Positions 1 to 64,000 of a stretch of 64,000 bases of DNA are shown one piece after another (the stretch's first letter is position 1; every line of letters starts with the position of its first letter). The position numbers were made by a program, and so were the translations under genes. The DNA comes from Tenuifilaceae bacterium CYCD (lineage in GTDB: Bacteria; Bacteroidota; Bacteroidia; Bacteroidales; Tenuifilaceae). The notes below the pieces were generated by a model. The model had not been told where the DNA came from. It was given only the letters and a program-made list of their open reading frames with translations, and did no database searches. The DNA is taken from NCBI GenBank assembly GCA_036322835.1, contig AP027304.1:3844001-3908000 (forward strand), in the 5' to 3' direction.

Positions 1-1
1 A

Positions 2-781
2 AAGCAATACGATAGTCTTGTTTACGAGCATGCCAAAGCTCTTTATAGCCTTATACAAATAAAAGGCATTCCTCAAGTTCCCATGTTTGAGGGACAACTG
101 CTTCCTGCCGATGTAATTCGCCATCATTTTGCGCTAAGGAATCAGCTAAAGTACTGCTCTAAAAGTGGAATTGATATTACTGTTGAGCCATATTGCAGGA
201 TGGCGTTTAACAAGTACGATCTAGAGCCGCTTTTGGTTGATGCCGTGTTCTGTGGTAATATTTCACCAAATTTTGTTGCAATGTGCATGGAGCATAGCGA
301 GTTGGATAGCGCTAGGCAATTAGGCTCTTTAGAGGTGTATATCGATTTCAATACTAAGACACTTATTTATAATTACCCCAAATACAGTATTGAAACGGTG
401 GACAAGTATAGGAACTATTTGGGTTTGGAATCGTTGAGAGATGCAGTACGAAAAAATTATGAAATAGCGTTGTACTATAATCAAACGACATATCCTTTTG
501 ATGAGCATTTACGCCGTTTCAAGGAGATTGGCTATACCAAAAGCAATTATACTAGATTGAGTAAGGAGGAGCAGAATAAACTTTTCTTTGAATCAATAGA
601 CATAACTCAGAAGATAAGGAAGACCTTTTTTGATAAAGGGATAAATATATATCCGAATGGTGATTCTAAGCCCATTTATATTGAGAGCAAGGCGAGGAGG
701 GTTACGTTCCTGTGGAGGAGTGTGGAACGTATTCCCGTGAAACAGGTTTTGTTGCAAACCCCGAACGCGTTGCAGAGTTAA
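2..781 (+). pseudogene. 5'-truncated paralogue of the gws-locus partner protein, 3' end run into a SPASM-gene remnant
   Basis: The frame is open from base 2 with no start in the window, so the gene begins outside; the first internal Met is at 83. The protein aligns by eye with the secreted protein at 1647-2813: both have a G(F/I)P segment, an L-R-H-(F/H)-F stretch, a (R/E)PYC motif, a conserved VYIDFN/TYIDLN-like strand and a later Y/K-R-x-x-x-GL segment. From about base 685 the reading frame runs through the out-of-frame tail of a SPASM maturase gene, so the last ~30 residues are probably not native. The function of this family is unknown. Its place in the tandem cassette (partner protein followed by maturase) argues that it is the left-hand copy of the same locus, shortened by deletion. 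It could still be expressed as a chimeric C-terminus. Confidence 0.6.
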
Positions 782-804
782 ACGCCCAAATTTGGGGTGT
801 GTGA
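688..804 (+). pseudogene. Remnant of a GwsS (SPASM maturase) C-terminus
   Basis: In the frame starting at 688 the bases encode 38 residues ending EECGTYSRETGFVANPERV then AELNAQIWGV and a stop at 802-804. They match the last 38 residues of the intact maturase at 3989-5095 almost residue for residue. An in-frame TGA lies immediately upstream (682-684), so nothing translates this piece; it is read in another frame by the preceding ORF. It marks where the ATP-grasp gene and most of the SPASM gene of a left-hand cassette were deleted. Confidence 0.85.
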
Positions 805-822
805 TATAAATTGTTACTTTAG
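791..822 (+). promoter_or_regulatory. Predicted Bacteroidota-type promoter at the cassette junction
   Basis: TTTG at 791-794, a 20-nt spacer and TACTTTAG at 815-822 match the Bacteroidota -33/-7 pattern (TTTG, TAnnTTTG) with one mismatch. The -33 element lies in the final Ile-Trp-Gly codons of the SPASM remnant. It would drive the HTH gene at 977 with a ~150-nt leader. Confidence 0.55.
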
Positions 823-976
823 TTCTTCAAAATTACTAAAATGCTTTCATTTTGTTATCAAATTTATATTAGTCACACGTCACCAGTCACTTGTCACTTT
901 TCTTCCAAGAATAGGTAACAATTATCGCTTCATTCCTATTAAACACAAAAATCATTATCTAAAATTTGTGTTTAGT

Positions 977-1267
977 ATGAATATTGTTGAATCAAAAAGA
1001 CTTATCGATTATCTTGATTTTCTTTTACAGCAGGGCAATGCAGGAACTGCACCCGAAATTGCCGATAAACTTGGAGTTAGTGAACGCACCGTGATGTCGT
1101 ACTTTAAGCAGCTGAGTGAAATTAAGGTTCCAGTTATTTACAATTTTGCACGCCGAACTTGGAAGTATTCTCGCCCTGGCAGGTTAACTCTTTGTTTTAT
1201 TGATGACGAATCCAATACCCAAAATATCGACACCCCAAACTTACCCCCCTCCATAAATATGCTATAA
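977..1267 (+). CDS. Small HTH transcriptional regulator of the grasp-with-spasm locus
   Basis: A 96-residue protein whose first 60 residues form a winged-helix-like HTH: a helix (VESKRLIDYLDFLLQ), then PEIADKLGVSERTVMSYFKQL, the usual helix-turn-helix spacing. The ATG at 977 is chosen over the open frame from 797, because the upstream 60 codons translate the conserved non-coding junction repeat and give no plausible protein. It lies upstream of the precursor gene and behind a predicted promoter, so a local regulator of the peptide locus is likely. A truncated copy lacking the ATG lies at 5268-5399. The HTH call is firm; the regulatory target is inferred from position. Confidence 0.75.
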   Translation: MNIVESKRLIDYLDFLLQQGNAGTAPEIADKLGVSERTVMSYFKQLSEIKVPVIYNFARRTWKYSRPGRLTLCFIDDESNTQNIDTPNLPPSINML

Positions 1268-1282
1268 AACATAAAATTATTT

Positions 1283-1311
1283 ACAGGTCGGAAGTGTGGT
1301 TGCCGACCTGT
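1283..1311 (+). terminator. Hairpin between HTH gene and precursor gene
   Basis: ACAGGTCGG and CCGACCTGT form a perfect 9-bp stem with an 11-nt loop just after the HTH stop codon. The T-tract behind it is poor, so it may attenuate or protect the 3' end rather than terminate fully. Confidence 0.45.
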
Positions 1312-1395
1312 CGGTTTACTTTGTATTAACCAATCCATTAAAATAAACTGCGCAGGATGGATTGTGTTTATTATTAACTTTAAAAACTAATTAAA

Positions 1396-1587
1396 ATGAA
1401 AACATTAAATGAAAATCTTTTTGGCAATTTTAAACTCCAAAAAAATGAGATGAAATCCCTAAAGGGAGGAACTGTGGTGATCGCAACTTCAGGTAAACAT
1501 GGTAACGGTATGTGTGTTAATGATACACATACATTTTATGATAATGGCACTAGCCGATTTGAGTGGGTTTACACTCAATGTAAGTAA
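1396..1587 (+). CDS. Grasp-with-spasm RiPP precursor peptide (GG-leader)
   Basis: A 63-residue peptide with a charged, Asn/Lys-rich leader ending MKSLKGG (Gly24-Gly25), the pattern of the GG-Bacteroidales natural-product precursors (TIGR04149-type). Cleavage after GG would leave a 38-residue core rich in Thr, Ser, Asp and Asn with two cysteines (Cys40, Cys62) and a THTFYDNGTSRFEW segment. Thr/Ser hydroxyls facing Asp/Glu carboxylates are what an ATP-grasp ester- or amide-forming maturase would join. The gene lies directly upstream of the maturase genes. A strong hairpin follows it, which would favour excess precursor transcript. No C39 peptidase or exporter is visible in the window, so processing would depend on genes to the left or elsewhere. 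Confidence 0.8.
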   Translation: MKTLNENLFGNFKLQKNEMKSLKGGTVVIATSGKHGNGMCVNDTHTFYDNGTSRFEWVYTQCK

Positions 1588-1602
1588 ACGTTGAAAAATA
1601 AT

Positions 1603-1633
1603 TTAAGTTGTGCTTCAAAGAAGCACAACTTAA
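1603..1633 (+). terminator. Strong hairpin after the precursor gene
   Basis: TTAAGTTGTGCTT and AAGCACAACTTAA form a perfect 13-bp stem around a 5-nt loop, with no T-run after it. Placed between precursor and maturase genes, it probably acts as a partial terminator or 3' stabiliser. Confidence 0.6.
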
Positions 1634-1646
1634 TAAAACCTAATAT

Positions 1647-2813
1647 ATGAAAAGAGCGCAATTATTAATTTTGATATGTTTTTTTGTTTTTAATGCTTTT
1701 GGTCAATCCAAAATGAATTTTATTAATTATCATAATCCAGTCAATAAAATTGAAATTTTTGTTCGGAAGCAACTATATTCGGAAGCAATTTCTATGTATG
1801 AACAATTACAAAAGGAATATCCGCGCTTTTTTTACAAGGATTTGCACAATTTGAGTATCTGCTACTTAAAGGTTGAAAAATTAGACAGCGCAATTAGTAT
1901 TGCTCGCCGATTGGTTCTGCAAGGCTACACTTTGGATGATTTTTATAAATACAATGAGTATAATTGTATTACTAATAACCCCTTGTGGGGTAATTTTTTA
2001 GCCACCTATCCTAGATTACGTTTTGAATACGAAAAGACGATTGATCATACATTCGTTGATATGGTTAATAGGGCTATAGTATTCGACCAGCAGTATCAGG
2101 ATAGTAGCGATGCAAAACGAGATTCTGTTTACTACTATCAGGGAGTAATGCTATTCGATTATATGTTTAAGTATGGTTTCCCAAATTTCTACTTAAACAG
2201 AGAAAATGTGCTTGGGAATCGTTTGATGGCAATGCTTAGGCATTTTTTCTATATACCACAGATTTTAGAGAATGACCCAGACTTATCTTTTACGAGGCCA
2301 TACTGCAATATGGTTGTTGAAAAAGAATATAATGAATTTCTGCATTCGGCAATAGTTATGGGTAAATTACTACCTTCTACCTATATTGAGATAGTTTACC
2401 GTTTTGATAGTAGTCCCTACGGTCTTTTAGGGGTTACTTATGATTTTGATAGAGAAATTACTTATATCGATTTAAATTTAAATAATAGTTTCTCCATTCA
2501 GAATATCAATGAAAAGCGGAGGTCTATAGGCTTGTTTGAGATAGACACTCTATCAACAGGCAATATTGAAGGAACGTGGTACAGTCAGGTTTCAGTTAAA
2601 GTTATGAAAGAGGCTATGCTTAATTGTGATACTTGCCACACTGTTTTGGATTATTTTGATATTGCAAGACCAATTAGAGAGAAAATACAATTTTCTTATG
2701 AAAATAAAGAATTGAGGGACTTTATATTTAATTATGATCCATCTAATCTCAAATACGAACAATTGAAGAATTCTACAAAATATATGAAAAATTTAAAAAA
2801 GAAACAGTATTAA
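1647..2813 (+). CDS. Secreted partner protein of the grasp-with-spasm locus, unknown function
   Basis: 388 residues with a signal peptide (MKRAQLLILICFFVFNAFGQ, 1-20). Residues ~30-100 look like two TPR-like helical hairpins (AISMYEQLQKEYPRF, LSICYLKVEKLDSAISIAR). From ~130 on comes a domain with DQQYQDSSDAKRD, a KYGFPNF turn and RPYCNM that weakly recalls DUF6624-type sequences. A paralogue lies at the left window edge in the same position relative to a SPASM gene, so the protein appears to be a standing member of the cassette. The role is unknown; an envelope factor acting on, exporting or giving tolerance to the mature peptide is inference from position only. It starts 60 bp behind the precursor hairpin and ends 32 bp before the ATP-grasp gene. 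Confidence 0.65.
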   Translation: MKRAQLLILICFFVFNAFGQSKMNFINYHNPVNKIEIFVRKQLYSEAISMYEQLQKEYPRFFYKDLHNLSICYLKVEKLDSAISIARRLVLQGYTLDDFYKYNEYNCITNNPLWGNFLATYPRLRFEYEKTIDHTFVDMVNRAIVFDQQYQDSSDAKRDSVYYYQGVMLFDYMFKYGFPNFYLNRENVLGNRLMAMLRHFFYIPQILENDPDLSFTRPYCNMVVEKEYNEFLHSAIVMGKLLPSTYIEIVYRFDSSPYGLLGVTYDFDREITYIDLNLNNSFSIQNINEKRRSIGLFEIDTLSTGNIEGTWYSQVSVKVMKEAMLNCDTCHTVLDYFDIARPIREKIQFSYENKELRDFIFNYDPSNLKYEQLKNSTKYMKNLKKKQY

Positions 2814-2845
2814 ATCGTTAATCATACCAAATCATTCTGCCGTAA

Positions 2846-3832
2846 ATGATATTAATTTTAAGTGAGACATTAGATATTACCACGGATAGGGTAATTGATT
2901 GGTTGCATAGTTTCGGCTATAAAGATGTGTTAAGAATTAACGAGGGGACGCCTATCTATGTAAAACACATAAGTATTGGTTCCACAAAAAGTGAGATAAT
3001 TCTTTGTGCAAACAATCGTGTTTTTAATATTGAGGAAGTCTGTTTTTATTGGTATAGGAGGGGACTTTTTTCTTTTGATATTTTACCATCAATAGACTTA
3101 GAGTTAAATTCAAATCTTGATAAGTTATTGTGGTTTCATAAAAACGAGTGGTATCCAATAAGAAATTACATAATTAATAAATTTGAGTTAAAACCACATA
3201 TTGGAAATTTACACAAATCAATTAGCAATAAGATAATCAACCTAGAAATAGCAAGGGCGTGTGGTTTAAAAATACCCCAAACTAGTATTTCTAATTATTC
3301 TGAGATATTAAGACAACAGATGTTGGATTCAAAAGAGTATATTTGTAAGCCTGTTAGTGAATTTATTGATTTTGTTGATACGGACTATGAGTATAGCACT
3401 TTTACTCGTAAACTTAGTACTGAGGAATTACTTGAACCCTCTCATTATTCTTCACCTCAATTAATACAAGAGTACATTGATAAATGGATAGAATTAAGGG
3501 TGTTTATTTTGAAAGATAAGGTTTTTTCTATGGCAATTTTTTCGCAAAAATACCAAGATACTAGTGTCGATTTTAGAGCAGGGGATTTAGATTCCCAATA
3601 TAGAGTTGCTCCTTTTGAATTACCAGATGAAATTACCCAAAAGTTGTTACAATTTATGAGTAATGCTGGTTTAGATAATGGTTCCTTAGATTTAATACTA
3701 ACTAATGATGGAGAATATATTTTCCTTGAAGTAAACCCAATTGGTATAATTGATATGGTTTCGAAACCATGTAATTACCATATTGAAAGAGAAATAGCTT
3801 TGCAAATAATTCAATCAATAGATGAAGCATAA
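2846..3832 (+). CDS. gwsG: ATP-grasp peptide maturase of the grasp-with-spasm system
   Basis: 328 residues with the ATP-grasp layout: an N-terminal domain with the FYWYRRG motif (~67-73), the central NKxxNLxxARxxGLxIP segment (~128-144), a nucleotide-binding lysine in YICKPVSEF (Lys168), and Mg2+ ligands in SLDLILTNDGEYIFLEVNP (Asp282, Glu295, Asn297). This matches the GwsG-type maturases (TIGR04192-like), relatives of the graspetide ligases that form side-chain ester or amide bonds on a precursor using ATP. Neighbours fix the assignment: GG-leader precursor upstream, SPASM protein downstream. The catalytic residues are present, so it should be active. Substrate and ring pattern cannot be read from the sequence. 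Confidence 0.88.
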   Translation: MILILSETLDITTDRVIDWLHSFGYKDVLRINEGTPIYVKHISIGSTKSEIILCANNRVFNIEEVCFYWYRRGLFSFDILPSIDLELNSNLDKLLWFHKNEWYPIRNYIINKFELKPHIGNLHKSISNKIINLEIARACGLKIPQTSISNYSEILRQQMLDSKEYICKPVSEFIDFVDTDYEYSTFTRKLSTEELLEPSHYSSPQLIQEYIDKWIELRVFILKDKVFSMAIFSQKYQDTSVDFRAGDLDSQYRVAPFELPDEITQKLLQFMSNAGLDNGSLDLILTNDGEYIFLEVNPIGIIDMVSKPCNYHIEREIALQIIQSIDEA

Positions 3833-3988
3833 TTGTAATAAGATAAATCAACCGTCTCTCTGCTTGAAAAGGACTGAGGTTATAAAAGGTCAGGATATTA
3901 TTCCTGTATTTATTAACTGTAAAAGGGTGCAAAATCCTAAAAGATTTTTAATTTCTCATAATCGAATTATTTCTACTATTTTCTAAAT

Positions 3989-5095
3989 ATGAGTAATCTT
4001 CAAAAGTCAAAACATTATTCAAAGTTTGCTAATTGTATTGCTGTGAAAGGCTATTTGCGTGGAATAGTTATGGATCTTCAGCGAAAACAATATTTATTTG
4101 TGCCTATTAATACAATAGGAGTTTTGGAGAAGAAATCTTTTTGTGCAGATGAATTTAGCCCAGAATATAACAAGTTTATAGACTATTTAGAACAAAATGA
4201 AATTATCTTTCCAATAAATAAAAAGAATGTAGATTGTTTTCCATTTTTCAATATGGATTTCCTAACACCATCAATTATTGATAATTCAATAATTGATGCT
4301 GATGAGTTAACTCTAAATGATGTTTTTTTATTTATTAATCAATTAGATACGCTATTATGTAATTCGGTGCAATTCAGGTTTTATAGTAAGCCTGAGAAAT
4401 ATTGTTTGTTATCTATATTAGATGCAATTAATGCAAGTTCAATTGAATCTGTGGAGATATTAATGCCAGAGGTAGAGTGGTTAAATGATTCAGCTCTAAA
4501 GGAGTTTGCTTTTAATAATAAAAAATTAACATCATTATTTTTTCATTCAGCAAAGATGGATAATAAAAATTATTACAATCAAACAACGGTAACAAGGTTT
4601 GTTCAGCCAATAAAATCGTTTCAAAATTGTGGGAATGTTAAACTTGGTTATTTTTATGTTGATATAGGATTAACTACATTGTCTTATTCTTATAACACTT
4701 GCCTTTTCAAAAAAATATCCATCGATACCCATGGCAACATTAAAAACTGCCCATCCTGTTCCCAGTCATTCGGAAATATAAAAAATACCACCTTAAAGCA
4801 AGCCTTTGAGCATCCCGATTTTAAAAAGTTATGGAGTATAACAAAAGACCAAGTTGATGTTTGCAAGGACTGTGAGTTTCGCCATATGTGTACCGATTGC
4901 CGTGTTTACATAAAAGACCCCGAGAATATTTATTCTCAGCCATCCAAATGTACCTACAACCCATACATTGCCAAATGGCAAGGAGAAGATGGGTATGTCC
5001 CTGTTGAGGAGTGTGGCACTTACTCCCGTGAAAAAGGTTTTGTTGTAAACCATGAACGAGTTGCTGAACTAAACGATCAAATTTGGGGTGAGTGA
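3989..5095 (+). CDS. gwsS: SPASM-domain peptide maturase of the grasp-with-spasm system
   Basis: 368 residues. The C-terminal third is a SPASM domain with cysteines at 238, 254, 257, 292, 295, 301, 304 and 321, enough for two auxiliary [4Fe-4S] clusters. The N-terminal part has no CxxxCxxC motif, so it is a SPASM protein without the radical SAM cluster, as described for GwsS-type (TIGR04193-like) proteins. It may deliver or position the precursor, or do unknown chemistry. The gene starts 156 bp after the ATP-grasp gene. Its last 38 codons lie in the junction repeat, and the final Ile-Trp-Gly codons overlap the -33 element of a predicted promoter. Function beyond peptide maturation is not established. 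Confidence 0.85.
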   Translation: MSNLQKSKHYSKFANCIAVKGYLRGIVMDLQRKQYLFVPINTIGVLEKKSFCADEFSPEYNKFIDYLEQNEIIFPINKKNVDCFPFFNMDFLTPSIIDNSIIDADELTLNDVFLFINQLDTLLCNSVQFRFYSKPEKYCLLSILDAINASSIESVEILMPEVEWLNDSALKEFAFNNKKLTSLFFHSAKMDNKNYYNQTTVTRFVQPIKSFQNCGNVKLGYFYVDIGLTTLSYSYNTCLFKKISIDTHGNIKNCPSCSQSFGNIKNTTLKQAFEHPDFKKLWSITKDQVDVCKDCEFRHMCTDCRVYIKDPENIYSQPSKCTYNPYIAKWQGEDGYVPVEECGTYSREKGFVVNHERVAELNDQIWGE

Positions 5096-5393
5096 TATAA
5101 ATTGTTACTTTAGTTCTTCAAAATTACTAAAATGCTTTCATTTTGTTATCAAATTTATATTAGTCACACGTCACCAGTCACTTGTCACTTTTCTTCCAAG
5201 AATAGGTAACAATTATCGCTTCATTCCTATTCAACATCAAAATCATTATCTAAAATTTGTGTTTAGTGTTAATTTTGTTGAATTCGAACGACTTATCGAG
5301 TATCTCGATTTTCTTTTACAAAGTGGAAATGCAGGAACAGTCCCCAAAATAACCAATAAACTAGGAGTCAGTGATCATACTGTACTATATTGT
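4979..5393 (+). repeat. Cassette-junction direct repeat, copy B
   Basis: Partner of 688-1102. The non-coding part from 5088 to ~5240 is nearly identical to 798-950, while the HTH-coding part has diverged and decayed. Two such direct repeats flanking a whole cassette allow loss or gain of that cassette by homologous recombination. Confidence 0.9.
5082..5113 (+). promoter_or_regulatory. Predicted promoter overlapping the end of gwsS
   Basis: TTTG at 5082-5085 inside the last gwsS codons, 20-nt spacer, TACTTTAG at 5106-5113; the same arrangement as at 791-822. Here it would transcribe only the HTH remnant and possibly the secreted-protein gene at 5446. Confidence 0.5.
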
Positions 5394-5399
5394 ATTTAA
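5268..5399 (+). pseudogene. Truncated HTH regulator copy
   Basis: Residues align with the first ~43 residues of the HTH protein at 977-1267 (FERLIEYLDFLLQSGNAGT, NKLGVSDHTV). The start ATG has become GTT at 5268-5270 and the frame stops at 5397-5399, within the second HTH helix. It marks a further cassette whose body is missing. Confidence 0.8.
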
Positions 5400-5930
5400 G
5401 ATGATTTTTAAATTAACTATTTTTATACATCAGAAAATGACTATAATGAGATTTTCTTCTTTTACATCAAAAAGCATTTCATGTTTTGTATTTATATGTT
5501 TCTTTTTTCCCTTTACAAATAATTTACTTGCTCAAGACACTCTGATGTTGAAAGCCAAAAATACTATTGTGGGAAATTGGGTTATGGAAAATAACCCTCA
5601 ATACCGTTTACAATTCAATAAGAATGGCACCTTTAAAGAGTTTATAAATGATAGTACGGAGATTTTTGATTCCTCACGAAGCAATAAATACTATATTCTT
5701 TGTGAAAATGATACTCTATGGCTGTACTTGAAGCGGTATAACTGTATAATTAATGATAAAAAAAAGAGGACGTATATAGAGAAAAGGATGATAAAGTTTG
5801 AAAATAATCAAATTACAATGATTACATATAAGATGCGTAAGGGAGTTACTAATCATATAGATGAATATGCAATATGGAAAAGACAAGAAACAGAAATAAG
5901 TAAATCAACTCATCCAAAATTAAGTTATAT

Positions 5931-6925
5931 GCATATCCGCTAATGTACCAAAATAATTATCTTTACAAAAACACTTGAGATGAATTTTATCGATTTTGTA
6001 AAGAAATATCCAGATGAAGCCAGCTGCATAAGACACTTTCGAACCGTTAAGGAGCGAAAAGGAGTCGTCTGCAAGAAGTGTGGCAATACGCATCATTACT
6101 GGAACAAAACCTACAATTCGCACGATTGCAGCAGCTGTGGATACAGAACCACCTTACGAAGCGGCACCGTTATGGAGTCATCGAAGCTACCTTTTCAGTA
6201 CTGGTTGTACGCCATTTACCTGATGACCATGACCAAAAAAGGGATCTCTGCTGCTGAGGTTCAGCGGCAGCTTGGCCATAAGCGCTACGAACCGATTTGG
6301 GCCATGATGCACAAGATCAGATCGGTCATGGGATTGCGCGATGAGCGGTATGAATTGGAGGGCGTTGTCGAGCTGGACGATGCCTTTTTCAGAACCCATG
6401 CAGAGGACGAAAATGACGAGCTGACCAAAAGAGGAAGAGGCAGTCAGCGGCAAAGCAAAGTTCTAGTTATGGCCAAAGTTGATCCCAGGCGGGGGCGACC
6501 TCGCAGGAACAAAAAGCCATCAGCATTCCGATACGTAAAGATGGTTGTCATTCCGGACTCTTCGTCGAAAACGATGAACAAAGTAGTCTCAGCGAGCACC
6601 AGCTCTTCATCGGTGATTAAGAGTGATGGCTGGCGTGGTTTTAACAAAATCAAAGAGATAAGCTCCAGACATATCAAAAAGATAGTACCACCCGAGGAGG
6701 CTTCAAGAGTACTCCCATGGGTGCATACCATGATTAGCAATGCAAAGAGAAACTTCTTAGGAGTCAATCACAAAATAAAAGACGTGTACCTGCAAAACTA
6801 TCTGGACGAGTTTTGTTATAAAACCAATCGAAGATATTTTGGCAAAGAGTTGTTTGAACGACTTATGGTTGCTGCTGTAGAAGATACTTGGTATGGTAAA
6901 ATAAGGTATAATTGCGGATAATCAT
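5931..6925 (+). mobile_element. IS1595-family insertion sequence
   Basis: A ~995-bp element with one transposase gene. Imperfect terminal inverted repeats contain ATCCGC at both ends (left 5933-5949, right 6905-6921 in reverse). The flanks carry an identical 12-bp direct repeat ATTAAGTTATAT at 5919-5930 and 6926-6937, read as the target duplication. Twelve bp is longer than the ~8 bp usually given for this family, so part of the match may be chance. Exact ends could shift by a few bases because the outer TIR bases differ. Confidence 0.85.
5980..6921 (+). CDS. IS1595-family transposase
   Basis: 313 residues, full length for the family. An N-terminal zinc ribbon (Cys31, Cys34, Cys50, Cys53) precedes a recognition segment, then the catalytic core: ELDDAFF (Asp133 or Asp134), KSDGWRGF (Asp216) and the third residue in the MISNAKRNF region (Asn254), followed by the conserved YLDEFCYKTNRR segment. 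All catalytic positions are present and there is no frameshift, so it should be active. The stop codon lies inside the right terminal repeat. Higher GC than the flanking gws genes fits a recent arrival. Confidence 0.9.
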   Translation: MNFIDFVKKYPDEASCIRHFRTVKERKGVVCKKCGNTHHYWNKTYNSHDCSSCGYRTTLRSGTVMESSKLPFQYWLYAIYLMTMTKKGISAAEVQRQLGHKRYEPIWAMMHKIRSVMGLRDERYELEGVVELDDAFFRTHAEDENDELTKRGRGSQRQSKVLVMAKVDPRRGRPRRNKKPSAFRYVKMVVIPDSSSKTMNKVVSASTSSSSVIKSDGWRGFNKIKEISSRHIKKIVPPEEASRVLPWVHTMISNAKRNFLGVNHKIKDVYLQNYLDEFCYKTNRRYFGKELFERLMVAAVEDTWYGKIRYNCG

Positions 6926-7532
6926 ATTAAGTTATATTATACCCTCTGGATTTGAAGGGACAATATGGATTGCTTTTAATCAACCTAATGGTATTAACCC
7001 AGTATTAGATAGTTTGGGAAATGCTATTATAGAAATACCCAATAATGGATTGCTGCAGACAACTATGAAAGAGAATGCGCTTGCTACTGCTAACAAGAAT
7101 TATAGGATACTTGAGAGATTAGAAAAAAACATATTCAAAGAATACAAGACCTTTGATAAATTCGATAAATACGATTCAACTTATTTCGGGTTGGAAGATA
7201 CTATAGCCATAATGTGTGGATTTAATCAGACACCAAGAGAGGACATAAATAGAATATTTGGAAAAAAAGTTGAAGGAAATGTAATGACAATATACATAGG
7301 GAAATATCCAGAAGAAAGAAAACAGGGCTATCCTTGGTCTAATAATTTCTAGAAATCCCCGTTCGGTTTAGTTCCTGCCTGAGTTGTTTTGTTATTGCAG
7401 GCTTAGGCTGCTTCCAGCACAAATTAACTTAATCAAATTTTATTTAAGAACTGCCAGAAATGCTCAATAACAAGCAAAATAAAGGGCACAAATAACTATC
7501 CGGCAACGCCATTTCAAAATTTGGATCACAGG

Positions 7533-7553
7533 ATTCCGCATCAAGTGCGGAAT
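7533..7553. repeat. Short palindrome in an interspersed repeat
   Basis: ATTCCGCA and TGCGGAAT form an 8-bp stem in the gap between the split gene and the next lipoprotein. It resembles the GGATTCCGC palindromes scattered between Bacteroidota genes. Nothing else is recognised in 7353-7629. Confidence 0.4.
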
Positions 7554-7629
7554 GAAGAGATTTCACTGGCAATATATAATCAGGTATAATTAATATACCA
7601 ACAGGCAGCCCATGAAAGAAATGTGATGG

Positions 7630-8202
7630 CTATTCTTTAACTGGTAAGCAGAGCGTAGCCGTTGGAGGAACTTTAATTTTATTGCACCCTTTAAATCCGC
7701 CTTCGATAATCCGATTCAGCTGTTCAACCTCATTCTTCAATGTATCACGACTTCCGCAACTGTATAGTTCCAACAGTGGAGTTGCATCCTTAATGTTTTG
7801 CCACAGAAAATCCAAGCTGATATTCTCCAGTTTGCTGTACTCCTCGTAGGTTATATTTAAAAATGCAGATTGCGCTGTAATCCCCCTATTATCCAGCAGG
7901 TAACCATTAATTAGTTCGGTTGGGTAAGCTAATTTTCCCTTATAGTAAACATCGGATGATGCAGGATACGATACAATAGCACTTCTATTCTCATTAAGAG
8001 TAACCGGAACAAGGTTCCGATAATCGGCTCGAGTTTTATAGATGATAATGGGAGCCGTTCGCTGGGAATTGACTCCGGTTAACTCAGTATCCTTTGATAT
8101 TTTAGACATTGTGGTTGTTTCTGAGGTTCGAGTATTTTGGGTAGCCTTACACATAGTGAATAAGAATATGCTAGCAATTGCAATGACCCTTAGTGTCTTC
8201 AT
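7630..8202 (-). CDS. Lipoprotein of unknown function
   Basis: 190 residues with a lipoprotein signal peptide ending FLFTMC (Cys18), so probably anchored in the outer or inner membrane. After a ~30-residue Ser/Thr-rich linker comes a compact domain without a family I recognise; Cys residues near 148 and 173 could pair. It lies downstream of the C10 protease on the same strand, separated by 105 bp with a strong hairpin, so it is probably transcribed on its own or by read-through. Confidence 0.6.
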   Translation of the reverse strand: MKTLRVIAIASIFLFTMCKATQNTRTSETTTMSKISKDTELTGVNSQRTAPIIIYKTRADYRNLVPVTLNENRSAIVSYPASSDVYYKGKLAYPTELINGYLLDNRGITAQSAFLNITYEEYSKLENISLDFLWQNIKDATPLLELYSCGSRDTLKNEVEQLNRIIEGGFKGCNKIKVPPTATLCLPVKE

Positions 8203-8253
8203 CTTAAACAGGTTTAATTAGAGTAAAATGGTCTAAAATTCATTACCATGAAA

Positions 8254-8294
8254 ATACCCAGTACCCCCTAATTTTTTAGGGAAATACTGGGTAT
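8254..8294 (-). terminator. Terminator of the C10 protease gene
   Basis: ATACCCAGTA and TACTGGGTAT form a perfect 10-bp outer stem, with a second CCCTAA/TTAGGG stem inside. On the minus strand it begins 12 bases past the protease stop codon and is followed by TTTT. Confidence 0.7.
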
Positions 8295-8306
8295 CTAACT
8301 TAAATT

Positions 8307-10787
8307 CTATTGTTTAATAAACTTCATTCTCTTAGTTACATTCCCTTTCATATCCTTAATTATAGCGATATAAATGCCTTGAGGAAGATGACTCACGCTG
8401 ATAGATTTACCATTCTCAATATTTCCAGAAAGAACTACTTGCCCTTGAATATTTACCATCTGAATTGTATTGTTGCCTAAGCCCAAACCTCCAATAGTTA
8501 CCGCATCCGAGGCCGGATTTGGGTATAACGATATTGCTGACAGCTCAGTAGTTGGATCAACAAGAGGATGTTCATGTTGCGTTAGTGTAAATGAAACTAA
8601 TTTATTTGAAAGCTGAGTCCATCCCTTCGATGTGCTATTATAGTAGAAAAATGCCAAAATGTAATCCCCCGGTGTTATATATAAACTGCTAGGAATTGTA
8701 AGATTTACAGTAGCATTTGGAGCAAGACTAAACGTTTCATCATAGTTCAAATATCCAACTGAACCACCACCTGCAGAGCTAAAAATAAAGATCACAATAG
8801 GTGCCTCAAAGTGGTCTGTAGCATCGGAACTCTTAAGTGTTGCATTTAAGGTAAAGGTATCGCCTATTGCAAAAGTAGTTTTATCAATTGTAAACGACTC
8901 TACAGTAGGTATGGTGGCCTGAACCGATGTACTTGCAAGAATTGTTAATTGTTCAGAGGTAATTGAACCCGATAGAGTATCCGTTAAACTCGAGCCATTA
9001 TTTACATCGTATAGTACATTAAGTGTTCCTGTGCCAGTTGTTCCTGATACTGAATCTACCGAAAACTTTAAGGCTTGGCTTGCACCTGCAGGGATAAGAA
9101 CCTTGGCATATGAAATTACCTTAGTTTTACTATCCTTAGTTACACTTAAACCTATATAAGAAGAGTACTCTGTTTCTCCATTATTTTTAAGAGTCATACT
9201 AAAAGATGCCCGTTTCCCTGCATAGATTGCATCTGGCAGAGTTAGGCTACCATCGAGGGTTAGCACTGGGTTCGAAAAACTTGAAAAAATAACTTCTGAT
9301 TCAGTCACTTCAACTGTTAAGTATCCAGTAATGCCATTAAAGTATTTACAGATAGTCCAATCAGAACTGCCATCTAGCTTAGATACAAGTCTAATATGAT
9401 ACTTACCTGCAGCAACATTGGAAAAGGCTGTTGTTAGGCTATGGGTATACCAACCATGTAACGATTGAATCATTAAATCGTTCTCCTGCACGAGCACACT
9501 ATTAAACACATCGTTTTCACTATAAAGAGCAAGACCTAAACTTCCAGAAAATGCATTAGAACCATAATTAAATAGATTAGTAAAAGATACCGACACATTG
9601 CTTGTTTTACTAACTCTAGATACAGTTGTACTTACATTATCGAAACCAAAGTAAGGCTTTGCTGCAACATCACCAGATTGTGCTGGTTTTATACCCGTAA
9701 TGATACTTTGATTGGTTATAAAACCACCTCCTCCTCCACCGCCAATTCCCTGTTCAGAGGGGTTCATCTCGAGTAAACTAAAATATCCATTGGATGTTCC
9801 ACCCCAGCCCCAATTGATATGGAAAAGTCCATTCGCATCGTAACCATCGCAAACAAATGCATGACCACCATCGGGGCTTGTTCCCGCATAGTAAACCGGA
9901 CGAGCGGCATCCAATTCCGATTTTATCATTTCTGTCCAATCGGTATAGCTAAACATATCACGGTAATATATCTCGGTACTTGTGCTATAACCGAAATGCT
10001 CGATAAGTGCTTTAGGAACATCCGAGGAATACGCTCCACTCGATAAATTATAGTTCATTTCTACAGATACTCCTGCATAGTACATCAGCTGTGCAACAGC
10101 TGCATTCTCGGCAGTAGTACTTGTGCTAGAATATATTCCGGGCATATTATCCCAGTCGAAAGCCTTGGCACCAAGATTCTGTGTTATTGATATTCCTAAA
10201 GTTCGTGTTGTATAGGATACTGTTCCGGTTGCTCTTTCGGGCCAACGGTGGTAGCGCATTATTTGCGACATCGCTGTTGCTACGCAACCAGTTGCAGTTG
10301 CTTCACCAGAATTTGTAAGTGGTGTTAAATTATTAAAAGGCTCATCCTGATTCCATGCCATATCTCTTAGTAAAGGAGATACAGTACTTTTGCTTTTGCT
10401 TGCTACTACTATTTGCCCCTTTTCCAATAAAGTTGGAATATTGTTTTCATAGTAGGAAAGCCAACTTTTTAAATTCTCGGGCATATTCTCGTATTGGAAT
10501 TCGCCCTCGGTTGAATAGCCTAGAATTGGGGTTATCCTATCATCGGCAGCAGCAATAACAAATGCTTTATTTTCTTTCGATGAAAAAATGTAAAAATTGA
10601 CATCCTCGCTACTCTTCGAGTTATTATGCCCGGTGTAGCAAAGATTTAAATCCATGTGGGCTTTGCTCCCTTTTTGTTTTACCAGAAAATCCTCCGCATT
10701 TTTTTGAGCTTGCTTTGAATCGATAGGTGCTCCGAATGCGAATATAACCGTAAAACACAGAGTAAATGATAGTAGAATTCTTTTCAT
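8307..10787 (-). CDS. Secreted C10-family cysteine protease with T9SS sorting domain
   Basis: 826 residues. A signal peptide (1-19) is followed by a propeptide (~20-130) of the Spi/streptopain type. The catalytic domain has the nucleophile in ATGCVATAMSQ (Cys168), the histidine in GGHAFVCDGYD (His309) and the FHINWGWGG motif (Asn325, Trp326), the set expected for peptidase family C10 (streptopain, interpain, periodontain). Two or three beta-sandwich domains follow to ~745. The C-terminus (YPNPASDAVTI to MKFIKQ) is a type A T9SS sorting domain, so the enzyme should be exported through type IX secretion and attached to or released from the surface. A run of seven glycines follows the catalytic domain (~349-355). 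It is likely a scavenging protease. The gene is monocistronic, with its own terminator. Confidence 0.93.
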   Translation of the reverse strand: MKRILLSFTLCFTVIFAFGAPIDSKQAQKNAEDFLVKQKGSKAHMDLNLCYTGHNNSKSSEDVNFYIFSSKENKAFVIAAADDRITPILGYSTEGEFQYENMPENLKSWLSYYENNIPTLLEKGQIVVASKSKSTVSPLLRDMAWNQDEPFNNLTPLTNSGEATATGCVATAMSQIMRYHRWPERATGTVSYTTRTLGISITQNLGAKAFDWDNMPGIYSSTSTTAENAAVAQLMYYAGVSVEMNYNLSSGAYSSDVPKALIEHFGYSTSTEIYYRDMFSYTDWTEMIKSELDAARPVYYAGTSPDGGHAFVCDGYDANGLFHINWGWGGTSNGYFSLLEMNPSEQGIGGGGGGGFITNQSIITGIKPAQSGDVAAKPYFGFDNVSTTVSRVSKTSNVSVSFTNLFNYGSNAFSGSLGLALYSENDVFNSVLVQENDLMIQSLHGWYTHSLTTAFSNVAAGKYHIRLVSKLDGSSDWTICKYFNGITGYLTVEVTESEVIFSSFSNPVLTLDGSLTLPDAIYAGKRASFSMTLKNNGETEYSSYIGLSVTKDSKTKVISYAKVLIPAGASQALKFSVDSVSGTTGTGTLNVLYDVNNGSSLTDTLSGSITSEQLTILASTSVQATIPTVESFTIDKTTFAIGDTFTLNATLKSSDATDHFEAPIVIFIFSSAGGGSVGYLNYDETFSLAPNATVNLTIPSSLYITPGDYILAFFYYNSTSKGWTQLSNKLVSFTLTQHEHPLVDPTTELSAISLYPNPASDAVTIGGLGLGNNTIQMVNIQGQVVLSGNIENGKSISVSHLPQGIYIAIIKDMKGNVTKRMKFIKQ

Positions 10788-10932
10788 TGTTTATTGATTT
10801 TTAAATAGTAAATATTCAGCCAAATATATACAATAACAAGCATTAAAAACTCTAACTCTACAATAAAATTTACACCAAAATTAACACTGTTAATCAATGC
10901 TTTCTAAAACGGGTAACTATACTCGTTGTTCT

Positions 10933-13086
10933 TTATTGTTTAATCGTAATATTAAACATTGGATCTAAAACCAAAATAGAGTCAACGGTTTCACTATTTA
11001 CATTTAGCCCCTTAATCTTGGACGATTTTCCCGTCTGTATCAAAGTTTGAATCTGCTTATCGGTAAGGGTTTTACCGTACTGCTCAAACATCACTCTAAA
11101 TGTACATCCATTTTTATACTCGCTACACCCAAAGGCTGTTTTGCCTTTTAGCATTGTGCCTTTCTTACATTTTGGGCAGGTTATTACTGCGGGTTCATCG
11201 TCCTTTGCAGGGCTTTTCTTTGATGTAGGTTTCTTTGATTCGGCAGATTTATTTTTCTTCTCCTTTTCGGGTTTCTCCTCCTCCGGCTCCACCTGCACAA
11301 TCTCAATTTTTCGGCTATTCTCGCGTTTTACCTCCACAACCAGTTGGTTCACCATCTCCTTCATCTCGTCGAGGAAAGCCTTGGCGTCGTACTCGCCCTT
11401 CTCTATCTGGCGCAGCTTCTTCTCCCATATCCCCGTTAACTCGGCCGATTTTAGCAATTCGTTCTGAATGGTATGTATCAGCTCTATGCCGGTTTGGGTG
11501 GGTACAAGGTTCTTCTTCTCGCGAACTATAAACCTACGCTTAAATAGCGTTTCTATAATGTTGGCCCGCGTGGATGGTCGGCCAATTCCGTTCTCCTTCA
11601 TCAACTCGCGCAGCTCATCGTCCTCCACCTGCTTGCCCGCTGTTTCCATGGCCCTAAGCAAAGTGGCCTCGGTGTGCATCTTGGGTGGCTGGGTTTGCTT
11701 CTCCTGCAAATCGGGGGTATGCTCACCCCTTTCGCCTTTCTCGAAATGGGGCATAATTTGCTCCTCGCCGGAATCGGTTTCGGAGTCCTTTTCCGATTCC
11801 TTTTTGGGGTATAGCACCCGCCAGCCATCCTCCAGTATCACCTTGCCGGTTGCCTTAAACTCGTAGGCCAATACCATTCCAATAACGGTGGTGTTGGACA
11901 CAATACAATCGGGGTAGAATGCGGCAATAAACCTGCGGGCAATTAAATCGTAAACCCGTTTCTCCTCCATGATTAACCCCGAAGGCTTTACGCCAGTTGG
12001 AATAATGGCGTGGTGATCGGTAATTTTAGCATCGTCGAACACCTTTTTACTTTTCTTAATGGGTTTACCCAGCAGCGGTGCCGTAAAGCTGGAGTATGGC
12101 TCCATATTCTTCAGAATGCCCTCAACCTTGGGGTACATATCGGTGGGCAGAAATGTGGTATCCACGCGCGGATAGGTAACCATCTTCTTCTCGTACAGGC
12201 TTTGAATGTATTTAAGCGTATCGTCGGCGGTGTAGCTGTACTTTTTATTGCATTCCACCTGTAGTGATGTTAAATCGAACAGCTTTGGGGGCGCCTCGGT
12301 TCCCTTTTTCTGCTCAAACGATACAATCTCGAAAAGATTGGTTTTAATCTCCTCTATAATCTTAGCAGCCTCCTCCACCGAGTCGAATCGGCCAATGGTG
12401 GAACTGAAAATAACATCGCGGTAGTTGGTCTTTATTTCCCAGAAAGGTTTTGACACAAAATTCTTGATCTCCTCAAATCTACGAACAATCAAGGCTAAAG
12501 TAGGGGTTTGAACGCGTCCTATGGATAGCACACCCTTGCCGTTGGCATACTTCAGGGTGTATAGCCGGCTGGCATTCATCCCCAGCAACCAATCGCCAAT
12601 GGCACGAGCATTTCCAGCAGCGTATAGCCGATCGAAATCCTTCCCCTCCTTCAGGTTGTTGAATCCCTCGAGTATGGCCTCGTCGGTCATCGATGAGATC
12701 CATAGCCGTTTCAACGGCTTAGCACATTCAGCCTTGGTGAGCACCCAACGCTGAATAAGTTCCCCCTCAATTCCCGCATCACCGCAGTTTATCACCTCGT
12801 CGCATTCGGTAACCAGTTTCTTTATAACCCCAAACTGCTTTTGCACCCCATCGTTATCGATAAGCTTTATGCCGAACCGGGGTGGAATCATTGGTAACGC
12901 CTGCATTCGCCAAGCTTTCCAGTCGGGGGTGTAATCGTCGGGGTTTTTGAGCGTACACAGATGGCCAAAGGTCCAGGTAACCTGGTAGCCATTCCCCTCA
13001 AAGTAGCCATCCTTGCGGTTGACTGCTTTCAGTATCCGGGCTATCTCCTTACCCACGCTGGGCTTTTCGGCTATACAAACTATCAC
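10933..13086 (-). CDS. topB: DNA topoisomerase III (type IA)
   Basis: About 717 residues from a GTG start at 13086 (VIVCIAEKPSVG), chosen because family members begin at this beta-strand and a GAGG stretch lies ~17 bases upstream; an ATG at 13125 would add 13 residues. The TOPRIM domain has CIAEKPS and the acidic INCGDAGIEGELI; the catalytic tyrosine is in VTYPRVDTTF (Tyr305 from the GTG). The C-terminus has a Lys/Glu-rich linker and a TopA-type zinc-binding domain with cysteines in ITCPKCKKG and FGCSEYKNGC. It relaxes negative supercoils and decatenates DNA. Copies of topB are found on chromosomes and on mobile elements in Bacteroidales; no mobile genes lie next to this one, so a housekeeping copy is more likely. 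Confidence 0.93.
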   Translation of the reverse strand: MIVCIAEKPSVGKEIARILKAVNRKDGYFEGNGYQVTWTFGHLCTLKNPDDYTPDWKAWRMQALPMIPPRFGIKLIDNDGVQKQFGVIKKLVTECDEVINCGDAGIEGELIQRWVLTKAECAKPLKRLWISSMTDEAILEGFNNLKEGKDFDRLYAAGNARAIGDWLLGMNASRLYTLKYANGKGVLSIGRVQTPTLALIVRRFEEIKNFVSKPFWEIKTNYRDVIFSSTIGRFDSVEEAAKIIEEIKTNLFEIVSFEQKKGTEAPPKLFDLTSLQVECNKKYSYTADDTLKYIQSLYEKKMVTYPRVDTTFLPTDMYPKVEGILKNMEPYSSFTAPLLGKPIKKSKKVFDDAKITDHHAIIPTGVKPSGLIMEEKRVYDLIARRFIAAFYPDCIVSNTTVIGMVLAYEFKATGKVILEDGWRVLYPKKESEKDSETDSGEEQIMPHFEKGERGEHTPDLQEKQTQPPKMHTEATLLRAMETAGKQVEDDELRELMKENGIGRPSTRANIIETLFKRRFIVREKKNLVPTQTGIELIHTIQNELLKSAELTGIWEKKLRQIEKGEYDAKAFLDEMKEMVNQLVVEVKRENSRKIEIVQVEPEEEKPEKEKKNKSAESKKPTSKKSPAKDDEPAVITCPKCKKGTMLKGKTAFGCSEYKNGCTFRVMFEQYGKTLTDKQIQTLIQTGKSSKIKGLNVNSETVDSILVLDPMFNITIKQ

Positions 13087-13271
13087 TGGGTAACTATATT
13101 TTAACCTCAAAGTTAGAAAAAACATACGAGAAATGGTTAGTCCCGGGTTTGATGTGTAGTTTTTAGGATCTCTTGAATTTAATATTCGGGAATGTAACGG
13201 GTATAAGGATTGGTCAAAATATTTTAAGCCCTTCGGATTTTTACCTCCATTTCCAAACTTTATCCCTATCT

Positions 13272-13302
13272 TCTGGATTCTTAATTATGATCCCTATATT
13301 TG
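13272..13302 (+). promoter_or_regulatory. Predicted promoter of the SUMF1-like gene
   Basis: TCTG (13272-13275), 19-nt spacer, TATATTTG (13295-13302): an exact -7 element and a -33 element with one mismatch. It gives a leader of ~45 nt. Confidence 0.55.
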
Positions 13303-13354
13303 TAATAAAACAAGTTTTAAAACCGTTCATGTATAATCCGTAAACCAAAAAACT

Positions 13355-14146
13355 ATGAAAAAAATTGTATTTATACTTTCTGTTTTCACGCTCCTAAATG
13401 CACAGGCACAAAAGCCACAACCCGTAGTTATTGAAAAAAGCTATGTACAGTTCGAGAAAGGTTTATATGTTTCAATCTATGAAATTACAAATCAGGAGTA
13501 CAATGCATTTTTAAAAGATATTTTCCCAGCAACCGAGAAGCGTGAATTCCAAAAACTAAAACCCGATTCAACCCTCTGGGTTAAGAGCTTTGAGTACTCA
13601 TACAACGCCCCATTTGTAAACGACTACCATAGCCATCCCGCTTTTGCAAAACATCCAGTGGTTAACATAGCCAAGGAATCGATGGAGAAGTACTGCGAAT
13701 GGTTAACCCAGAAATACAACTCCCAGGAAAAACGGAAATTCGCCAAAGTTAAATTCAGGCTACCATCCGAGAGTGAATGGCTTAAATTTGCAAAACCCTT
13801 ACCCGGAATCCCATTACCCTGGGCAGGAAATCTACCGTATAGCATCGATAAAAAAGGGAAAATTACACCCCTAGCCAATCTTAAAATATTCGACTACACC
13901 ACCAATAAGTACAACTACATATTCGACAATGCCCTTTACCCTACCAATGTTGGATACTACAAACCTAACAGTATAGGTTTATTCGATATTATTGGTAATG
14001 TTGCCGAATGCACTAGCGAAGGAAAGGTAAAAGGCGGTAGCTGGGGAAATACCATAGAGGAATCCCTTATCAACCTAAACCAAGACGTACCCATTCAAAG
14101 CCCGGTTGTTGGGTTTAGAATTGTTATGGAGGTAATTTCCGATTAG
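13355..14146 (+). CDS. Secreted SUMF1/FGE-sulfatase-domain protein
   Basis: 263 residues with a signal peptide (1-18, ending AQA). The domain carries the typical formylglycine-generating-enzyme fold markers: YEITNQEYNAFL, FRLPSESEWLKFA, IGLFDIIGNVAEC, VKGGSWG and the closing VGFRIV. Bacteroidota use this fold in many secreted proteins that are not sulfatase activators, such as GldK/GldJ-like and binding proteins. The paired active-site cysteines of true FGEs are not evident, so a structural or binding role is more likely. It is divergently transcribed from topB. The specific role is not known. Confidence 0.8.
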   Translation: MKKIVFILSVFTLLNAQAQKPQPVVIEKSYVQFEKGLYVSIYEITNQEYNAFLKDIFPATEKREFQKLKPDSTLWVKSFEYSYNAPFVNDYHSHPAFAKHPVVNIAKESMEKYCEWLTQKYNSQEKRKFAKVKFRLPSESEWLKFAKPLPGIPLPWAGNLPYSIDKKGKITPLANLKIFDYTTNKYNYIFDNALYPTNVGYYKPNSIGLFDIIGNVAECTSEGKVKGGSWGNTIEESLINLNQDVPIQSPVVGFRIVMEVISD

Positions 14147-14688
14147 CGGCTTCGACATTACACTTACTTTATACTCGGTTTTGCCAGTAACCATTTAAAC
14201 TTGGCTAAACGTAGTCCCCCGGCTACGTTTTTTTTACATTTGCCGGCGCACATTTATTAGCGCATGATACCTACAACCCTTCCCCCATTGCGATGCAAGC
14301 AAACCAATTCATTCAACAAACGGCCATTCCTGGCATCGCCCATTAATGCTCCGCATTGCCCCCCGGGTTGAAACCCGGGGCTATTTGCTCTTAACCCCGT
14401 TGGGGCTAAACCCTCAATGTTAAAAACCGTTCATCAGCTAAAATAAATGGCATAAAAGGGATGCCCATAAACGCCACTCTACGCCTTTCCTTTAACCCCG
14501 GGGCCATTCACCGTTAATCCTTTGGGGATTATTCTACTATCCGCATTACTCCTTCCTGAATGTTTTTTTTGGAAAAGCCCTTTACCAGTACTCAATCTTC
14601 TAAACTCTACCTTCTAATTTCCGTACTCCAGCTATCGACTACCAAAATATTTACTACATTCGTTCGCTTTAATTACCACTCAAATCCG
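14147..14688. other. Intergenic region with palindromic repeats, no gene
   Basis: No convincing ORF. It holds the CCCGGG palindrome listed separately, a near-palindrome AACCCCGTTGGGGCT at ~14393-14407 and several C-rich stretches. The open frame running in from 14560 toward the next gene looks like untranslated leader. Confidence 0.6.
14361..14385. repeat. CCCCGGGTT palindromic repeat, copy 1
   Basis: CCCCGGGTT and AACCCGGGG with a 2-nt loop form a 9-bp, nearly all G/C hairpin, followed by CTAT. The same sequence recurs at 16241-16265, the other side of the two small genes. Confidence 0.8.
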
Positions 14689-15390
14689 ATGAAAATTAAA
14701 AAAATCAAAATCCCAAGTTTTATTAAAACCGGATGGTTTTCAACCCTAATATCCACCATGATAGGGGTATTCGCTGGCTTTTACCTTAACAACTACAACT
14801 CCGAACGCAAGCTTACGCAGGCAAAAAGCAGCGCATTCCAAGCTATTGCCAACGAGATTGACGAGAATAAAAAGCTACTCGCCTCCTACGACTCTATTCT
14901 TCAGCTGCGCTATAAACCAACCAGCTACCTGGTTTCGAAAATCAACTCAAACTTCGAAATAGTTATCCCCAGGGATTCCCTGGATAATTTCAAAAATATC
15001 ACCCGGAATATTTTCACCTACCACAACCATATAGCCCTCCCCGATGGCAACGTAAGGGTTAAAGGGGAATTTAACCTAGAGCTAAAATCGATACTTATTG
15101 TTACGGATCTATCGCATATAATCTGGGATGCCTACAAGCAAACGGAGTATCTATCCATAACAAAGTTCGATTGCATTGTTGGGGTAGAACGGGCATACCT
15201 GCTCATCGGGAAGTTTAATGCCGACAACGAGGTATGGCGGAAGCAATTCGTAAATGGATCGTTCCTGGCCAGTAGGGATGCCCTAATGGAATTTATGCAG
15301 CTGTGGAACCACCTAAACGAGGAATCGCAAATTCTGCTACAGTACCTAGGCATTACCGAGGAGATAATTGCAAAGGAAAAAGCATCGTAA
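14689..15390 (+). CDS. Single-pass membrane protein of unknown function
   Basis: 233 residues from the ATG at 14689 (MKIKKIKIPSF); the open frame from 14560 is rejected because the sequence before this Met is low-quality leader. One membrane segment at ~13-32 (FSTLISTMIGVFAGFYL) follows a basic N-terminus, so the bulk (from the NNYNSERK segment on) is probably periplasmic or cytoplasmic helical sequence. The layout of one helix followed by N-x-x-x-E-R-K resembles DUF6090-type proteins. No catalytic motif was seen. It lies 69 bp upstream of a lipoprotein gene on the same strand and may share its transcript. Confidence 0.6.
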   Translation: MKIKKIKIPSFIKTGWFSTLISTMIGVFAGFYLNNYNSERKLTQAKSSAFQAIANEIDENKKLLASYDSILQLRYKPTSYLVSKINSNFEIVIPRDSLDNFKNITRNIFTYHNHIALPDGNVRVKGEFNLELKSILIVTDLSHIIWDAYKQTEYLSITKFDCIVGVERAYLLIGKFNADNEVWRKQFVNGSFLASRDALMEFMQLWNHLNEESQILLQYLGITEEIIAKEKAS

Positions 15391-15459
15391 CGCGAGTTCC
15401 GGCGCCATTAATACTAACCGATAGGTTGACTATTTTCACCAACCGACCAATAATAAATC

Positions 15460-16236
15460 ATGAAAAGAACCCATATAGTTTTGCTAATTACCGCTACGCT
15501 CCTAACCGTAGCATCGTGCAATAAATCCGACGAAACATTTGTAATTTCGGGAAAAGTAACCAACTTCAACGGAAAACCAATCGACAGCGTAACCATTCGG
15601 CTTAAGAATAAGGCATTCGAGAACATCTACGAAACCCTATCCGATAGCAATGGCAACTACTCCATGACAGTAAAAAAGGGCAATTACTACTGCCTGTACG
15701 CAATAAAACTATCGGAGTATAGGGTAAACCGACTAGAGTACTGGGCCTGGAATGTTCCTGTTTATGAGGATATGGTTATAAACCCCCAGTACGACCGAAT
15801 GGAGATTTACGGTGTGAATGTTTTTGAGCCCCAGGTTACACCGCAGCAAACCTACATGGTATATTTCCGGCCAATGAGTTTATCCAAAACCATAGCGCTT
15901 GCATCGAGCCAGCAGGTAAACAGCAAGGCGTTTGTTGGAGCAAAACACACCGAAAATCTGCTGAGCCAAAGCAGCAAACTGGTAGATATGGCCCCCGATA
16001 CCATTACCGCCCAGGAGTTGTCCATCGAAATAAATGGGGTAAAATCGGAAATTGTTGCAATAAACAAGGTAACAGAGTACGCCCGGGGCATTTTGATGTA
16101 TGGCTACAATGTTCAGGTAATAAAGCCAACTCCCGGCAACGATGCGCAGCCACTAAAGTACGATAGAATCTCGATTACCCTGCATTCATCGCAAACCGAC
16201 GAAACGGGCAAAGCCGAGGCATTTATAGCCCGGTAG
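15460..16236 (+). CDS. Lipoprotein with carboxypeptidase-regulatory-like (Ig-fold) domain
   Basis: 258 residues with a lipoprotein signal peptide ending LTVASC (Cys20). Residues ~28-90 match the CarboxypepD_reg-like pattern (ISGKVTNFNGKPIDSVTI, YETLSDSNGNYSMTVKKGNYY). The remaining ~160 residues are beta-rich, without a family I recognise. It is probably a surface or periplasmic binding lipoprotein. It ends just before a CCCGGG palindrome and a strong convergent terminator. Confidence 0.7.
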   Translation: MKRTHIVLLITATLLTVASCNKSDETFVISGKVTNFNGKPIDSVTIRLKNKAFENIYETLSDSNGNYSMTVKKGNYYCLYAIKLSEYRVNRLEYWAWNVPVYEDMVINPQYDRMEIYGVNVFEPQVTPQQTYMVYFRPMSLSKTIALASSQQVNSKAFVGAKHTENLLSQSSKLVDMAPDTITAQELSIEINGVKSEIVAINKVTEYARGILMYGYNVQVIKPTPGNDAQPLKYDRISITLHSSQTDETGKAEAFIAR

Positions 16237-16240
16237 CCAT

Positions 16241-16265
16241 CCCCGGGTTGAAACCCGGGGCTATT
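16241..16265. repeat. CCCCGGGTT palindromic repeat, copy 2
   Basis: Identical to 14361-14385, including the trailing CTATT; 5 bp past the stop codon of the lipoprotein gene. Confidence 0.8.
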
Positions 16266-16282
16266 AACCCCTATGCATAAAA

Positions 16283-16315
16283 AACCCTGACCGGGCTTTG
16301 AGCCCGGTCAGGGTT
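16283..16315 (-). terminator. Strong terminator between convergent genes
   Basis: AACCCTGACCGGGCT and AGCCCGGTCAGGGTT form a perfect 15-bp stem with a TTG loop. On the minus strand it is followed by a T-run, so it mainly ends the DUF6261 transcript, though it can act both ways. Confidence 0.9.
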
Positions 16316-16338
16316 GGTAACCCGCTACCCGCCACCGC

Positions 16339-17085
16339 CTACGCGGTGGTGGAGGTTGGGGTTTCGGTCTTATCGGTGTCCTTGGCGTTGCGCCCCTGGC
16401 GCACGGCCAGCAGGCTGTTGAACTTCTCCACCCGGGCGTTGAGCTCGTGTACAAATACCGTGTACCCCGCGGTGCCGTTGATCAGCATAAGCGCCTCCAT
16501 GCGCTCCACGATGGTGCGGTAGGTGGCATCCAGCTCGGCGCGGGCCGACTTCATTCTGTACTCGGTCCGGCTGGCCTCCTCGGAGTAGCGGCTCTTCATC
16601 AGCGTATCAAAGGCGGTATTCTTGGCCTGCAGCTCCACGAACCAGTCCGTTAGCCCCAGCGCAGTAACATCGGCGGCGTAATCGCCCTGCACCTCCAGCA
16701 TCAGCTTGCCGATGGCCGCGGTCTCCTCGTTGAAGGGCTTGCGCGCCACGTTGCCGTAGCTGTCAACCAGCACTTTTAGCCGCAGGGCGGCCGCACGCTT
16801 ATCGGCGTTATAGTGGTTCTGCCCCGACTTAATGGCATCGACAATGCCGCGGAAAATACCATCGCGCTCGGCATCGGCCTCGGATATCTGCTCGGTGGTG
16901 GCGCTCCTGCGTACCAGCAGCAGGGCCTCCTCCTCGTTGTGATACAGGGGCAGGTAGGTGTTAAAGGCATCGGCCACGTTTAGGGGCTGGGCCCCCACCC
17001 GCTCCACCTCGGCCTTAAACTCGGTATGGAGCTGGAAGTGCTCCTCGTTGCGCAAGCGGCCAAAATTAATTCTTAAAATTTTCAT
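16339..17085 (-). CDS. DUF6261 family protein
   Basis: 248 residues, predicted all-helical and without a signal peptide. It matches the DUF6261 pattern as I know it (MKILRINFGRLRNEEHFQL at the start, a LPLYHNEEEALLLV helix, a NHYNADKRAAA motif and a Thr/Ser-rich tail). These proteins are common in Bacteroidales but have no known function. The gene is clearly more GC-rich than its neighbours and is preceded by a 42-bp tandem repeat array, which hints at transfer or at an unusual control region. A strong terminator ends it. Confidence 0.75.
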   Translation of the reverse strand: MKILRINFGRLRNEEHFQLHTEFKAEVERVGAQPLNVADAFNTYLPLYHNEEEALLLVRRSATTEQISEADAERDGIFRGIVDAIKSGQNHYNADKRAAALRLKVLVDSYGNVARKPFNEETAAIGKLMLEVQGDYAADVTALGLTDWFVELQAKNTAFDTLMKSRYSEEASRTEYRMKSARAELDATYRTIVERMEALMLINGTAGYTVFVHELNARVEKFNSLLAVRQGRNAKDTDKTETPTSTTA

Positions 17086-17169
17086 GTTTTTTTTGATTTT
17101 TGATTATTAAATTTTAAAGGCAAATTCTCCCCAGAAACAGTAGTTTTGGGGTATATCGTTAGCAGGAAT

Positions 17170-17337
17170 GCTGCGGCAAGGTGTTGTAACCGCACGAATA
17201 TGCGCCGCAGTGCTACGGCAAGGCATTGTAACCGCACGAACATCTGCCGCAGTGCTACGGCAACCAATTGTAGCTGCACGAACATCTGCCGCAGTGCTGC
17301 AGCAACCAATTGCAGCTGCACGAACATTCGCCGCAGA
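17170..17337. repeat. 42-bp tandem repeat, four units plus a partial inverted unit
   Basis: Units start at 17170, 17212, 17254 and 17296, each beginning GCT(A/G)C(G/A)GCAA, with CCGCACGAA or CTGCACGAA in the middle and GCCGCAG near the end. After 17338 a partial fifth unit contains GTTCGTGCAGCTAC, the reverse complement of the middle motif in unit 3. GCCGCAG of one unit and CT(A/G)CGGC of the next can pair, so the array can fold into a hairpin chain. It lies upstream of the DUF6261 gene. Confidence 0.9.
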
Positions 17338-17812
17338 GCTACGGGGCAAGTTCGTGCAGCTACAACGATCCGCCGTAATGGCGCAGCAGTATTTTTGAAG
17401 CGTATGCATGAGTACCGTTAAGGTTAAAACCGCATAAAAAGACCAAAAACCGAAAACTGAAATACGAAAAGGCAGGAAAAATTCTACTAAAAAATCGAAG
17501 GCATACCAAAATTATAAAAATTGTTTTAATATGCAAATACTTTGCGCAACATCCTTATCCGGATATACCAATTTAACTACACGGCGTAGCGGTGCAACGC
17601 CCATTTATCCACACAGGCGTGGATGCCGCACGCCTAAAAGCGGGCAGACAACCTCGGGTTTGCTTGGTTATTGATGAAAATTAGGGATTAAACCGGGGGT
17701 AAATGGGGAAAATTTATAGCTTTAACAGGAGTACTATACCATAAAGCTACACAATACATCTAAACATGGATTGATAAATGTACTTTGGGAGCATAGATAA
17801 GTAAGTTAACCC

Positions 17813-17849
17813 AAAAGGGCTACCACCTTTTACAGTATATAGCCCTTTT
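17813..17849 (-). terminator. Terminator of adhE
   Basis: AAAAGGGCT and AGCCCTTTT form a perfect 9-bp stem with a 19-nt loop, 27 bp past the adhE stop codon. The T-tract is short. Confidence 0.6.
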
Positions 17850-17875
17850 CTCGCTTAACTTAATTGTCTAAACCT

Positions 17876-20506
17876 CTATTTATTACCATAAAAACACTTG
17901 ATGTACATCTCCTTAATCTCCTCGATGGAGGGGTAGCGGGGGTTTGCCCCGGTACACTGATCGTCGAAGGCCAGCTCGCTCATGGCATCCAGGCGCTCCA
18001 AAAACGATTTCTCATCAACACCGGCCTCGCGGATTGTTTTGGGAATACCAACCCTCTCCTTAAGCTCCTCGATGGCCTGAATAAACTTCTCCACCAGCTC
18101 CTCGTCGGTTTTGCCCTCCAGCCCAATGTAGCGGGCCATGCGGGCGTAACGTTCAATAGCCTGAGGGTACTTGTACTGAGGGAATGCAGCCTGTTTGCGC
18201 GGCGCATTGGTAGCATTGAAGCGAATCACCTCGCAAATCATAATGGCATTGGCCATACCGTGAGGCAGATGGAACTCCGATCCCAGCTTATGCGCCATGG
18301 AGTGGCAAACGCCCAGGAATGCATTGGCAAAAGCAATACCAGCCTGGTTGGCCGCGTAGTGCATCTTCTCCTTCGCCTTCTGGTTATTAGCTCCCTCGGC
18401 ATACGATGCGGGAAGGTACTTAAATATTAACCGGGTTGCCTCCAGCGCGTACGGGTTGGTATACTCGGTGGCAAATACCGATACAAACGACTCTATGGCG
18501 TGCGTTAGCGCATCAATACCGCCCCAGGCCGTTAACTTGGCGGGCATACTCATTACCAGCTCCGGATCCACAATGGCCATGTTGGGCGTTAGAGCGTAAT
18601 CGGCAATAGGATACTTTACGCCGGTCTTCTCGTCGGTAACAACGGCAAAAGGCGTTACCTCCGATCCCGTTCCCGATGTGGTGGGGATGGCCACCATAAT
18701 GGCCTTTCTGCCCATTTCGGGGAAGCGGTAAATACGCTTGCGGATGTCCATGAATCGGAGCGCCAAGCCCTCAAACTCGCTATCGGGGTTCTCGTACATC
18801 AACCACATAATTTTGGCAGCATCAATGGGCGAGCCGCCACCCAGGGCAATAATAACATCGGGGCGGAAGCGGTTTATTTGCTCCAAGCCGCGCTTAACGG
18901 TGGCCAGCGATGGATCGGGCTCCACGTTATGGAATACCTCGCACTCAATTCCCAGCTTGGCTAGCGGTGCTATAACCTTATCGGCATAGCCCAGGTCGAA
19001 CAAGGGCTTATCCGTAACAATAAATGCTCTTTTTTTACCGGCTAAATCGCCAAGGGCAACAGGTAGGCAGCCTGTTTTGAAGAATACCTTAGGAGGAAGT
19101 TGAAGCCACAGCATATTTTCTCGTCTTTCGGCATTAGTTTTTATGTTGATTAAATGCTTAATACCCACGTTCTCGCTCACGGAGTTTCCGCCCCACGATC
19201 CACAGCCAAGTGTAAGCGAAGGTTCAAGCCTAAAGTTATATATATCGCCAATGGCGCCTTGCGATGCAGGCATGTTAACCAGTAAGCGGCCAGTTTTCAC
19301 CAGCGCGCCAAACGACTCTATTCTATCCCTGTTGCGCGGATCGGTATAAAGCACCGATGTGTGCCCAATACCGCCAAATTTAACCAGCCGCATAGCGATT
19401 AGCTCGGCATCCTTAAAGTCGGCGGCACGGTACATGGCCAGCACCGGCGATAGCTTTTCGTGCGCAAAGGCCTCGTGTACGCCCACCTCGCTGGCCTCGC
19501 CAACAAGCACCTTTGCGGTTTTAGGAACGGTAACGCCAGCCATTTCGGCAATTCGCCATGCGGGCTGTCCAACTATCTTAGCGTTTAAGTGGCCATCAAC
19601 AATAATGGTTTTGCCCACCTTCTCCTTCTCCTCCGGGCTAAGAATATACGCGCCGGCCTGAATAAATTCGCTCTTCATCCTATCGTAAACCGAATCAACC
19701 ACCACCACGCTTTGCTCCGAGGCGCAGATCATTCCATTGTCAAACGTCTTGCTCATCAGCACGGAGTAAACAGCCATCTTGGTATTGGCAGTCTCGTCGA
19801 TGATAGCGGGAGTATTACCCGCCCCAACCCCAATGGCCGGAACGCCCGATGAGTATGCCGCCTTAACCATTCCGGGGCCACCGGTGGCCAATATCAGGTT
19901 AATCTTTGGGTGATGCATCAGGTACTGCGATAGCTCAATGGATGGCTTTTCGACCCAACCAATAATGTCCTCGGGAGCCCCGGCTGCCACTGCGGCATCG
20001 CGCACCAACCTGGCAGCAGCAATGGTACACTGGGTAGCCTTTGGATGGGGCGAGAATATTATGGCGTTACGGGTTTTGAGGCTGATCAGCGCCTTAAATA
20101 TAGCAGTGGATGTGGGATTGGTTGTAGGCACAACACCAGCAATAATACCAATTGGCTCGGCAAACTTACGCACACCGTAGGTAAGATCCTCCTCTAGCAA
20201 TCCGCAGGTTTTTTCATCCTTATACTTATTGTAGATATACTCCGAGGCAAAGTGATTCTTAATCACCTTATCCTCTACAATGCCCATGCCTGTTTCGGCA
20301 ACCGCCATCTTAGCAAGCGGAATACGGGCATTGGCAGCGGCAAAGGCAGCCTTCCGGAAAATCTCGTCAACCTGCTCCTGCGAGTAAGTGCTGTAAATCT
20401 TCTGGGCTGTAGCCACGCGTTGAATGGTAGCCTCCAGCTCCTGCATGTCAATATTCTTATCAACTTCGGCTACTTTAGCCTCGGGTTTTGTGGTAGTCTT
20501 TGTCAT
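17876..20506 (-). CDS. adhE: Bifunctional aldehyde-alcohol dehydrogenase
   Basis: 876 residues from the Met at 20506 ([10 protein letters not shown]), preferred to the Met six codons upstream because that one overlaps the preceding gene. The N-terminal acetaldehyde dehydrogenase half has the catalytic cysteine in NGMICASEQ (Cys261) and VGAGNTPA. The C-terminal iron-type alcohol dehydrogenase has [13 protein letters not shown] and the metal-binding [11 protein letters not shown]. Both halves are complete. The enzyme reduces acetyl-CoA to ethanol with two NADH in mixed-acid fermentation and in other bacteria forms long filaments (spirosomes). The gene lies 10 bp behind a [2Fe-2S] protein gene in an operon, which points to an anaerobic, redox-linked transcript. 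Confidence 0.96.
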
Positions 20507-20516
20507 TTTAACCAGA

Positions 20517-20780
20517 TTATGCAATTACCTTTAACTCTTTACTTATAGCAGCAAGCACTTTTTCGACAGTAGCATTTGCCATAACGCAACCATTAATTTC
20601 GACGTAAGGATTTTCGCCACCTTTTCCGGATTCACACCCATCAATGTCGATAGTTCCCTTTACCTCAACCCTATCCTTAATGTCGGCGGGGAGGTTTTCC
20701 ATAGCTTTTTTCAGCTCGCGATTACCCTTTACATAGCAGGTAGTCCCTACGCAAATCTTCACTATAACTTTACTTGTCAT
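20517..20780 (-). CDS. Thioredoxin-like [2Fe-2S] ferredoxin-domain protein
   Basis: 87 residues with four cysteines in the order CVGTTC, DGCESG and NGCVMANAT, the ligand layout of thioredoxin-like [2Fe-2S] proteins such as the NuoE/HymA domains. No other domain is attached. It is translated just ahead of adhE with a 10-bp gap. As a free electron carrier or sensor subunit it could link hydrogenase- or NADH-type enzymes to fermentation, but no partner is visible here. The function is inferred from fold and neighbour. Confidence 0.8.
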   Translation of the reverse strand: MTSKVIVKICVGTTCYVKGNRELKKAMENLPADIKDRVEVKGTIDIDGCESGKGGENPYVEINGCVMANATVEKVLAAISKELKVIA

Positions 20781-21087
20781 TATGATGTGTTATTAAATGT
20801 TTCTGTTATTTGAATAACAACCAGCATGCCACAACTTATATATTTCTGTTTATGTGATCAATACAAGTATATAGGCAATTAACTCAGTAAAACATTGTGC
20901 TCAATTATTGATCAATTCGGCAAACGCTTGCTGCTATATAATAGGACAGTGTACTAAAAATGAACATCTAGATTAAAAAAAACAATTGTAACTGTAATAA
21001 TAATTTCACCCCTAACAATTAAGGATAAATCTTATTTGATTTATCCTTGCTTTACACTACCTTAGCCTTAAGGAAAAAAATCACTTT
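20781..21087. promoter_or_regulatory. Divergent promoter region between the adhE operon and the SulP gene
   Basis: A 307-bp, AT-rich gap without a gene. For the plus strand, TTTG (21035-21038), a 19-nt spacer and TACCTTAG (21058-21065) form a predicted promoter whose -33 box lies in the loop of a perfect 10-bp hairpin (AAGGATAAAT/ATTTATCCTT, 21021-21048). For the minus strand a TATACTTG-like element lies near 20865-20875. Confidence 0.5.
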
Positions 21088-23505
21088 ATGAATAAAAGCA
21101 GTTTATTCAAAGAGAAACTTTCGAAGCTTATTCCTGCTCTTAAATGGATTTCGGACTATTCTTCAACTTTTTTAAGCAACGATACCATCTCGGGTCTAAC
21201 GTTAGCAGCATATGCAATTCCAGTTTCCCTTGCATACGCAACACTGGCTGGATTACCTCCACAATACGGTATATACGGCTACCTGATTGGCGGCATATTT
21301 TACGCCATGCTGGGAACAGGTAAGCAATTGGCCATTGGGCCAACCTCTGCTATCTCGATGATAATCGGCGTAACCCTTGTAAACCTTTCCAATGGAGATA
21401 TTCAGCGTTGGATAGACCTAGCCTCTCTATCCGCATTAATATTTGCAGGAATAAGCATTCTTGCCTATCTACTTCGGTTAAGTAGCATCATCAATTTCAT
21501 CAGCGAAACAGTCCTAACGGGGTTTAAAGCTGGTGCAGCAATAACTATTGGATTAACCCAGCTACCCAAACTTTTTGGTGTTGCCGGCGGTGGCGAAAAT
21601 TTTATTAGCCGCTTAACAACATTATTTGGACAAATGCCCAATACTAATACTACAGTTTTAATATTTGGACTAGCGGCTATTATCCTTTTAATTGTTGGCG
21701 AAAAATTATTTCCTGGAAAACCTGTTGCAATAGTAGTTGTAGCAATATCGATACTGGCATTAACATTTACGCCCCTGAACTCAATGGGTTTTAAAACGGT
21801 AGGGATTATTCCTAGCGGCTTACCAAAAATCCATTTACCATCGTTGAACCTTGAGGATGTTGCAAACATTCTTCCGCTTGCATTTGCCTGTTTTCTTTTA
21901 GCCTACATCGAAAGTGTATCGGCAGCAAAGACTCTTGCTCAAAAAAATGGCTACGATATTGATGCCCGTCAAGAATTGCTTGCATTAGGTGTAGCCAACC
22001 TTGCAACATCGCTAGGGCAAGGATACCCCATAAGTGGAGGCCTATCCCAATCGGCAGTTAACGATCAGGCTGGTGCGAAAACACCTATTTCTCTAATTGT
22101 AGCTTCAATGGCGATTGGAGTTTGCTTGCTATTCCTTACGGGATTACTAAAAAATTTACCAACTGTTATACTCGCATCAATTGTTCTTGTTGCTATCAGA
22201 GGTTTGGTTGATATTAAAGAGTTGAAACGCTTATTCAAGGTAAACCGCTTCGACTTTGTTATTGCCATCACGGGGCTTATCAGTGTAATTATTTTTGGAA
22301 TACTGCAAGGTGTTCTTATAGCGGCACTGTTCTCGCTGATTCTAATTATCAAAAACGTTTCGAGTCCCAATGTGGCGTTTCTCGGCAGAATTCCAGGAAC
22401 TAATAGGTACACCGATATTAAAAGACACCCTGACAATGAATTAGTTCCAGGAGTACTGCTATTCAGGGTTGAATCAACCTTGGTATACTTCAACGTAGCC
22501 TATGTTTACAATACTGTATGGGCTAAAGTGAAAGCAGCTGGGCCATCGTTAAAAACCGTGATATTCGATTTAAGTACATCGGCTACAATTGATTCAAGCG
22601 GAGCTAGGCTCATTAAACGTCTACATCAAAACCTGAAGGATAGAGGAATTGAACTAAAATTGGCCGAGGCACACTCTGTCGTTCGCGATATTTTAAGGCT
22701 TGAGGGAATTGAGCATTTATTTGGCCATGTTAGCCGCCGCGATACACTTCACGACGTTGTTGTTGCGGCCATTGGAGAGCACGAGCCAGACATCAAAAAA
22801 GCACCTGTAAAACCCCAAAAACTGATGCTTCCAGAGATTATCACGCAAATAGTACTTGGCAACAACTACTTTACCCAAACCCATCCGCGGGAATACTTTG
22901 AGTGTTTTGAGGATGAGCAAAAACCTTACATTACATTGGTTACCTGCTCCGACTCCCGTGTGCCACTTAACGCCCTTATGCCCGATACCTCAAATAGAGT
23001 TTTTTCCATTAAAAACATTGGCAATCAGATACTATCCACAGAGGGTTCTGTGGACTATGGTATTTACCATTTAAAAACGCCCCTCCTGATGTTTTTAGGA
23101 CACTCGGACTGCGGAGCAATAAAATCGTACCTAAAAGGGTTCGACTCCGAAATCTACGGGATCAAACACGAACTTGACTTTTTAAAGCCTATAATTATAG
23201 AACAAACTGCCGTAAAAGACCTTAACAACCTGCACTCCCAGGTCACCGAGAATAATCTCGACTATCAGGTCAATATTGCTTACAAGAAATACAAAGATCT
23301 AATACAAACCGGCGAACTTACTGTAATTGCAGGATTTTATGATATCAGGGGAGAATATGGAAAAGGAAAAGGCAATATTATCATCGTAAATGTAAATAAA
23401 CATAAGGATGTAGATGAACTTCGGAATATGCCAATATTCGAATACCTATCTACGGCACAAAAGGAATTGCACATCGGCCGATTGAATAACAGAGACAACG
23501 CATAA
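21088..23505 (+). CDS. SulP-family anion transporter fused to STAS and beta-carbonic anhydrase
   Basis: 805 residues in three parts. Residues ~20-440 are a SulP transporter membrane domain (SGLTLAAYAIPVSLAYA near the start, GGLSQSAVNDQAGAKT in the middle). Residues ~453-560 are a STAS domain (VIFDLSTSATIDSSGA). Residues ~580-795 are a beta-carbonic anhydrase with zinc ligands in TCSDSR (Cys620, Asp622, Arg624) and GHSDCGA (His672, Cys675). All four metal/dyad positions are present, so the anhydrase should be active. Such fusions imply bicarbonate as the substrate: the enzyme interconverts CO2 and bicarbonate at the cytoplasmic mouth of the transporter. Direction of transport cannot be told from sequence. 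It is monocistronic. Confidence 0.93.
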   Translation: MNKSSLFKEKLSKLIPALKWISDYSSTFLSNDTISGLTLAAYAIPVSLAYATLAGLPPQYGIYGYLIGGIFYAMLGTGKQLAIGPTSAISMIIGVTLVNLSNGDIQRWIDLASLSALIFAGISILAYLLRLSSIINFISETVLTGFKAGAAITIGLTQLPKLFGVAGGGENFISRLTTLFGQMPNTNTTVLIFGLAAIILLIVGEKLFPGKPVAIVVVAISILALTFTPLNSMGFKTVGIIPSGLPKIHLPSLNLEDVANILPLAFACFLLAYIESVSAAKTLAQKNGYDIDARQELLALGVANLATSLGQGYPISGGLSQSAVNDQAGAKTPISLIVASMAIGVCLLFLTGLLKNLPTVILASIVLVAIRGLVDIKELKRLFKVNRFDFVIAITGLISVIIFGILQGVLIAALFSLILIIKNVSSPNVAFLGRIPGTNRYTDIKRHPDNELVPGVLLFRVESTLVYFNVAYVYNTVWAKVKAAGPSLKTVIFDLSTSATIDSSGARLIKRLHQNLKDRGIELKLAEAHSVVRDILRLEGIEHLFGHVSRRDTLHDVVVAAIGEHEPDIKKAPVKPQKLMLPEIITQIVLGNNYFTQTHPREYFECFEDEQKPYITLVTCSDSRVPLNALMPDTSNRVFSIKNIGNQILSTEGSVDYGIYHLKTPLLMFLGHSDCGAIKSYLKGFDSEIYGIKHELDFLKPIIIEQTAVKDLNNLHSQVTENNLDYQVNIAYKKYKDLIQTGELTVIAGFYDIRGEYGKGKGNIIIVNVNKHKDVDELRNMPIFEYLSTAQKELHIGRLNNRDNA

Positions 23506-23603
23506 ATGATTAATATCCTATATTTGACAGATTCTTATTGAGACATAATCGCCTAGATATTTAATAATTTTTAATAAAAACTTTGAGAACTATTCAGCGA
23601 TCT

Positions 23604-23636
23604 CTTGCTTCATTTTCAATAAAGTTAATACATTTG
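23604..23636 (+). promoter_or_regulatory. Predicted promoter of the TerB-like gene
   Basis: CTTG (23604-23607), 21-nt spacer, TACATTTG (23629-23636) followed by CAC: a perfect -7 element. Confidence 0.6.
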
Positions 23637-23668
23637 CACTCCGATTATAAAACTCAATAACAAATACT

Positions 23669-24094
23669 ATGGGACTATTCAACCTTGGAGGTTCTGCTGA
23701 AATCTCAAATGAAAAAGAAGCGTTTTTCGCTATTATTTTTGCTTGTATGGCTGCTGATGGTGAAATTGCACCTGAGGAGGAAATCAACCTTATAAATTTA
23801 CTTGCAAGCCGTCCAACTTTCCGTAAGTTCGATTTAAGAGATGCTATGAAGAAAATTCAACGCATCCTTAAGGAAACCAAGAGCCTTGAAGGCTTACTTG
23901 ATAAGGCTGTGGATAAAATTCCTGCCGAACTACGCCCAACCGTTTACACCAACGCCGTTGACTTTGTTTTAGCCGATGGTACCGTTGCACAAGAGGAAGA
24001 AGTTGTAATTGCAATGCTAAAAAGCAAAATGAACATCTCCGACGATTTATCGAAGAAGATAATTGAAGTTATCATTCTAAAGAATAAAGCATAA
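23669..24094 (+). CDS. TerB-like (TerB/DjlA N-terminal fold) protein
   Basis: 141 residues, all-helical, no signal peptide. Two acidic repeats are typical of the TerB fold: ACMAADGEIAPEEEINLI (~28-45) and DFVLADGTVAQEEEVVIAML (~100-119), each with a DG-x-(I/V)-x-x-E-E metal-binding-like loop. Despite the family name, no tellurite genes (TerC/TerD) lie nearby, so a tellurite role is not supported. It is likely a small cytoplasmic protein involved in envelope or metal stress. It has its own promoter and terminator. Confidence 0.8.
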   Translation: MGLFNLGGSAEISNEKEAFFAIIFACMAADGEIAPEEEINLINLLASRPTFRKFDLRDAMKKIQRILKETKSLEGLLDKAVDKIPAELRPTVYTNAVDFVLADGTVAQEEEVVIAMLKSKMNISDDLSKKIIEVIILKNKA

Positions 24095-24116
24095 GGATTA
24101 ATTATCCTAACAAGTG

Positions 24117-24142
24117 AACCACTCCAAGTTATTGGGGTGGTT
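24117..24142 (+). terminator. Terminator of the TerB-like gene
   Basis: AACCACTCC and GGGGTGGTT form a 9-bp stem with one G-T pair, followed by TTTTTGTTTTTG. The T-tract overlaps the -33 element of the next promoter. Confidence 0.8.
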
Positions 24143-24175
24143 TTTGTTTTTGTACCATCAACTTTTGTAGATTTG
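24141..24175 (+). promoter_or_regulatory. Predicted promoter giving a leaderless or near-leaderless transcript
   Basis: TTTTTG (24141-24146), 21-nt spacer, TAGATTTG (24168-24175, exact -7 match). The next gene's ATG is at 24180, only 4 nt past the -7 box, so transcription would start at about the start codon. Confidence 0.5.
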
Positions 24176-24179
24176 TTTA

Positions 24180-25061
24180 ATGAAACAGTGTATTTTGTCC
24201 ATATTAATCTTACTTTCTGCTTGTTCAAAGAACGAATCGGAGCCCAAATCCCGATTAATAACATTTGGACAACCACAACCTGTAACCATAAATGGATATA
24301 GTGCCGATATAATGGAACCCTTCTTTGCATCCAATGGAGAAACCTTATTCTTTAATAACTCCAACCACCCCTCTGTAAACACCAATTTACATTTTGCAAA
24401 GCGAATTAATGATATAACATTCGAATATCAAGGAGAACTCAAAGGGGTTAACTCCGAGAGTTTAAATGGTGTGGCCACAATGGATAACTCCAATACATTT
24501 TACTTTGTTTCAACCCGTAGCTATAACCAAACTCTGGCGACTATTTATACGGGAAAATTCGAGAACGATAGTATCTCCAATATTACTCTAGTCTCTGGTA
24601 TCAGTAAAAACCTAGTTGGCTGGGTAAATTTCGATGTAGAAGTTAGTAAGAATGGTAACTTCCTATACTTTGTTGATGGACGATTCGACGAGAATGGTGG
24701 ACCATATCAAGCCGATATTGCGATTGCAGAAAAAACCGACGCAGGTTTTCAAAGAATAAGTCCCGATTTACTGAAAAACATCAATACTTCGGCCTTGGAA
24801 TATGCGGCTTGCCTATCGTCCGATATGCTTGAACTTTACTTTACAAGGGTTGATGCTCCTATTTCTGAAACATCAATGCCCAAAATTTATGTTTCAACAC
24901 GCGAAAGCATGAGTGAACCATTCCGAAAACCATATAGAATCGAAATGATTGATGGATTCGTTGAAGCTGCAACAATCTCACCCAATAATCAAACAATTTA
25001 CTACCATAAGTTGGAAGGACAGAAATATGTCCTTTATATGGTTCGGAAGGAAGCAGAATAG
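24180..25061 (+). CDS. Beta-propeller (PD40-type) lipoprotein
   Basis: 293 residues with a lipoprotein signal peptide ending ILLSAC (Cys15). The mature part repeats blades of the form S-x-(N/D)-x-x-x-(L/I)-(Y/F)-F (FASNGETLFFNNSN, VSKNGNFLYFVDGR, LSSDMLELYFTRVD, ISPNNQTIYYHKLE), the WD40-like/TolB-type PD40 pattern. It is probably a periplasmic or surface binding protein with one small propeller. No enzyme motif seen. The gene sits 85 bp after the TerB-like gene; there is no room for a normal ribosome binding site if the predicted promoter is used. Confidence 0.7.
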   Translation: MKQCILSILILLSACSKNESEPKSRLITFGQPQPVTINGYSADIMEPFFASNGETLFFNNSNHPSVNTNLHFAKRINDITFEYQGELKGVNSESLNGVATMDNSNTFYFVSTRSYNQTLATIYTGKFENDSISNITLVSGISKNLVGWVNFDVEVSKNGNFLYFVDGRFDENGGPYQADIAIAEKTDAGFQRISPDLLKNINTSALEYAACLSSDMLELYFTRVDAPISETSMPKIYVSTRESMSEPFRKPYRIEMIDGFVEAATISPNNQTIYYHKLEGQKYVLYMVRKEAE

Positions 25062-25123
25062 GGATTTCTTGTTTTTTCTTTAAATTGCACCGCATTTCGA
25101 TCAACCATCAACCATCAACTAAA

Positions 25124-26065
25124 ATGTATTACCCTTGGGGCGATAATAGACGCTTTAATAGCTACTCAAATTACTTTAAGCGCGAGTTTGGTGGACGTGT
25201 TCAGAAGCTCACTATAGATGCGGGCTTTACTTGTCCAAACCGCGATGGTACCGTTGCAACGGGCGGTTGCACCTACTGCAATAACGATGCATTCAACCCA
25301 AGTTACTGCTCTCCTTCAAAATCAATCACCCAGCAAATTGACGAGGGTATTGAGTTTCACGCTGTGCGTTACCGAAGAGCCGACAGATATCTAGCGTACT
25401 TTCAAGCTTTCTCCAACACCCACGCACCTTTGGCAAAATTGGAGAAACTCTACTCGGAGGCCCTTGCTAATCCTAAAATTATTGGACTGGTTATTGGAAC
25501 CCGCCCCGATTGTGTTGATGAGCAAAAACTCGACTATTTTCAGGAGCTATCCAAAAAGTATTACATAGCACTTGAGTACGGTGTGGAGAGTTGCTACAAC
25601 AAAACGCTGGAGCTAATTAACCGTGGACACAAGTTCGAGAAATCGGTTTGGGCCATTGAGGAAACGCACAAGCGTGGCATTAAAACTGGAGCACACATAA
25701 TCTTTGGACTACCGGGCGAATCGCGCGAGGAAATGATGGCCGAAGCAGCGATACTCTCAAAACTTCCGCTTAGCACCATCAAGTTCCATCAACTACAGAT
25801 AATCAAAGGGACTGCTATGGAGTTACAGTATCAGCAGAATACTTCAATGTTTAACCTTTTTGGAATGGAGGAGTACTTCAACTTTATGGTGGATTTTCTG
25901 GAGCAACTAAACCCCAACTTTGTAGTTGAACGCTTTACCGGCGAGGCTCCTCCCCGATACTTGGCTACGCCACCCTGGGGAAACTATCGTACCGACCAAC
26001 TGATGGTTATGCTCGAAAAAATTTTGGAACAACGGAATACTTGGCAAGGACGACTGTTTAGTTGA
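25124..26065 (+). CDS. Radical SAM protein, TIGR01212/YhcC type
   Basis: 313 residues from the ATG at 25124 (MYYPWGDNRR); an upstream in-frame Met at 25085 is rejected because the extension translates an interspersed TCAACCATCAAC repeat. The cluster motif is the family's long form, FTCPNRDG then GGCTYCNN (Cys37, Cys49, Cys52). IIFGLPGESREEMM and the C-terminal RFTGEAPPRYL-like segment are also typical. The family binds a [4Fe-4S] cluster and SAM; the substrate is unsettled, with RNA modification often suspected. The stop codon lies inside a repeat. Confidence 0.9.
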   Translation: MYYPWGDNRRFNSYSNYFKREFGGRVQKLTIDAGFTCPNRDGTVATGGCTYCNNDAFNPSYCSPSKSITQQIDEGIEFHAVRYRRADRYLAYFQAFSNTHAPLAKLEKLYSEALANPKIIGLVIGTRPDCVDEQKLDYFQELSKKYYIALEYGVESCYNKTLELINRGHKFEKSVWAIEETHKRGIKTGAHIIFGLPGESREEMMAEAAILSKLPLSTIKFHQLQIIKGTAMELQYQQNTSMFNLFGMEEYFNFMVDFLEQLNPNFVVERFTGEAPPRYLATPPWGNYRTDQLMVMLEKILEQRNTWQGRLFS

Positions 26066-26203
26066 TAGTTGTTCGTTGATGGTTGATAGTGTGTAAATAA
26101 TAATGGTTATTTTATTGCAAACTTATCGAGAAATATAGATCCCTCGTTGCAATTGGAATGACAAGAAACGATCCTCCTTCAATCTTCACGAACAACTATC
26201 AAC
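26061..26203. repeat. MITE-like inverted-repeat element overlapping a stop codon
   Basis: GTTGATAGTTGTTCGT at 26061-26076 is repeated in exact inverted form at 26188-26203, enclosing ~110 bp with GGATC-type palindromes. The TGA of the radical SAM gene (26063-26065) is part of the left arm. Related TCAACCATCAAC sequence occurs at 25101-25120 and a degenerate copy at ~29160-29190. Confidence 0.6.
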
Positions 26204-26267
26204 CATCAACTAACTACCATTTGTTCAGATAACCAAAAAATACTACCTTTCCACTAAAATTAACCTA

Positions 26268-29150
26268 ATGGAACCCTTTCTGAGTCTAGTCGCAAAGGAC
26301 TTATTTAAACTTTATGGTGATAAAGTCTCCGAAATTACCCTAGTATTTCCTAACCGTAGGGCTTCGCTATTTTTCACCAAATATCTTGCTTCTGAACTAA
26401 ATAGTCCTATTTGGCAGCCACGGGTTACCACTATCAACGATTTAATGTTTAGCATAGCGGGAGTAAAACCCTCCGATCCACTTTTATTGAATCATAAACT
26501 GTTTAAGCAGTATCAAATATCAACGGGAAATCAGGAAACGTTCGACGATTTTTACTTCTGGGGAAATATTATGATTTCCGATTTCGATCAGGTGGATAAA
26601 TACCTGGTTGATCCTGAAAAAATATTTGCCAACGTTAAGGATTTAAAGGAAATAGATAAAAAATTCGATGAATTTGATGAGGAGCACCTGAAAGCCTTGC
26701 AGAATTTTCTGAATCTTTTAAATGATTCGGTTGATTCTCATATCCGTTCCCGATACTCCGATATTTGGGAAAAATTAGGCGGAATTTATAGCCAGTTTAC
26801 CGGTTCACTTCTCACACAGGGTATTGCCTACGAGGGCTTGGCATACCGAATTGCCGCCGATAAACTAAAAGGCGCCAAGCAGTCGCTTATCGATGGGACG
26901 TTTGCGCTAATTGGCTTTAATGCGCTTAACAGCTGTGAGCGTATTCTTTTTCATCACCTTAAACGGTACAACGATTCCTTCTTTTACTGGGATTACGACA
27001 AATACTATACGCACGGCGAAAATAATAGGAACGAGGCCGCAATGTTTATGGCCGATAACCTGAAAGAGTTCCCCAATAGCCTTAGCCACGAGCATTTCAG
27101 TAATTTCAGTACAAGTAAAAGCATTAAGCTTGTCGCATCGCCATCCAATGTGGCACAGGCAAAGCTAATCCCCGATATTCTATCAAATTTAAAAACCAGC
27201 ACCACTAAAGTTGATATCAACACGGCCTTGGTTTTGCCCGAGGAACAACTGCTGCTCCCTGTTCTATCGGCACTGCCCGATGAGCTGGATGAGGTAAATA
27301 TCACTATGGGCTACCCCATTAGGGATACCGCGGCCTACAGCCTTATCGATAACCTTATTGGTCTACAAACCAACGCCCGCCAAAGCGGCAACGACTCAAA
27401 GTTCTACTACCGCGATGTTCAGAATATACTAACGCATCCTTACATTAAGCATATAGCCAGCGACGACTCTACTAAACTACTGAACCGGATAGTAGAGCGC
27501 AAGCTAATCAATATCGACACCGCTACCCTAAGCATCAATCCAACCTTTACAAAGATATTCACCATCGAAAAGAACGGCATCAACCTAAATAACTACTTAG
27601 CGGCGCTTGTAAAGGATATTTCCAATGGTTTAAAGCATAGCAGCAATGAGCTAAGCGGAAATATCAGACTTGAACTAGAATTCCTTTTCACGGTATTTAA
27701 AGCGCTGAACAGGTTAGGCGATGTTTTACCCGAATTTGAGGGTGACATCAACCCCAAAATTTACCGTGCGCTTTTCCGTAAGGCAATGGCCGAGCAGCGT
27801 GTATCGTTCTCGGGCGAGCCGCTTGCCGGTGTTCAGCTAATGGGATTCCTCGAAACCCGTACCCTCGATTTCGAGAATGTTGTAATTCTATCGATGAACG
27901 ATAGCGTTCTGCCCGGAGTTACCCATAAGCCATCGTTTATCACTCCCAGTCTTCGCTTTGCTTACGGATTGCCCGATTATAGGCATCAAAATGCCATTTA
28001 CGCCTATTACTTCTACCGGCTAATACAGCGTGCCAACAATATCTACCTAGTTTACACCGATAAGGCCGAAGGCACACGCTCAGGCGAAATGAGCCGTTAT
28101 ATCCTTCAGCTGATAATGGAATCGGGGCTAAATATCGATAGAATCAGGGTTAAGTTCGACCTGGGATTAACGCCAGAACCTACAATCGCAGTAAAGAAAA
28201 CCGATAAAATCCTATCAATCCTAGGCAAGTATGTTGTTACCGAAAAGGAAGGGAAATACCTCTCGCCCACGGCTCTATCGAGTTACAAGAATTGCTCGCT
28301 ACGTTTCTTCTTCAGTAAAATAGCCAACATTGAGGAACCCGAGGAAATGGAGGAAGCAATGGATGAACGTGGCGTTGGAACAATTCTTCACCGCGCTGTT
28401 GAACTAATTTATAAGGATATAGCCAGCAGTGTTACCAAGGAAAAACTGGAGGAACTAAGCGGTAACATCGATTTAATAAACAACGCTGTACGCATTGCAT
28501 TTGCCGAAAACTATAAACTTGATATCGACAAAATTGATGAAATCCTGATTGGCCGTAACGCACTAATTCTGGAACGTATTAAGTGGATGATTTTCCAAAT
28601 GCTTGCAGTGGACACAAACAGAGTTCCATACTCAATTTTTAGTACTGAACAGGAGATAATTATTGATGTTCCCATTACTATTCATGGAAAGGATACCAAA
28701 GTGCGAATTGGTGGACGTATCGATAGGATTGAGCAAATAGATAGCCAGTTCCGCATTGTAGACTTTAAAACGGGCAAGTACGATATTAAAAAGGATAGGT
28801 TCAAGAGCATAGCTGACCTATTGCAGAGCAAGGAGCTGGATGGTGTTTTTCAAATTTTCACCTACGCGGAGATATTTGGGAAGATAAGCAAGTTCCGACC
28901 AAGCCAAATTGCCCCAAACCTTTGGTTTGTGAGGAATAGCTCTAGAGATTACACACCGGTACTTTACCAAACCTCCGAAAAAAGAGGTACAAAGGAAGAG
29001 GTCCAATCGTACGAGAACTACGCCCAGCCGTTCAAGGAGTTGCTCCATGGCTTAGTAACAGAAATATTCAACCCCGAGGTTGATTTCACCCAAACCGACA
29101 AAGCGGAGAACTGCATGATTTGCCCTTACAAGCAGATTTGTGGACGGTAG
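26268..29150 (+). CDS. AddB-like PD-(D/E)XK nuclease/inactivated helicase
   Basis: 960 residues. The N-terminal half is an AddB/RecC-like, degenerate helicase region (ITLVFPNRRASLFFTKYLA in place of a Walker A motif). The C-terminal nuclease has the PD-(D/E)XK core in FRIVDFKTGKYD (Asp and Lys of the motif). Cysteines in SSYKNCSLRF and ENCMICPYKQIC are placed like the four ligands of the AddB-type [4Fe-4S] cluster that staples the nuclease domain. In AddAB such a protein processes double-strand ends for RecA. The AddA partner is not next to it, so the helicase subunit must be elsewhere. A Bacteroidota-type length variant. Confidence 0.85.
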   Translation: MEPFLSLVAKDLFKLYGDKVSEITLVFPNRRASLFFTKYLASELNSPIWQPRVTTINDLMFSIAGVKPSDPLLLNHKLFKQYQISTGNQETFDDFYFWGNIMISDFDQVDKYLVDPEKIFANVKDLKEIDKKFDEFDEEHLKALQNFLNLLNDSVDSHIRSRYSDIWEKLGGIYSQFTGSLLTQGIAYEGLAYRIAADKLKGAKQSLIDGTFALIGFNALNSCERILFHHLKRYNDSFFYWDYDKYYTHGENNRNEAAMFMADNLKEFPNSLSHEHFSNFSTSKSIKLVASPSNVAQAKLIPDILSNLKTSTTKVDINTALVLPEEQLLLPVLSALPDELDEVNITMGYPIRDTAAYSLIDNLIGLQTNARQSGNDSKFYYRDVQNILTHPYIKHIASDDSTKLLNRIVERKLINIDTATLSINPTFTKIFTIEKNGINLNNYLAALVKDISNGLKHSSNELSGNIRLELEFLFTVFKALNRLGDVLPEFEGDINPKIYRALFRKAMAEQRVSFSGEPLAGVQLMGFLETRTLDFENVVILSMNDSVLPGVTHKPSFITPSLRFAYGLPDYRHQNAIYAYYFYRLIQRANNIYLVYTDKAEGTRSGEMSRYILQLIMESGLNIDRIRVKFDLGLTPEPTIAVKKTDKILSILGKYVVTEKEGKYLSPTALSSYKNCSLRFFFSKIANIEEPEEMEEAMDERGVGTILHRAVELIYKDIASSVTKEKLEELSGNIDLINNAVRIAFAENYKLDIDKIDEILIGRNALILERIKWMIFQMLAVDTNRVPYSIFSTEQEIIIDVPITIHGKDTKVRIGGRIDRIEQIDSQFRIVDFKTGKYDIKKDRFKSIADLLQSKELDGVFQIFTYAEIFGKISKFRPSQIAPNLWFVRNSSRDYTPVLYQTSEKRGTKEEVQSYENYAQPFKELLHGLVTEIFNPEVDFTQTDKAENCMICPYKQICGR

Positions 29151-29446
29151 ATATCGTTGTTTGTTGATTGAGGATAGTTGTTCGTAAAGAATGATAGCGA
29201 TTGTTTATAGGTTTAGTCATCCCGAGCTTGTTGAGGGATCTTAATAAAAAAACTTATCCGTAAACTAAATGAATTACTGCTCTACGCTTCGTCAGGGATG
29301 TTCGCATGTTATATAATGTATTCCTTCTTCATTATTTCTTCACCATTAACTTTCAACTAAAAAACTTTTCCACTCAAACACCTACTTCACGGAATAAATA
29401 CTATTTTTATTCTGTCAAATAAACTGATATTCAAATACTCGGAGTA
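29151..29446. repeat. Interspersed repeat region before the channel gene
   Basis: No gene. Contains a degenerate GTTGATT-AGTTGTTCGT arm near 29160-29190 and a CCCGAGCTTGTTGAGGGATC stretch at ~29220-29240, both of the kind scattered between Bacteroidota genes. Confidence 0.5.
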
Positions 29447-31189
29447 ATGGCTTACAGTTTCGATACTTACAACGTTGATATTGTTGATCGTCCTTTTGTT
29501 CGTGCCGATGGATATACAACACCACAAACCGCTACAGTTTCGCTTTTTAACGAGAAAGGCAGAGAGATCCAAGTATTTCACTTAGCCTATCCCGATATAT
29601 CCGATATATACGAGCGCATTGGCCGTGGCGAAAACATCAACCTCGACAGTTGCTACGTAAAAGGTTTTTCGGCTACAGCGTGTAAGCGTTACCTAATTAT
29701 CGATAAACTTTCGTACTTAACTATAAAGGAATTCAGCGCAAAGGGCGCATTCTTCGACTCAAACCTAAACATCGATTTTTCATTGGTTGATTTTACTGAT
29801 GTAACCTCGTTCAACGAATCCTACATTGTTTCTAAGTCACTGGATTTTCACTCCACAAAGTTGAGCAAGCACGGATTCGATTTTGCCAACTGCTTTGTTA
29901 AGGTCGATAAGGTAAACTTCACCCAAACCCAGTTTGCGGATGGAATTATCACTTTTAAGAACACCATTTTCGATGCAGGCGATAAAGACTTTCAGGATGT
30001 TGACTTTGGTGGTGGCGAAGTAATTTTCACCAATACCGAGTTTGGCGATGGTAACATATCGTTCATCAATGCTCGTTTTAACGATGGCGATGCAAGTTTT
30101 AAGGTTGCCCGCTTTGGTAACGGAAAGGTCGATTTTCACTACGCCAAGTTCGGCAAGGGCAACATATCGTTCGAGCAAACCGAATTTGGCAATGGACGTT
30201 CCGATTTTAGAACCGTTGAGTTTGGAACGGGTCGCACATCCTTCAACCGATGCGTATTTGGCGATGGCGAGGTTACCTTTGAGGGAGCGCAGTCCAAAAA
30301 GGGCAAGGTATCCTTTAAGCGCGCCACGTTTGGCAACTGTACCGTAAACTACGAGCTATTCGAAGGGTTGGACTCCGACCTCATATTCGAGCGCTCCACG
30401 TTCAACGCCGATGTTAGCTTTAGGGGCGCATTAATCAAGGAACTGCATTTAGACGATTGCCAGTTCAACTCCACCCTAAAGCTGCACGTCGATACCTGTC
30501 AGGTGATGAACCTCACCGGCTGCATTTTCCGCGATATTGTCGATTACTGGACCCATAGCGATATCCCCAAGGTTACGATCCTAAACCTATCAGGAGTTCG
30601 GCTGCTCGGAATCCTTTACCTCGACTGGGAATCCAACGATGTCAAAAAGTTAATCTATAGCCAAACCGAAACAAACTACAGGGATAAAGCAGAACAGTTC
30701 AGGATACTAAAGCAGAACTTCAACAACTCGGGCCAGTACGACGATGAGGACTTGGCCTACGTGGAGTTTAAGCGGAACGAGGCCAAAGCGGTACTCACAG
30801 AATCACTAAAAAAGGATAAGAAATCGGCCATTTGGCAGTACCCTGCATTTGGCTTTAAAAAACTGGTATTCGACTGGATGGGACTTTACGCCACATCGCC
30901 CGTGCGAGTAATTTTCAGCAATGTTGTAATGATACTGTTTTTTGCAATGATATTTACCACCCTCCCCTACATTGCCAGCACGTACCTAAACGGCATTAAC
31001 CCCGACGACCCATTCTGGAGCAAATACTGGAACACTGCCTACTATACCGCAATAACCTACTTTACGGTGGGCTACGGCGAAATTTTACCGGTTGGAATCC
31101 TACGGTTAGTTGCCGACGTTACCGCTTTTGTAGGCGTGTTTATGATGTCGTACTTTACAGTGGCTTTTGTGAGGAAGATATTGAGATAG
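29447..31189 (+). CDS. Two-helix ion channel with N-terminal 12-residue beta-helix repeat
   Basis: 580 residues. About residues 165-300 hold ten or eleven tandem 12-residue units of the form G-x-G-x-x-x-F-x-x-x-x-F (GDGNISFINARF, GNGKVDFHYAKF, GKGNISFEQTEF), predicted to stack as a right-handed beta-helix related to pentapeptide repeats but with a different period. A linker helix (~400-450) leads to a two-TM pore: TM1 ~485-508, pore helix and filter TVGYGE (Thr540-Gly544), TM2 ~553-575. The filter is that of K+ channels (Ion_trans_2). The cytoplasmic beta-helix probably gates or anchors the pore; ligand unknown. No signal peptide, so the N-terminus is cytoplasmic. Confidence 0.85.
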   Translation: MAYSFDTYNVDIVDRPFVRADGYTTPQTATVSLFNEKGREIQVFHLAYPDISDIYERIGRGENINLDSCYVKGFSATACKRYLIIDKLSYLTIKEFSAKGAFFDSNLNIDFSLVDFTDVTSFNESYIVSKSLDFHSTKLSKHGFDFANCFVKVDKVNFTQTQFADGIITFKNTIFDAGDKDFQDVDFGGGEVIFTNTEFGDGNISFINARFNDGDASFKVARFGNGKVDFHYAKFGKGNISFEQTEFGNGRSDFRTVEFGTGRTSFNRCVFGDGEVTFEGAQSKKGKVSFKRATFGNCTVNYELFEGLDSDLIFERSTFNADVSFRGALIKELHLDDCQFNSTLKLHVDTCQVMNLTGCIFRDIVDYWTHSDIPKVTILNLSGVRLLGILYLDWESNDVKKLIYSQTETNYRDKAEQFRILKQNFNNSGQYDDEDLAYVEFKRNEAKAVLTESLKKDKKSAIWQYPAFGFKKLVFDWMGLYATSPVRVIFSNVVMILFFAMIFTTLPYIASTYLNGINPDDPFWSKYWNTAYYTAITYFTVGYGEILPVGILRLVADVTAFVGVFMMSYFTVAFVRKILR

Positions 31190-31219
31190 TTAATCTCTTT
31201 TTAACATTTCAACTTTCTA

Positions 31220-31250
31220 TTTGAACTTACGAGAACCATAAAAACATTTG
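31220..31250 (+). promoter_or_regulatory. Predicted promoter of the DUF3124 lipoprotein gene
   Basis: TTTG (31220-31223), 19-nt spacer, AACATTTG (31243-31250); one mismatch in the -7 element. Confidence 0.45.
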
Positions 31251-31280
31251 CCATATATCTGATAACCAAACACTAATGAA

Positions 31281-31814
31281 ATGAAAAAAATATCTGTAAT
31301 ATTTCTTTTGCTTGTAATTGTTGTATCGTGCAATAGCAAAAAGCAAAGTAACAATACAGCACAGCAGAGCTTAAGCAACTTCAACCCTCAAGTTTACGAG
31401 CTAAAAGATAATAGCGTGAACTTGGTTAGAGGGCAGGTTTTATATATGCCAATCTACTCAAATATTCCGCACTTTATGGATTCAGTTGAGATTGATATGA
31501 GTGCCTTTGTGGCTATCCATAATACAGATTTCTACCATAGCATTAAACTTCAGAAAGTCCAATATTTCAACACAAAAGGCCGATTAGTACGCGATTTTTT
31601 GCCTAACGAAACAAAAGTTCTTAAACCATTGGAAACCGCAGATTTTTACGTTCCGTACCAGGATAAAAGTGGCACTGGCGCTAATTTCCTAATTGAATGG
31701 AAAGCCGATAGCCTTGTTACAGAACCTTTGGTTGAGTCAATAACCATTAATACTAAATTACAAAACACGGTTGCTGTGTTAAGCCATGGAAAGGTTATTA
31801 AGGAAATCCGATAA
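31281..31814 (+). CDS. DUF3124 lipoprotein
   Basis: 177 residues, lipoprotein signal ending VIVVSC (Cys17). The mature part matches the DUF3124 pattern: GQVLYMPIYSNI, IHNTDFYHSIKL, YFNTKGRLVRDFL and the closing GTGANFLIEWKA. These are periplasmic Ig-like proteins of unknown function. It converges with the LuxR-type regulator gene 9 bp away. No link to the neighbouring channel beyond position. Confidence 0.8.
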   Translation: MKKISVIFLLLVIVVSCNSKKQSNNTAQQSLSNFNPQVYELKDNSVNLVRGQVLYMPIYSNIPHFMDSVEIDMSAFVAIHNTDFYHSIKLQKVQYFNTKGRLVRDFLPNETKVLKPLETADFYVPYQDKSGTGANFLIEWKADSLVTEPLVESITINTKLQNTVAVLSHGKVIKEIR

Positions 31815-31823
31815 TCTACAATA

Positions 31824-32399
31824 TCAACCCCTAATATCTATTGAACTTGGCTCAATATAACCTTCCATAATAGCATAAATGGTTAGGCCTGAGGCAGACT
31901 TAATATCTAACTTTGCAGTAATATTCTTACGATGAGTAATTACAGTATGAATGCTAATAAATAGTTTATCGGCAATTTCCTTGTTGGACATACCTAGGGC
32001 AACACATTTCAGCACATCAACCTCGCGCGAGGATAGTTCGTTGTCCTGATTCTCCAAAAATGTTTTCGAGTTCGAAAAGGTCTCTTTAACAATATCGATA
32101 ATCTTATCTGTAGAAAAATTTGTTTCTATAAATGGCAAGTCGGAATCAATTCGCTTACTATCAGCATATATAAGAATTCCTTTTGGTTTGCTCTTGGCAC
32201 AAACTCCTCCCAACTTTTTAAAGTGGCTTAATGCAGAGGGTTCAAATATGTATCCAAGTATATCGCTAGCACGAAAATCTAACTCGCCAAAACTAGCCTG
32301 CTCCACTACTCTAATACCAGCAATGCTTCGCACTATGGATGACAATCCCTTACGAATGATATCGTTCGAATGTACTACTATTACAACACCGCTAACCAT
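31824..32399 (-). CDS. LuxR-type regulator with degenerate receiver domain
   Basis: 191 residues. The C-terminal ~119-175 is a clear LuxR/GerE HTH (LSSREVDVLKCVALGMSNKEIADKL in two parts, then HTVITHRKNI). The N-terminal ~115 residues have the length and alternating pattern of a receiver but lack the acidic pair after strand 1 (VVIVVHSND) and the phospho-acceptor Asp of strand 3 (LGYIFEPS). Phosphorylation by a kinase is therefore unlikely. Its start overlaps the end of the hemerythrin gene by 8 bp, so the two are translationally coupled, and the hemerythrin protein may be its input. Confidence 0.85.
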   Translation of the reverse strand: MVSGVVIVVHSNDIIRKGLSSIVRSIAGIRVVEQASFGELDFRASDILGYIFEPSALSHFKKLGGVCAKSKPKGILIYADSKRIDSDLPFIETNFSTDKIIDIVKETFSNSKTFLENQDNELSSREVDVLKCVALGMSNKEIADKLFISIHTVITHRKNITAKLDIKSASGLTIYAIMEGYIEPSSIDIRG

Positions 32400-33084
32400 T
32401 CAGCTCTTCCTCAATTTTAGCGACTATTGGAACAAGTATTTTATCCTCAATTCGGGCGTGGTCCTTCAAATCGTCCTCGAAACGCTGGAGAGCATACAGA
32501 AAGTCATTACAGTAATTATCGTTATATGTTGGTTCAAGAAATTTTATAATAAGGTTCCGTAAATCGGAGAGTTTCTCATCCAAATCGGTATGTTCACGCT
32601 CAAATGCATGAATACTATAATTTTGTATGCGCTTTCTTTCATTTACAAGATTCAGTACATACGGAAAGACCTGAACTTCCTCGTTCTGAATATGCTCTAT
32701 TAGTTCAACCTTATAATCCAAGTAAAACTTCTCTATAAGTTGTAGGTTTTGAGAACTTGAACTTTGTATTAGCAGGTTCAGCAACCGCTCAATCTCTGGC
32801 ACAGTGTAATCGATGTAGTACCTATGGGTTTGCTGCAAATAATCGACAATTGAGATTACGGGAACATTAACTAAACCAGAATCGGGTAAAAAATCGGGGT
32901 TGATGTATGTATTTATAATGGCCAAAAAGAAATCTGGATTCACTTTACGCTCCTTACAAATCTGCTCAACGGTTTTATCCCTGAATCCCAGCCTAATTCC
33001 AAATCGGTTAATTATGGGTAGTAAATTATAGTTGGATAGAACCAAATCGGCCATCCTATGCTCACGGGTAAAAACTGATTTCAT
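32392..33084 (-). CDS. Hemerythrin-domain protein (RIC/ScdA-like)
   Basis: 230 residues. A four-helix hemerythrin/HHE domain from ~80 on has di-iron ligands at His87, His131 (HIQNE, Glu135), His165 (REHTDLDE) and His209 (DHARIE, Glu213). The N-terminal ~70 residues resemble the DUF542/ScdA_N-type helical region (FGIRLGFRDKTVEQIC). Relatives repair Fe-S clusters damaged by nitric oxide or sense O2/NO. Co-transcription with a phosphorylation-independent LuxR-type regulator favours a sensing role, by inference. Confidence 0.85.
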   Translation of the reverse strand: MKSVFTREHRMADLVLSNYNLLPIINRFGIRLGFRDKTVEQICKERKVNPDFFLAIINTYINPDFLPDSGLVNVPVISIVDYLQQTHRYYIDYTVPEIERLLNLLIQSSSSQNLQLIEKFYLDYKVELIEHIQNEEVQVFPYVLNLVNERKRIQNYSIHAFEREHTDLDEKLSDLRNLIIKFLEPTYNDNYCNDFLYALQRFEDDLKDHARIEDKILVPIVAKIEEELNG

Positions 33085-33182
33085 TTGTTTTAATTAGGTT
33101 TCTCTGTAAACACAATTAGTTGAAAATAGTTCAACACTAAACAGGCGTATAAAGCGATTGTATAAATTTGTTTAGTTGGAAT

Positions 33183-33213
33183 TTTGCATATCTAAATAAA
33201 GTTGTTACTTTAG
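33183..33213 (+). promoter_or_regulatory. Predicted promoter of the gene at 33239
   Basis: TTTG (33183-33186), 19-nt spacer, TACTTTAG (33206-33213); same -7 sequence as the gws junction promoters. Leader about 20 nt. Confidence 0.55.
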
Positions 33214-33238
33214 TAAAAGGGAATAAAAAATTAAACTT

Positions 33239-33796
33239 ATGGAAATTAAAGGTTCCGCCGTAAAAGCCACACCCGATTTTGTAAAGGCAAATTTCTACAA
33301 CCGCTATAACGAGTGGGTTAAATCGTTACCAGAATCATCGAGGCATATAATGGAACAGCCTATTTACGCCACAACCTGGTACCCATTAATGGAATCGGTT
33401 ATTATTCCTACCCAAAAGGCCGCCGATCTATTCTACGGTGGCGACCATGCCAAAGCCGCCCGCGAAATTGGCCGCTACAGCTCCGACATTGCACTTAAAG
33501 GTATTTACAAGATATTTGTTCGGATTAGCTCCCCACATTTTGTACTGAGCCGAGCCTCCAATATTTTCTCCACATATTACCAACCCTCCGACATCAAGGT
33601 TGTGGAAACAGCTGAAAAGAAAACCGTGCTACAGCTTTCCAAATTCCATCCTAACGAGATTCTTATTATGGATAGAATTGCAGGATGGATTGAGCACACC
33701 TTGGAAATCACGCTTAAATCGCCATTAAAAGTTCAGGTCGAGAATAAAATCGATGGTAATACACTTTCATCCAGAATCACGGCAGTTTGGGAATAG
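33239..33796 (+). CDS. Small cytoplasmic protein of unknown function
   Basis: 185 residues without a signal peptide. Helical N-terminal half (PDFVKANFYNRYNEWVKSL) and mixed C-terminal half ending ITAVWE. The pattern (one domain of ~180 residues, WYPL, YSSDIALKGIYK) recalls the DUF2378/TIGR02265-type or V4R/H-NOX-like ligand-binding families, but I cannot assign it. It lies between the divergent hemerythrin operon and the glucan regulator, with its own promoter and terminator, so it appears to be a single-gene unit. Confidence 0.6.
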   Translation: MEIKGSAVKATPDFVKANFYNRYNEWVKSLPESSRHIMEQPIYATTWYPLMESVIIPTQKAADLFYGGDHAKAAREIGRYSSDIALKGIYKIFVRISSPHFVLSRASNIFSTYYQPSDIKVVETAEKKTVLQLSKFHPNEILIMDRIAGWIEHTLEITLKSPLKVQVENKIDGNTLSSRITAVWE

Positions 33797-33820
33797 TTCT
33801 GTTTATTATTTGATAAATCC

Positions 33821-33854
33821 AAAAGGCTACTTTCATTGATGGAATTAGCCTTTT
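33821..33854 (+). terminator. Terminator after the gene at 33239
   Basis: AAAAGGCTA and TAGCCTTTT form a perfect 9-bp stem with a 16-nt loop, followed by CTGTTTT. Confidence 0.75.
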
Positions 33855-33974
33855 CTGTTTTGGCTTTACACCAAATCAGCAATATCATCGCCCACTCTCC
33901 AACCGAATTTTATCGAAAAGCATATTTTTTTAATACATTTGGGTTGAAGTAGTAATCGTTTTTAAGGGAAAAGA

Positions 33975-36896
33975 ATGAGCCACACGTTCCTAAAATCCAT
34001 CCTGTCAACCTACCTTCTTATTGGGAGTTTATACTCCAATGGACTGAAAGCACAGGAATTTAGCGGAATACCAATTATCGAAAACTTTCCGAAAAGAGAG
34101 TACCAAGCTAGCACTCAGAATTGGAGCATTTGCCAAGGGAGCGAAGGCTATATGTACTTCGGGAATAATCAAGGGGTGCTTCAGTACACAGGTTATGACT
34201 GGCAACTCGTGGAGATGTCGAACTACTCAATTGTTCGCTGCGTAATATCGTGCGGTAAAGATTCTATTCTTGTAGGTGCCTTTAACGAACTTGGGCTATT
34301 AAATCACGACAATACCGGAAACCCTCAGTTTCACTCCTGGAACGATAGAATTCCTAAAGAATTCCAGAACTATGGAGAGATTTGGAGAATCCATAAATCG
34401 GGAGAGTTCATCTACTTTCAATCGTTTAAGTCCATTTTAGTTTTCAAAAACAACGAGTTTTACAGGGCAATTACCTCCGATAACGAGTACCGGTTCTCCT
34501 ATTTAATCGATGATGTTCTTTACATCTACGAAAGGAATAAAGGGTTACTGAAACTTCTAGGCGATAAAACAGAGCAAGTTGAAGGCGGCGATTTTTTTAA
34601 GGATAAGGAAATTTGGAGCCTATTCAAAATAAGCAATAACCAACTCCTTATTGGAACCCAGTACAATGGTTTTTTCACGTTGCAAAACGGAAAAGCCAAG
34701 CCATGGGAATCGGAGGCAAATCTCTTCATGCTAAAGCACACCCTCTTCAATGGCACAAAACTCAGCAGCAATCAATTCGCATTCGGCTCCGTATCCAATG
34801 GGCTAATCATTACCGACGACAAGGGAAAAATAAAACTTACGCTCAATAAGCAGAACGGATTACAGAACAATACCATCCTAAGTGCTTTTGTTGATAATTT
34901 GAATAATATATGGCTCGGTCTCGACAATGGCATTGATTACGTAAAAACTAACTCATCAATTTCCTTTGTTCGAAAAAATGGAGGTTTTGGAACAGGCTAC
35001 TGCTCTATTATCTATCACGATAATCTTTATGCCGGCACAAACCAAGGTTTATTCAAGCTAAACCTGAACAACCGTTCTAAACCTGCCCTAGAATCGAACG
35101 ATTTTACGTTTTTACCCAAAACGGCTGGCCAAGTTTGGGATTTAATCAGCCTAAACGGTAATCTCCTATGCGGACATAATGCAGGTTTATTCTTAATCCG
35201 CAACAATGAGGTTAAGCATATTTTCGATAATGCTGGAGTTTGGCATATTGCTCCAATACCCAACGAACCCAATCTGTATATAATGGGTACATACTACGGT
35301 TTTTATCTCCTAAAGGAGAGCGGTAATGATTTTGAGGTAATCTGTAAAATAAGTGGATTAGAAGAATCGGCCCGCAGATTCTTTTTCGACAGCAAAGGAT
35401 TTCTATGGATGAGCCATGGCTACAAGGCTATATACCAGCTGCAATTATCGCCCGATTATAAATCTTTCAAAACTATCATAGTGCACAATAGCACATCGGA
35501 TCTTCCGATGGATTACAATAACGATGCGGTGCTTTTTCGGAATAGAGTAATTGCAACCACTGAGAAAGGAATATACGGGTTCGATTATAGTAGCAACAAG
35601 TTTATTTATGATTCGAAATGGGATACACTCTTCAACGGAAATGCAAGTCATTTCACAAGAATAATCGAAAGTAACAGCAAAAAGATCTGGGCATTTAGAC
35701 GTGGATCAATGCAACTCCTCTCCTACTTAACCGATAAAATCTACGACCTCAACACTCGCTCATTCTTACTCATAAACAGCACACTTTCCGGGAGCTACGA
35801 GAACATCCTTGCTTTAAATAACGATCAATACCTTATAGGTACCGAGGACGGATTTGTTCTGTACAACGATAACGCAACAATGTCCGATACGGAGAAAATC
35901 CCCCTTTCAATAGCCTGGGTAGAAACCATTCGGAACGATAATCAACAAGACGTAAGCGAGAGAATTCCTCGCGTCAATGATAGTAAAAATAACTTTGGAG
36001 AAGTTCCTTTCCGGAAACGACATCTACGAATCACACTTTCCATGCCTTTCTTTTCAAGTCAGAATCTGGTAAAATTTAGGTACAGAATCAACGAAGAGCA
36101 TTGGAGTAAATGGTTGAGTGGAAATACGCTCGATTTAGCAGATCTTACAGATAATAAATACATAGTTGAGACAGAGTGCTCCATTGACGAAAAAGAGATA
36201 CTGGGAAAAACCAGTATGACATTTAAGATTATACCTCCAGTTCATAGAACATGGTATGCATACTTACTTTACCTGCTAATCATTTCAGGACTATCATACT
36301 CAGCATATCTTATCATCAAAACTAGGATCAACCACGAAAAACGTAAGGAATACCTTGCCCAAAAGAAAAAAATGATACGGCAAGAAATTAAGTTAAAACG
36401 GAAAGCCCAAGCTGCCGAAAACGAATTGAATGTTCTTAAAAACGAAAAATTACAGTCGGATATAATTTATAAGAGTAAGGAACTTGCCAACGTAACAATG
36501 GATATAATTCAGAAAAACATAGTACTTGGAGATATAAAAGAAACCTTACAGGAATTGGTTCGCGAACATCCATCGTTGCGCGATAGCAACAAAATAAATC
36601 ACTTAGTTCGTAAAATTAATAAGGGTATAGAGCAAAAGGACAAATGGGTGGTATTCGAAAAGAACTTCGACCAGGTTCACGAAAACTTTCTACATCGCTT
36701 AAAGGAAATGCATCCCGATTTAACATCTAAAGATATGCGCCTTGCGGCGTATTTACGCATGAACTTAGCCTCAAAAGAAATAGCTCCGCTAATGAATATC
36801 TCCGTTCGGAGTCTAGAGATTAGTCGGTATAGATTACGAAAAAAACTAAACATTGGCCGAGAACAAAACCTATACGACTACTTGATAAACATATAA
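33975..36896 (+). CDS. Membrane-bound propeller/Y_Y_Y regulator with LuxR-like HTH (glucan locus regulator)
   Basis: 973 residues. A signal peptide (1-26, ending LKAQ) is followed by a periplasmic two-component-regulator propeller (~30-650; blades such as NNIWLGLDNGIDYVK) and a Y_Y_Y domain (~670-750; FRYRINEEHWSKWL). One membrane helix at ~760-780 leads to a long coiled coil (~785-860) and a C-terminal HTH (LTSKDMRLAAYLRMNLASKE, then MNISVRSLEISRYRLRKKL). There is no kinase or receiver, so it is a one-component, membrane-spanning regulator. Its position directly before susC implies that it senses an oligosaccharide of the same locus, probably a beta-1,3-glucan fragment. Confidence 0.88.
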   Translation: MSHTFLKSILSTYLLIGSLYSNGLKAQEFSGIPIIENFPKREYQASTQNWSICQGSEGYMYFGNNQGVLQYTGYDWQLVEMSNYSIVRCVISCGKDSILVGAFNELGLLNHDNTGNPQFHSWNDRIPKEFQNYGEIWRIHKSGEFIYFQSFKSILVFKNNEFYRAITSDNEYRFSYLIDDVLYIYERNKGLLKLLGDKTEQVEGGDFFKDKEIWSLFKISNNQLLIGTQYNGFFTLQNGKAKPWESEANLFMLKHTLFNGTKLSSNQFAFGSVSNGLIITDDKGKIKLTLNKQNGLQNNTILSAFVDNLNNIWLGLDNGIDYVKTNSSISFVRKNGGFGTGYCSIIYHDNLYAGTNQGLFKLNLNNRSKPALESNDFTFLPKTAGQVWDLISLNGNLLCGHNAGLFLIRNNEVKHIFDNAGVWHIAPIPNEPNLYIMGTYYGFYLLKESGNDFEVICKISGLEESARRFFFDSKGFLWMSHGYKAIYQLQLSPDYKSFKTIIVHNSTSDLPMDYNNDAVLFRNRVIATTEKGIYGFDYSSNKFIYDSKWDTLFNGNASHFTRIIESNSKKIWAFRRGSMQLLSYLTDKIYDLNTRSFLLINSTLSGSYENILALNNDQYLIGTEDGFVLYNDNATMSDTEKIPLSIAWVETIRNDNQQDVSERIPRVNDSKNNFGEVPFRKRHLRITLSMPFFSSQNLVKFRYRINEEHWSKWLSGNTLDLADLTDNKYIVETECSIDEKEILGKTSMTFKIIPPVHRTWYAYLLYLLIISGLSYSAYLIIKTRINHEKRKEYLAQKKKMIRQEIKLKRKAQAAENELNVLKNEKLQSDIIYKSKELANVTMDIIQKNIVLGDIKETLQELVREHPSLRDSNKINHLVRKINKGIEQKDKWVVFEKNFDQVHENFLHRLKEMHPDLTSKDMRLAAYLRMNLASKEIAPLMNISVRSLEISRYRLRKKLNIGREQNLYDYLINI

Positions 36897-37361
36897 AAAC
36901 AATATCCTCAGGAATAAAGGCATAAGCCAACTCATATTCATTCGCTATACTACGCGAACAAATTACACCTTTAAACGTTAAACCAATAGTTAGTCTGGTT
37001 AGAAAATCACATTAGTGCATATGCATTAAATGTCACATACATATAATAATTGTCTCTATTTCATCAATACCTCATCGCTTTCATTTATTGAACTTCGAAT
37101 TAAGTTTTATCTAAAACAGTTTTTGTTAATTGGATTTGCCAATTTAAGTTGTCAATACAAGTTAATGTATAGTTCAAAACCTCTACATGATGAATATACT
37201 TAAACATTCAAAACGCTGTTTATGTGTAAATTAAATTATTTATGTTGCATTTTTGTTAAGGTGGAAAAACTCTTTTGTTGTAATTGTATATAGGTTAATT
37301 TTTGTTAATTCCACCCCCTCAAACAATACATTTGTGAAAGTTAACGCCAAAAAATAATTCT
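36897..37361 (+). promoter_or_regulatory. Control region of the glucan utilisation operon
   Basis: 465 bp without a gene. A predicted promoter has TTTG at 37301-37304 and TACATTTG at 37327-37334 (22-nt spacer). The 10-mer TTTTTGTTAA occurs three times, at 37120, 37250 and 37299, and GGTGGAA (37260-37266) is mirrored by TTCCACC (37309-37315). These flank the promoter and are candidate sites for the upstream regulator. Confidence 0.6.
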
Positions 37362-40300
37362 ATGATAAAACGTCTTCTTATAATCACTCTCCTTTTATGT
37401 TTGAATTCGATTTTTGTCTTTTCTCAAACAATTAATATAAAAGGGACAACACTCTCGGGCGATAATAACCAACCGCTGCCAGGAGTATCTATTTATATAA
37501 AAGGAACCACAACCGGAACTTCATCAAATGTAAATGGAGAATTCTCAATTGATGTAGCTAAAGGAAATACTCTTGTATTTTCATTTATAGGGTATGTTAC
37601 CCAAGAAATAACAATTGTAAATAACAAGCCATTAAATATCACGCTACAACCCAACAGTCAGGAAATAGACGAGGTGGTTGTGGTTGGTTACGGAACGGTA
37701 AAAAAGAGCGATTTAACAGGCTCTGTTGCAACTGTTACATCGGAAAAGATTCAACGGTCGCAAGCATCAGGCATCGACCAAGCAATCCAAGGGAAGGTTG
37801 CAGGTGTTTCGGTCACTGCAAATACTGGACAACCTGGAAGCAGCGTAACTGTAAGAATTAGAGGTGTTGGAACGGTAGGAAATAGTGATCCATTATACGT
37901 TGTAGATGGTGTTGCACTATCAAACATAAACTTCTTGAATCCTTCCGACATAAAATCGATGGAGATTTTAAAAGATGCTTCGGCAACAGCCATTTACGGA
38001 TCTAGAGGTGCAAATGGAGTTGTTATGATCACCACCAATGGTGGTAAAAATCGATCGAAAATGAACTCCACATTTAGTTACTATACTGGTATTCAAAACA
38101 AGTGGAAGACTCTTGATTTGATGAATAGAGAACAGTATGCAAAATTTAGAGGATACGACCCAAATGATGCTACATATTCTAGTTTTTCTGATTGGGTTTA
38201 TACCAAATTTGGATTAAGCACAAACCCATACATTCCTACCGATATCAACTATGAGAATTACGATACAAATTGGCAGGAGGTAGTATTTAACGACAATGCA
38301 CGTATTAACAACTACCATTTCACTACCGACGGTGGTAACGAAACCAGTACCTACTCCCTCAGTCTAGGCTACTTAGATCAGGACGGCATCGTCATCTCAT
38401 CAAACTATAAACGAATCACTTTTAGGGTAAATACATCTCATCAAATTAGCAAAATGATTAAGGTTGGTGAGAATTTATCATTTTATAATTCAAAAAACAG
38501 AGGGGTAGCCACTAATAACGAAAACTACTCTGTTCTTAATAGTGCCATTGCATTTGCCCCATGGGATCCTGTAAGGTATCCTGATGGACGAATAACCCCC
38601 TCAAGCACAACCAACCTTATTAACCCAATAAGTATGATAGAAAACCAGCACCCAAAGCAGGAATGGAATAGGGTAGTTGGTAATATATATGCTGATTTTA
38701 CCCCAATCAAAGGGTTAACATTTAAATCTGACTATGGAGTAGATATTTCCTATGGAAAGTTCAGAAACTTCAAACCTAAGTACTTTATTTCGACCAACGA
38801 TTACATGGAAAATAATTTCCTTGTATTTAGTGACGAAAAGTACTTTACATGGCAATGGGAAAACACTCTTACCTACAATAAAATATTTCAACAAAAGCAC
38901 GACTTAACCTTAATGGTAGGTACCACAGCCCAAGAAAGCCGTGGCGAATCCCTTGGTGCTTCGGGAACAAATATTCCAAACGAAAGCCCTAACCTTTGGT
39001 ATTTAAATAACACTACCAAAAATCCGACCGTAGGAAGTAGTGCATCAGAAAGTTCAATGCTTTCATACTTTGGTCGTGTGCAGTATTCCTATAGCAGCAA
39101 ATACTTATTTACATTTAATATTCGACGCGATGGCTCTTCTAGGTTTGGAAAGTCAAACCGCTGGGGAATATTCCCTTCATTTGCCTTAGGTTGGAATGTG
39201 CATAAAGAGGATTTCTTCTCACGTTTCAGTTCCGATATTAACTCTTTAAAGTTCCGTATAGGGTGGGGACGTATAGGAAATCAAGAAATTGGAAACTACG
39301 CTTTCACTCCCTCTATATTGGCAAGCAACACAGCATTTGTTGGCTATGTCTTTGGTAATCCTCAATCGCTAGTTACAGGAGGGGCTCCACTTACGATACC
39401 TAACGAGGATATAAAATGGGAAACTACTGAACAACTTAATATTGGAACAGATATTACCTTACTCGATAACAAATTGGCTATAACTATTGAGTATTACATT
39501 AAGGATACCAAGGATATGCTCGTGAATGTTCCTCTACCCGGTAACGTTGGGGTAATATTCTATCCAACTGCAAATGCTGGAAAAGTTAGAAATAGTGGCT
39601 TTGAATTTTCTGCAGATTATAAACAAAAAATTGGAGAATTTGATTTCTCACTAGGAGCAAACCTTGCAACCATTAAAAACGAAGTACTATCACTTGGAGG
39701 TGGCGAAGATATCTACGATGCCCCTTTCTTTGGAGAAAACCTTACCAGAACAAGGGTAGGCGATCCTATTGGTTCATTCTATGGTTATCAAATTGACGGA
39801 ATTTTTCAAGATAAGTACGATATTGAAGAATATACATACGGAGGAGAGCAAATTCAAAGCGATGCACAACCTGGTGATTATCGATTTGTAAACCAAAACA
39901 ATGACAGTGAGATTGATGATAAGGATAAGGTTAACCTTGGAAGTCCTATACCAACCCTAACCTATGGATTCAACGCTTCCTTTGCTTATAAAGGATTTGA
40001 TATTCAGATATTTTTCCAGGGAGTTTACGGAAATAAAATTTTCAACTGCAATAAATATTTCACCGAAGGAACTGGACAGTTTAACCTAGATACAAAAATG
40101 CTTAATGCATGGAGTGGCAAAGGAACGTCAAACACTTTAGCCAATCCTGAGGGTAGTGCTAATAATTTAAAAGCCTCTAGCAGATACATTGAAGATGGTG
40201 CTTACCTAAGGCTTAAAAACCTGCAAATAGGATATACTATTCCTAAACTATTGAGTGAAAGGGTTGGTTTATATGAAACTCGTATTTATATAGCCGCAAC

Positions 40301-40436
40301 AAACCTTTTAACCTTTACAAAGTATTCTGGATTCGATCCCGAAATTGGAATTACAAACGGATTAGATATGGGAGTTGACAGAGGAACATACCCCCAACCA
40401 AGAACCTTTACAATGGGTGTAACATTGAAATTTTAG
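37362..40436 (+). CDS. susC: SusC-family TonB-dependent outer-membrane transporter
   Basis: 1,024 residues. Signal peptide (1-21), then a carboxypeptidase-regulatory-like domain (~24-105, LPGVSIYIKGTTTGT), a plug with VVVGYGTVKKSDLTGSVA and the barrel ending VTLKF. The DPLYVVDGV motif and ATAIYGSRGANGVVMITT are typical of SusC. With its SusD lid it imports oligosaccharides using TonB energy. It is the first gene of the operon and ends 27 bp before susD. Substrate is inferred as laminarin-type glucan from the downstream GH16 and GH3 enzymes. Confidence 0.95.
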   Translation: MIKRLLIITLLLCLNSIFVFSQTINIKGTTLSGDNNQPLPGVSIYIKGTTTGTSSNVNGEFSIDVAKGNTLVFSFIGYVTQEITIVNNKPLNITLQPNSQEIDEVVVVGYGTVKKSDLTGSVATVTSEKIQRSQASGIDQAIQGKVAGVSVTANTGQPGSSVTVRIRGVGTVGNSDPLYVVDGVALSNINFLNPSDIKSMEILKDASATAIYGSRGANGVVMITTNGGKNRSKMNSTFSYYTGIQNKWKTLDLMNREQYAKFRGYDPNDATYSSFSDWVYTKFGLSTNPYIPTDINYENYDTNWQEVVFNDNARINNYHFTTDGGNETSTYSLSLGYLDQDGIVISSNYKRITFRVNTSHQISKMIKVGENLSFYNSKNRGVATNNENYSVLNSAIAFAPWDPVRYPDGRITPSSTTNLINPISMIENQHPKQEWNRVVGNIYADFTPIKGLTFKSDYGVDISYGKFRNFKPKYFISTNDYMENNFLVFSDEKYFTWQWENTLTYNKIFQQKHDLTLMVGTTAQESRGESLGASGTNIPNESPNLWYLNNTTKNPTVGSSASESSMLSYFGRVQYSYSSKYLFTFNIRRDGSSRFGKSNRWGIFPSFALGWNVHKEDFFSRFSSDINSLKFRIGWGRIGNQEIGNYAFTPSILASNTAFVGYVFGNPQSLVTGGAPLTIPNEDIKWETTEQLNIGTDITLLDNKLAITIEYYIKDTKDMLVNVPLPGNVGVIFYPTANAGKVRNSGFEFSADYKQKIGEFDFSLGANLATIKNEVLSLGGGEDIYDAPFFGENLTRTRVGDPIGSFYGYQIDGIFQDKYDIEEYTYGGEQIQSDAQPGDYRFVNQNNDSEIDDKDKVNLGSPIPTLTYGFNASFAYKGFDIQIFFQGVYGNKIFNCNKYFTEGTGQFNLDTKMLNAWSGKGTSNTLANPEGSANNLKASSRYIEDGAYLRLKNLQIGYTIPKLLSERVGLYETRIYIAATNLLTFTKYSGFDPEIGITNGLDMGVDRGTYPQPRTFTMGVTLKF

Positions 40437-40463
40437 TAATCACTCAAATAAAAAAGCAAAACA

Positions 40464-41972
40464 ATGAAGAAGATATACATATACATAGCTGCAGCACTAA
40501 TGAGTGTAGGTGCAATTACCTCATGTTCCGAGGATTTTCTCAATAAAGAGCCTCAAGTAGTGATAGTGGTAGAAAATTTCTACAAAACAGGAAACGATGC
40601 AATTCTTGCTGTAAACGCAGCATACACTCCACTTCAATGGGAGTTTAATAAAACCTATTTTAACGAGTGGTTTTATGGTGATATTGTTTCGGACGACGCA
40701 CTTAAAGGTGGAGATGGAATATACGATATGTCGAATATTTTCCAACTCGAGAATTTTAATGGAACAGCAAGCAATGAGTCGTTACTACAATTTTATAGAG
40801 CTCAGTACCAAGGCATTTACAGATGCAACTTGGCAATTACTAATATCCCAAACATTGCCCCTGACGATACAATGAATTTGAGCATTAAAAATAGGCTAAT
40901 TGCTGAAGCAAAAACATTAAGAGCCTATTACTATTTTAGACTTATCAGGATTTTTAATGAAGTTCCTAAAGTTACCAAAATTCCCACAAGTTCTGCGGAT
41001 TATTACCCTAGCCGTGCACCTCGCGACACAATCTACAAACTCATATACAGCGACTTATTGGAATCCATTCCAAATCTATGGTTAAAAAGTGAATATCCAT
41101 TAGCAGATTTAGGGCGTATAACAAAAGGTTCGGCACAAGCAATTCTTATGAAAGCATACCTGTATAACAACAAGTGGGAAGATGCGATGGCCTGGGGCGA
41201 TTCAATTATATCATCAGGAGAGTATGATTTAAACTCAATTTACGCTAACAATTTTAATTTGGAAGGTGAAAATGGAATTGAATCCGTGTTTGAGATTCAA
41301 TACATAGAAGAGCCCACCAGCGATTATGGACAAGGAAGTGGCTCCTCCCGAGGAACTTTTAACATAAAATTGCAAAGAACTCGTACAGGAAACCAAGGCT
41401 GGGGGTTTTGCCATCCAACGATTAACTTAATCAATGAGTATGAAGCGGGCGATCCACGTAAGGATGCGACCATTTCTTCACCAGATGGCGATGTATACCT
41501 AGGAAATGGTTACCATAATAAGAAGTATGCACTATCAGGTTACGTTCTTGCTCATGATTCCCGAGGCCCTCTTAATTATAAAGTAATAAGGTATTCTGAT
41601 GTTCTGCTTATGTATGCAGAGGCAGCCTGTGAACTAAATCAACTTGGACCAGCCAAATTACAACTTGAATACCTAAGAAGTACCAGAAGGCAAGGCAATG
41701 CGGGTATACTCCCAGAGTTCCCTTACGGAAGTTATACAGACGACCAAACTGGATTAAGAGCAGCCATTCGCCACGAACGAAGGGTTGAACTAGCTCTAGA
41801 GGGCCAACGATTCTTTGATTTAGTTCGTTGGGGTATTGCAGAGCGAGTTATGAATGCCTATAGGGATGGAGAATCCGAATTGGTAAAACAATACATCCAA
41901 CCTTTTGTGGCTGGTAAACATGAATACTTTCCCATCCCAGAAAGCGAAATTAATCTAAACCCAAATTTATAG
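40464..41972 (+). CDS. susD: SusD-family surface glycan-binding lipoprotein
   Basis: 502 residues. Lipoprotein signal ending GAITSC (Cys21), followed by FLNKEPQ, the usual SusD start. TPR helices form the core (AEAKTLRAYYYFRLIRIFNE), and the C-terminal IRHERRVELALEGQRFFDLVRWG is the family signature. It caps the SusC barrel and binds the glycan at the cell surface. Complete in length. Confidence 0.95.
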   Translation: MKKIYIYIAAALMSVGAITSCSEDFLNKEPQVVIVVENFYKTGNDAILAVNAAYTPLQWEFNKTYFNEWFYGDIVSDDALKGGDGIYDMSNIFQLENFNGTASNESLLQFYRAQYQGIYRCNLAITNIPNIAPDDTMNLSIKNRLIAEAKTLRAYYYFRLIRIFNEVPKVTKIPTSSADYYPSRAPRDTIYKLIYSDLLESIPNLWLKSEYPLADLGRITKGSAQAILMKAYLYNNKWEDAMAWGDSIISSGEYDLNSIYANNFNLEGENGIESVFEIQYIEEPTSDYGQGSGSSRGTFNIKLQRTRTGNQGWGFCHPTINLINEYEAGDPRKDATISSPDGDVYLGNGYHNKKYALSGYVLAHDSRGPLNYKVIRYSDVLLMYAEAACELNQLGPAKLQLEYLRSTRRQGNAGILPEFPYGSYTDDQTGLRAAIRHERRVELALEGQRFFDLVRWGIAERVMNAYRDGESELVKQYIQPFVAGKHEYFPIPESEINLNPNL

Positions 41973-42026
41973 TAAAATCTAAATATCTAAACATAACATT
42001 TATTCACTAACTCAAAAACAAACGCT

Positions 42027-43502
42027 ATGAAAAGAAGTTTTCTTTTAATGCTAACAGCAGTAATGGTAAGCGGTGTGTTTTTTTCCTGTAGCAAGGACGA
42101 CGATAATGATATCGTTGTAAAGTCACGCTTTACCGTTACCAATGACGATGTTGATGGTTTCAAGGTTAACATAACCAACGATTCCGAAAACGCAACTAGC
42201 TACGAATGGAATTTTGGCGATGGTAGCGCAGTTGGAACTCAAAGCGAGTCAACCTTCTCTTACTCCTATGCAGAAGCAGGAACCTACACAATTACTCTTA
42301 CTGCTAAGAATGGGAATGTTACCGATGTTTCAACAAAAGAGGTTGTTATATCAGGAATGACCTTTAAGCAGTTCCTATCGGGAACCGCTGCTGAAGGAAA
42401 AGTTTGGCACCTCGATTACGAAAAGTTAATCTCGATGTACAACCCAAGCAACACATCTGAATGGTGGTACGGATGGAATTCTCTTCCAACTGCTCAGCAA
42501 CGTAACACAGTTCGTCATCATGAGTACATTTTCAAACCCGATGGCTCTTTCGAATTTAAAACCAAAGGCTATACTGTACGTCCTGGCACCGATCTATTCT
42601 TTGGCGATGCTCCTGCTGCAGAAGGCTGGTCCGACGATATCAGCTGGACTAGCGGTGGTGGCAAAGATTGCAGCACATGGGGAAATAACACAAACCTAAC
42701 TTTCACAATAGGCACAGCATCTCACTATTCTCAATGCGATCAAAAAATTACTTTAACAGGACAAGGTGGACATATTGGCCCAATGGATACTGGTACCGAA
42801 ACCGTTGTTGGTGAACCTGCATCAGAAACTTTCTACGAAGTTCTAAAATATGCCGATGGTGGAACAGATCCTGACACCGTAATTCTTTACACACCTTGGG
42901 GTGGAAACGAAAATGGCGTTGGAACAACTCGTCCAGGTCTTGGCGTAATCACCCTTGTTTCGTACAAGAGCGATGATCAAATTCCCGCCGATGAGGTTGT
43001 TGTTGATAAGCCTTTATCAGTTTATGATATTTCTGAAACCTTTGAGGCTACTGGAACTATGACTTGGGTTGCTGACAATAGCCCTGCTGAGTTTGTAGAA
43101 GATTTTGCGAACCCTGTTTCTGGTGGAATTAATACATCGGCACATGTTGGTAAATACCAGCGTGGAACTATGGACTATGCTAACTTACAGTTCGAACTAG
43201 CTTACAGAATGAACCTTTCAACACGCAATGTATTCAAAATGAAAGTTTATATCGATGCTGCAGCAACTGTACCTACAGTTTCTATGAAACTTCAGGATAC
43301 AAAGCAGGGTGGCAACGCATGGCAAACTCAAACCGAGGTTAAACTTACAGACCAGACCAAAGGACAATGGATTGAGTTAACATTCGATTTTAGCGCTGTA
43401 AGTACTAATACCGCTTACGATAAAATAGTTGTTCAATTCGGCGATGAAGGAACAAACAAAGGCGACGGGCTATTCTATTTTGATGATCTAATTCTTCAAT
43501 AG
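42027..43502 (+). CDS. PKD-domain surface lipoprotein of the glucan locus (SGBP-type)
   Basis: 491 residues with a lipoprotein signal ending VFFSC (Cys21) and an Asp-rich stretch (KDDDNDI). Residues ~38-112 are a PKD domain (SYEWNFGDGSAVGT, EAGTYTITLTAKNG). A central region (~115-330) is Trp-rich (SEWWYGWNSL), and the C-terminal ~150 residues form a carbohydrate-binding-like beta-sandwich (MKVYIDAAATVPTVSMKLQD, FYFDDLIL). In the position after susD, such proteins are surface glycan-binding proteins. Binding of beta-1,3-glucan is inferred. Confidence 0.8.
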   Translation: MKRSFLLMLTAVMVSGVFFSCSKDDDNDIVVKSRFTVTNDDVDGFKVNITNDSENATSYEWNFGDGSAVGTQSESTFSYSYAEAGTYTITLTAKNGNVTDVSTKEVVISGMTFKQFLSGTAAEGKVWHLDYEKLISMYNPSNTSEWWYGWNSLPTAQQRNTVRHHEYIFKPDGSFEFKTKGYTVRPGTDLFFGDAPAAEGWSDDISWTSGGGKDCSTWGNNTNLTFTIGTASHYSQCDQKITLTGQGGHIGPMDTGTETVVGEPASETFYEVLKYADGGTDPDTVILYTPWGGNENGVGTTRPGLGVITLVSYKSDDQIPADEVVVDKPLSVYDISETFEATGTMTWVADNSPAEFVEDFANPVSGGINTSAHVGKYQRGTMDYANLQFELAYRMNLSTRNVFKMKVYIDAAATVPTVSMKLQDTKQGGNAWQTQTEVKLTDQTKGQWIELTFDFSAVSTNTAYDKIVVQFGDEGTNKGDGLFYFDDLILQ

Positions 43503-43534
43503 GTTTGGATTGTTAAAAGGTTAATTGATTTTAG

Positions 43535-43595
43535 AGAGGTTGCATCAAAAAGATTGGAAAATAGTGTTTTTAGATTTAGTTTTGATGCAACCTCT
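43535..43595 (+). terminator. Long-stem hairpin within the glucan operon
   Basis: AGAGGTTGCATCAAAA and TTTTGATGCAACCTCT form a perfect 16-bp stem with a 29-nt loop, after the PKD lipoprotein gene. There is no T-run, so it probably lowers, rather than stops, transcription of the enzyme genes downstream. Confidence 0.6.
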
Positions 43596-43671
43596 TATAA
43601 TGAAATCGAGAATTGAATAAGCAAAATTTGAGTTTATAAGAATAAAAGTTACCCATTTGTCTTTCGTAAAA

Positions 43672-44727
43672 ATGAAAAAAATTAGCATACTGACCATTCT
43701 AATAATCATCTGTACCTCTACATGGGGACAGGTTGGCCAACTATTATGGTCGGATGAGTTTGATGCAGACACGCTTAACACCGATAATTGGAATTACGAT
43801 ATCGGCAATGGTTCATCAGGCTGGGGAAATAATGAGCTGGAATATTATACATCCCGACCCGAGAATATCAAAGTAGAGAACGGAAAACTTATTATCACCG
43901 CCCGGTACGAAAGTTATAATGGGTACAACTACACCTCTGCAAGAATTCACACAAAACACAAGGCTTACTTTGGATATGGTCGTATTGAGATGAGCGCCAA
44001 ACTACCGAAAGGCAGAGGGACATGGCCCGCATTTTGGATGCTACCCGAGTATGTTGTGTACGGATCCAACTACTGGCCCGATAACGGAGAGATTGATATT
44101 ATGGAGTATGTTGGATATCAACCCAGTCTCGTTTTTGGTTCTGTGCACACTAATCAGAATCATGGAAGCAATAGTGTCACAAACAAAATCACATACTACG
44201 GTGTTGAAAACGACTTTCACACTTACGCCATTGAATGGACCTACGACACCATTAGATACTATGTTGACACTTACCTTTATGGCACCTATAAACGCTTAGG
44301 ACGCGACTGGCACTACTGGCCGTTTGATCAAAACTTTTTTATCCTACTAAATTTCGCAGTTGGTGGAAACTGGGGTGGCGCACAGGGTGTAGACAATACT
44401 ATCTTTCCACAAACCTATGAAATTGATTATGTCCGTGTATACGACCTAGGCTACCACGTTAGTGTTTCTTCCAGCAATCTCAACAATGCAGACATATCAA
44501 TATACCCCAATCCAACCAGCAGTTTTGTCGATGTTAAACTCACGGAGAATTCAAGCGGAATATTTCAAATATCAGTCTACGATATTCAGGGAAGGATGGT
44601 AATTCCTCCCAGTAAATATCAAGGAACTGGTTGTACTTTAAATCTAAGTAAGCTCAACGCTGGAATCTACTTCTTAAAAGTAATCAACAATAGCAATACG
44701 GGTACTTATAAAATACTTAAGAACTAG
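43672..44727 (+). CDS. Secreted GH16 endo-beta-1,3-glucanase (laminarinase) with T9SS tail
   Basis: 351 residues from the ATG at 43672; an in-frame TTG at 43657 is less likely. Signal peptide ends STWGQ. The GH16 domain (~25-265) has the catalytic GEIDIMEYVG (nucleophile Glu140, Asp142, acid/base Glu145 from this Met) with the inserted Met that marks laminarinase-type GH16. The C-terminus (ISIYPNPTSSFVDVKL to YKILKN) is a type A T9SS sorting domain. It should cut laminarin outside the cell. Follows the operon hairpin. Confidence 0.92.
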   Translation: MKKISILTILIIICTSTWGQVGQLLWSDEFDADTLNTDNWNYDIGNGSSGWGNNELEYYTSRPENIKVENGKLIITARYESYNGYNYTSARIHTKHKAYFGYGRIEMSAKLPKGRGTWPAFWMLPEYVVYGSNYWPDNGEIDIMEYVGYQPSLVFGSVHTNQNHGSNSVTNKITYYGVENDFHTYAIEWTYDTIRYYVDTYLYGTYKRLGRDWHYWPFDQNFFILLNFAVGGNWGGAQGVDNTIFPQTYEIDYVRVYDLGYHVSVSSSNLNNADISIYPNPTSSFVDVKLTENSSGIFQISVYDIQGRMVIPPSKYQGTGCTLNLSKLNAGIYFLKVINNSNTGTYKILKN

Positions 44728-44830
44728 ATATTCCTAAGCATTTTCTTGCAGAAAACTTAAAATATTGTTCGCTGTTTTTTAACAGCATGCTGATTGTTTT
44801 TGCCCAATTTTTCTAAAACGCACTCGTTCG

Positions 44831-47077
44831 ATGAATAGAATTGCAATCATACTCCTTGGATTTCTAGCTCTTGCTTCATGCAAAAGCAAAGTTGAAAAAT
44901 CAAATAATTTAACAACTGAACGTAAGGTCGATTCGGTACTATCGATGCTTTCCATCGAGGAAAAGCTAGGCCAAATGACCCAAATTTCTAGTTTCTACAA
45001 CAGCGATTCCGAAAAGTTAAAGGAAATGATTCGCAATGGAAAACTTGGCTCATTACTGAACGAGGTCAACCCTACTGTTGTAAATGAACTACAAAGAGTT
45101 GCTGTAAAGGAAGGTAAGCATGGAATTCCTTTGATTATTGGACGAGATGTTATTCACGGGTTTAAAACCATTTTTCCAATTCCCTTGGGTCAGGCGGCCT
45201 CATGGAACCCAACCCTGATTGAAAAATCATCGCATATTGCAGCAATAGAAGCACGTGCGAAAGGCGTTACCTGGACTTTTTCACCAATGATTGATGTTGC
45301 ACGTGACCCTCGTTGGGGTAGAGTTGCCGAAGGTTATGGAGAAGATCCATTGCTTACAAGTATTCTAGGTGTAGCTGCGGTTAAAGGATATCAGGGTAAC
45401 GATTTATCGGCTAACGATAGAATTGCTGCCTGCGCAAAACACTTTGCCGCTTATGGCGCAGCCGAGGCAGGACGCGAATACAACACAGTAATTACTTCTG
45501 ATCAAGAATTACGCAATGTTTATTTACCTCCATTTAAAGCCGCTGCTGATGCTGGTGTTGCCACATTTATGGCCTCTTTTAACGAAATTAATGGAGTTCC
45601 AAGCAGTGGTAACAAAAAACTTCAAACTGATTTGCTCCGTACTGAGTGGGGTTTTAAAGGGTTTGTAGTTAGCGACTGGACATCTATTCCCGAAATGATT
45701 AACCACGGTTTTGCCAACGATGAAAGCCACTGCGCATTAATTGCTGCCAACGCTGGTGTTGATATGGAGATGTCGAGCGATACATATATTAAAAACCTCG
45801 CAAACCTAGTAAATCAGGGAAAGATATCTATCGATGTAATTGATAATGCTGTTCGCAATATACTTAGAGTCAAATTTCAACTCGGTTTATTCGAAAATCC
45901 GTATGTAGATACAGTGATGTCAACTTTCAAAAACGATTCAGCCCTAATTATTGCTAAAGAACTGGCTTTGGAAAGTTTGGTGCTACTTAAGAATGATAAA
46001 AATACGCTTCCATTAAACCCTCAAATTAACAAGGTTGTCATTGTTGGCCCAATGGCTAACGATAGGTACGAGCAGATGGGAACCTGGGTATTCGACTGCG
46101 ACACCAATACAACCATTACTCCCTTGAACGCAATTAAATCGATGGTGGGTGACAACAGGGTTTTATTTGCACAAACGCTTACCCATAGCCGCGACAACAG
46201 TAAAGGTAAATTTGCACAGGCAAAATCAATTGCAAGCAAAGCCGATGCAGTTCTAGTTTTCGTGGGCGAAGAATCTATCCTTTCGGGCGAAGCTCACGGA
46301 CGTGCAAATATCAACCTCCCGGGAGTTCAAACTGAGTTGATTGAAGAGTTACACAAAACTGAGAAGCCAATAATTGCTGTAATAATGGCGGGAAGACCTC
46401 TTTCAATTAAGAATATATTGCCTTTCTGTGATGCAATAATCTACGCTTGGCATCCAGGTACAATGGGAGGACCTGCAATTGCAGATGCTATATTTGGCAA
46501 GGCAAACTTCTCAGGTAAACTACCAATATCAATTCCTGTTTCTGCGGGTCAATGCCCAATATACTATGCCAAAAAGAACACAGGTCGTCCGGCAAACTAT
46601 AAGAGCTGGACTCCCATTGAGAAAATCGCAGTTCGTGCACCGCAAACATCTCTTGGCAACGAAAGTCATCATTTGGATGACGGTTTTGAACCTCTTTTCC
46701 CATTTGGGTTTGGCTTATCGTACACCACCTTCGAGTACTCAAACCTCCAACTTTCCTCAACATCAATATCAAAGAATGAATCAATTAAAATATCAGCAAC
46801 TATTACCAATACAGGAAAATTTGAAGGCTACGAAACAGTCCAACTCTATGTTCACGATGTTGTTGGCAGTATTACCCATCCTGTAAAAGAGTTGAAAGCA
46901 TTCCAGAAAGTAAAAATAAAACCTAGTGAATCTGTTGATGTTACTTTCACTTTAAACGCTAACGACTTGGCTTATTACATTGATTGGAACAATAGGGTAA
47001 TTGAGCCCGGACTATTCTCAGTTTGGATTGCTCCAAACTCAAATTCGGGACTTAAAGATCAGTTTGAACTAAAGTAA
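44831..47077 (+). CDS. GH3 beta-glucosidase lipoprotein
   Basis: 748 residues. Lipoprotein signal ending LALASC (Cys17). The GH3 N-domain has KHFAAYGAAEAGREYN and the nucleophile in GFVVSDWTS (Asp282). The GH3 C-domain (~380-600) has HGRANINLPG and a WHPGTMGG-like segment, and an FN3-like domain closes the protein (~660-748). It removes glucose from the non-reducing end of beta-linked oligosaccharides; in this locus probably periplasmic trimming of laminarin fragments. The lipid anchor could be periplasm-facing. All regions are complete. Confidence 0.93.
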   Translation: MNRIAIILLGFLALASCKSKVEKSNNLTTERKVDSVLSMLSIEEKLGQMTQISSFYNSDSEKLKEMIRNGKLGSLLNEVNPTVVNELQRVAVKEGKHGIPLIIGRDVIHGFKTIFPIPLGQAASWNPTLIEKSSHIAAIEARAKGVTWTFSPMIDVARDPRWGRVAEGYGEDPLLTSILGVAAVKGYQGNDLSANDRIAACAKHFAAYGAAEAGREYNTVITSDQELRNVYLPPFKAAADAGVATFMASFNEINGVPSSGNKKLQTDLLRTEWGFKGFVVSDWTSIPEMINHGFANDESHCALIAANAGVDMEMSSDTYIKNLANLVNQGKISIDVIDNAVRNILRVKFQLGLFENPYVDTVMSTFKNDSALIIAKELALESLVLLKNDKNTLPLNPQINKVVIVGPMANDRYEQMGTWVFDCDTNTTITPLNAIKSMVGDNRVLFAQTLTHSRDNSKGKFAQAKSIASKADAVLVFVGEESILSGEAHGRANINLPGVQTELIEELHKTEKPIIAVIMAGRPLSIKNILPFCDAIIYAWHPGTMGGPAIADAIFGKANFSGKLPISIPVSAGQCPIYYAKKNTGRPANYKSWTPIEKIAVRAPQTSLGNESHHLDDGFEPLFPFGFGLSYTTFEYSNLQLSSTSISKNESIKISATITNTGKFEGYETVQLYVHDVVGSITHPVKELKAFQKVKIKPSESVDVTFTLNANDLAYYIDWNNRVIEPGLFSVWIAPNSNSGLKDQFELK

Positions 47078-47116
47078 ATAATTGTAGAACAATATATTAA
47101 ACAAATCATACGCACA

Positions 47117-47920
47117 ATGAAATTAATTAGAACTATACCCGCTCTCTTTGCCTTCGCTCTTTTAGCTTGCTCAAATGGCAATAATAGTGAATCCAACTAT
47201 AAACTAGTGTGGAACGATGAGTTTGATGTAAACGGACTGGTAGATAATACAAAATGGAGCTATGACACAGCGGGCAACTCTTGGGGCTGGGGCAATAAGG
47301 AACTACAGTGGTATACTGAAAGTAACATTGCTAACGCTGAGGTAAAAGATGGATTCCTTCATATTAGGGCAATTAAGGAGCCTACGAATGGGAAGGATTA
47401 TTCATCGGCAAGGCTTATTACTAAAGGCAAAGGCGATTGGCTTTATGGCAAAGTAGAGGTAAGAGCCAAACTCCCCTCCTCTCGCGGAATTTGGCCTGCA
47501 ATATGGATGCTTTCCTCCGATAATGCCTATGGAATTTGGCCCGCAAGTGGTGAAATCGACATAATGGAGTTGGTAGGATATATGCCCGATTCTGTCTTCG
47601 CATCGACTCATTGCCAGAAATACTACTTCAAAATTGGAACTCAGAAAACTAAAGGTATTTATATGCCAGGAACCGATAAAGAATTCCATATCTACTCTAT
47701 GGAATGGACTCCGGAACAGATTGACATTTATTGTGATAGCACAAAATACTTCTCATTCCCCAACGAGCATAAAACTTTTGAGGAATGGCCATTCGACAAA
47801 CCTTTTTACTTAATTTTAAACGTTGCAGTCGGTGGTGCTTGGGGCGGAGTAATGGGAGTGGATTCAACGGCCTTTCCTCAAGAAATGGTTATTGATTACA
47901 TAAGGGTTTTTCAAAAATAA
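47117..47920 (+). CDS. GH16 glucanase lipoprotein
   Basis: 267 residues. Lipoprotein signal ending FALLAC (Cys18). Single GH16 domain with GEIDIMELVG (Glu146, Asp148, Glu151), again the laminarinase-type motif. It has no T9SS tail, unlike the first GH16 of the operon, so the two act in different places: this one is membrane-anchored, at the surface or in the periplasm. It lies 39 bp after the GH3 gene. Confidence 0.92.
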   Translation: MKLIRTIPALFAFALLACSNGNNSESNYKLVWNDEFDVNGLVDNTKWSYDTAGNSWGWGNKELQWYTESNIANAEVKDGFLHIRAIKEPTNGKDYSSARLITKGKGDWLYGKVEVRAKLPSSRGIWPAIWMLSSDNAYGIWPASGEIDIMELVGYMPDSVFASTHCQKYYFKIGTQKTKGIYMPGTDKEFHIYSMEWTPEQIDIYCDSTKYFSFPNEHKTFEEWPFDKPFYLILNVAVGGAWGGVMGVDSTAFPQEMVIDYIRVFQK

Positions 47921-47951
47921 ATGGGCTTTTTGGTTTGCAATTGAAGAGGAA

Positions 47952-47979
47952 CAAAGGGTGGAGCAACGCTCCCCCTTTG
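47952..47979 (+). terminator. Hairpin between GH16 and the sugar symporter gene
   Basis: CAAAGGG-T-GGAGC pairs with GCTCC-CCCTTTG around an AAC loop (12 bp with one bulge). No T-run; likely a processing or attenuation site in the operon. Confidence 0.5.
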
Positions 47980-48021
47980 CTGGTTTGATTCAAAAAGATT
48001 GATGCACTAAAAAAATATGTT

Positions 48022-49386
48022 ATGAACAGCACGGTTTCCAAACTAACTTTTAAGGAAAAAGTAGGTTACGGCCTAGGCGATACGGCATCGCATTTTGTAT
48101 GGGATATGGTCGGCTTCTGGCTTATGTTTTTCTATACCGATGTTTACGGAATTTCGGCAGCCGCGGCTGGAACTATTATGCTTATTGCTCGTTTTTGGGA
48201 TATGGCTATCGATCCATTAATTGGGGTTGTTTCCGATAGAACAAATACCCGCTGGGGAAAATTCAGACCCTACATACTTTTTGGTGCTCTGCCGTATGCT
48301 TTGCTATCAATTTTAACATTTACTACACCTAATTTTGGAGAGGTTGGTAAAATTATTTATGCCGGTACAACCTATGTGCTATTAATGACCGCCTATGCTG
48401 CAATAAACCTCCCCTACTCTGCCCTTGGCGCGGTTATGTCGTCCGACACGTACGAACGGGCAGGATTAAATACTTACCGTTTTATTGCAGGATTTGCTGG
48501 GCAATTTATTGTAACAGGGCTTGCTCTCACTCTTGCCGAAATGTTTGGACAGGGTAATAAGGCACAAGGATTCCAGTATACAATTACACTCTTCGCATTT
48601 TTGAGTTTGATATTTTTCTTTATAACCTTTAAGGCTACTAAGGAAAGAGTTAGTCCCCCAAAAGCACAGAAAAACTCTCTTAAGGAAGATTTTAGAAACT
48701 TATTCCAGAATCGCGCATGGGTAATTCTTGCCATTGTAGGCATAGTTTCTTTTATAATGTTTGCAATGCAAAATGCCGCAGTTGCCTACTACTTTAAGTA
48801 TTACATAGGTAAAGAAACCAATGTTCAACTTTTCAATGTAATTGGAACGGTAGCATTAATAGTAGCTTTGCCATTTTCTAAACCTTTGGCAAAAAGATTT
48901 GGAAATCGGAATGTTTTTATTGGCAGTTCATTAATATCGGGAATATTCTTCATTCTGATTTATTTACCCGGAGCTGAAAATCTAACTACCATTTACATTT
49001 TCAACATTCTAGCCAAAATGGCCTATGCTCCCGCGGTTCCATTACTATGGACAATGATTGCCGACTCCGCCGATTATGGCGAATGGACTACCGGCCGACG
49101 CGCAACGGGTTTGTACTTCTCTGCTGCTGTTTTTGCCCAGAAGGCTGGTTGGGGAATCGGCGCTGCAATTGCTGGCTGGATTCTTACGGTTTCTCAATTT
49201 GTCCCTAACGTTGCACAAACCGAAACGGCTATAACCGGAATAAAATTGCTGGTTTCGGTAATTCCTGGAATCCTTTATATGTCGTGCGCAATCTTTATGA
49301 TATTCTATAAGATTGATTCGAAAACAACTGAGATAATGAAAAAGGATTTAGCGGCTATCCGGGAAAAAGAGCAAGCAGAACAATAA
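48022..49386 (+). CDS. GPH-family (MelB-like) sugar:cation symporter
   Basis: 454 residues, about 12 membrane helices. The N-terminal KVGYGLGDTASHFVWDMVGF and RFWDMAIDPLIGVVSDRT then RWGKFRPYI are signatures of the glycoside-pentoside-hexuronide:cation symporters (MFS fold). In the glucan locus it would carry gluco-oligosaccharides across the inner membrane. That is the step needed if the phosphorylase encoded 18 bp downstream acts in the cytoplasm. Confidence 0.92.
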   Translation: MNSTVSKLTFKEKVGYGLGDTASHFVWDMVGFWLMFFYTDVYGISAAAAGTIMLIARFWDMAIDPLIGVVSDRTNTRWGKFRPYILFGALPYALLSILTFTTPNFGEVGKIIYAGTTYVLLMTAYAAINLPYSALGAVMSSDTYERAGLNTYRFIAGFAGQFIVTGLALTLAEMFGQGNKAQGFQYTITLFAFLSLIFFFITFKATKERVSPPKAQKNSLKEDFRNLFQNRAWVILAIVGIVSFIMFAMQNAAVAYYFKYYIGKETNVQLFNVIGTVALIVALPFSKPLAKRFGNRNVFIGSSLISGIFFILIYLPGAENLTTIYIFNILAKMAYAPAVPLLWTMIADSADYGEWTTGRRATGLYFSAAVFAQKAGWGIGAAIAGWILTVSQFVPNVAQTETAITGIKLLVSVIPGILYMSCAIFMIFYKIDSKTTEIMKKDLAAIREKEQAEQ

Positions 49387-49404
49387 TAATATTTCATTAT
49401 AAAA

Positions 49405-52400
49405 ATGGATAATCTATACATTGGCAACAATAAAGTAAACAGCAACCAAAACGCTGCAACAGGAAGGTTCACCCAAATTGGCGATGAGAAATTCTACGAG
49501 ATAGATGAGTACGATTCGATGTTGCCATTCTTTATAAGCCTTGCCAGCGATTCCAACCACTGGATGTACATATCGAGCAGCGGTGGGCTAACCGCTGGTC
49601 GTATCAACTCAGACAATGCATTATTTCCATACTATACTGACGATAAAATTCACGAATCGGCGGAGGTTACAGGTAGTAAAACAATCATACAAGTATCAAA
49701 GAGTGGAAAGGTTTATCTATGGGAACCATTCTCAAATCGTTGTCAGGGCATTTACTCAATTCGGAGAAAAATTTTTAAGAGCGTAATTGGTAACAAAATC
49801 ATTTTTCAGGAACAGAATCTCGATCTGGAACTTACTTTCTGCTATAGCTGGATGAATTCCGATAGGTTTGGTTGGGTTAAGAAGAGTTGGTTAACCAACA
49901 ATTCAAATCAATCCTTAGGTCTATATTTTATTGATGGCATTCAGAATATTCTACCTTACGGAGTTAGCGAATTCACTCAGAGTAAATTTTCAACTCTTGT
50001 TGATGCCTACAAAAAGAGCGAGTTAATTCAGGAAGTGAACCTTGGATTATTTCGAATGGAATCGATAATGGCCGATAGAGCCGAACCTAGTGAGGCACTT
50101 AGAACCACCACGGTTTGGAATTACGGTTTACCCAATAGTTTGTTCCTTCTAAGTTCGGTACAACTCGAAAATTTTAGGCAGGGAAAAGCAATTACCAACG
50201 AAACTGAAGCCAAAGGTTTTAGAGGCGCTTTTTTTGTGGCAAATCAAGTCCTGCTTAGCCCAAACGATACTAAAGAATGGTATTTTGCTGCAGAAGTGAA
50301 CCAAGACTCTGCGCAGGTAAATAACCTTCTACTATTTCTAAAAAACAACAAGAACATTGATGAATTGCTAGAGCGGGATATTGCCAAGGGAACAAAAACC
50401 CTACAATCCATAATTGAACAAGCCGATGGAGTCCAAGATACTGCCGACGAGAATACCGTTGCACGCCACTTCTCCAACACCCTTTTTAACGTTATGCGGG
50501 GTGGAATTTACAGCAACGATTATTTCATCAGCAAGGACGATTTCATAAAACATATCAAGCATTTCAACACTAAAATTGCTAATACATATCTTGAGTTTTT
50601 CGAGAACCTACCAGAATCAATTCTGTATTCGGAACTAGGCGAGTTAATTAAGGCTAAGAGCGATTCCAACCTTTACCGATTATTCCTAGAGTATTTGCCA
50701 TTAACATTTAGCCGCCGACACGGCGACCCAAGCCGTCCGTGGAATGTTTTTAATATCAACGTAAAGGATAAAGACGGGAACAGAATACTTTACTACCAAG
50801 GGAATTGGCGCGATATTTTCCAGAACTGGGAAGCACTATCAATATCATACCCTGGTTTCATCAACTCAATTATTGCAAAATTCCTCAACGCCAGCACTGC
50901 CGATGGATACAATCCTTACCGAATAACAAAACACGGAATAGATTGGGAGGTGATTGAGCCTGAGAATCCTTGGTCGAACATAGGCTACTGGGGCGACCAC
51001 CAAATAATATACCTGTTAAGACTGATGGAGTTATCCAACAGTCATTTCCCTGGATTCCTTAATTCGTGGCTCAACAAGGAGATTTTTGCTTACGCAAATG
51101 TTCCATACAGAATTAAAGCCTATAGCGATATTGTTGCAAACCCAAAAAACACGGTAACCTTCGACAATGCGTTACATAAATCAATCGAAAATTCAGTCGA
51201 AAAGTATGGAGCCGATGCCAAACTTATTCTTGAGTCCAATGGTAATGTTAAACTTGTCTCCCTTACAGAAAAGTTACTTGCAACGCTTCTGGCAAAATTA
51301 AGCAACTTTATCCCCGAAGCGGGTATTTGGATGAACACCCTCCGTCCAGAATGGAACGATGCCAACAATGCACTCGTGGGTAATGGTACATCAATGGTTA
51401 CGCTTTATAACATGCATAGGTTTGTGGTGTTTTTGCGTAAACTTTACCGCTCATCGGAATCCGATAAGTTTATTGTATCCAATGAGATACAAATATTTTT
51501 CAATGAGATAAACAGAAGTTTCAATCAGCATAAGAAACTCATCAATACTGGTTTTGACAATGCTTCGCGAAGAAGTTTAACTGACCAACTAGGAATTGCA
51601 GGGGAAAACTACAGGAATGCGGTTTATGCTGGATTATCAAATAGTAAAAACACTATTGCAAAAACAGAGCTAGTTGATTTCCTATCAACTGTTCTGGAAT
51701 TTATTGACCAATCAATTAGTGCAAATAAGCGTCCCGATGGAATGTATCACTCATACAACCTAGTAACTTTTTCAAGCAGTTCAATATCAATTCGATATCT
51801 GAACGAAATGCTTGAGGGACAAGTTGCAATTTTGGGTTCGGGAATTCTATCGGCCAAGGAAACCGTTGATTTGCTGGATGCGTTGCGTAATAGCGCACTA
51901 TACCGACCCGACCAGCAAAGCTATATCCTCTATCCAAACAAGAAATTGCCTACCTTTTTAGAGAAGAACAATGTTCCTGAAGATTTAGTAAATACCAGCA
52001 AAATCCTTAAAACATTATTGAATATCGGCGATACATCCATAGTTGTAAAGAGTCAAGCGGAGAAATATCACTTTAATGCCGATATTATTAATGGCGAACA
52101 TCTAGCAAAAGTTCTCGAAAACTATAAAACAAAAGCAACAATCAATATTGATAAGGATGATATTCAAAAGGTTCTGGACATTTACGAAACGATATTCGAC
52201 CACCAATCGTTTACCGGACGCTCTGGAACATTCTATAAGTACGAAGGGCTTGGCAGCATATACTGGCATATGGTTTCCAAACTACTTTTGGCTATTGGGG
52301 AATCAATTGAGCAAGCAGTCGCCAACAACGAGGATAGTAAAATAATTAACGAGCTGAAGCAACACTACAACGAGGTAAAAAAAGGAATTGGCGCACATAA

Positions 52401-52806
52401 ATCGCCTGCGGAATACGGCTCATTCCCTTTCGACCCATACTCGCACACTCCAATAATGGCGGGTGTTCAACAACCCGGGATGACTGGGCAGGTGAAGGAG
52501 GATATTATATCGAGGTTCTTGGAACTGGGTATTACTGTTTGCAATGGCCAAATAGAGGTAAATCCATTCTTGCTCAGTTCAAAGGAATTTCACAAATCAA
52601 ACAATCAAGCAACACCTTGGTTATCCGTAATGTACTGTTCTACCCCTTTCGTTTATCATTTAAATAAAAAACAGGGTATTGATGTTGAGTTTGCCGATGG
52701 AAAAACTATCAACGTAAACGGCTACAAACTACCTTCAGACATTAGCCAATCAGTGTTTATGAGAGATAAAAAGATAGCCAGAGTGATTATTCATACAAAA
52801 GGATAG
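49405..52806 (+). CDS. GH94-like glycoside phosphorylase, probably GH149 (beta-1,3-oligoglucan phosphorylase)
   Basis: 1,133 residues without a signal peptide, so cytoplasmic. The layout is that of inverting GH94-clan phosphorylases: an N-terminal beta-sandwich (~1-310), a helical linker and an (alpha/alpha)6 barrel (~400-1000) with GNWRDIFQNWEAL (466-478) and the likely acid in YWGDHQIIYLLR (Asp531), and a C-terminal beta domain. Length well above GH94 and the laminarin-type locus point to GH149 (or the related GH161), which cleave beta-1,3-oligoglucans with phosphate to give glucose 1-phosphate. This saves one ATP per glucose. The GH149 call needs a family search; the phosphorylase call is stronger. 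Confidence 0.75.
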   Translation: MDNLYIGNNKVNSNQNAATGRFTQIGDEKFYEIDEYDSMLPFFISLASDSNHWMYISSSGGLTAGRINSDNALFPYYTDDKIHESAEVTGSKTIIQVSKSGKVYLWEPFSNRCQGIYSIRRKIFKSVIGNKIIFQEQNLDLELTFCYSWMNSDRFGWVKKSWLTNNSNQSLGLYFIDGIQNILPYGVSEFTQSKFSTLVDAYKKSELIQEVNLGLFRMESIMADRAEPSEALRTTTVWNYGLPNSLFLLSSVQLENFRQGKAITNETEAKGFRGAFFVANQVLLSPNDTKEWYFAAEVNQDSAQVNNLLLFLKNNKNIDELLERDIAKGTKTLQSIIEQADGVQDTADENTVARHFSNTLFNVMRGGIYSNDYFISKDDFIKHIKHFNTKIANTYLEFFENLPESILYSELGELIKAKSDSNLYRLFLEYLPLTFSRRHGDPSRPWNVFNINVKDKDGNRILYYQGNWRDIFQNWEALSISYPGFINSIIAKFLNASTADGYNPYRITKHGIDWEVIEPENPWSNIGYWGDHQIIYLLRLMELSNSHFPGFLNSWLNKEIFAYANVPYRIKAYSDIVANPKNTVTFDNALHKSIENSVEKYGADAKLILESNGNVKLVSLTEKLLATLLAKLSNFIPEAGIWMNTLRPEWNDANNALVGNGTSMVTLYNMHRFVVFLRKLYRSSESDKFIVSNEIQIFFNEINRSFNQHKKLINTGFDNASRRSLTDQLGIAGENYRNAVYAGLSNSKNTIAKTELVDFLSTVLEFIDQSISANKRPDGMYHSYNLVTFSSSSISIRYLNEMLEGQVAILGSGILSAKETVDLLDALRNSALYRPDQQSYILYPNKKLPTFLEKNNVPEDLVNTSKILKTLLNIGDTSIVVKSQAEKYHFNADIINGEHLAKVLENYKTKATINIDKDDIQKVLDIYETIFDHQSFTGRSGTFYKYEGLGSIYWHMVSKLLLAIGESIEQAVANNEDSKIINELKQHYNEVKKGIGAHKSPAEYGSFPFDPYSHTPIMAGVQQPGMTGQVKEDIISRFLELGITVCNGQIEVNPFLLSSKEFHKSNNQATPWLSVMYCSTPFVYHLNKKQGIDVEFADGKTINVNGYKLPSDISQSVFMRDKKIARVIIHTKG

Positions 52807-52839
52807 CACTACGGTTTGTTGGTGGATTTATACAACTCG

Positions 52840-52866
52840 TCCCGATGATTCAACAACTCATCGGGA
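52840..52866 (+). terminator. Terminator of the glucan operon
   Basis: TCCCGATGA and TCATCGGGA form a perfect 9-bp stem with a 9-nt loop, followed by nine T. It sets the end of the operon that starts at susC. Confidence 0.92.
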
Positions 52867-52931
52867 TTTTTTTTTAATAGAAATTTGGATGCTGCAATTT
52901 TGTTTCCGAAACAATGTAAAAGACGGAAACA

Positions 52932-55067
52932 ATGAAAAACATTTTATCAGCAGCATTAATAATCATCTCAATAAGTGTTAATGCACAGGTTACAGTTAAA
53001 GGAAAAGTCACCGACAAAAATGGCAGCCCCTTAGTTGGTGCCAACATTATTGTTAAAGGAACTTACGATGGAACGGTAACTGATTCTACTGGAAATTATT
53101 ATTTAAAAGTAAATACCGAGAACTCCACACTAATAGCAACCTATATGGGTTTTATCAATCAGGAGATTACGGTAAATTCAACAAAAGGTCAAACCGAAAT
53201 CAACTTTAAACTCAAAGAAAATGCTAACCAGATTGAGGGGGTAGTTATTTCTGCCGGAACATTCGAAACAGCCGACAGAAAGCGCAGTGTAACTCTGCAA
53301 CCCCTCGATATTGTAACAACTCCTAGCGCCACGGGCGATATTTACGGAGCACTAACCACACTACCTGGGACTGCCGCAATTGGCGAGGATGGACGCCTTT
53401 TTGTTCGTGGTGGCGATGGATACGAGAGCAAAACTTTTATTGATGGTCTACTATCGAAAAAACCTTACAGTTCCAATGTACCCGATCTACCGAGCCGTGG
53501 ACGCTTCTCCCCTTTCCTGTTTAGCGGACAAACATTTAGTACCGGAGGTTATTCTGCCGAGTATGGTCAAGCTCTATCTTCCGCTTTAATTCTAAACTCA
53601 AATGCTCTTCCCCGAGAATCGCAAACCGATATTTCAATTATGTCTGTTGGTGTAGGTGTGAGTCATACCATTAGAAAGGAAAAATCATCGATTTCTGCAG
53701 GGGTTGATTATACAAACCTTCAGCCATATTTCCAATTATCATCCAGAAGATTCGAGATGAATAAATATCCTGAATCCATTGGTCTAACGTTGGTTGCTCG
53801 TCAGAAAGTTGGAGAAGATGGAATGCTAAAGTTTTTTAGCACTTACTCTGGCACTCAGTTCGGACTAAAATATCCCGACTTAACTGTACCCGGCTCAATG
53901 TCCGACATCTCAATTGAAAATAAGAATAATTATACCAATCTATCATATAACGATAAGCTAGGAAAAGGATGGTACTTAAAAAGTGGTGTTGCATTGACTA
54001 TTGATCAGAATAATTTGAACCTACAGTCATACCTTGTGGATGAATCCAGTAAGAATGTACAAGCAAAAATCACCATAAAGAAAAGTTTTAACGAAAATGC
54101 ATCGCTACTATTTGGTGCAGAGGAAACCTACAACTACTTTAATCAGGATTACAACAATATCAGCACATCGTTCAGCAATAACAGCAATTTCGATGATTTT
54201 GAAACAGCGCTATATGCCGAGGCCGACTATAGACCAATCAGTAATATTGCATTAAGAGCGGGAGTCAGAGGCGAACACAGCAGTTTATTAAACGACAACA
54301 ACTTAGGTGCAAGACTTTCGGCTGCTGTAAAAATTACCAATTCATCGCAACTATCGCTTGCATACGGTAATTTTTACCAAACCCCAGAGGACGACTTGCT
54401 TCGATTCACACAAAATCTAACTTTTGAGAGAGCGAACCACTACATAGCCAACTACCAATGGGAAAAAAACGATAGAATATTCCGTATTGAAGCTTATAAA
54501 AAGGATTACAAAAATCTTGTAATCTATAATCCAAATGAGATTTGGAATGGAGAATCATACAATAATTCAGGAAAAGGACATTCACAAGGAATTGACATTT
54601 TCTACCGCGACAGAAAAACTTTCAGAGGATTTGAATACTGGATTTCCTACTCATATGTAGATTCTAAGCGCCAGTACCGCTATTATCCTAAAATGGTAAC
54701 ACCATCGTTCGCACCAACTCATTCGGCAAGTATTGTGGCAAAGAAATGGATACAAAGTATTACTACACAATTTGGACTATCTACAACATTCTCAACTGGT
54801 CGGCCTTATAACAACCCCAACAGTAGCGAATTTATGGACGGACGCTCCCCATTCTACCACGATATTAGCATCAACTGCAGTCATTTAAGAACCATTTACG
54901 GAAAATCAGTAATTATATATGCGTCGGTAAATAATCTGTTAGGTCGCAATAATATCTACGGATACCGCTACTACAGTCAACCCAATGCCGAGGGAATTTA
55001 CGAGGCATTCCCACTTAAGAACGACTCCAAAAGGTTTTACTTCCTAGGTATATTCATCACTCTTTAA
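52932..55067 (+). CDS. TonB-dependent receptor (non-SusC) with carboxypeptidase-like domain
   Basis: 711 residues. Signal peptide (1-18), carboxypeptidase-regulatory-like domain (~21-100, VKGKVTDKNGSPLVGANIIV), plug (GDIYGALTTLPGTAAIGEDG, LFVRGGDGYESKTFIDGLL) and barrel to the C-terminal FLGIFITL. It lacks the SusC-type length and has no SusD partner, so it fits a receptor for a small nutrient or metal complex. It has a 125-bp gap after the glucan operon terminator and starts a new cluster. Confidence 0.88.
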   Translation: MKNILSAALIIISISVNAQVTVKGKVTDKNGSPLVGANIIVKGTYDGTVTDSTGNYYLKVNTENSTLIATYMGFINQEITVNSTKGQTEINFKLKENANQIEGVVISAGTFETADRKRSVTLQPLDIVTTPSATGDIYGALTTLPGTAAIGEDGRLFVRGGDGYESKTFIDGLLSKKPYSSNVPDLPSRGRFSPFLFSGQTFSTGGYSAEYGQALSSALILNSNALPRESQTDISIMSVGVGVSHTIRKEKSSISAGVDYTNLQPYFQLSSRRFEMNKYPESIGLTLVARQKVGEDGMLKFFSTYSGTQFGLKYPDLTVPGSMSDISIENKNNYTNLSYNDKLGKGWYLKSGVALTIDQNNLNLQSYLVDESSKNVQAKITIKKSFNENASLLFGAEETYNYFNQDYNNISTSFSNNSNFDDFETALYAEADYRPISNIALRAGVRGEHSSLLNDNNLGARLSAAVKITNSSQLSLAYGNFYQTPEDDLLRFTQNLTFERANHYIANYQWEKNDRIFRIEAYKKDYKNLVIYNPNEIWNGESYNNSGKGHSQGIDIFYRDRKTFRGFEYWISYSYVDSKRQYRYYPKMVTPSFAPTHSASIVAKKWIQSITTQFGLSTTFSTGRPYNNPNSSEFMDGRSPFYHDISINCSHLRTIYGKSVIIYASVNNLLGRNNIYGYRYYSQPNAEGIYEAFPLKNDSKRFYFLGIFITL

Positions 55068-55132
55068 CTTAATTAACAAGTGCAACGCAAACTTAATAAC
55101 TCAATATCAAATAACTTAATAAACAAAACAAA

Positions 55133-55780
55133 ATGAAAAGAACAATTTTAACAGCAGCAATTCTAATGATATTAGGAACTGCAATGGCACAACAGACAAA
55201 CTTTGAAAGCGCAATGAAAGAAACCTTAACTCTTTTTGATAGCGCAAAAACTGCCAACGATATACAGGCAGTAGCCAGTAGGTTTGAACGTATTGCTACT
55301 ACAGAATCATCCAAGTGGGAGCCATTTTATTATCATGCATTTGCTTACATCAACCTTAGTTTCAGAGAAAAGGATGGCGATAAAAAAGATGCCTTACTGG
55401 ATATTGCGCAGAAGAGCATCGATAAAGCACTAGAAGTAAATGGCGATAAGTCTGAACTCTACGCATTGCAAGGATTTTTGTATCAAGGACGAATACAGGT
55501 TAGCTCTATGCGAGGAATGACTTACTCCCAAAAAGCATCGGATATACTGGAAAAAGCAGTAAAGGAGAATCCTAAAAATCCACGAGCCTTATTCCTTTTA
55601 GGACAGAACATCTACTATACTCCAAAAATGTTTGGAGGTGGTAGTCAAAACGCCTTACCAAAATTCCAAGAAGCAAAGGCATTATATGAAAGTGAAAATG
55701 GCAAGACTGGAATAAATCCCAAATGGGGTTCAAAATCGAATCAACGAATGCTTGATACCTGCTTAAAGGAAAATAGTTAA
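55133..55780 (+). CDS. Secreted TPR-like protein
   Basis: 215 residues with a signal peptide ending GTAMAQ. Helical repeats of TPR type (EPFYYHAFAYINLSF, LDIAQKSIDKALEVNG, DILEKAVKENPKNPRALFLLG). Probably a periplasmic partner of the receptor 65 bp upstream. A GGG-rich loop (KMFGGGSQNALPKF) follows the last repeat. No specific function can be given. Confidence 0.7.
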   Translation: MKRTILTAAILMILGTAMAQQTNFESAMKETLTLFDSAKTANDIQAVASRFERIATTESSKWEPFYYHAFAYINLSFREKDGDKKDALLDIAQKSIDKALEVNGDKSELYALQGFLYQGRIQVSSMRGMTYSQKASDILEKAVKENPKNPRALFLLGQNIYYTPKMFGGGSQNALPKFQEAKALYESENGKTGINPKWGSKSNQRMLDTCLKENS

Positions 55781-55817
55781 CTTTAGCCATAAATCGTATT
55801 GATGATAGGCAATAATA

Positions 55818-55846
55818 CTCCTAAAGGGTTATAAACCCTTTAGGAG
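55818..55846. terminator. Perfect 13-bp hairpin after the TPR gene
   Basis: CTCCTAAAGGGTT and AACCCTTTAGGAG with an ATA loop. No T-run on the plus strand. It separates the receptor/TPR pair from the signalling genes. Confidence 0.7.
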
Positions 55847-55885
55847 ATTAAAAAAACCACATAACAGAACCCAATTTATAACAAG

Positions 55886-56926
55886 ATGAATCCTAAGGAA
55901 ATTAAAACATTTATAGTCCGCCAACTTATTGATGTAGCAATAGCACTTGTGCTAAGCGGATTTATAACCTATGCATTTGCAGGAAACTATCTATTCACAA
56001 ATTTCAGTACGACTTACAAAAATCTGCTTTTTGGTTTCTGCCTTGGATTCACTCTTTGGAAAGGAAATCAATATATTGGTTTTATTGGTGATATTTATTT
56101 TCCTTGGGACCGAAATCCTAAACTCACATTATTAGCTAAATCCTTTTTATCTATTGTGTTTTCGGTCATAGATATTTTCTTGGTAAACTTTCTATATCTA
56201 AAGTTTGTATTTAACATTAATATATTTGATAATCCAAGCCGATGGATTTGGCAGATGGTAATAACCCTATTAATATCGCTGCTAATAACCATAAGTTTTT
56301 ACCTTGCATACTTCTTTAAATGGTGGAGAATTGCCACAGTTAACGAAGAGAAGCTAAAGCAGGAAGCCATCCAGTTACGCTACGATGCACTTAAAAGTCA
56401 AGTAAATCCGCACTTTCTTTTTAATAGTTTAAGCGTACTAAGCTCTCTGGTCGATACCGATACGGCAAAAGCAAAGCTTTTCATTCAACAATTTTCCGAT
56501 ATTTACCGTTACGTGCTCGACCAAAAAGATAAGGAGTTGGTTTCCTTAGACGAAGAAATACGGTTTATAAAATCTTACATCAATCTTCACCAAATGCGCC
56601 ACGGGGAGAGTTTAAAAATATCTATCGATATCAATAACCTCTCAGGTTATATCATTCCGCTTTCGCTACAAACTCTTCTTGAGAATTGCTTTAAACACAA
56701 CATTATATCGGAGGAAAAACCTTTAAATGTTAGGTTATGGAGGGAGAATGATTTTATAATTGTGGAAAATAACCTACAAAAACGACGCACAATTCAGGAC
56801 TCGAATGGGATTGGGCTAGAAACCATTTGTAAGCGATACGAATATCTAGCGCATCATCCAATGGAGGTGATACAAAATGAAACTTCCTTCACAGTAAAAG
56901 TTCCTATCATTAAATCAATATCATAA
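55886..56926 (+). CDS. LytS/YpdA-type sensor histidine kinase
   Basis: 346 residues. Four predicted membrane helices (~12-32, 42-62, 80-107, 120-146) with little periplasmic sequence, then the His_kinase domain with QVNPHFLFNSL (His176), the N-box LLENCFKHN and the G-box NGIGLETICKRY. It is the sensor half of a LytTR two-component system whose response regulator lies three genes downstream. With such short loops it probably senses a membrane or lipophilic signal. It ends 1 bp before the next gene. Confidence 0.9.
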   Translation: MNPKEIKTFIVRQLIDVAIALVLSGFITYAFAGNYLFTNFSTTYKNLLFGFCLGFTLWKGNQYIGFIGDIYFPWDRNPKLTLLAKSFLSIVFSVIDIFLVNFLYLKFVFNINIFDNPSRWIWQMVITLLISLLITISFYLAYFFKWWRIATVNEEKLKQEAIQLRYDALKSQVNPHFLFNSLSVLSSLVDTDTAKAKLFIQQFSDIYRYVLDQKDKELVSLDEEIRFIKSYINLHQMRHGESLKISIDINNLSGYIIPLSLQTLLENCFKHNIISEEKPLNVRLWRENDFIIVENNLQKRRTIQDSNGIGLETICKRYEYLAHHPMEVIQNETSFTVKVPIIKSIS

Positions 56927-56927
56927 A

Positions 56928-57485
56928 ATGAAATACTTAATTCTACTATCCATAGTTTTTTTCGTATCGGAATTAATCTTGATGCTTGTTAAACGTTCAA
57001 GTAAGATTGATTCGAAGCGCCAAAACGATAAAGGATCTCTAGTTTTGCTCTGGGTAGTCATAACCCTTTGCTTTACTTTCGGATTTACATTTGCTAACTA
57101 TAAAACTTGGACTCTCACAAATTATACAATTGCCACTATTGGCGTTAATATAATTCTACTTGGAGCATTAATTCGTTGGATATCAATAATTCAACTCAAA
57201 AGCGCTTTTACAGTGAACGTTGCCATTGCAAACAACCATAAACTCAAAACCGATGGGGTTTACAAGTATGTTCGTCACCCCAGCTATTTTGGACTCTTGT
57301 TTATAATGTTTGGATTTTCGGTTAGTATGAATAGCTATATATCTATTTTGATCATTACAATTCCAATGTTACTAGTAATTCTTTACAGAATTAAGGTTGA
57401 AGAGGAAATTCTACTCGCAGAATTTGGGAATGATTATTCTAACTACAAAAACAGAACAAAAAAACTTATTCCTTGGGTTATTTAA
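56928..57485 (+). CDS. Isoprenylcysteine carboxyl methyltransferase (ICMT)-like membrane protein
   Basis: 185 residues, about five membrane helices. The ICMT/PEMT-family C-terminal signature is present: GVYKYVRHPSYFGLLFIMFG, then EEEILLAEFGNDYSNYKNRT. The bacterial homologues methylate small substrates or are of unknown function; prenylated proteins are not expected in these bacteria. The start ATG lies 1 bp after the kinase stop, so the two are translationally coupled. Confidence 0.8.
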   Translation: MKYLILLSIVFFVSELILMLVKRSSKIDSKRQNDKGSLVLLWVVITLCFTFGFTFANYKTWTLTNYTIATIGVNIILLGALIRWISIIQLKSAFTVNVAIANNHKLKTDGVYKYVRHPSYFGLLFIMFGFSVSMNSYISILIITIPMLLVILYRIKVEEEILLAEFGNDYSNYKNRTKKLIPWVI

Positions 57486-57503
57486 AATTTTAAAAACCTA
57501 GCT

Positions 57504-58631
57504 ATGAGACACTTAAAACTAGCAATATTTATAGTAGTAATGCTAATTACCAACTCTTTGTATGCTCAAAGCAAACATTCCTGCTCAACATTTCAAATAT
57601 CATCGGGCGATACAATTGTAGTAGGTCATAATTTGGACGACTACTTTACTGTACCCGGAATTGTTGTAGTAAATCCACGGAATATCCAAAAGGAGAATAT
57701 TTCGTGGTACGATTTAAGAAAAGGCAAAAAGGATGATCAACCACGAATTACATGGAAATCTAAATATGGCTCAATAACCTACAACACATTTGGCCGAGAA
57801 TTTATTGATGGTGGTATAAATGAAGCAGGACTTTACGTAGGCGAAATGACCTTGATGGAAACAGAATACTACACCGACCATTCTAAACCGACCTTTTACC
57901 ACTGTTTCTGGATGCAATACCTGCTCGACAACTACGCAAGCGTAAATGAAGTGATAGAAAACCTAACCACCGTTTGTATTGATGGTCATAGCCGCTGGCA
58001 TTTCTTTATAGCCGATAAAACTGGCGATGTTGCTACAATTGAATTTATTAAAGGCAACCCTATTATTCATAGGGGGGGAAATTTACCACACAAAATTCTG
58101 TGTAACTCAACCTACAGCAGCGATTTAGATTCACTTAAACTTTACAAAGGATACGGAGGGGAGAGAATAATTGATATTAACGATAAGGAAAACACAAAGC
58201 GTACAGTTAGAGCAACCGAACTAATACGAATTTTTAACGAAAATAAACCTAACCCAATTGTAGATTATAGTTTCGATATGCTTTCATCGCTTAATCTTGG
58301 CAATAATCAGTGGCAGGTGGTTTGCGATTTAACCAACCAAAAAATTTACTTCAAAACAATTCTTTGCAGTAAAATAAAGTATACCAGCATAAAAGAATTT
58401 AATTTTGATACAAGCAATCAACTTTACCTAGATATACACAGCAATTTAGAGAATGATATTACAGGTAATTTTAAGCCGCTTACAGCCAAAGCAAATAAAA
58501 AGATAGTTCGAAAAACTTGGTGGGCAATTGATTTTGGATTCTTTGGGAATATCTTTATGAAACCATTTGTTGTTCTTTTTATGGGATCGAAAATGAGCAA
58601 CTATACCAGTGACTTTTACTTAAAAGAGTAA
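57504..58631 (+). CDS. Secreted Ntn hydrolase (choloylglycine hydrolase/penicillin V acylase type)
   Basis: 375 residues. Signal peptide ending SLYAQ, then a five-residue stretch and Cys27 (HSCSTFQISSGD), the likely N-terminal nucleophile after processing. GHNLDDYF follows, matching the GRNLD segment of linear amide C-N hydrolases with His in place of Arg. INEAGLYVGEMTL and the later family positions are also present. Enzymes of this group cut bile-salt, penicillin V or N-acyl-homoserine-lactone amides. The position between kinase and response regulator suggests that it acts on a periplasmic amide signal. Confidence 0.8.
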   Translation: MRHLKLAIFIVVMLITNSLYAQSKHSCSTFQISSGDTIVVGHNLDDYFTVPGIVVVNPRNIQKENISWYDLRKGKKDDQPRITWKSKYGSITYNTFGREFIDGGINEAGLYVGEMTLMETEYYTDHSKPTFYHCFWMQYLLDNYASVNEVIENLTTVCIDGHSRWHFFIADKTGDVATIEFIKGNPIIHRGGNLPHKILCNSTYSSDLDSLKLYKGYGGERIIDINDKENTKRTVRATELIRIFNENKPNPIVDYSFDMLSSLNLGNNQWQVVCDLTNQKIYFKTILCSKIKYTSIKEFNFDTSNQLYLDIHSNLENDITGNFKPLTAKANKKIVRKTWWAIDFGFFGNIFMKPFVVLFMGSKMSNYTSDFYLKE

Positions 58632-58664
58632 ACTCCAAATCATTTAATCGAAAAAAGCATATAT

Positions 58665-59420
58665 ATGAACTATATTATTGCAGAGGACGAAAAGTTGACC
58701 GCCGACAGGTTAAAAACGATGATTACTTTGTTGCGACCAAGTTTTAAGTGTCTTGCAGTGTTTGATTCTGTATCATCGGCAGTTAAATGGCTAAAACAGA
58801 ATCCTCATCCTCAACTTGCTTTTTTCGATATTCAGCTGGCCGATGGCATTAGCTTCGAGATTTTTGAACAGGTAAAAATCGATTTTCCGGTAATATTCAC
58901 CACTGCATATAACGAGTATGCGCTTAAAGCATTCAAGGTTAACAGTATCGATTATCTGCTTAAGCCAGTGAATGAGAATGAGCTAAAAGCGGCTATCGAT
59001 AAATTTGAAAACACCAGAAACACCTCTACATCTATTGATTCAAACCAAATTACAACGCTGATAAACCAGCTAAGCAACAGCTATAAATCGAGGTTTTTGG
59101 TGAAGGTTGGCGAGCACCTTAAGATGATTAACTGCAACGATATTGCCTTTTTTCATAGCATGGAAAAATCAACATTCATACGCAACACCGAGGGGCGCGA
59201 CTACGCCATTGACCAAACCCTCGACCAACTTGAACTGGTTGTAAACCCATCTGAGTTCTACCGCGTTAATCGCGGTTGCATTATTGGAATAAACTCCATT
59301 CGCGATATTGTGGCCTACTCCAATAGTCGCCTCAAAATAGTTCCAACCGTAAAAGTCGACGAGGATATAATTGTAAGCCGCGAGCGCGTGTCGGGGTTTA
59401 AGGAGTGGTTGGAAAGGTGA
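58665..59420 (+). CDS. LytTR-family response regulator
   Basis: 251 residues. Receiver (1-~115) with the acidic pair in IIAEDEK, phospho-acceptor in LAFFDIQLADG (Asp55) and the conserved lysine in YLLKPV. The C-terminal LytTR DNA-binding domain (~145-251) has FLVKVGEHLKMINCNDIAFF and FYRVNRGCIIGINSI. Partner of the LytS-type kinase at 55886. It starts 34 bp after the hydrolase gene in the same transcription unit. Confidence 0.93.
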   Translation: MNYIIAEDEKLTADRLKTMITLLRPSFKCLAVFDSVSSAVKWLKQNPHPQLAFFDIQLADGISFEIFEQVKIDFPVIFTTAYNEYALKAFKVNSIDYLLKPVNENELKAAIDKFENTRNTSTSIDSNQITTLINQLSNSYKSRFLVKVGEHLKMINCNDIAFFHSMEKSTFIRNTEGRDYAIDQTLDQLELVVNPSEFYRVNRGCIIGINSIRDIVAYSNSRLKIVPTVKVDEDIIVSRERVSGFKEWLER

Positions 59421-59484
59421 AGAACAAATAAATTTCACTTTGCTTATTTAGAAATTTGGCTTTCTTTTGCATCAAATTTCATAT

Positions 59485-60291
59485 ATGATTTACGTTGATG
59501 CTCCTAGTCCATACTACCAATTCGAAAACTTAAGCAAGTTTTCGGACAGAATAACCCATTTCATTTCAACCCGAAACCATAACGGAAGTAATAGATTTAC
59601 AATTGGAATGAACGAATACCTAGATGAAGCAGGTGTTAACGTAAACAGAGAAATTCTTGCAGAGCAATTCAACTTTAAACCCGATTCGTATGTATTTGCG
59701 GAGCAAGTACACGGCAATATTGTAGAGTTCATTAGCCCTGAAAAACGAGGGCTGGGTGCTTTCAACAGAGCCTCCTCCCTACCCCGCTCCGATGCAATGA
59801 TAACACATCATTCCAATATTTGCATTGTTGCACAAGCGGCCGATTGTGTTCCAATCCTTTTCTACGACCCCAATAAAAAGGTTATTGCTAGCGCACACGC
59901 TGGCTGGAAAGGAACTGTAGCAAAAATTGCAGGAGAAGTAATAAAATCATATAAAAAACTATACAACTCCAATCCCGAAGATATTATAGTAGGTATTGGT
60001 CCATCCATTGGGCCGTGCTGCTATGAGGTTGGACACGAAGTGGCTGAACAAGCAAAGGAATCCTTTATTAATACAAATAAACTTCTTATTCAAAACCCCA
60101 AATACATAAAGCCAGTATTCAACCTTTGGGAGGCAAACATAAGTGCGCTAATTGAGCAAGGTGTAAAGCCTGAAAATATTGAAGTAGCCAAAGTTTGCAC
60201 AAAGTGCAATAATTCCGAATTCTTCTCGGCTCGCGCTGGCGATAGGGGACGATTTGGAGGGTTTATTATGCTGAAAAAGAGTGACAAGTGA
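59485..60291 (+). CDS. pgeF: Peptidoglycan editing factor / multicopper-type laccase-like protein (YfiH family)
   Basis: 268 residues from the ATG at 59485; an upstream TTG at 59467 is less likely. Zinc/copper-site residues are in EQVHGNIV (His76), AADCVPI (Cys121) and AHAGWKG (His138), the family's purine-nucleosidase-like active site, and GPSIGPCCYEVG is conserved. Relatives remove wrongly incorporated L-Ser from the peptidoglycan precursor (PgeF) or deaminate and phosphorolyse adenosine. It is separated by 64 bp from the response regulator, probably its own unit. Confidence 0.88.
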   Translation: MIYVDAPSPYYQFENLSKFSDRITHFISTRNHNGSNRFTIGMNEYLDEAGVNVNREILAEQFNFKPDSYVFAEQVHGNIVEFISPEKRGLGAFNRASSLPRSDAMITHHSNICIVAQAADCVPILFYDPNKKVIASAHAGWKGTVAKIAGEVIKSYKKLYNSNPEDIIVGIGPSIGPCCYEVGHEVAEQAKESFINTNKLLIQNPKYIKPVFNLWEANISALIEQGVKPENIEVAKVCTKCNNSEFFSARAGDRGRFGGFIMLKKSDK

Positions 60292-60346
60292 TTTGTGACA
60301 AGTAACATCAACTAGTTTACATCTCCAGCGAAGGGCAATGGAATTG

Positions 60347-60460
60347 GAATGCAAAAAACACACAACAGTAAGTCGTCGCGCGCCAACATTGCATCAAAAG
60401 TGAAAAAGCATTAACAGAAGGCAACGCCCTGAGTTGCATACAACCTGTTAATTATTTTGC
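60347..60460. repeat. Dispersed intergenic repeat, copy 1
   Basis: Shares GAATGCAAAAA, AAGCATTAACAGA and GGCAACGCCCT with the copy at 63775-63870, in the same order and spacing. It lies in the 288-bp gap between pgeF and the toxin-antitoxin pair; no gene is seen in that gap. Confidence 0.75.
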
Positions 60461-60579
60461 TATAGCCGTTGGGATTAAGTTCTATACCACAAGTAAATCC
60501 CTGAAGAATTTTTCTTTAAAAACAAAGAACTCTATGTATAAAATTTCGTTTAACTTTGTATGATATAAACCCTTAGAGC

Positions 60580-60828
60580 ATGAATGCCGCTGAACTAAAA
60601 CTCGACTTATTTCGCAGACTCGATAGCCTCGATAGTAAAAACTTAGAGCATGTATACTCCAAAATTATTGGGTTGATTAATGCCGAATTAAAGAGTAACC
60701 AAGCACTATCGCCAGAAATTAAAGCCGCCTTAGATACCGCCATTGAGGCAAGCGAAAAGGGGAATGTTCACAGCCACGAGAGTGCCATGCAAAAAACGAG
60801 GGAGCTGTACCCAAATTTGTTCCGATGA
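60580..60828 (+). CDS. Antitoxin of a RelE/ParE-type toxin-antitoxin pair
   Basis: 82 residues, helical, acidic. The N-terminal LFRRLDSLDSKNLEHVYSKI and SPEIKAALDTAIEASEKGNV are the pattern of small Bacteroidota antitoxins paired with RelE/ParE proteins. Its last codon overlaps the toxin start by 4 bp, the usual coupling. Neutralises the toxin and probably represses its own promoter. Confidence 0.75.
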   Translation: MNAAELKLDLFRRLDSLDSKNLEHVYSKIIGLINAELKSNQALSPEIKAALDTAIEASEKGNVHSHESAMQKTRELYPNLFR

Positions 60829-61118
60829 AGACATTAGTGTGGACTGATACCGCATTGCAGGATTACCATCAGAACATTGAATATCTTCTACAAAAATGGT
60901 CGGAAAAAGAAGCTTTAAACTTTATATCCGACGTTGAATCTGTTCTTTTTGAGTTGATAGACGAAAAAGTTGAATTCAAAGAGAGTGGCTACAGGAATAT
61001 AAGGCAATGTGTTGTTTGTAAGCAAATAACATTATACTACAGGCATAAGAGCAGTAACGAAATTGAACTACTCCGTTTTTGGAATAACCACAAGGATACA
61101 AAAAAACTAAGCCTATAA
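60825..61118 (+). CDS. RelE/ParE-superfamily toxin
   Basis: 97 residues of the RelE/ParE fold: VWTDTALQDYHQNIEYLLQKW at the start, IRQCVVCKQITLYYRH in the middle strands and IELLRFWNNHKD at the end, a common ParE-like closing strand. Whether it cuts mRNA or poisons gyrase cannot be told; the Arg-x-x-x-x-Cys segment is not a clear RelE catalytic triad. Complete and coupled to its antitoxin. Confidence 0.82.
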   Translation: MKTLVWTDTALQDYHQNIEYLLQKWSEKEALNFISDVESVLFELIDEKVEFKESGYRNIRQCVVCKQITLYYRHKSSNEIELLRFWNNHKDTKKLSL

Positions 61119-61241
61119 TTCTCCGCTACTACATTCCATCTTCAGCCAAGTACGCCGCTATACCATGCATGCGTCCGAAAGACACATGCTAACTGGGGGT
61201 GCCAAAAAAATATGTACTTTTATCCATAGTAGTAACTGTTT

Positions 61242-61400
61242 GTGGAAAAACAAAACTACTTAAAAGAGTTGGGAGTTCCTTATGGGCTCCCTTCTCTTAA
61301 ATTTTTATCGGACAACAGTGAATTTGAATATATTTACGAAAGTGAAATGATGGAAATTGGTAATTACGCGGTCAGGAGACCGCCATTTGTTCAAGCGTAG
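61242..61400 (+). CDS. Candidate small protein (52 residues, GTG start)
   Basis: A GTG-initiated frame (VEKQNYLKELGVPYGLPSLK at the start, EIGNYAVRRPPFVQA at the end) preceded in frame by TAA. The composition is protein-like, with a conserved-looking GVPYGLPSL and RRPPF, but I recognise no family. It is followed by a hairpin and a true terminator ~60 bp on. No strong promoter is visible; a TACTTTTA element at 61215-61222 is the best -7 candidate. Confidence 0.35.
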   Translation: MEKQNYLKELGVPYGLPSLKFLSDNSEFEYIYESEMMEIGNYAVRRPPFVQA

Positions 61401-61456
61401 TTTTGAAAACTACGCTTAGCAAGGTGCAACTGACTATTGTGGTGAAAGTAAAACGC

Positions 61457-61487
61457 AAAAAGCACGCAACTAACGTCGCATGCTTTT
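61457..61487 (+). terminator. Rho-independent terminator
   Basis: AAAAGCA and TGCTTTT bracket an inner CGC/GCG pairing, followed by TATATTTTTTTT. It ends a plus-strand transcript coming from the toxin-antitoxin pair or the small ORF region. Confidence 0.75.
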
Positions 61488-61591
61488 ATATTTTTTTTAG
61501 AAATCTATAGAATGCAAAAGATTATTTATTCACTTCATCTTCATAACTAACTGAATAAACTCTTTCTTCCATTAGCCTTTGATTCAAATAA

Positions 61592-62020
61592 CTAAAAATC
61601 AATTTTGTACCTTTTTAATAATTTTAAAAATGTTGACCAGGATTCTTTTTCAGATCTTATTTTTTCTACAACTACATTATTTGCAACAATATTTTGAAGC
61701 CTATATTCATAACTGCTAGCAAATAATTTTTCATCTAAAGTCCTATCTTGTAGTAATTTTTCACAAACTTCGAATAGTCCCAAATAATCATCAACCATAG
61801 ACCATTCTTCCTCTGATGATGGTTCCCATGTATTATTCTTTCTAAGTTTTCCATGAACCATTCTTAGAGACTCTATTCCAAACATTTCTCTAATTTTTAG
61901 ATGATTTGCGGCATTTGTAACTTTACTTTGATACCTAAATTGAAAATAAGAAAGTACAAAAGTAATAGTAATAGCAACACTAGATACCGCCAAAAAGATG
62001 TTAGTAATTTCTTGTGACAT
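61592..62020 (-). CDS. Small membrane-anchored protein of unknown function
   Basis: 142 residues. One N-terminal membrane helix (~5-27, IFLAVSSVAITITFVLSYF) with the charged C-terminal domain on the cytoplasmic side, helical (DDYLGLFEVCEKLLQD, SWSTFLKLLKRY). The layout resembles DUF4760-type proteins, but no family is certain. The base composition is AT-rich compared with genes to its left, as for the next gene. Separated from it by a strong terminator. Confidence 0.6.
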   Translation of the reverse strand: MSQEITNIFLAVSSVAITITFVLSYFQFRYQSKVTNAANHLKIREMFGIESLRMVHGKLRKNNTWEPSSEEEWSMVDDYLGLFEVCEKLLQDRTLDEKLFASSYEYRLQNIVANNVVVEKIRSEKESWSTFLKLLKRYKIDF

Positions 62021-62055
62021 AACAAATAATTTTAATTTAGTGAAAAGTTCTAATC

Positions 62056-62082
62056 AAAAGGTGGGATTTTTACCCACCTTTT
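62056..62082 (-). terminator. Terminator of the SprB-repeat lipoprotein gene
   Basis: AAAAGGTGGG and CCCACCTTTT form a perfect 10-bp stem, with T-runs on both sides, so it can act in both directions. Confidence 0.85.
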
Positions 62083-62090
62083 TTATTTTA

Positions 62091-63542
62091 TTAAAACGTA
62101 GTTGTTAATCTTACGTGTTTAATATAATCTTTTGAACCAGAATAGGAATTATTTGGAGAATTTGTATCAAAAACTATACCTTGTCCAGCATCAAGTGAGA
62201 ATGTTTCATTTGTCCAATACCAACCAACTAATGGAGTAATTTTGGGGTTTGTTACATTAGATACATTGTCATATATTAATTTCATATCATTCCAATTTGG
62301 TGTTTTCCAAATTTTACCGTTTCTATTTTCATTTAAATTTTTAGCCACATACCATGTCATATCAGTAATTTCATTTGTTTTTTGAACAATTTTACCATGC
62401 TGTCCTGTTCCGTCAACATAAAAAATAACACCACCGTATAATTCATCACCAATATTATAAGTAGGAACACTTGTAGTAAATGAATACAAACCACTACTTA
62501 CAAAACCACCACCATTTGATGCAAGAACTTTGTAATAATATAGAGTATTTGGTGTTAACCCTGTTAAATTTATACTTACAGTTGTATTATTAGTTAATGT
62601 AATAGTACTCGATGTATTTGTAAGTGACCCCGCACTTGTTCCATATTTAACATATACATTAGTAGATGATCCACCTGTATTAACATCTGCATTAATTGTT
62701 ACACTAGTAGATGTAATATTAGATGCACTTAAATTACTTACAGTTGGTGCAATTACAGGATTGGTTACTACAATATTATTAATTGTTTTTGTATCATCAC
62801 AACCATCTTTTACAGTTGCGGTATATGTACCTGCAGTTGCATTAAATACATTACTAGGTTGAAAAACACCACTATTTAATTGATAATTATATGGTAATGT
62901 TCCACCACTAGCAGTTAATGTAATTTGACCATTTCCGCCAACAGTAGTTGGATTAGTAACACTACTAGTTAATGATAATTGATTTGGTTGAGTAATAGTA
63001 ATGTCTTTAGTTGTTGTTACTGTTCCACTTTTAACTGTTACTGTATATGTACCTACCGATAAATTACTAAATGTACCACTAGATTGATATTGACCATTAC
63101 CAATTTTATATTCATAATTTCCGTTTTCACCACTTGCTGTTACTGTAAAACTACCTGTACTGCGTCCATAACAAGTTACATTTGTTTGTGATGTAATAGT
63201 AATAGTTAATTGATTTGGCTGTGTAATAGTTACACTTTTAGTAAATTCTTTTCCTTTACTATCTGTTACTTTTATATTATAGGTACCCGCAATTAAATTT
63301 TCAAATTTACCATCTCTATTTGCATCAAGTTGATTATTATTATAATAATCGTATTCACCGTTACCGGTTACTACTGTAACAGTAATAGAGCCATTACTAC
63401 CTCCATTAGTGGTAACATTAGTAGATGTGACATTACAAACTAAATCTTTAATTTGTTCAGTTTTAGTGTCATTCTCGCACCCAAATAATACAAAAAGCAA
63501 CATTGTTGCTAGTACTGTAACAGAAAATCTACCCATGGTCAT
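62091..63542 (-). CDS. Lipoprotein with SprB repeats, FN3 domain and DUF1566-like C-terminus
   Basis: 483 residues. Lipoprotein signal ending FVLFGC (Cys22); a Met two codons downstream is an alternative start. Three SprB-type repeats (~38-265) share the form N-G-x-Y-x-Y-x-x-(N/G) then (L/A)xxGTYTVTVK and ITQPNQL. A fibronectin type III domain follows (~268-355, SVTINADVNTGGS, LTPNTLYYYKV). The last ~120 residues (YGGVIFYVDGTGQHGKIV, WYWTNETF) resemble the DUF1566/Lcl-type fold found in bacterial surface proteins. No T9SS tail. Probably an exposed lipid-anchored adhesin. Confidence 0.82.
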   Translation of the reverse strand: MTMGRFSVTVLATMLLFVLFGCENDTKTEQIKDLVCNVTSTNVTTNGGSNGSITVTVVTGNGEYDYYNNNQLDANRDGKFENLIAGTYNIKVTDSKGKEFTKSVTITQPNQLTITITSQTNVTCYGRSTGSFTVTASGENGNYEYKIGNGQYQSSGTFSNLSVGTYTVTVKSGTVTTTKDITITQPNQLSLTSSVTNPTTVGGNGQITLTASGGTLPYNYQLNSGVFQPSNVFNATAGTYTATVKDGCDDTKTINNIVVTNPVIAPTVSNLSASNITSTSVTINADVNTGGSSTNVYVKYGTSAGSLTNTSSTITLTNNTTVSINLTGLTPNTLYYYKVLASNGGGFVSSGLYSFTTSVPTYNIGDELYGGVIFYVDGTGQHGKIVQKTNEITDMTWYVAKNLNENRNGKIWKTPNWNDMKLIYDNVSNVTNPKITPLVGWYWTNETFSLDAGQGIVFDTNSPNNSYSGSKDYIKHVRLTTTF

Positions 63543-64000
63543 ATAGTTTTAAGTTTTATAATCAATTCAATAGCATTCAATAATTCAATTACCAAATTAA
63601 TATTTAATTGCTATAATACAAAGTAATTGCAATTAAAGATATCTTAAAAATCAATATTGACTCCTTTTGACAAAAGGACAATAATTTAGGACTAATGCCA
63701 ATATATCTAAGATTATCACCACTATAGCACAACCCGTTCCTAAATGTGGAGCTCCTAAGTGTGATGCGGAGTTAGAATGCAAAAAGCGCTTAAACATTGA
63801 ACCAAAGGTGCCAAAGCATTAACAGAGGGCAACGCCCTATGTTGTAAACACCCTTGATAATTACATCGCCCTGTAAGGGCAAAAGGCTGTTCGTATCATC
63901 ATATACATCGTAACTGCCTTTCGCCCTTTCAGGGCTTAGTGGAGTGCTACTTCACTACAATGGGCGATGCCCATTGTTTTTGCTTTAAGCCCATTGGGCT
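63543..64000. other. Right-edge intergenic region rich in palindromes
   Basis: No gene recognised to the end of the window. After an AT-rich stretch come a dispersed repeat copy and several short palindromes (GCCCT-GTA-AGGGC, AATGGGC-GAT-GCCCATT, AGCCCATTGGGCT at the edge), a REP-like cluster. Confidence 0.55.
63775..63870. repeat. Dispersed intergenic repeat, copy 2
   Basis: Partner of 60347-60460: GAATGCAAAAA, AAGCATTAACAGA and GGCAACGCCCT in the same order. Followed by GCCCTGTAAGGGC palindromes. Confidence 0.75.

What the first reader, a model, noticed from the sequence alone, without database searches (positions are those of the whole stretch)
688..5399. Grasp-with-spasm RiPP locus built from tandem cassettes joined by a conserved repeat
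A ~415-bp block (SPASM tail, non-coding spacer, HTH start) occurs on both sides of a complete cassette: HTH, GG-leader precursor, secreted partner, ATP-grasp, SPASM. The spacer is better conserved than the coding flanks. Seen directly: the two blocks and the cassette order. Inferred: the block is a recombination joint that lets whole peptide cassettes, each with its own precursor, be gained, swapped or deleted, like a small modular peptide factory.
Basis: partly seen in the sequence, partly recalled or inferred. Interest (0 to 1): 0.8.

Follow-up and report, generated by a model that had tools for sequence, protein, structure and literature searches.

The report
Swappable bacterial peptide cassettes with scars
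A Bacteroidales genome carries peptide-making gene cassettes whose two ends are shared, near-identical DNA; the conserved 'spacer' is the scar of a cut-off exporter gene, and relatives show the same ends framing quite different peptide-making enzymes, so whole cassettes seem to be swapped like modules.

Summary
The repeat is real: window 687-1100 vs 4978-5391, ungapped, SPASM tail 82%, spacer 98.3%, HTH start 74%, flanks at chance; it is the window's strongest repeat. A third full copy lies 51 kb away on the other strand. Cassette and family (TIGR04192/TIGR04193) are right. Three corrections. (1) The spacer's first ~47 bp are the SPASM-to-transporter gap plus the first codons of the C39-peptidase ABC exporter gene: in a congener the same cassette runs into the whole exporter and HlyD; here the exporter is cut at codon 4 and fused to the next cassette's upstream region. 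(2) The block's left edge (687-697) is a deletion junction in an upstream cassette, not a boundary. (3) Neighbouring cassettes are broken; one complete, exporter-less cassette remains. HTHs cluster by genome, while the cassette interior is 97-99% identical to a congener whose flanking genes are 66-81%, at another site. Best reading: payload exchange between a resident regulator cap and an exporter start. Recombination itself is inferred.

The parts
2..697 (+). 3' part of a second partner (TPR-like secreted protein) gene, remnant of a 'B' cassette; starts upstream of the window (L034 17538)
   Evidence: 97.8% nt identical to L033 13221-12525, the intact B-cassette partner
687..697 (+). deletion junction: partner gene jumps into SPASM tail; ATP-grasp and most of SPASM (about 2.2 kb in L033) missing; shared GCAAGGSGAGG at both ends
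687..804 (+). SPASM maturase tail remnant (38 codons, own stop at 802-804), out of frame with the partner ORF
   Evidence: 93.4% nt to SPASM_B tail of L033
805..851 (+). exporter-start scar: SPASM-to-transporter gap plus ATGCTTTCATT (841-851), first codons (MLSF) of the C39-ABC transporter
   Evidence: aligned with G002, G001, G024 and L033 transporter starts
852..976 (+). rest of joint: upstream region of the next HTH, with GTCAC-type repeats
   Evidence: near-identical joint at 5143-5267 and L033 9236-9063; 3' part shared with U0/U1
977..1267 (+). HTH regulator (96 aa, HTH_11)
   Evidence: Pfam PF08279 1e-07
1283..1311 (+). inverted repeat ACAGGTCGG-11nt-CCGACCTGT between HTH and precursor (operator or RNA hairpin)
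   Evidence: kept as ACAACCCTG..CAGGGTTGT in U1; counts
1315..1353 (+). promoter-like leader TTTACTTTGTATTAACCAATCCATTAAAATAAACTGCGC, found only three times in the genome, each in front of a precursor
1396..1587 (+). GG-leader precursor peptide (63 aa)
   Evidence: TIGR04149 19.3 bits, below its 25-bit cut-off; homologue in G002
1647..2813 (+). secreted partner protein, weak TPR matches
2846..3832 (+). ATP-grasp peptide maturase
   Evidence: TIGR04192 252 bits, cut-off 230
3822..3986 (+). small ORF in the position of the LPL-type proteins described for these loci
   Evidence: position and motif resemblance only; PMC8939145
3989..5095 (+). SPASM-domain peptide maturase
   Evidence: TIGR04193 250.5 bits, cut-off 175
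5096..5142 (+). second exporter-start scar (ATG at 5132)
   Evidence: as 805-851
5143..5267 (+). second copy of the joint / HTH upstream region
5268..5387 (+). truncated second HTH gene (about 40 codons), closest to U1's HTH

Best explanation
This is part of an array of RiPP (graspetide-type) payload cassettes that are exchanged between two constant ends. The left constant end is an HTH regulator plus its promoter leader; the right one is the SPASM 3' end running into the start of the C39-ABC exporter gene. Payloads (precursor plus maturases) come and go between these ends by recombination in the shared sequence, and tandem insertion leaves a joint in which an exporter start is fused to the next HTH cap. 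In this genome the joint was made once, cut at exporter codon 4, and copied to three places. The window cassette is an orphan that must export through the single intact exporter at 3.789 Mb, if it is expressed at all. Shown: the shared ends, the exporter-start scar, deletions, different payloads between like ends, the same cassette at different sites in two species. Inferred: homologous recombination as the agent, the direction of each event, use of the distant exporter in trans, peptide chemistry and biological role.
For: Joint in three copies in the genome, two of them in the window, one 51 kb off on the other strand beside a second SPASM gene. First 47 bp of the spacer align with SPASM-to-exporter junctions of G002, G001 and G024 up to ATGCTTTCATT, then all three joints break at the same base. 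In G002 the same cassette runs on into the whole exporter and HlyD. Border repeats with unlike contents: G017 663 bp 95%, G007 517 bp 88%, Perlabentimonas 637 bp 93% (HTH side); G023 329 bp 97%, G015 344 bp 96%, Brumimicrobium 949 bp 82% (exporter side). HTH genes are most alike within a genome (G000 87-91% among complete copies, G017 96%, G007 95%; G000 W vs G002 80%) although ATP-grasp to SPASM is 97-99% identical between G000 and G002. Flanking genes of the two species are 66-81% identical, and the site of each species' cassette is empty in the other as far as fetched. Only one C39-ABC exporter of this type in the genome.
Against: No recombination event was observed. ClpB is 96% identical between G000 and G002, so background divergence is uneven and transfer of the cassette, though likely, rests on few flanking genes. 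High conservation of the SPASM C-terminal domain and of the leader can also reflect function; the C-terminal tree neither rejects nor supports a within-genome grouping. Several fragments in drafts lie at contig ends and were not counted. The arrays are visibly decaying, so part of the pattern may be duplication followed by loss.
Confidence: 0.66

Rival explanations
1. Plain tandem duplication and decay: an operon ending in the exporter was duplicated, copies then eroded; the shared ends are just what is left and have no role in exchange.
For: Internal deletions at 687-697 and in the U1 cassette, truncated second HTH, IS1595 at the right end.
Against: Payloads between like borders are unrelated, not diverged copies; the joint is 98% identical while both coding flanks have lost half of their fourfold sites; the third copy is 51 kb away and inverted; the cassette interior matches another species far better than its border does.
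Confidence: 0.2
2. The spacer is conserved because it works, as a promoter, terminator or small RNA for the HTH, and not because of recent copying.
For: It lies in front of the HTH start; the exporter-side part is 92% conserved in G002 and G001.
Against: The 3' half of the 110-bp core occurs in no relative and not in the U0/U1 caps of the same locus; no Rfam match; complete identity over 136 bp is more than regulatory sites usually need.
Confidence: 0.1
3. The spacer is a small mobile element (MITE-like) inserted at the cassette border.
For: Near-identical copies with diverged flanks; an IS1595 copy is close by.
Against: Only three copies in 3.9 Mb; its first half is exporter sequence; no terminal inverted repeats or target duplication seen.
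Confidence: 0.04

Closest known systems
Grasp-with-spasm graspetide loci (TIGR04192/TIGR04193; ATP-grasp branch 5 of PMC8939145)
   Same: ATP-grasp, SPASM, small ORF before SPASM, GG-leader precursor, C39-ABC exporter and HlyD; precursor diversity, duplication and horizontal exchange already reported for graspetide loci
   Different: That paper, in the passages read, describes no cassette-border repeats, exporter-start scars or exporter-less orphan cassettes, nor exchange of the graspetide payload for radical-SAM or VKOR payloads between the same ends
Pneumococcal blp bacteriocin locus (PMC4517551, PMC6422914)
   Same: Constant genes at both ends, variable bacteriocin region between, signs of recombination, broken exporters with export through a homologous exporter
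   Different: Gram-positive class II bacteriocins under a two-component system; no maturase sets are exchanged and no tandem joints made from exporter starts are described in the passages read
Polymorphic toxin loci with standalone toxin cassettes (PMC3482391)
   Same: Constant delivery part, exchangeable payload, remnants of displaced cassettes nearby
   Different: Payload is a protein domain fused to the carrier, not an operon of precursor and maturases

Membership tests
grasp-with-spasm RiPP system | ATP-grasp maturase TIGR04192 over cut-off | tested here: met
   252 vs 230 bits
grasp-with-spasm RiPP system | SPASM maturase TIGR04193 over cut-off | tested here: met
   250.5 vs 175 bits
grasp-with-spasm RiPP system | GG-leader precursor upstream (TIGR04149-like) | tested here: inconclusive
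   19.3 bits, cut-off 25; KGG motif present and close homologue in G002
grasp-with-spasm RiPP system | adjacent C39-ABC exporter and HlyD (frequent, not required by the two family models) | tested here: not met
   only four codons remain at each joint; exporter present once elsewhere in the genome
grasp-with-spasm RiPP system | ester/amide cross-links and SPASM-made bonds in the product | not testable with these tools
   needs chemistry
exchange locus of the blp / polymorphic-toxin kind (works like) | constant ends, variable contents in different genomes | tested here: met
exchange locus of the blp / polymorphic-toxin kind (works like) | strain-level exchange at the borders | not tested
   one genome per species held

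The most novel reading that the evidence does not exclude
A general exchange system for peptide natural products in Bacteroidota: one resident regulator-promoter cap and one exporter start serve as landing ends for payloads of different chemistry (graspetide, radical-SAM, VKOR/thioredoxin), and displaced payloads are kept as exporter-less orphan cassettes that use the resident exporter in trans.
Probability: 0.38. Interest if true: 0.75.

Novelty: new variant of a known kind. Interest (0 to 1): 0.6.

Why it matters
It would explain why closely related graspetide ATP-grasp enzymes sit beside unrelated precursors, gives a sequence mark (cap, SPASM tail, exporter start) for finding orphan peptide cassettes that normal mining may discard as lacking an exporter, and makes payload exchange in Bacteroidota directly testable by strain comparison or by an engineered swap in a laboratory strain.

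Tried and rejected
Rfam search of leader and spacer: nothing relevant. Spacer as a multicopy repeat: only three full copies; weaker matches share the common GTCACTTGTCACT motif. Plasmids as vehicle: only 25-30% identical SPASM genes on three plasmids. Separate trees of the SPASM N- and C-terminal parts: the N-part rejects grouping W, G002 and B (p 0.0002), the C-part neither rejects nor supports it, so this is suggestive only, since the C-domain is also slower. Border fragments at contig ends (G018 C359, one in G003 C49) were left out of the count. Literature searches for such a border in RiPP loci found none, but the library lacks most subscription papers.

Full report
OBSERVATION. The two blocks align without a gap at an offset of 4291 bases. 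Identity is 82% in the SPASM tail (687-803), 98.3% in the spacer (804-976, only three differences, at 941, 946 and 947) and 74% in the HTH start (977-1100); outside, it falls to the chance level of 31%. It is the strongest repeat of the 64-kb window. Fourfold-degenerate sites of the two coding flanks agree at 14 of 28 positions, so the spacer is far better kept than silent sites next to it. The cassette order and the family names are right.

WHAT THE LEFT EDGE IS. The window opens inside a gene (2-697) that is 97.8% identical to the partner gene of a second grasp-with-spasm locus 51 kb away (L033, genome 3784000-3803000, opposite strand). At 687-697 it jumps into the SPASM tail, which is 93% identical to the tail of that locus's SPASM gene. 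Both parent sequences share GCAAGGSGAGG at this point. Further upstream lies another cap with precursor and partner whose ATP-grasp stops after about 42 bases (U1, L034 15454-17519), and a remnant of a cap (U0, L034 14782-14869). The window therefore holds one complete cassette in a row of damaged ones.

WHAT THE SPACER IS. In the congener G002 (contig JAKQKB010000178.1) the same cassette is followed by the complete C39-peptidase ABC exporter and HlyD. Aligning the junctions shows that the first part of the spacer is the SPASM-to-exporter gap plus the first exporter codons, ATGCTTTCATT, after which the window sequence leaves the exporter and enters the upstream region of the next HTH. All three joints of this genome (window 805, window 5096, and L033 9236) break at the same base, so they descend from one event and were copied. 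The genome has a single exporter of this type, at 3788814-3789023 in the second locus; the window cassette has none of its own.

WHAT LIES BETWEEN SUCH BORDERS ELSEWHERE. HTH-side repeats: G017, 663 bp at 95%, enclosing a precursor and a broken 271-aa-type gene; G007, 517 bp at 88%, enclosing a small peptide, a 274-aa and an 878-aa protein, and followed by a radical-SAM pair and an outer-membrane protein before the exporter; Perlabentimonas gracilis (L065, same contig as G021 C63), 637 bp at 93%, enclosing precursor, partner, ATP-grasp, small ORF and SPASM and followed by a VKOR-type payload. Exporter-side repeats: G023, 329 bp at 97%, SPASM tail into exporter start, behind a different SPASM maturase in one copy and behind grasp-with-spasm in the other; G015, 344 bp at 96%, exporter N-terminus (109 codons) behind a radical-SAM gene and again, complete, behind a partner gene; Brumimicrobium (Flavobacteriales), 949 bp at 82%. 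G011 has a 161-bp repeat next to an exporter fragment. SPASM tails without the rest of the gene stand in front of exporters behind other maturases in G003, G008 and G023, and shorter ones in G001 and G024. Counting genomes with a case not at a contig end: G000, G001, G003, G007, G008, G011, G015, G017, G021, G023 and G024, that is 11 of the 27 family members held (Perlabentimonas is placed in Tenuifilaceae). Pfam assigns payload genes: radical SAM, S41 peptidase, VKOR, thioredoxin, outer-membrane barrel.

BORDER FOLLOWS HOST, PAYLOAD DOES NOT. ATP-grasp, small ORF and SPASM of the window are 97-99% identical in DNA to G002, whereas the HTH is 78-80% and the second half of the partner gene 71-82%. 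HTH genes are most alike within a genome: G000 87-91% between complete copies, G017 96%, G007 95%. The two ATP-grasp proteins of this genome share only 42%, the SPASM proteins 49%, with 28% in the first 240 residues and 88% in the last 128. Genes flanking the cassettes are 66-81% identical between G000 and G002, although ClpB is 96%. The G002 site lies, in G000, between 2.819 and 2.856 Mb and holds no cassette detectable by translated search; the fetched G002 regions matching the two G000 sites hold none either. The simplest reading is recent transfer of a payload between species and its placement behind a resident cap.

REGULATORY LEADER. Between HTH and precursor lies an inverted repeat followed by TTTACTTTGTATTAACCAATCCATTAAAATAAACTGCGC, which occurs exactly three times in the genome, each time before a precursor. 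Across nine copies the repeat keeps its pairing through one set of paired changes (8 cells, 0 of 500 shuffles), which U1 and B share, so it counts as one event. An operator of the HTH or an RNA hairpin are both possible.

MECHANISM AND LIMITS. Best supported: cassettes are exchanged or inserted by recombination in the shared cap and in the SPASM-tail/exporter-start, leaving joints of the kind seen here, and unused ones decay. This resembles the pneumococcal blp locus (constant ends, variable contents, broken exporters with export in trans; PMC4517551, PMC6422914) and polymorphic-toxin loci (PMC3482391), but here the payload is a whole enzyme set. No event was witnessed, strain-level data are missing, and the product is unknown. 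The family itself is known (PMC8939145: duplication and horizontal exchange, unexplained precursor variety); the border anatomy and exporter scars appear not to have been described there, in the passages read.

Noticed in passing
window 5371-7352: An IS1595-family element (transposase 5980-6921) interrupts a secreted-protein ORF: the reading frame before it (5371-5943) and after it (6912-7352) seem to be one gene, with TTAAGTTATAT on both sides of the element.
   Followed up: partly
L065 7766-9282, L092 3489-3798, L155 2165-2930: Exporter (C39) N-terminal fragments between cassettes carry three different short inserts of 21-30 bases, each a hairpin (e.g. CCCCGATTAATCGGGG), shared by several copies in two genomes.
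   Followed up: partly
window 1283-1353: Inverted repeat plus strongly conserved promoter-like leader in front of precursors, nearly unchanged between genera (97-99% to G017 while ClpB is 76%).
   Followed up: partly
L033 2736-2776 and window 861-901: GTCACACGTCACCAGTCACTTGTCACTT-type motif of the spacer also precedes a four-helix-bundle gene placed between exporter and HlyD.
   Followed up: no
L034 14974-15331: Imperfect non-coding tandem repeats (offsets of about 126 and 210 bases) between the U0 remnant and the U1 cap.
   Followed up: no
L034 5842-8430: ClpB is 96% identical to G002 whereas most other compared genes are 66-81%, so ClpB itself may have been exchanged.
   Followed up: no
window 1647-2813 vs G002 L084 8970-10127: Partner gene is a mosaic: first part 93-99% identical to G002, second part 71-82%, then 97-99% again from ATP-grasp on.
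   Followed up: partly
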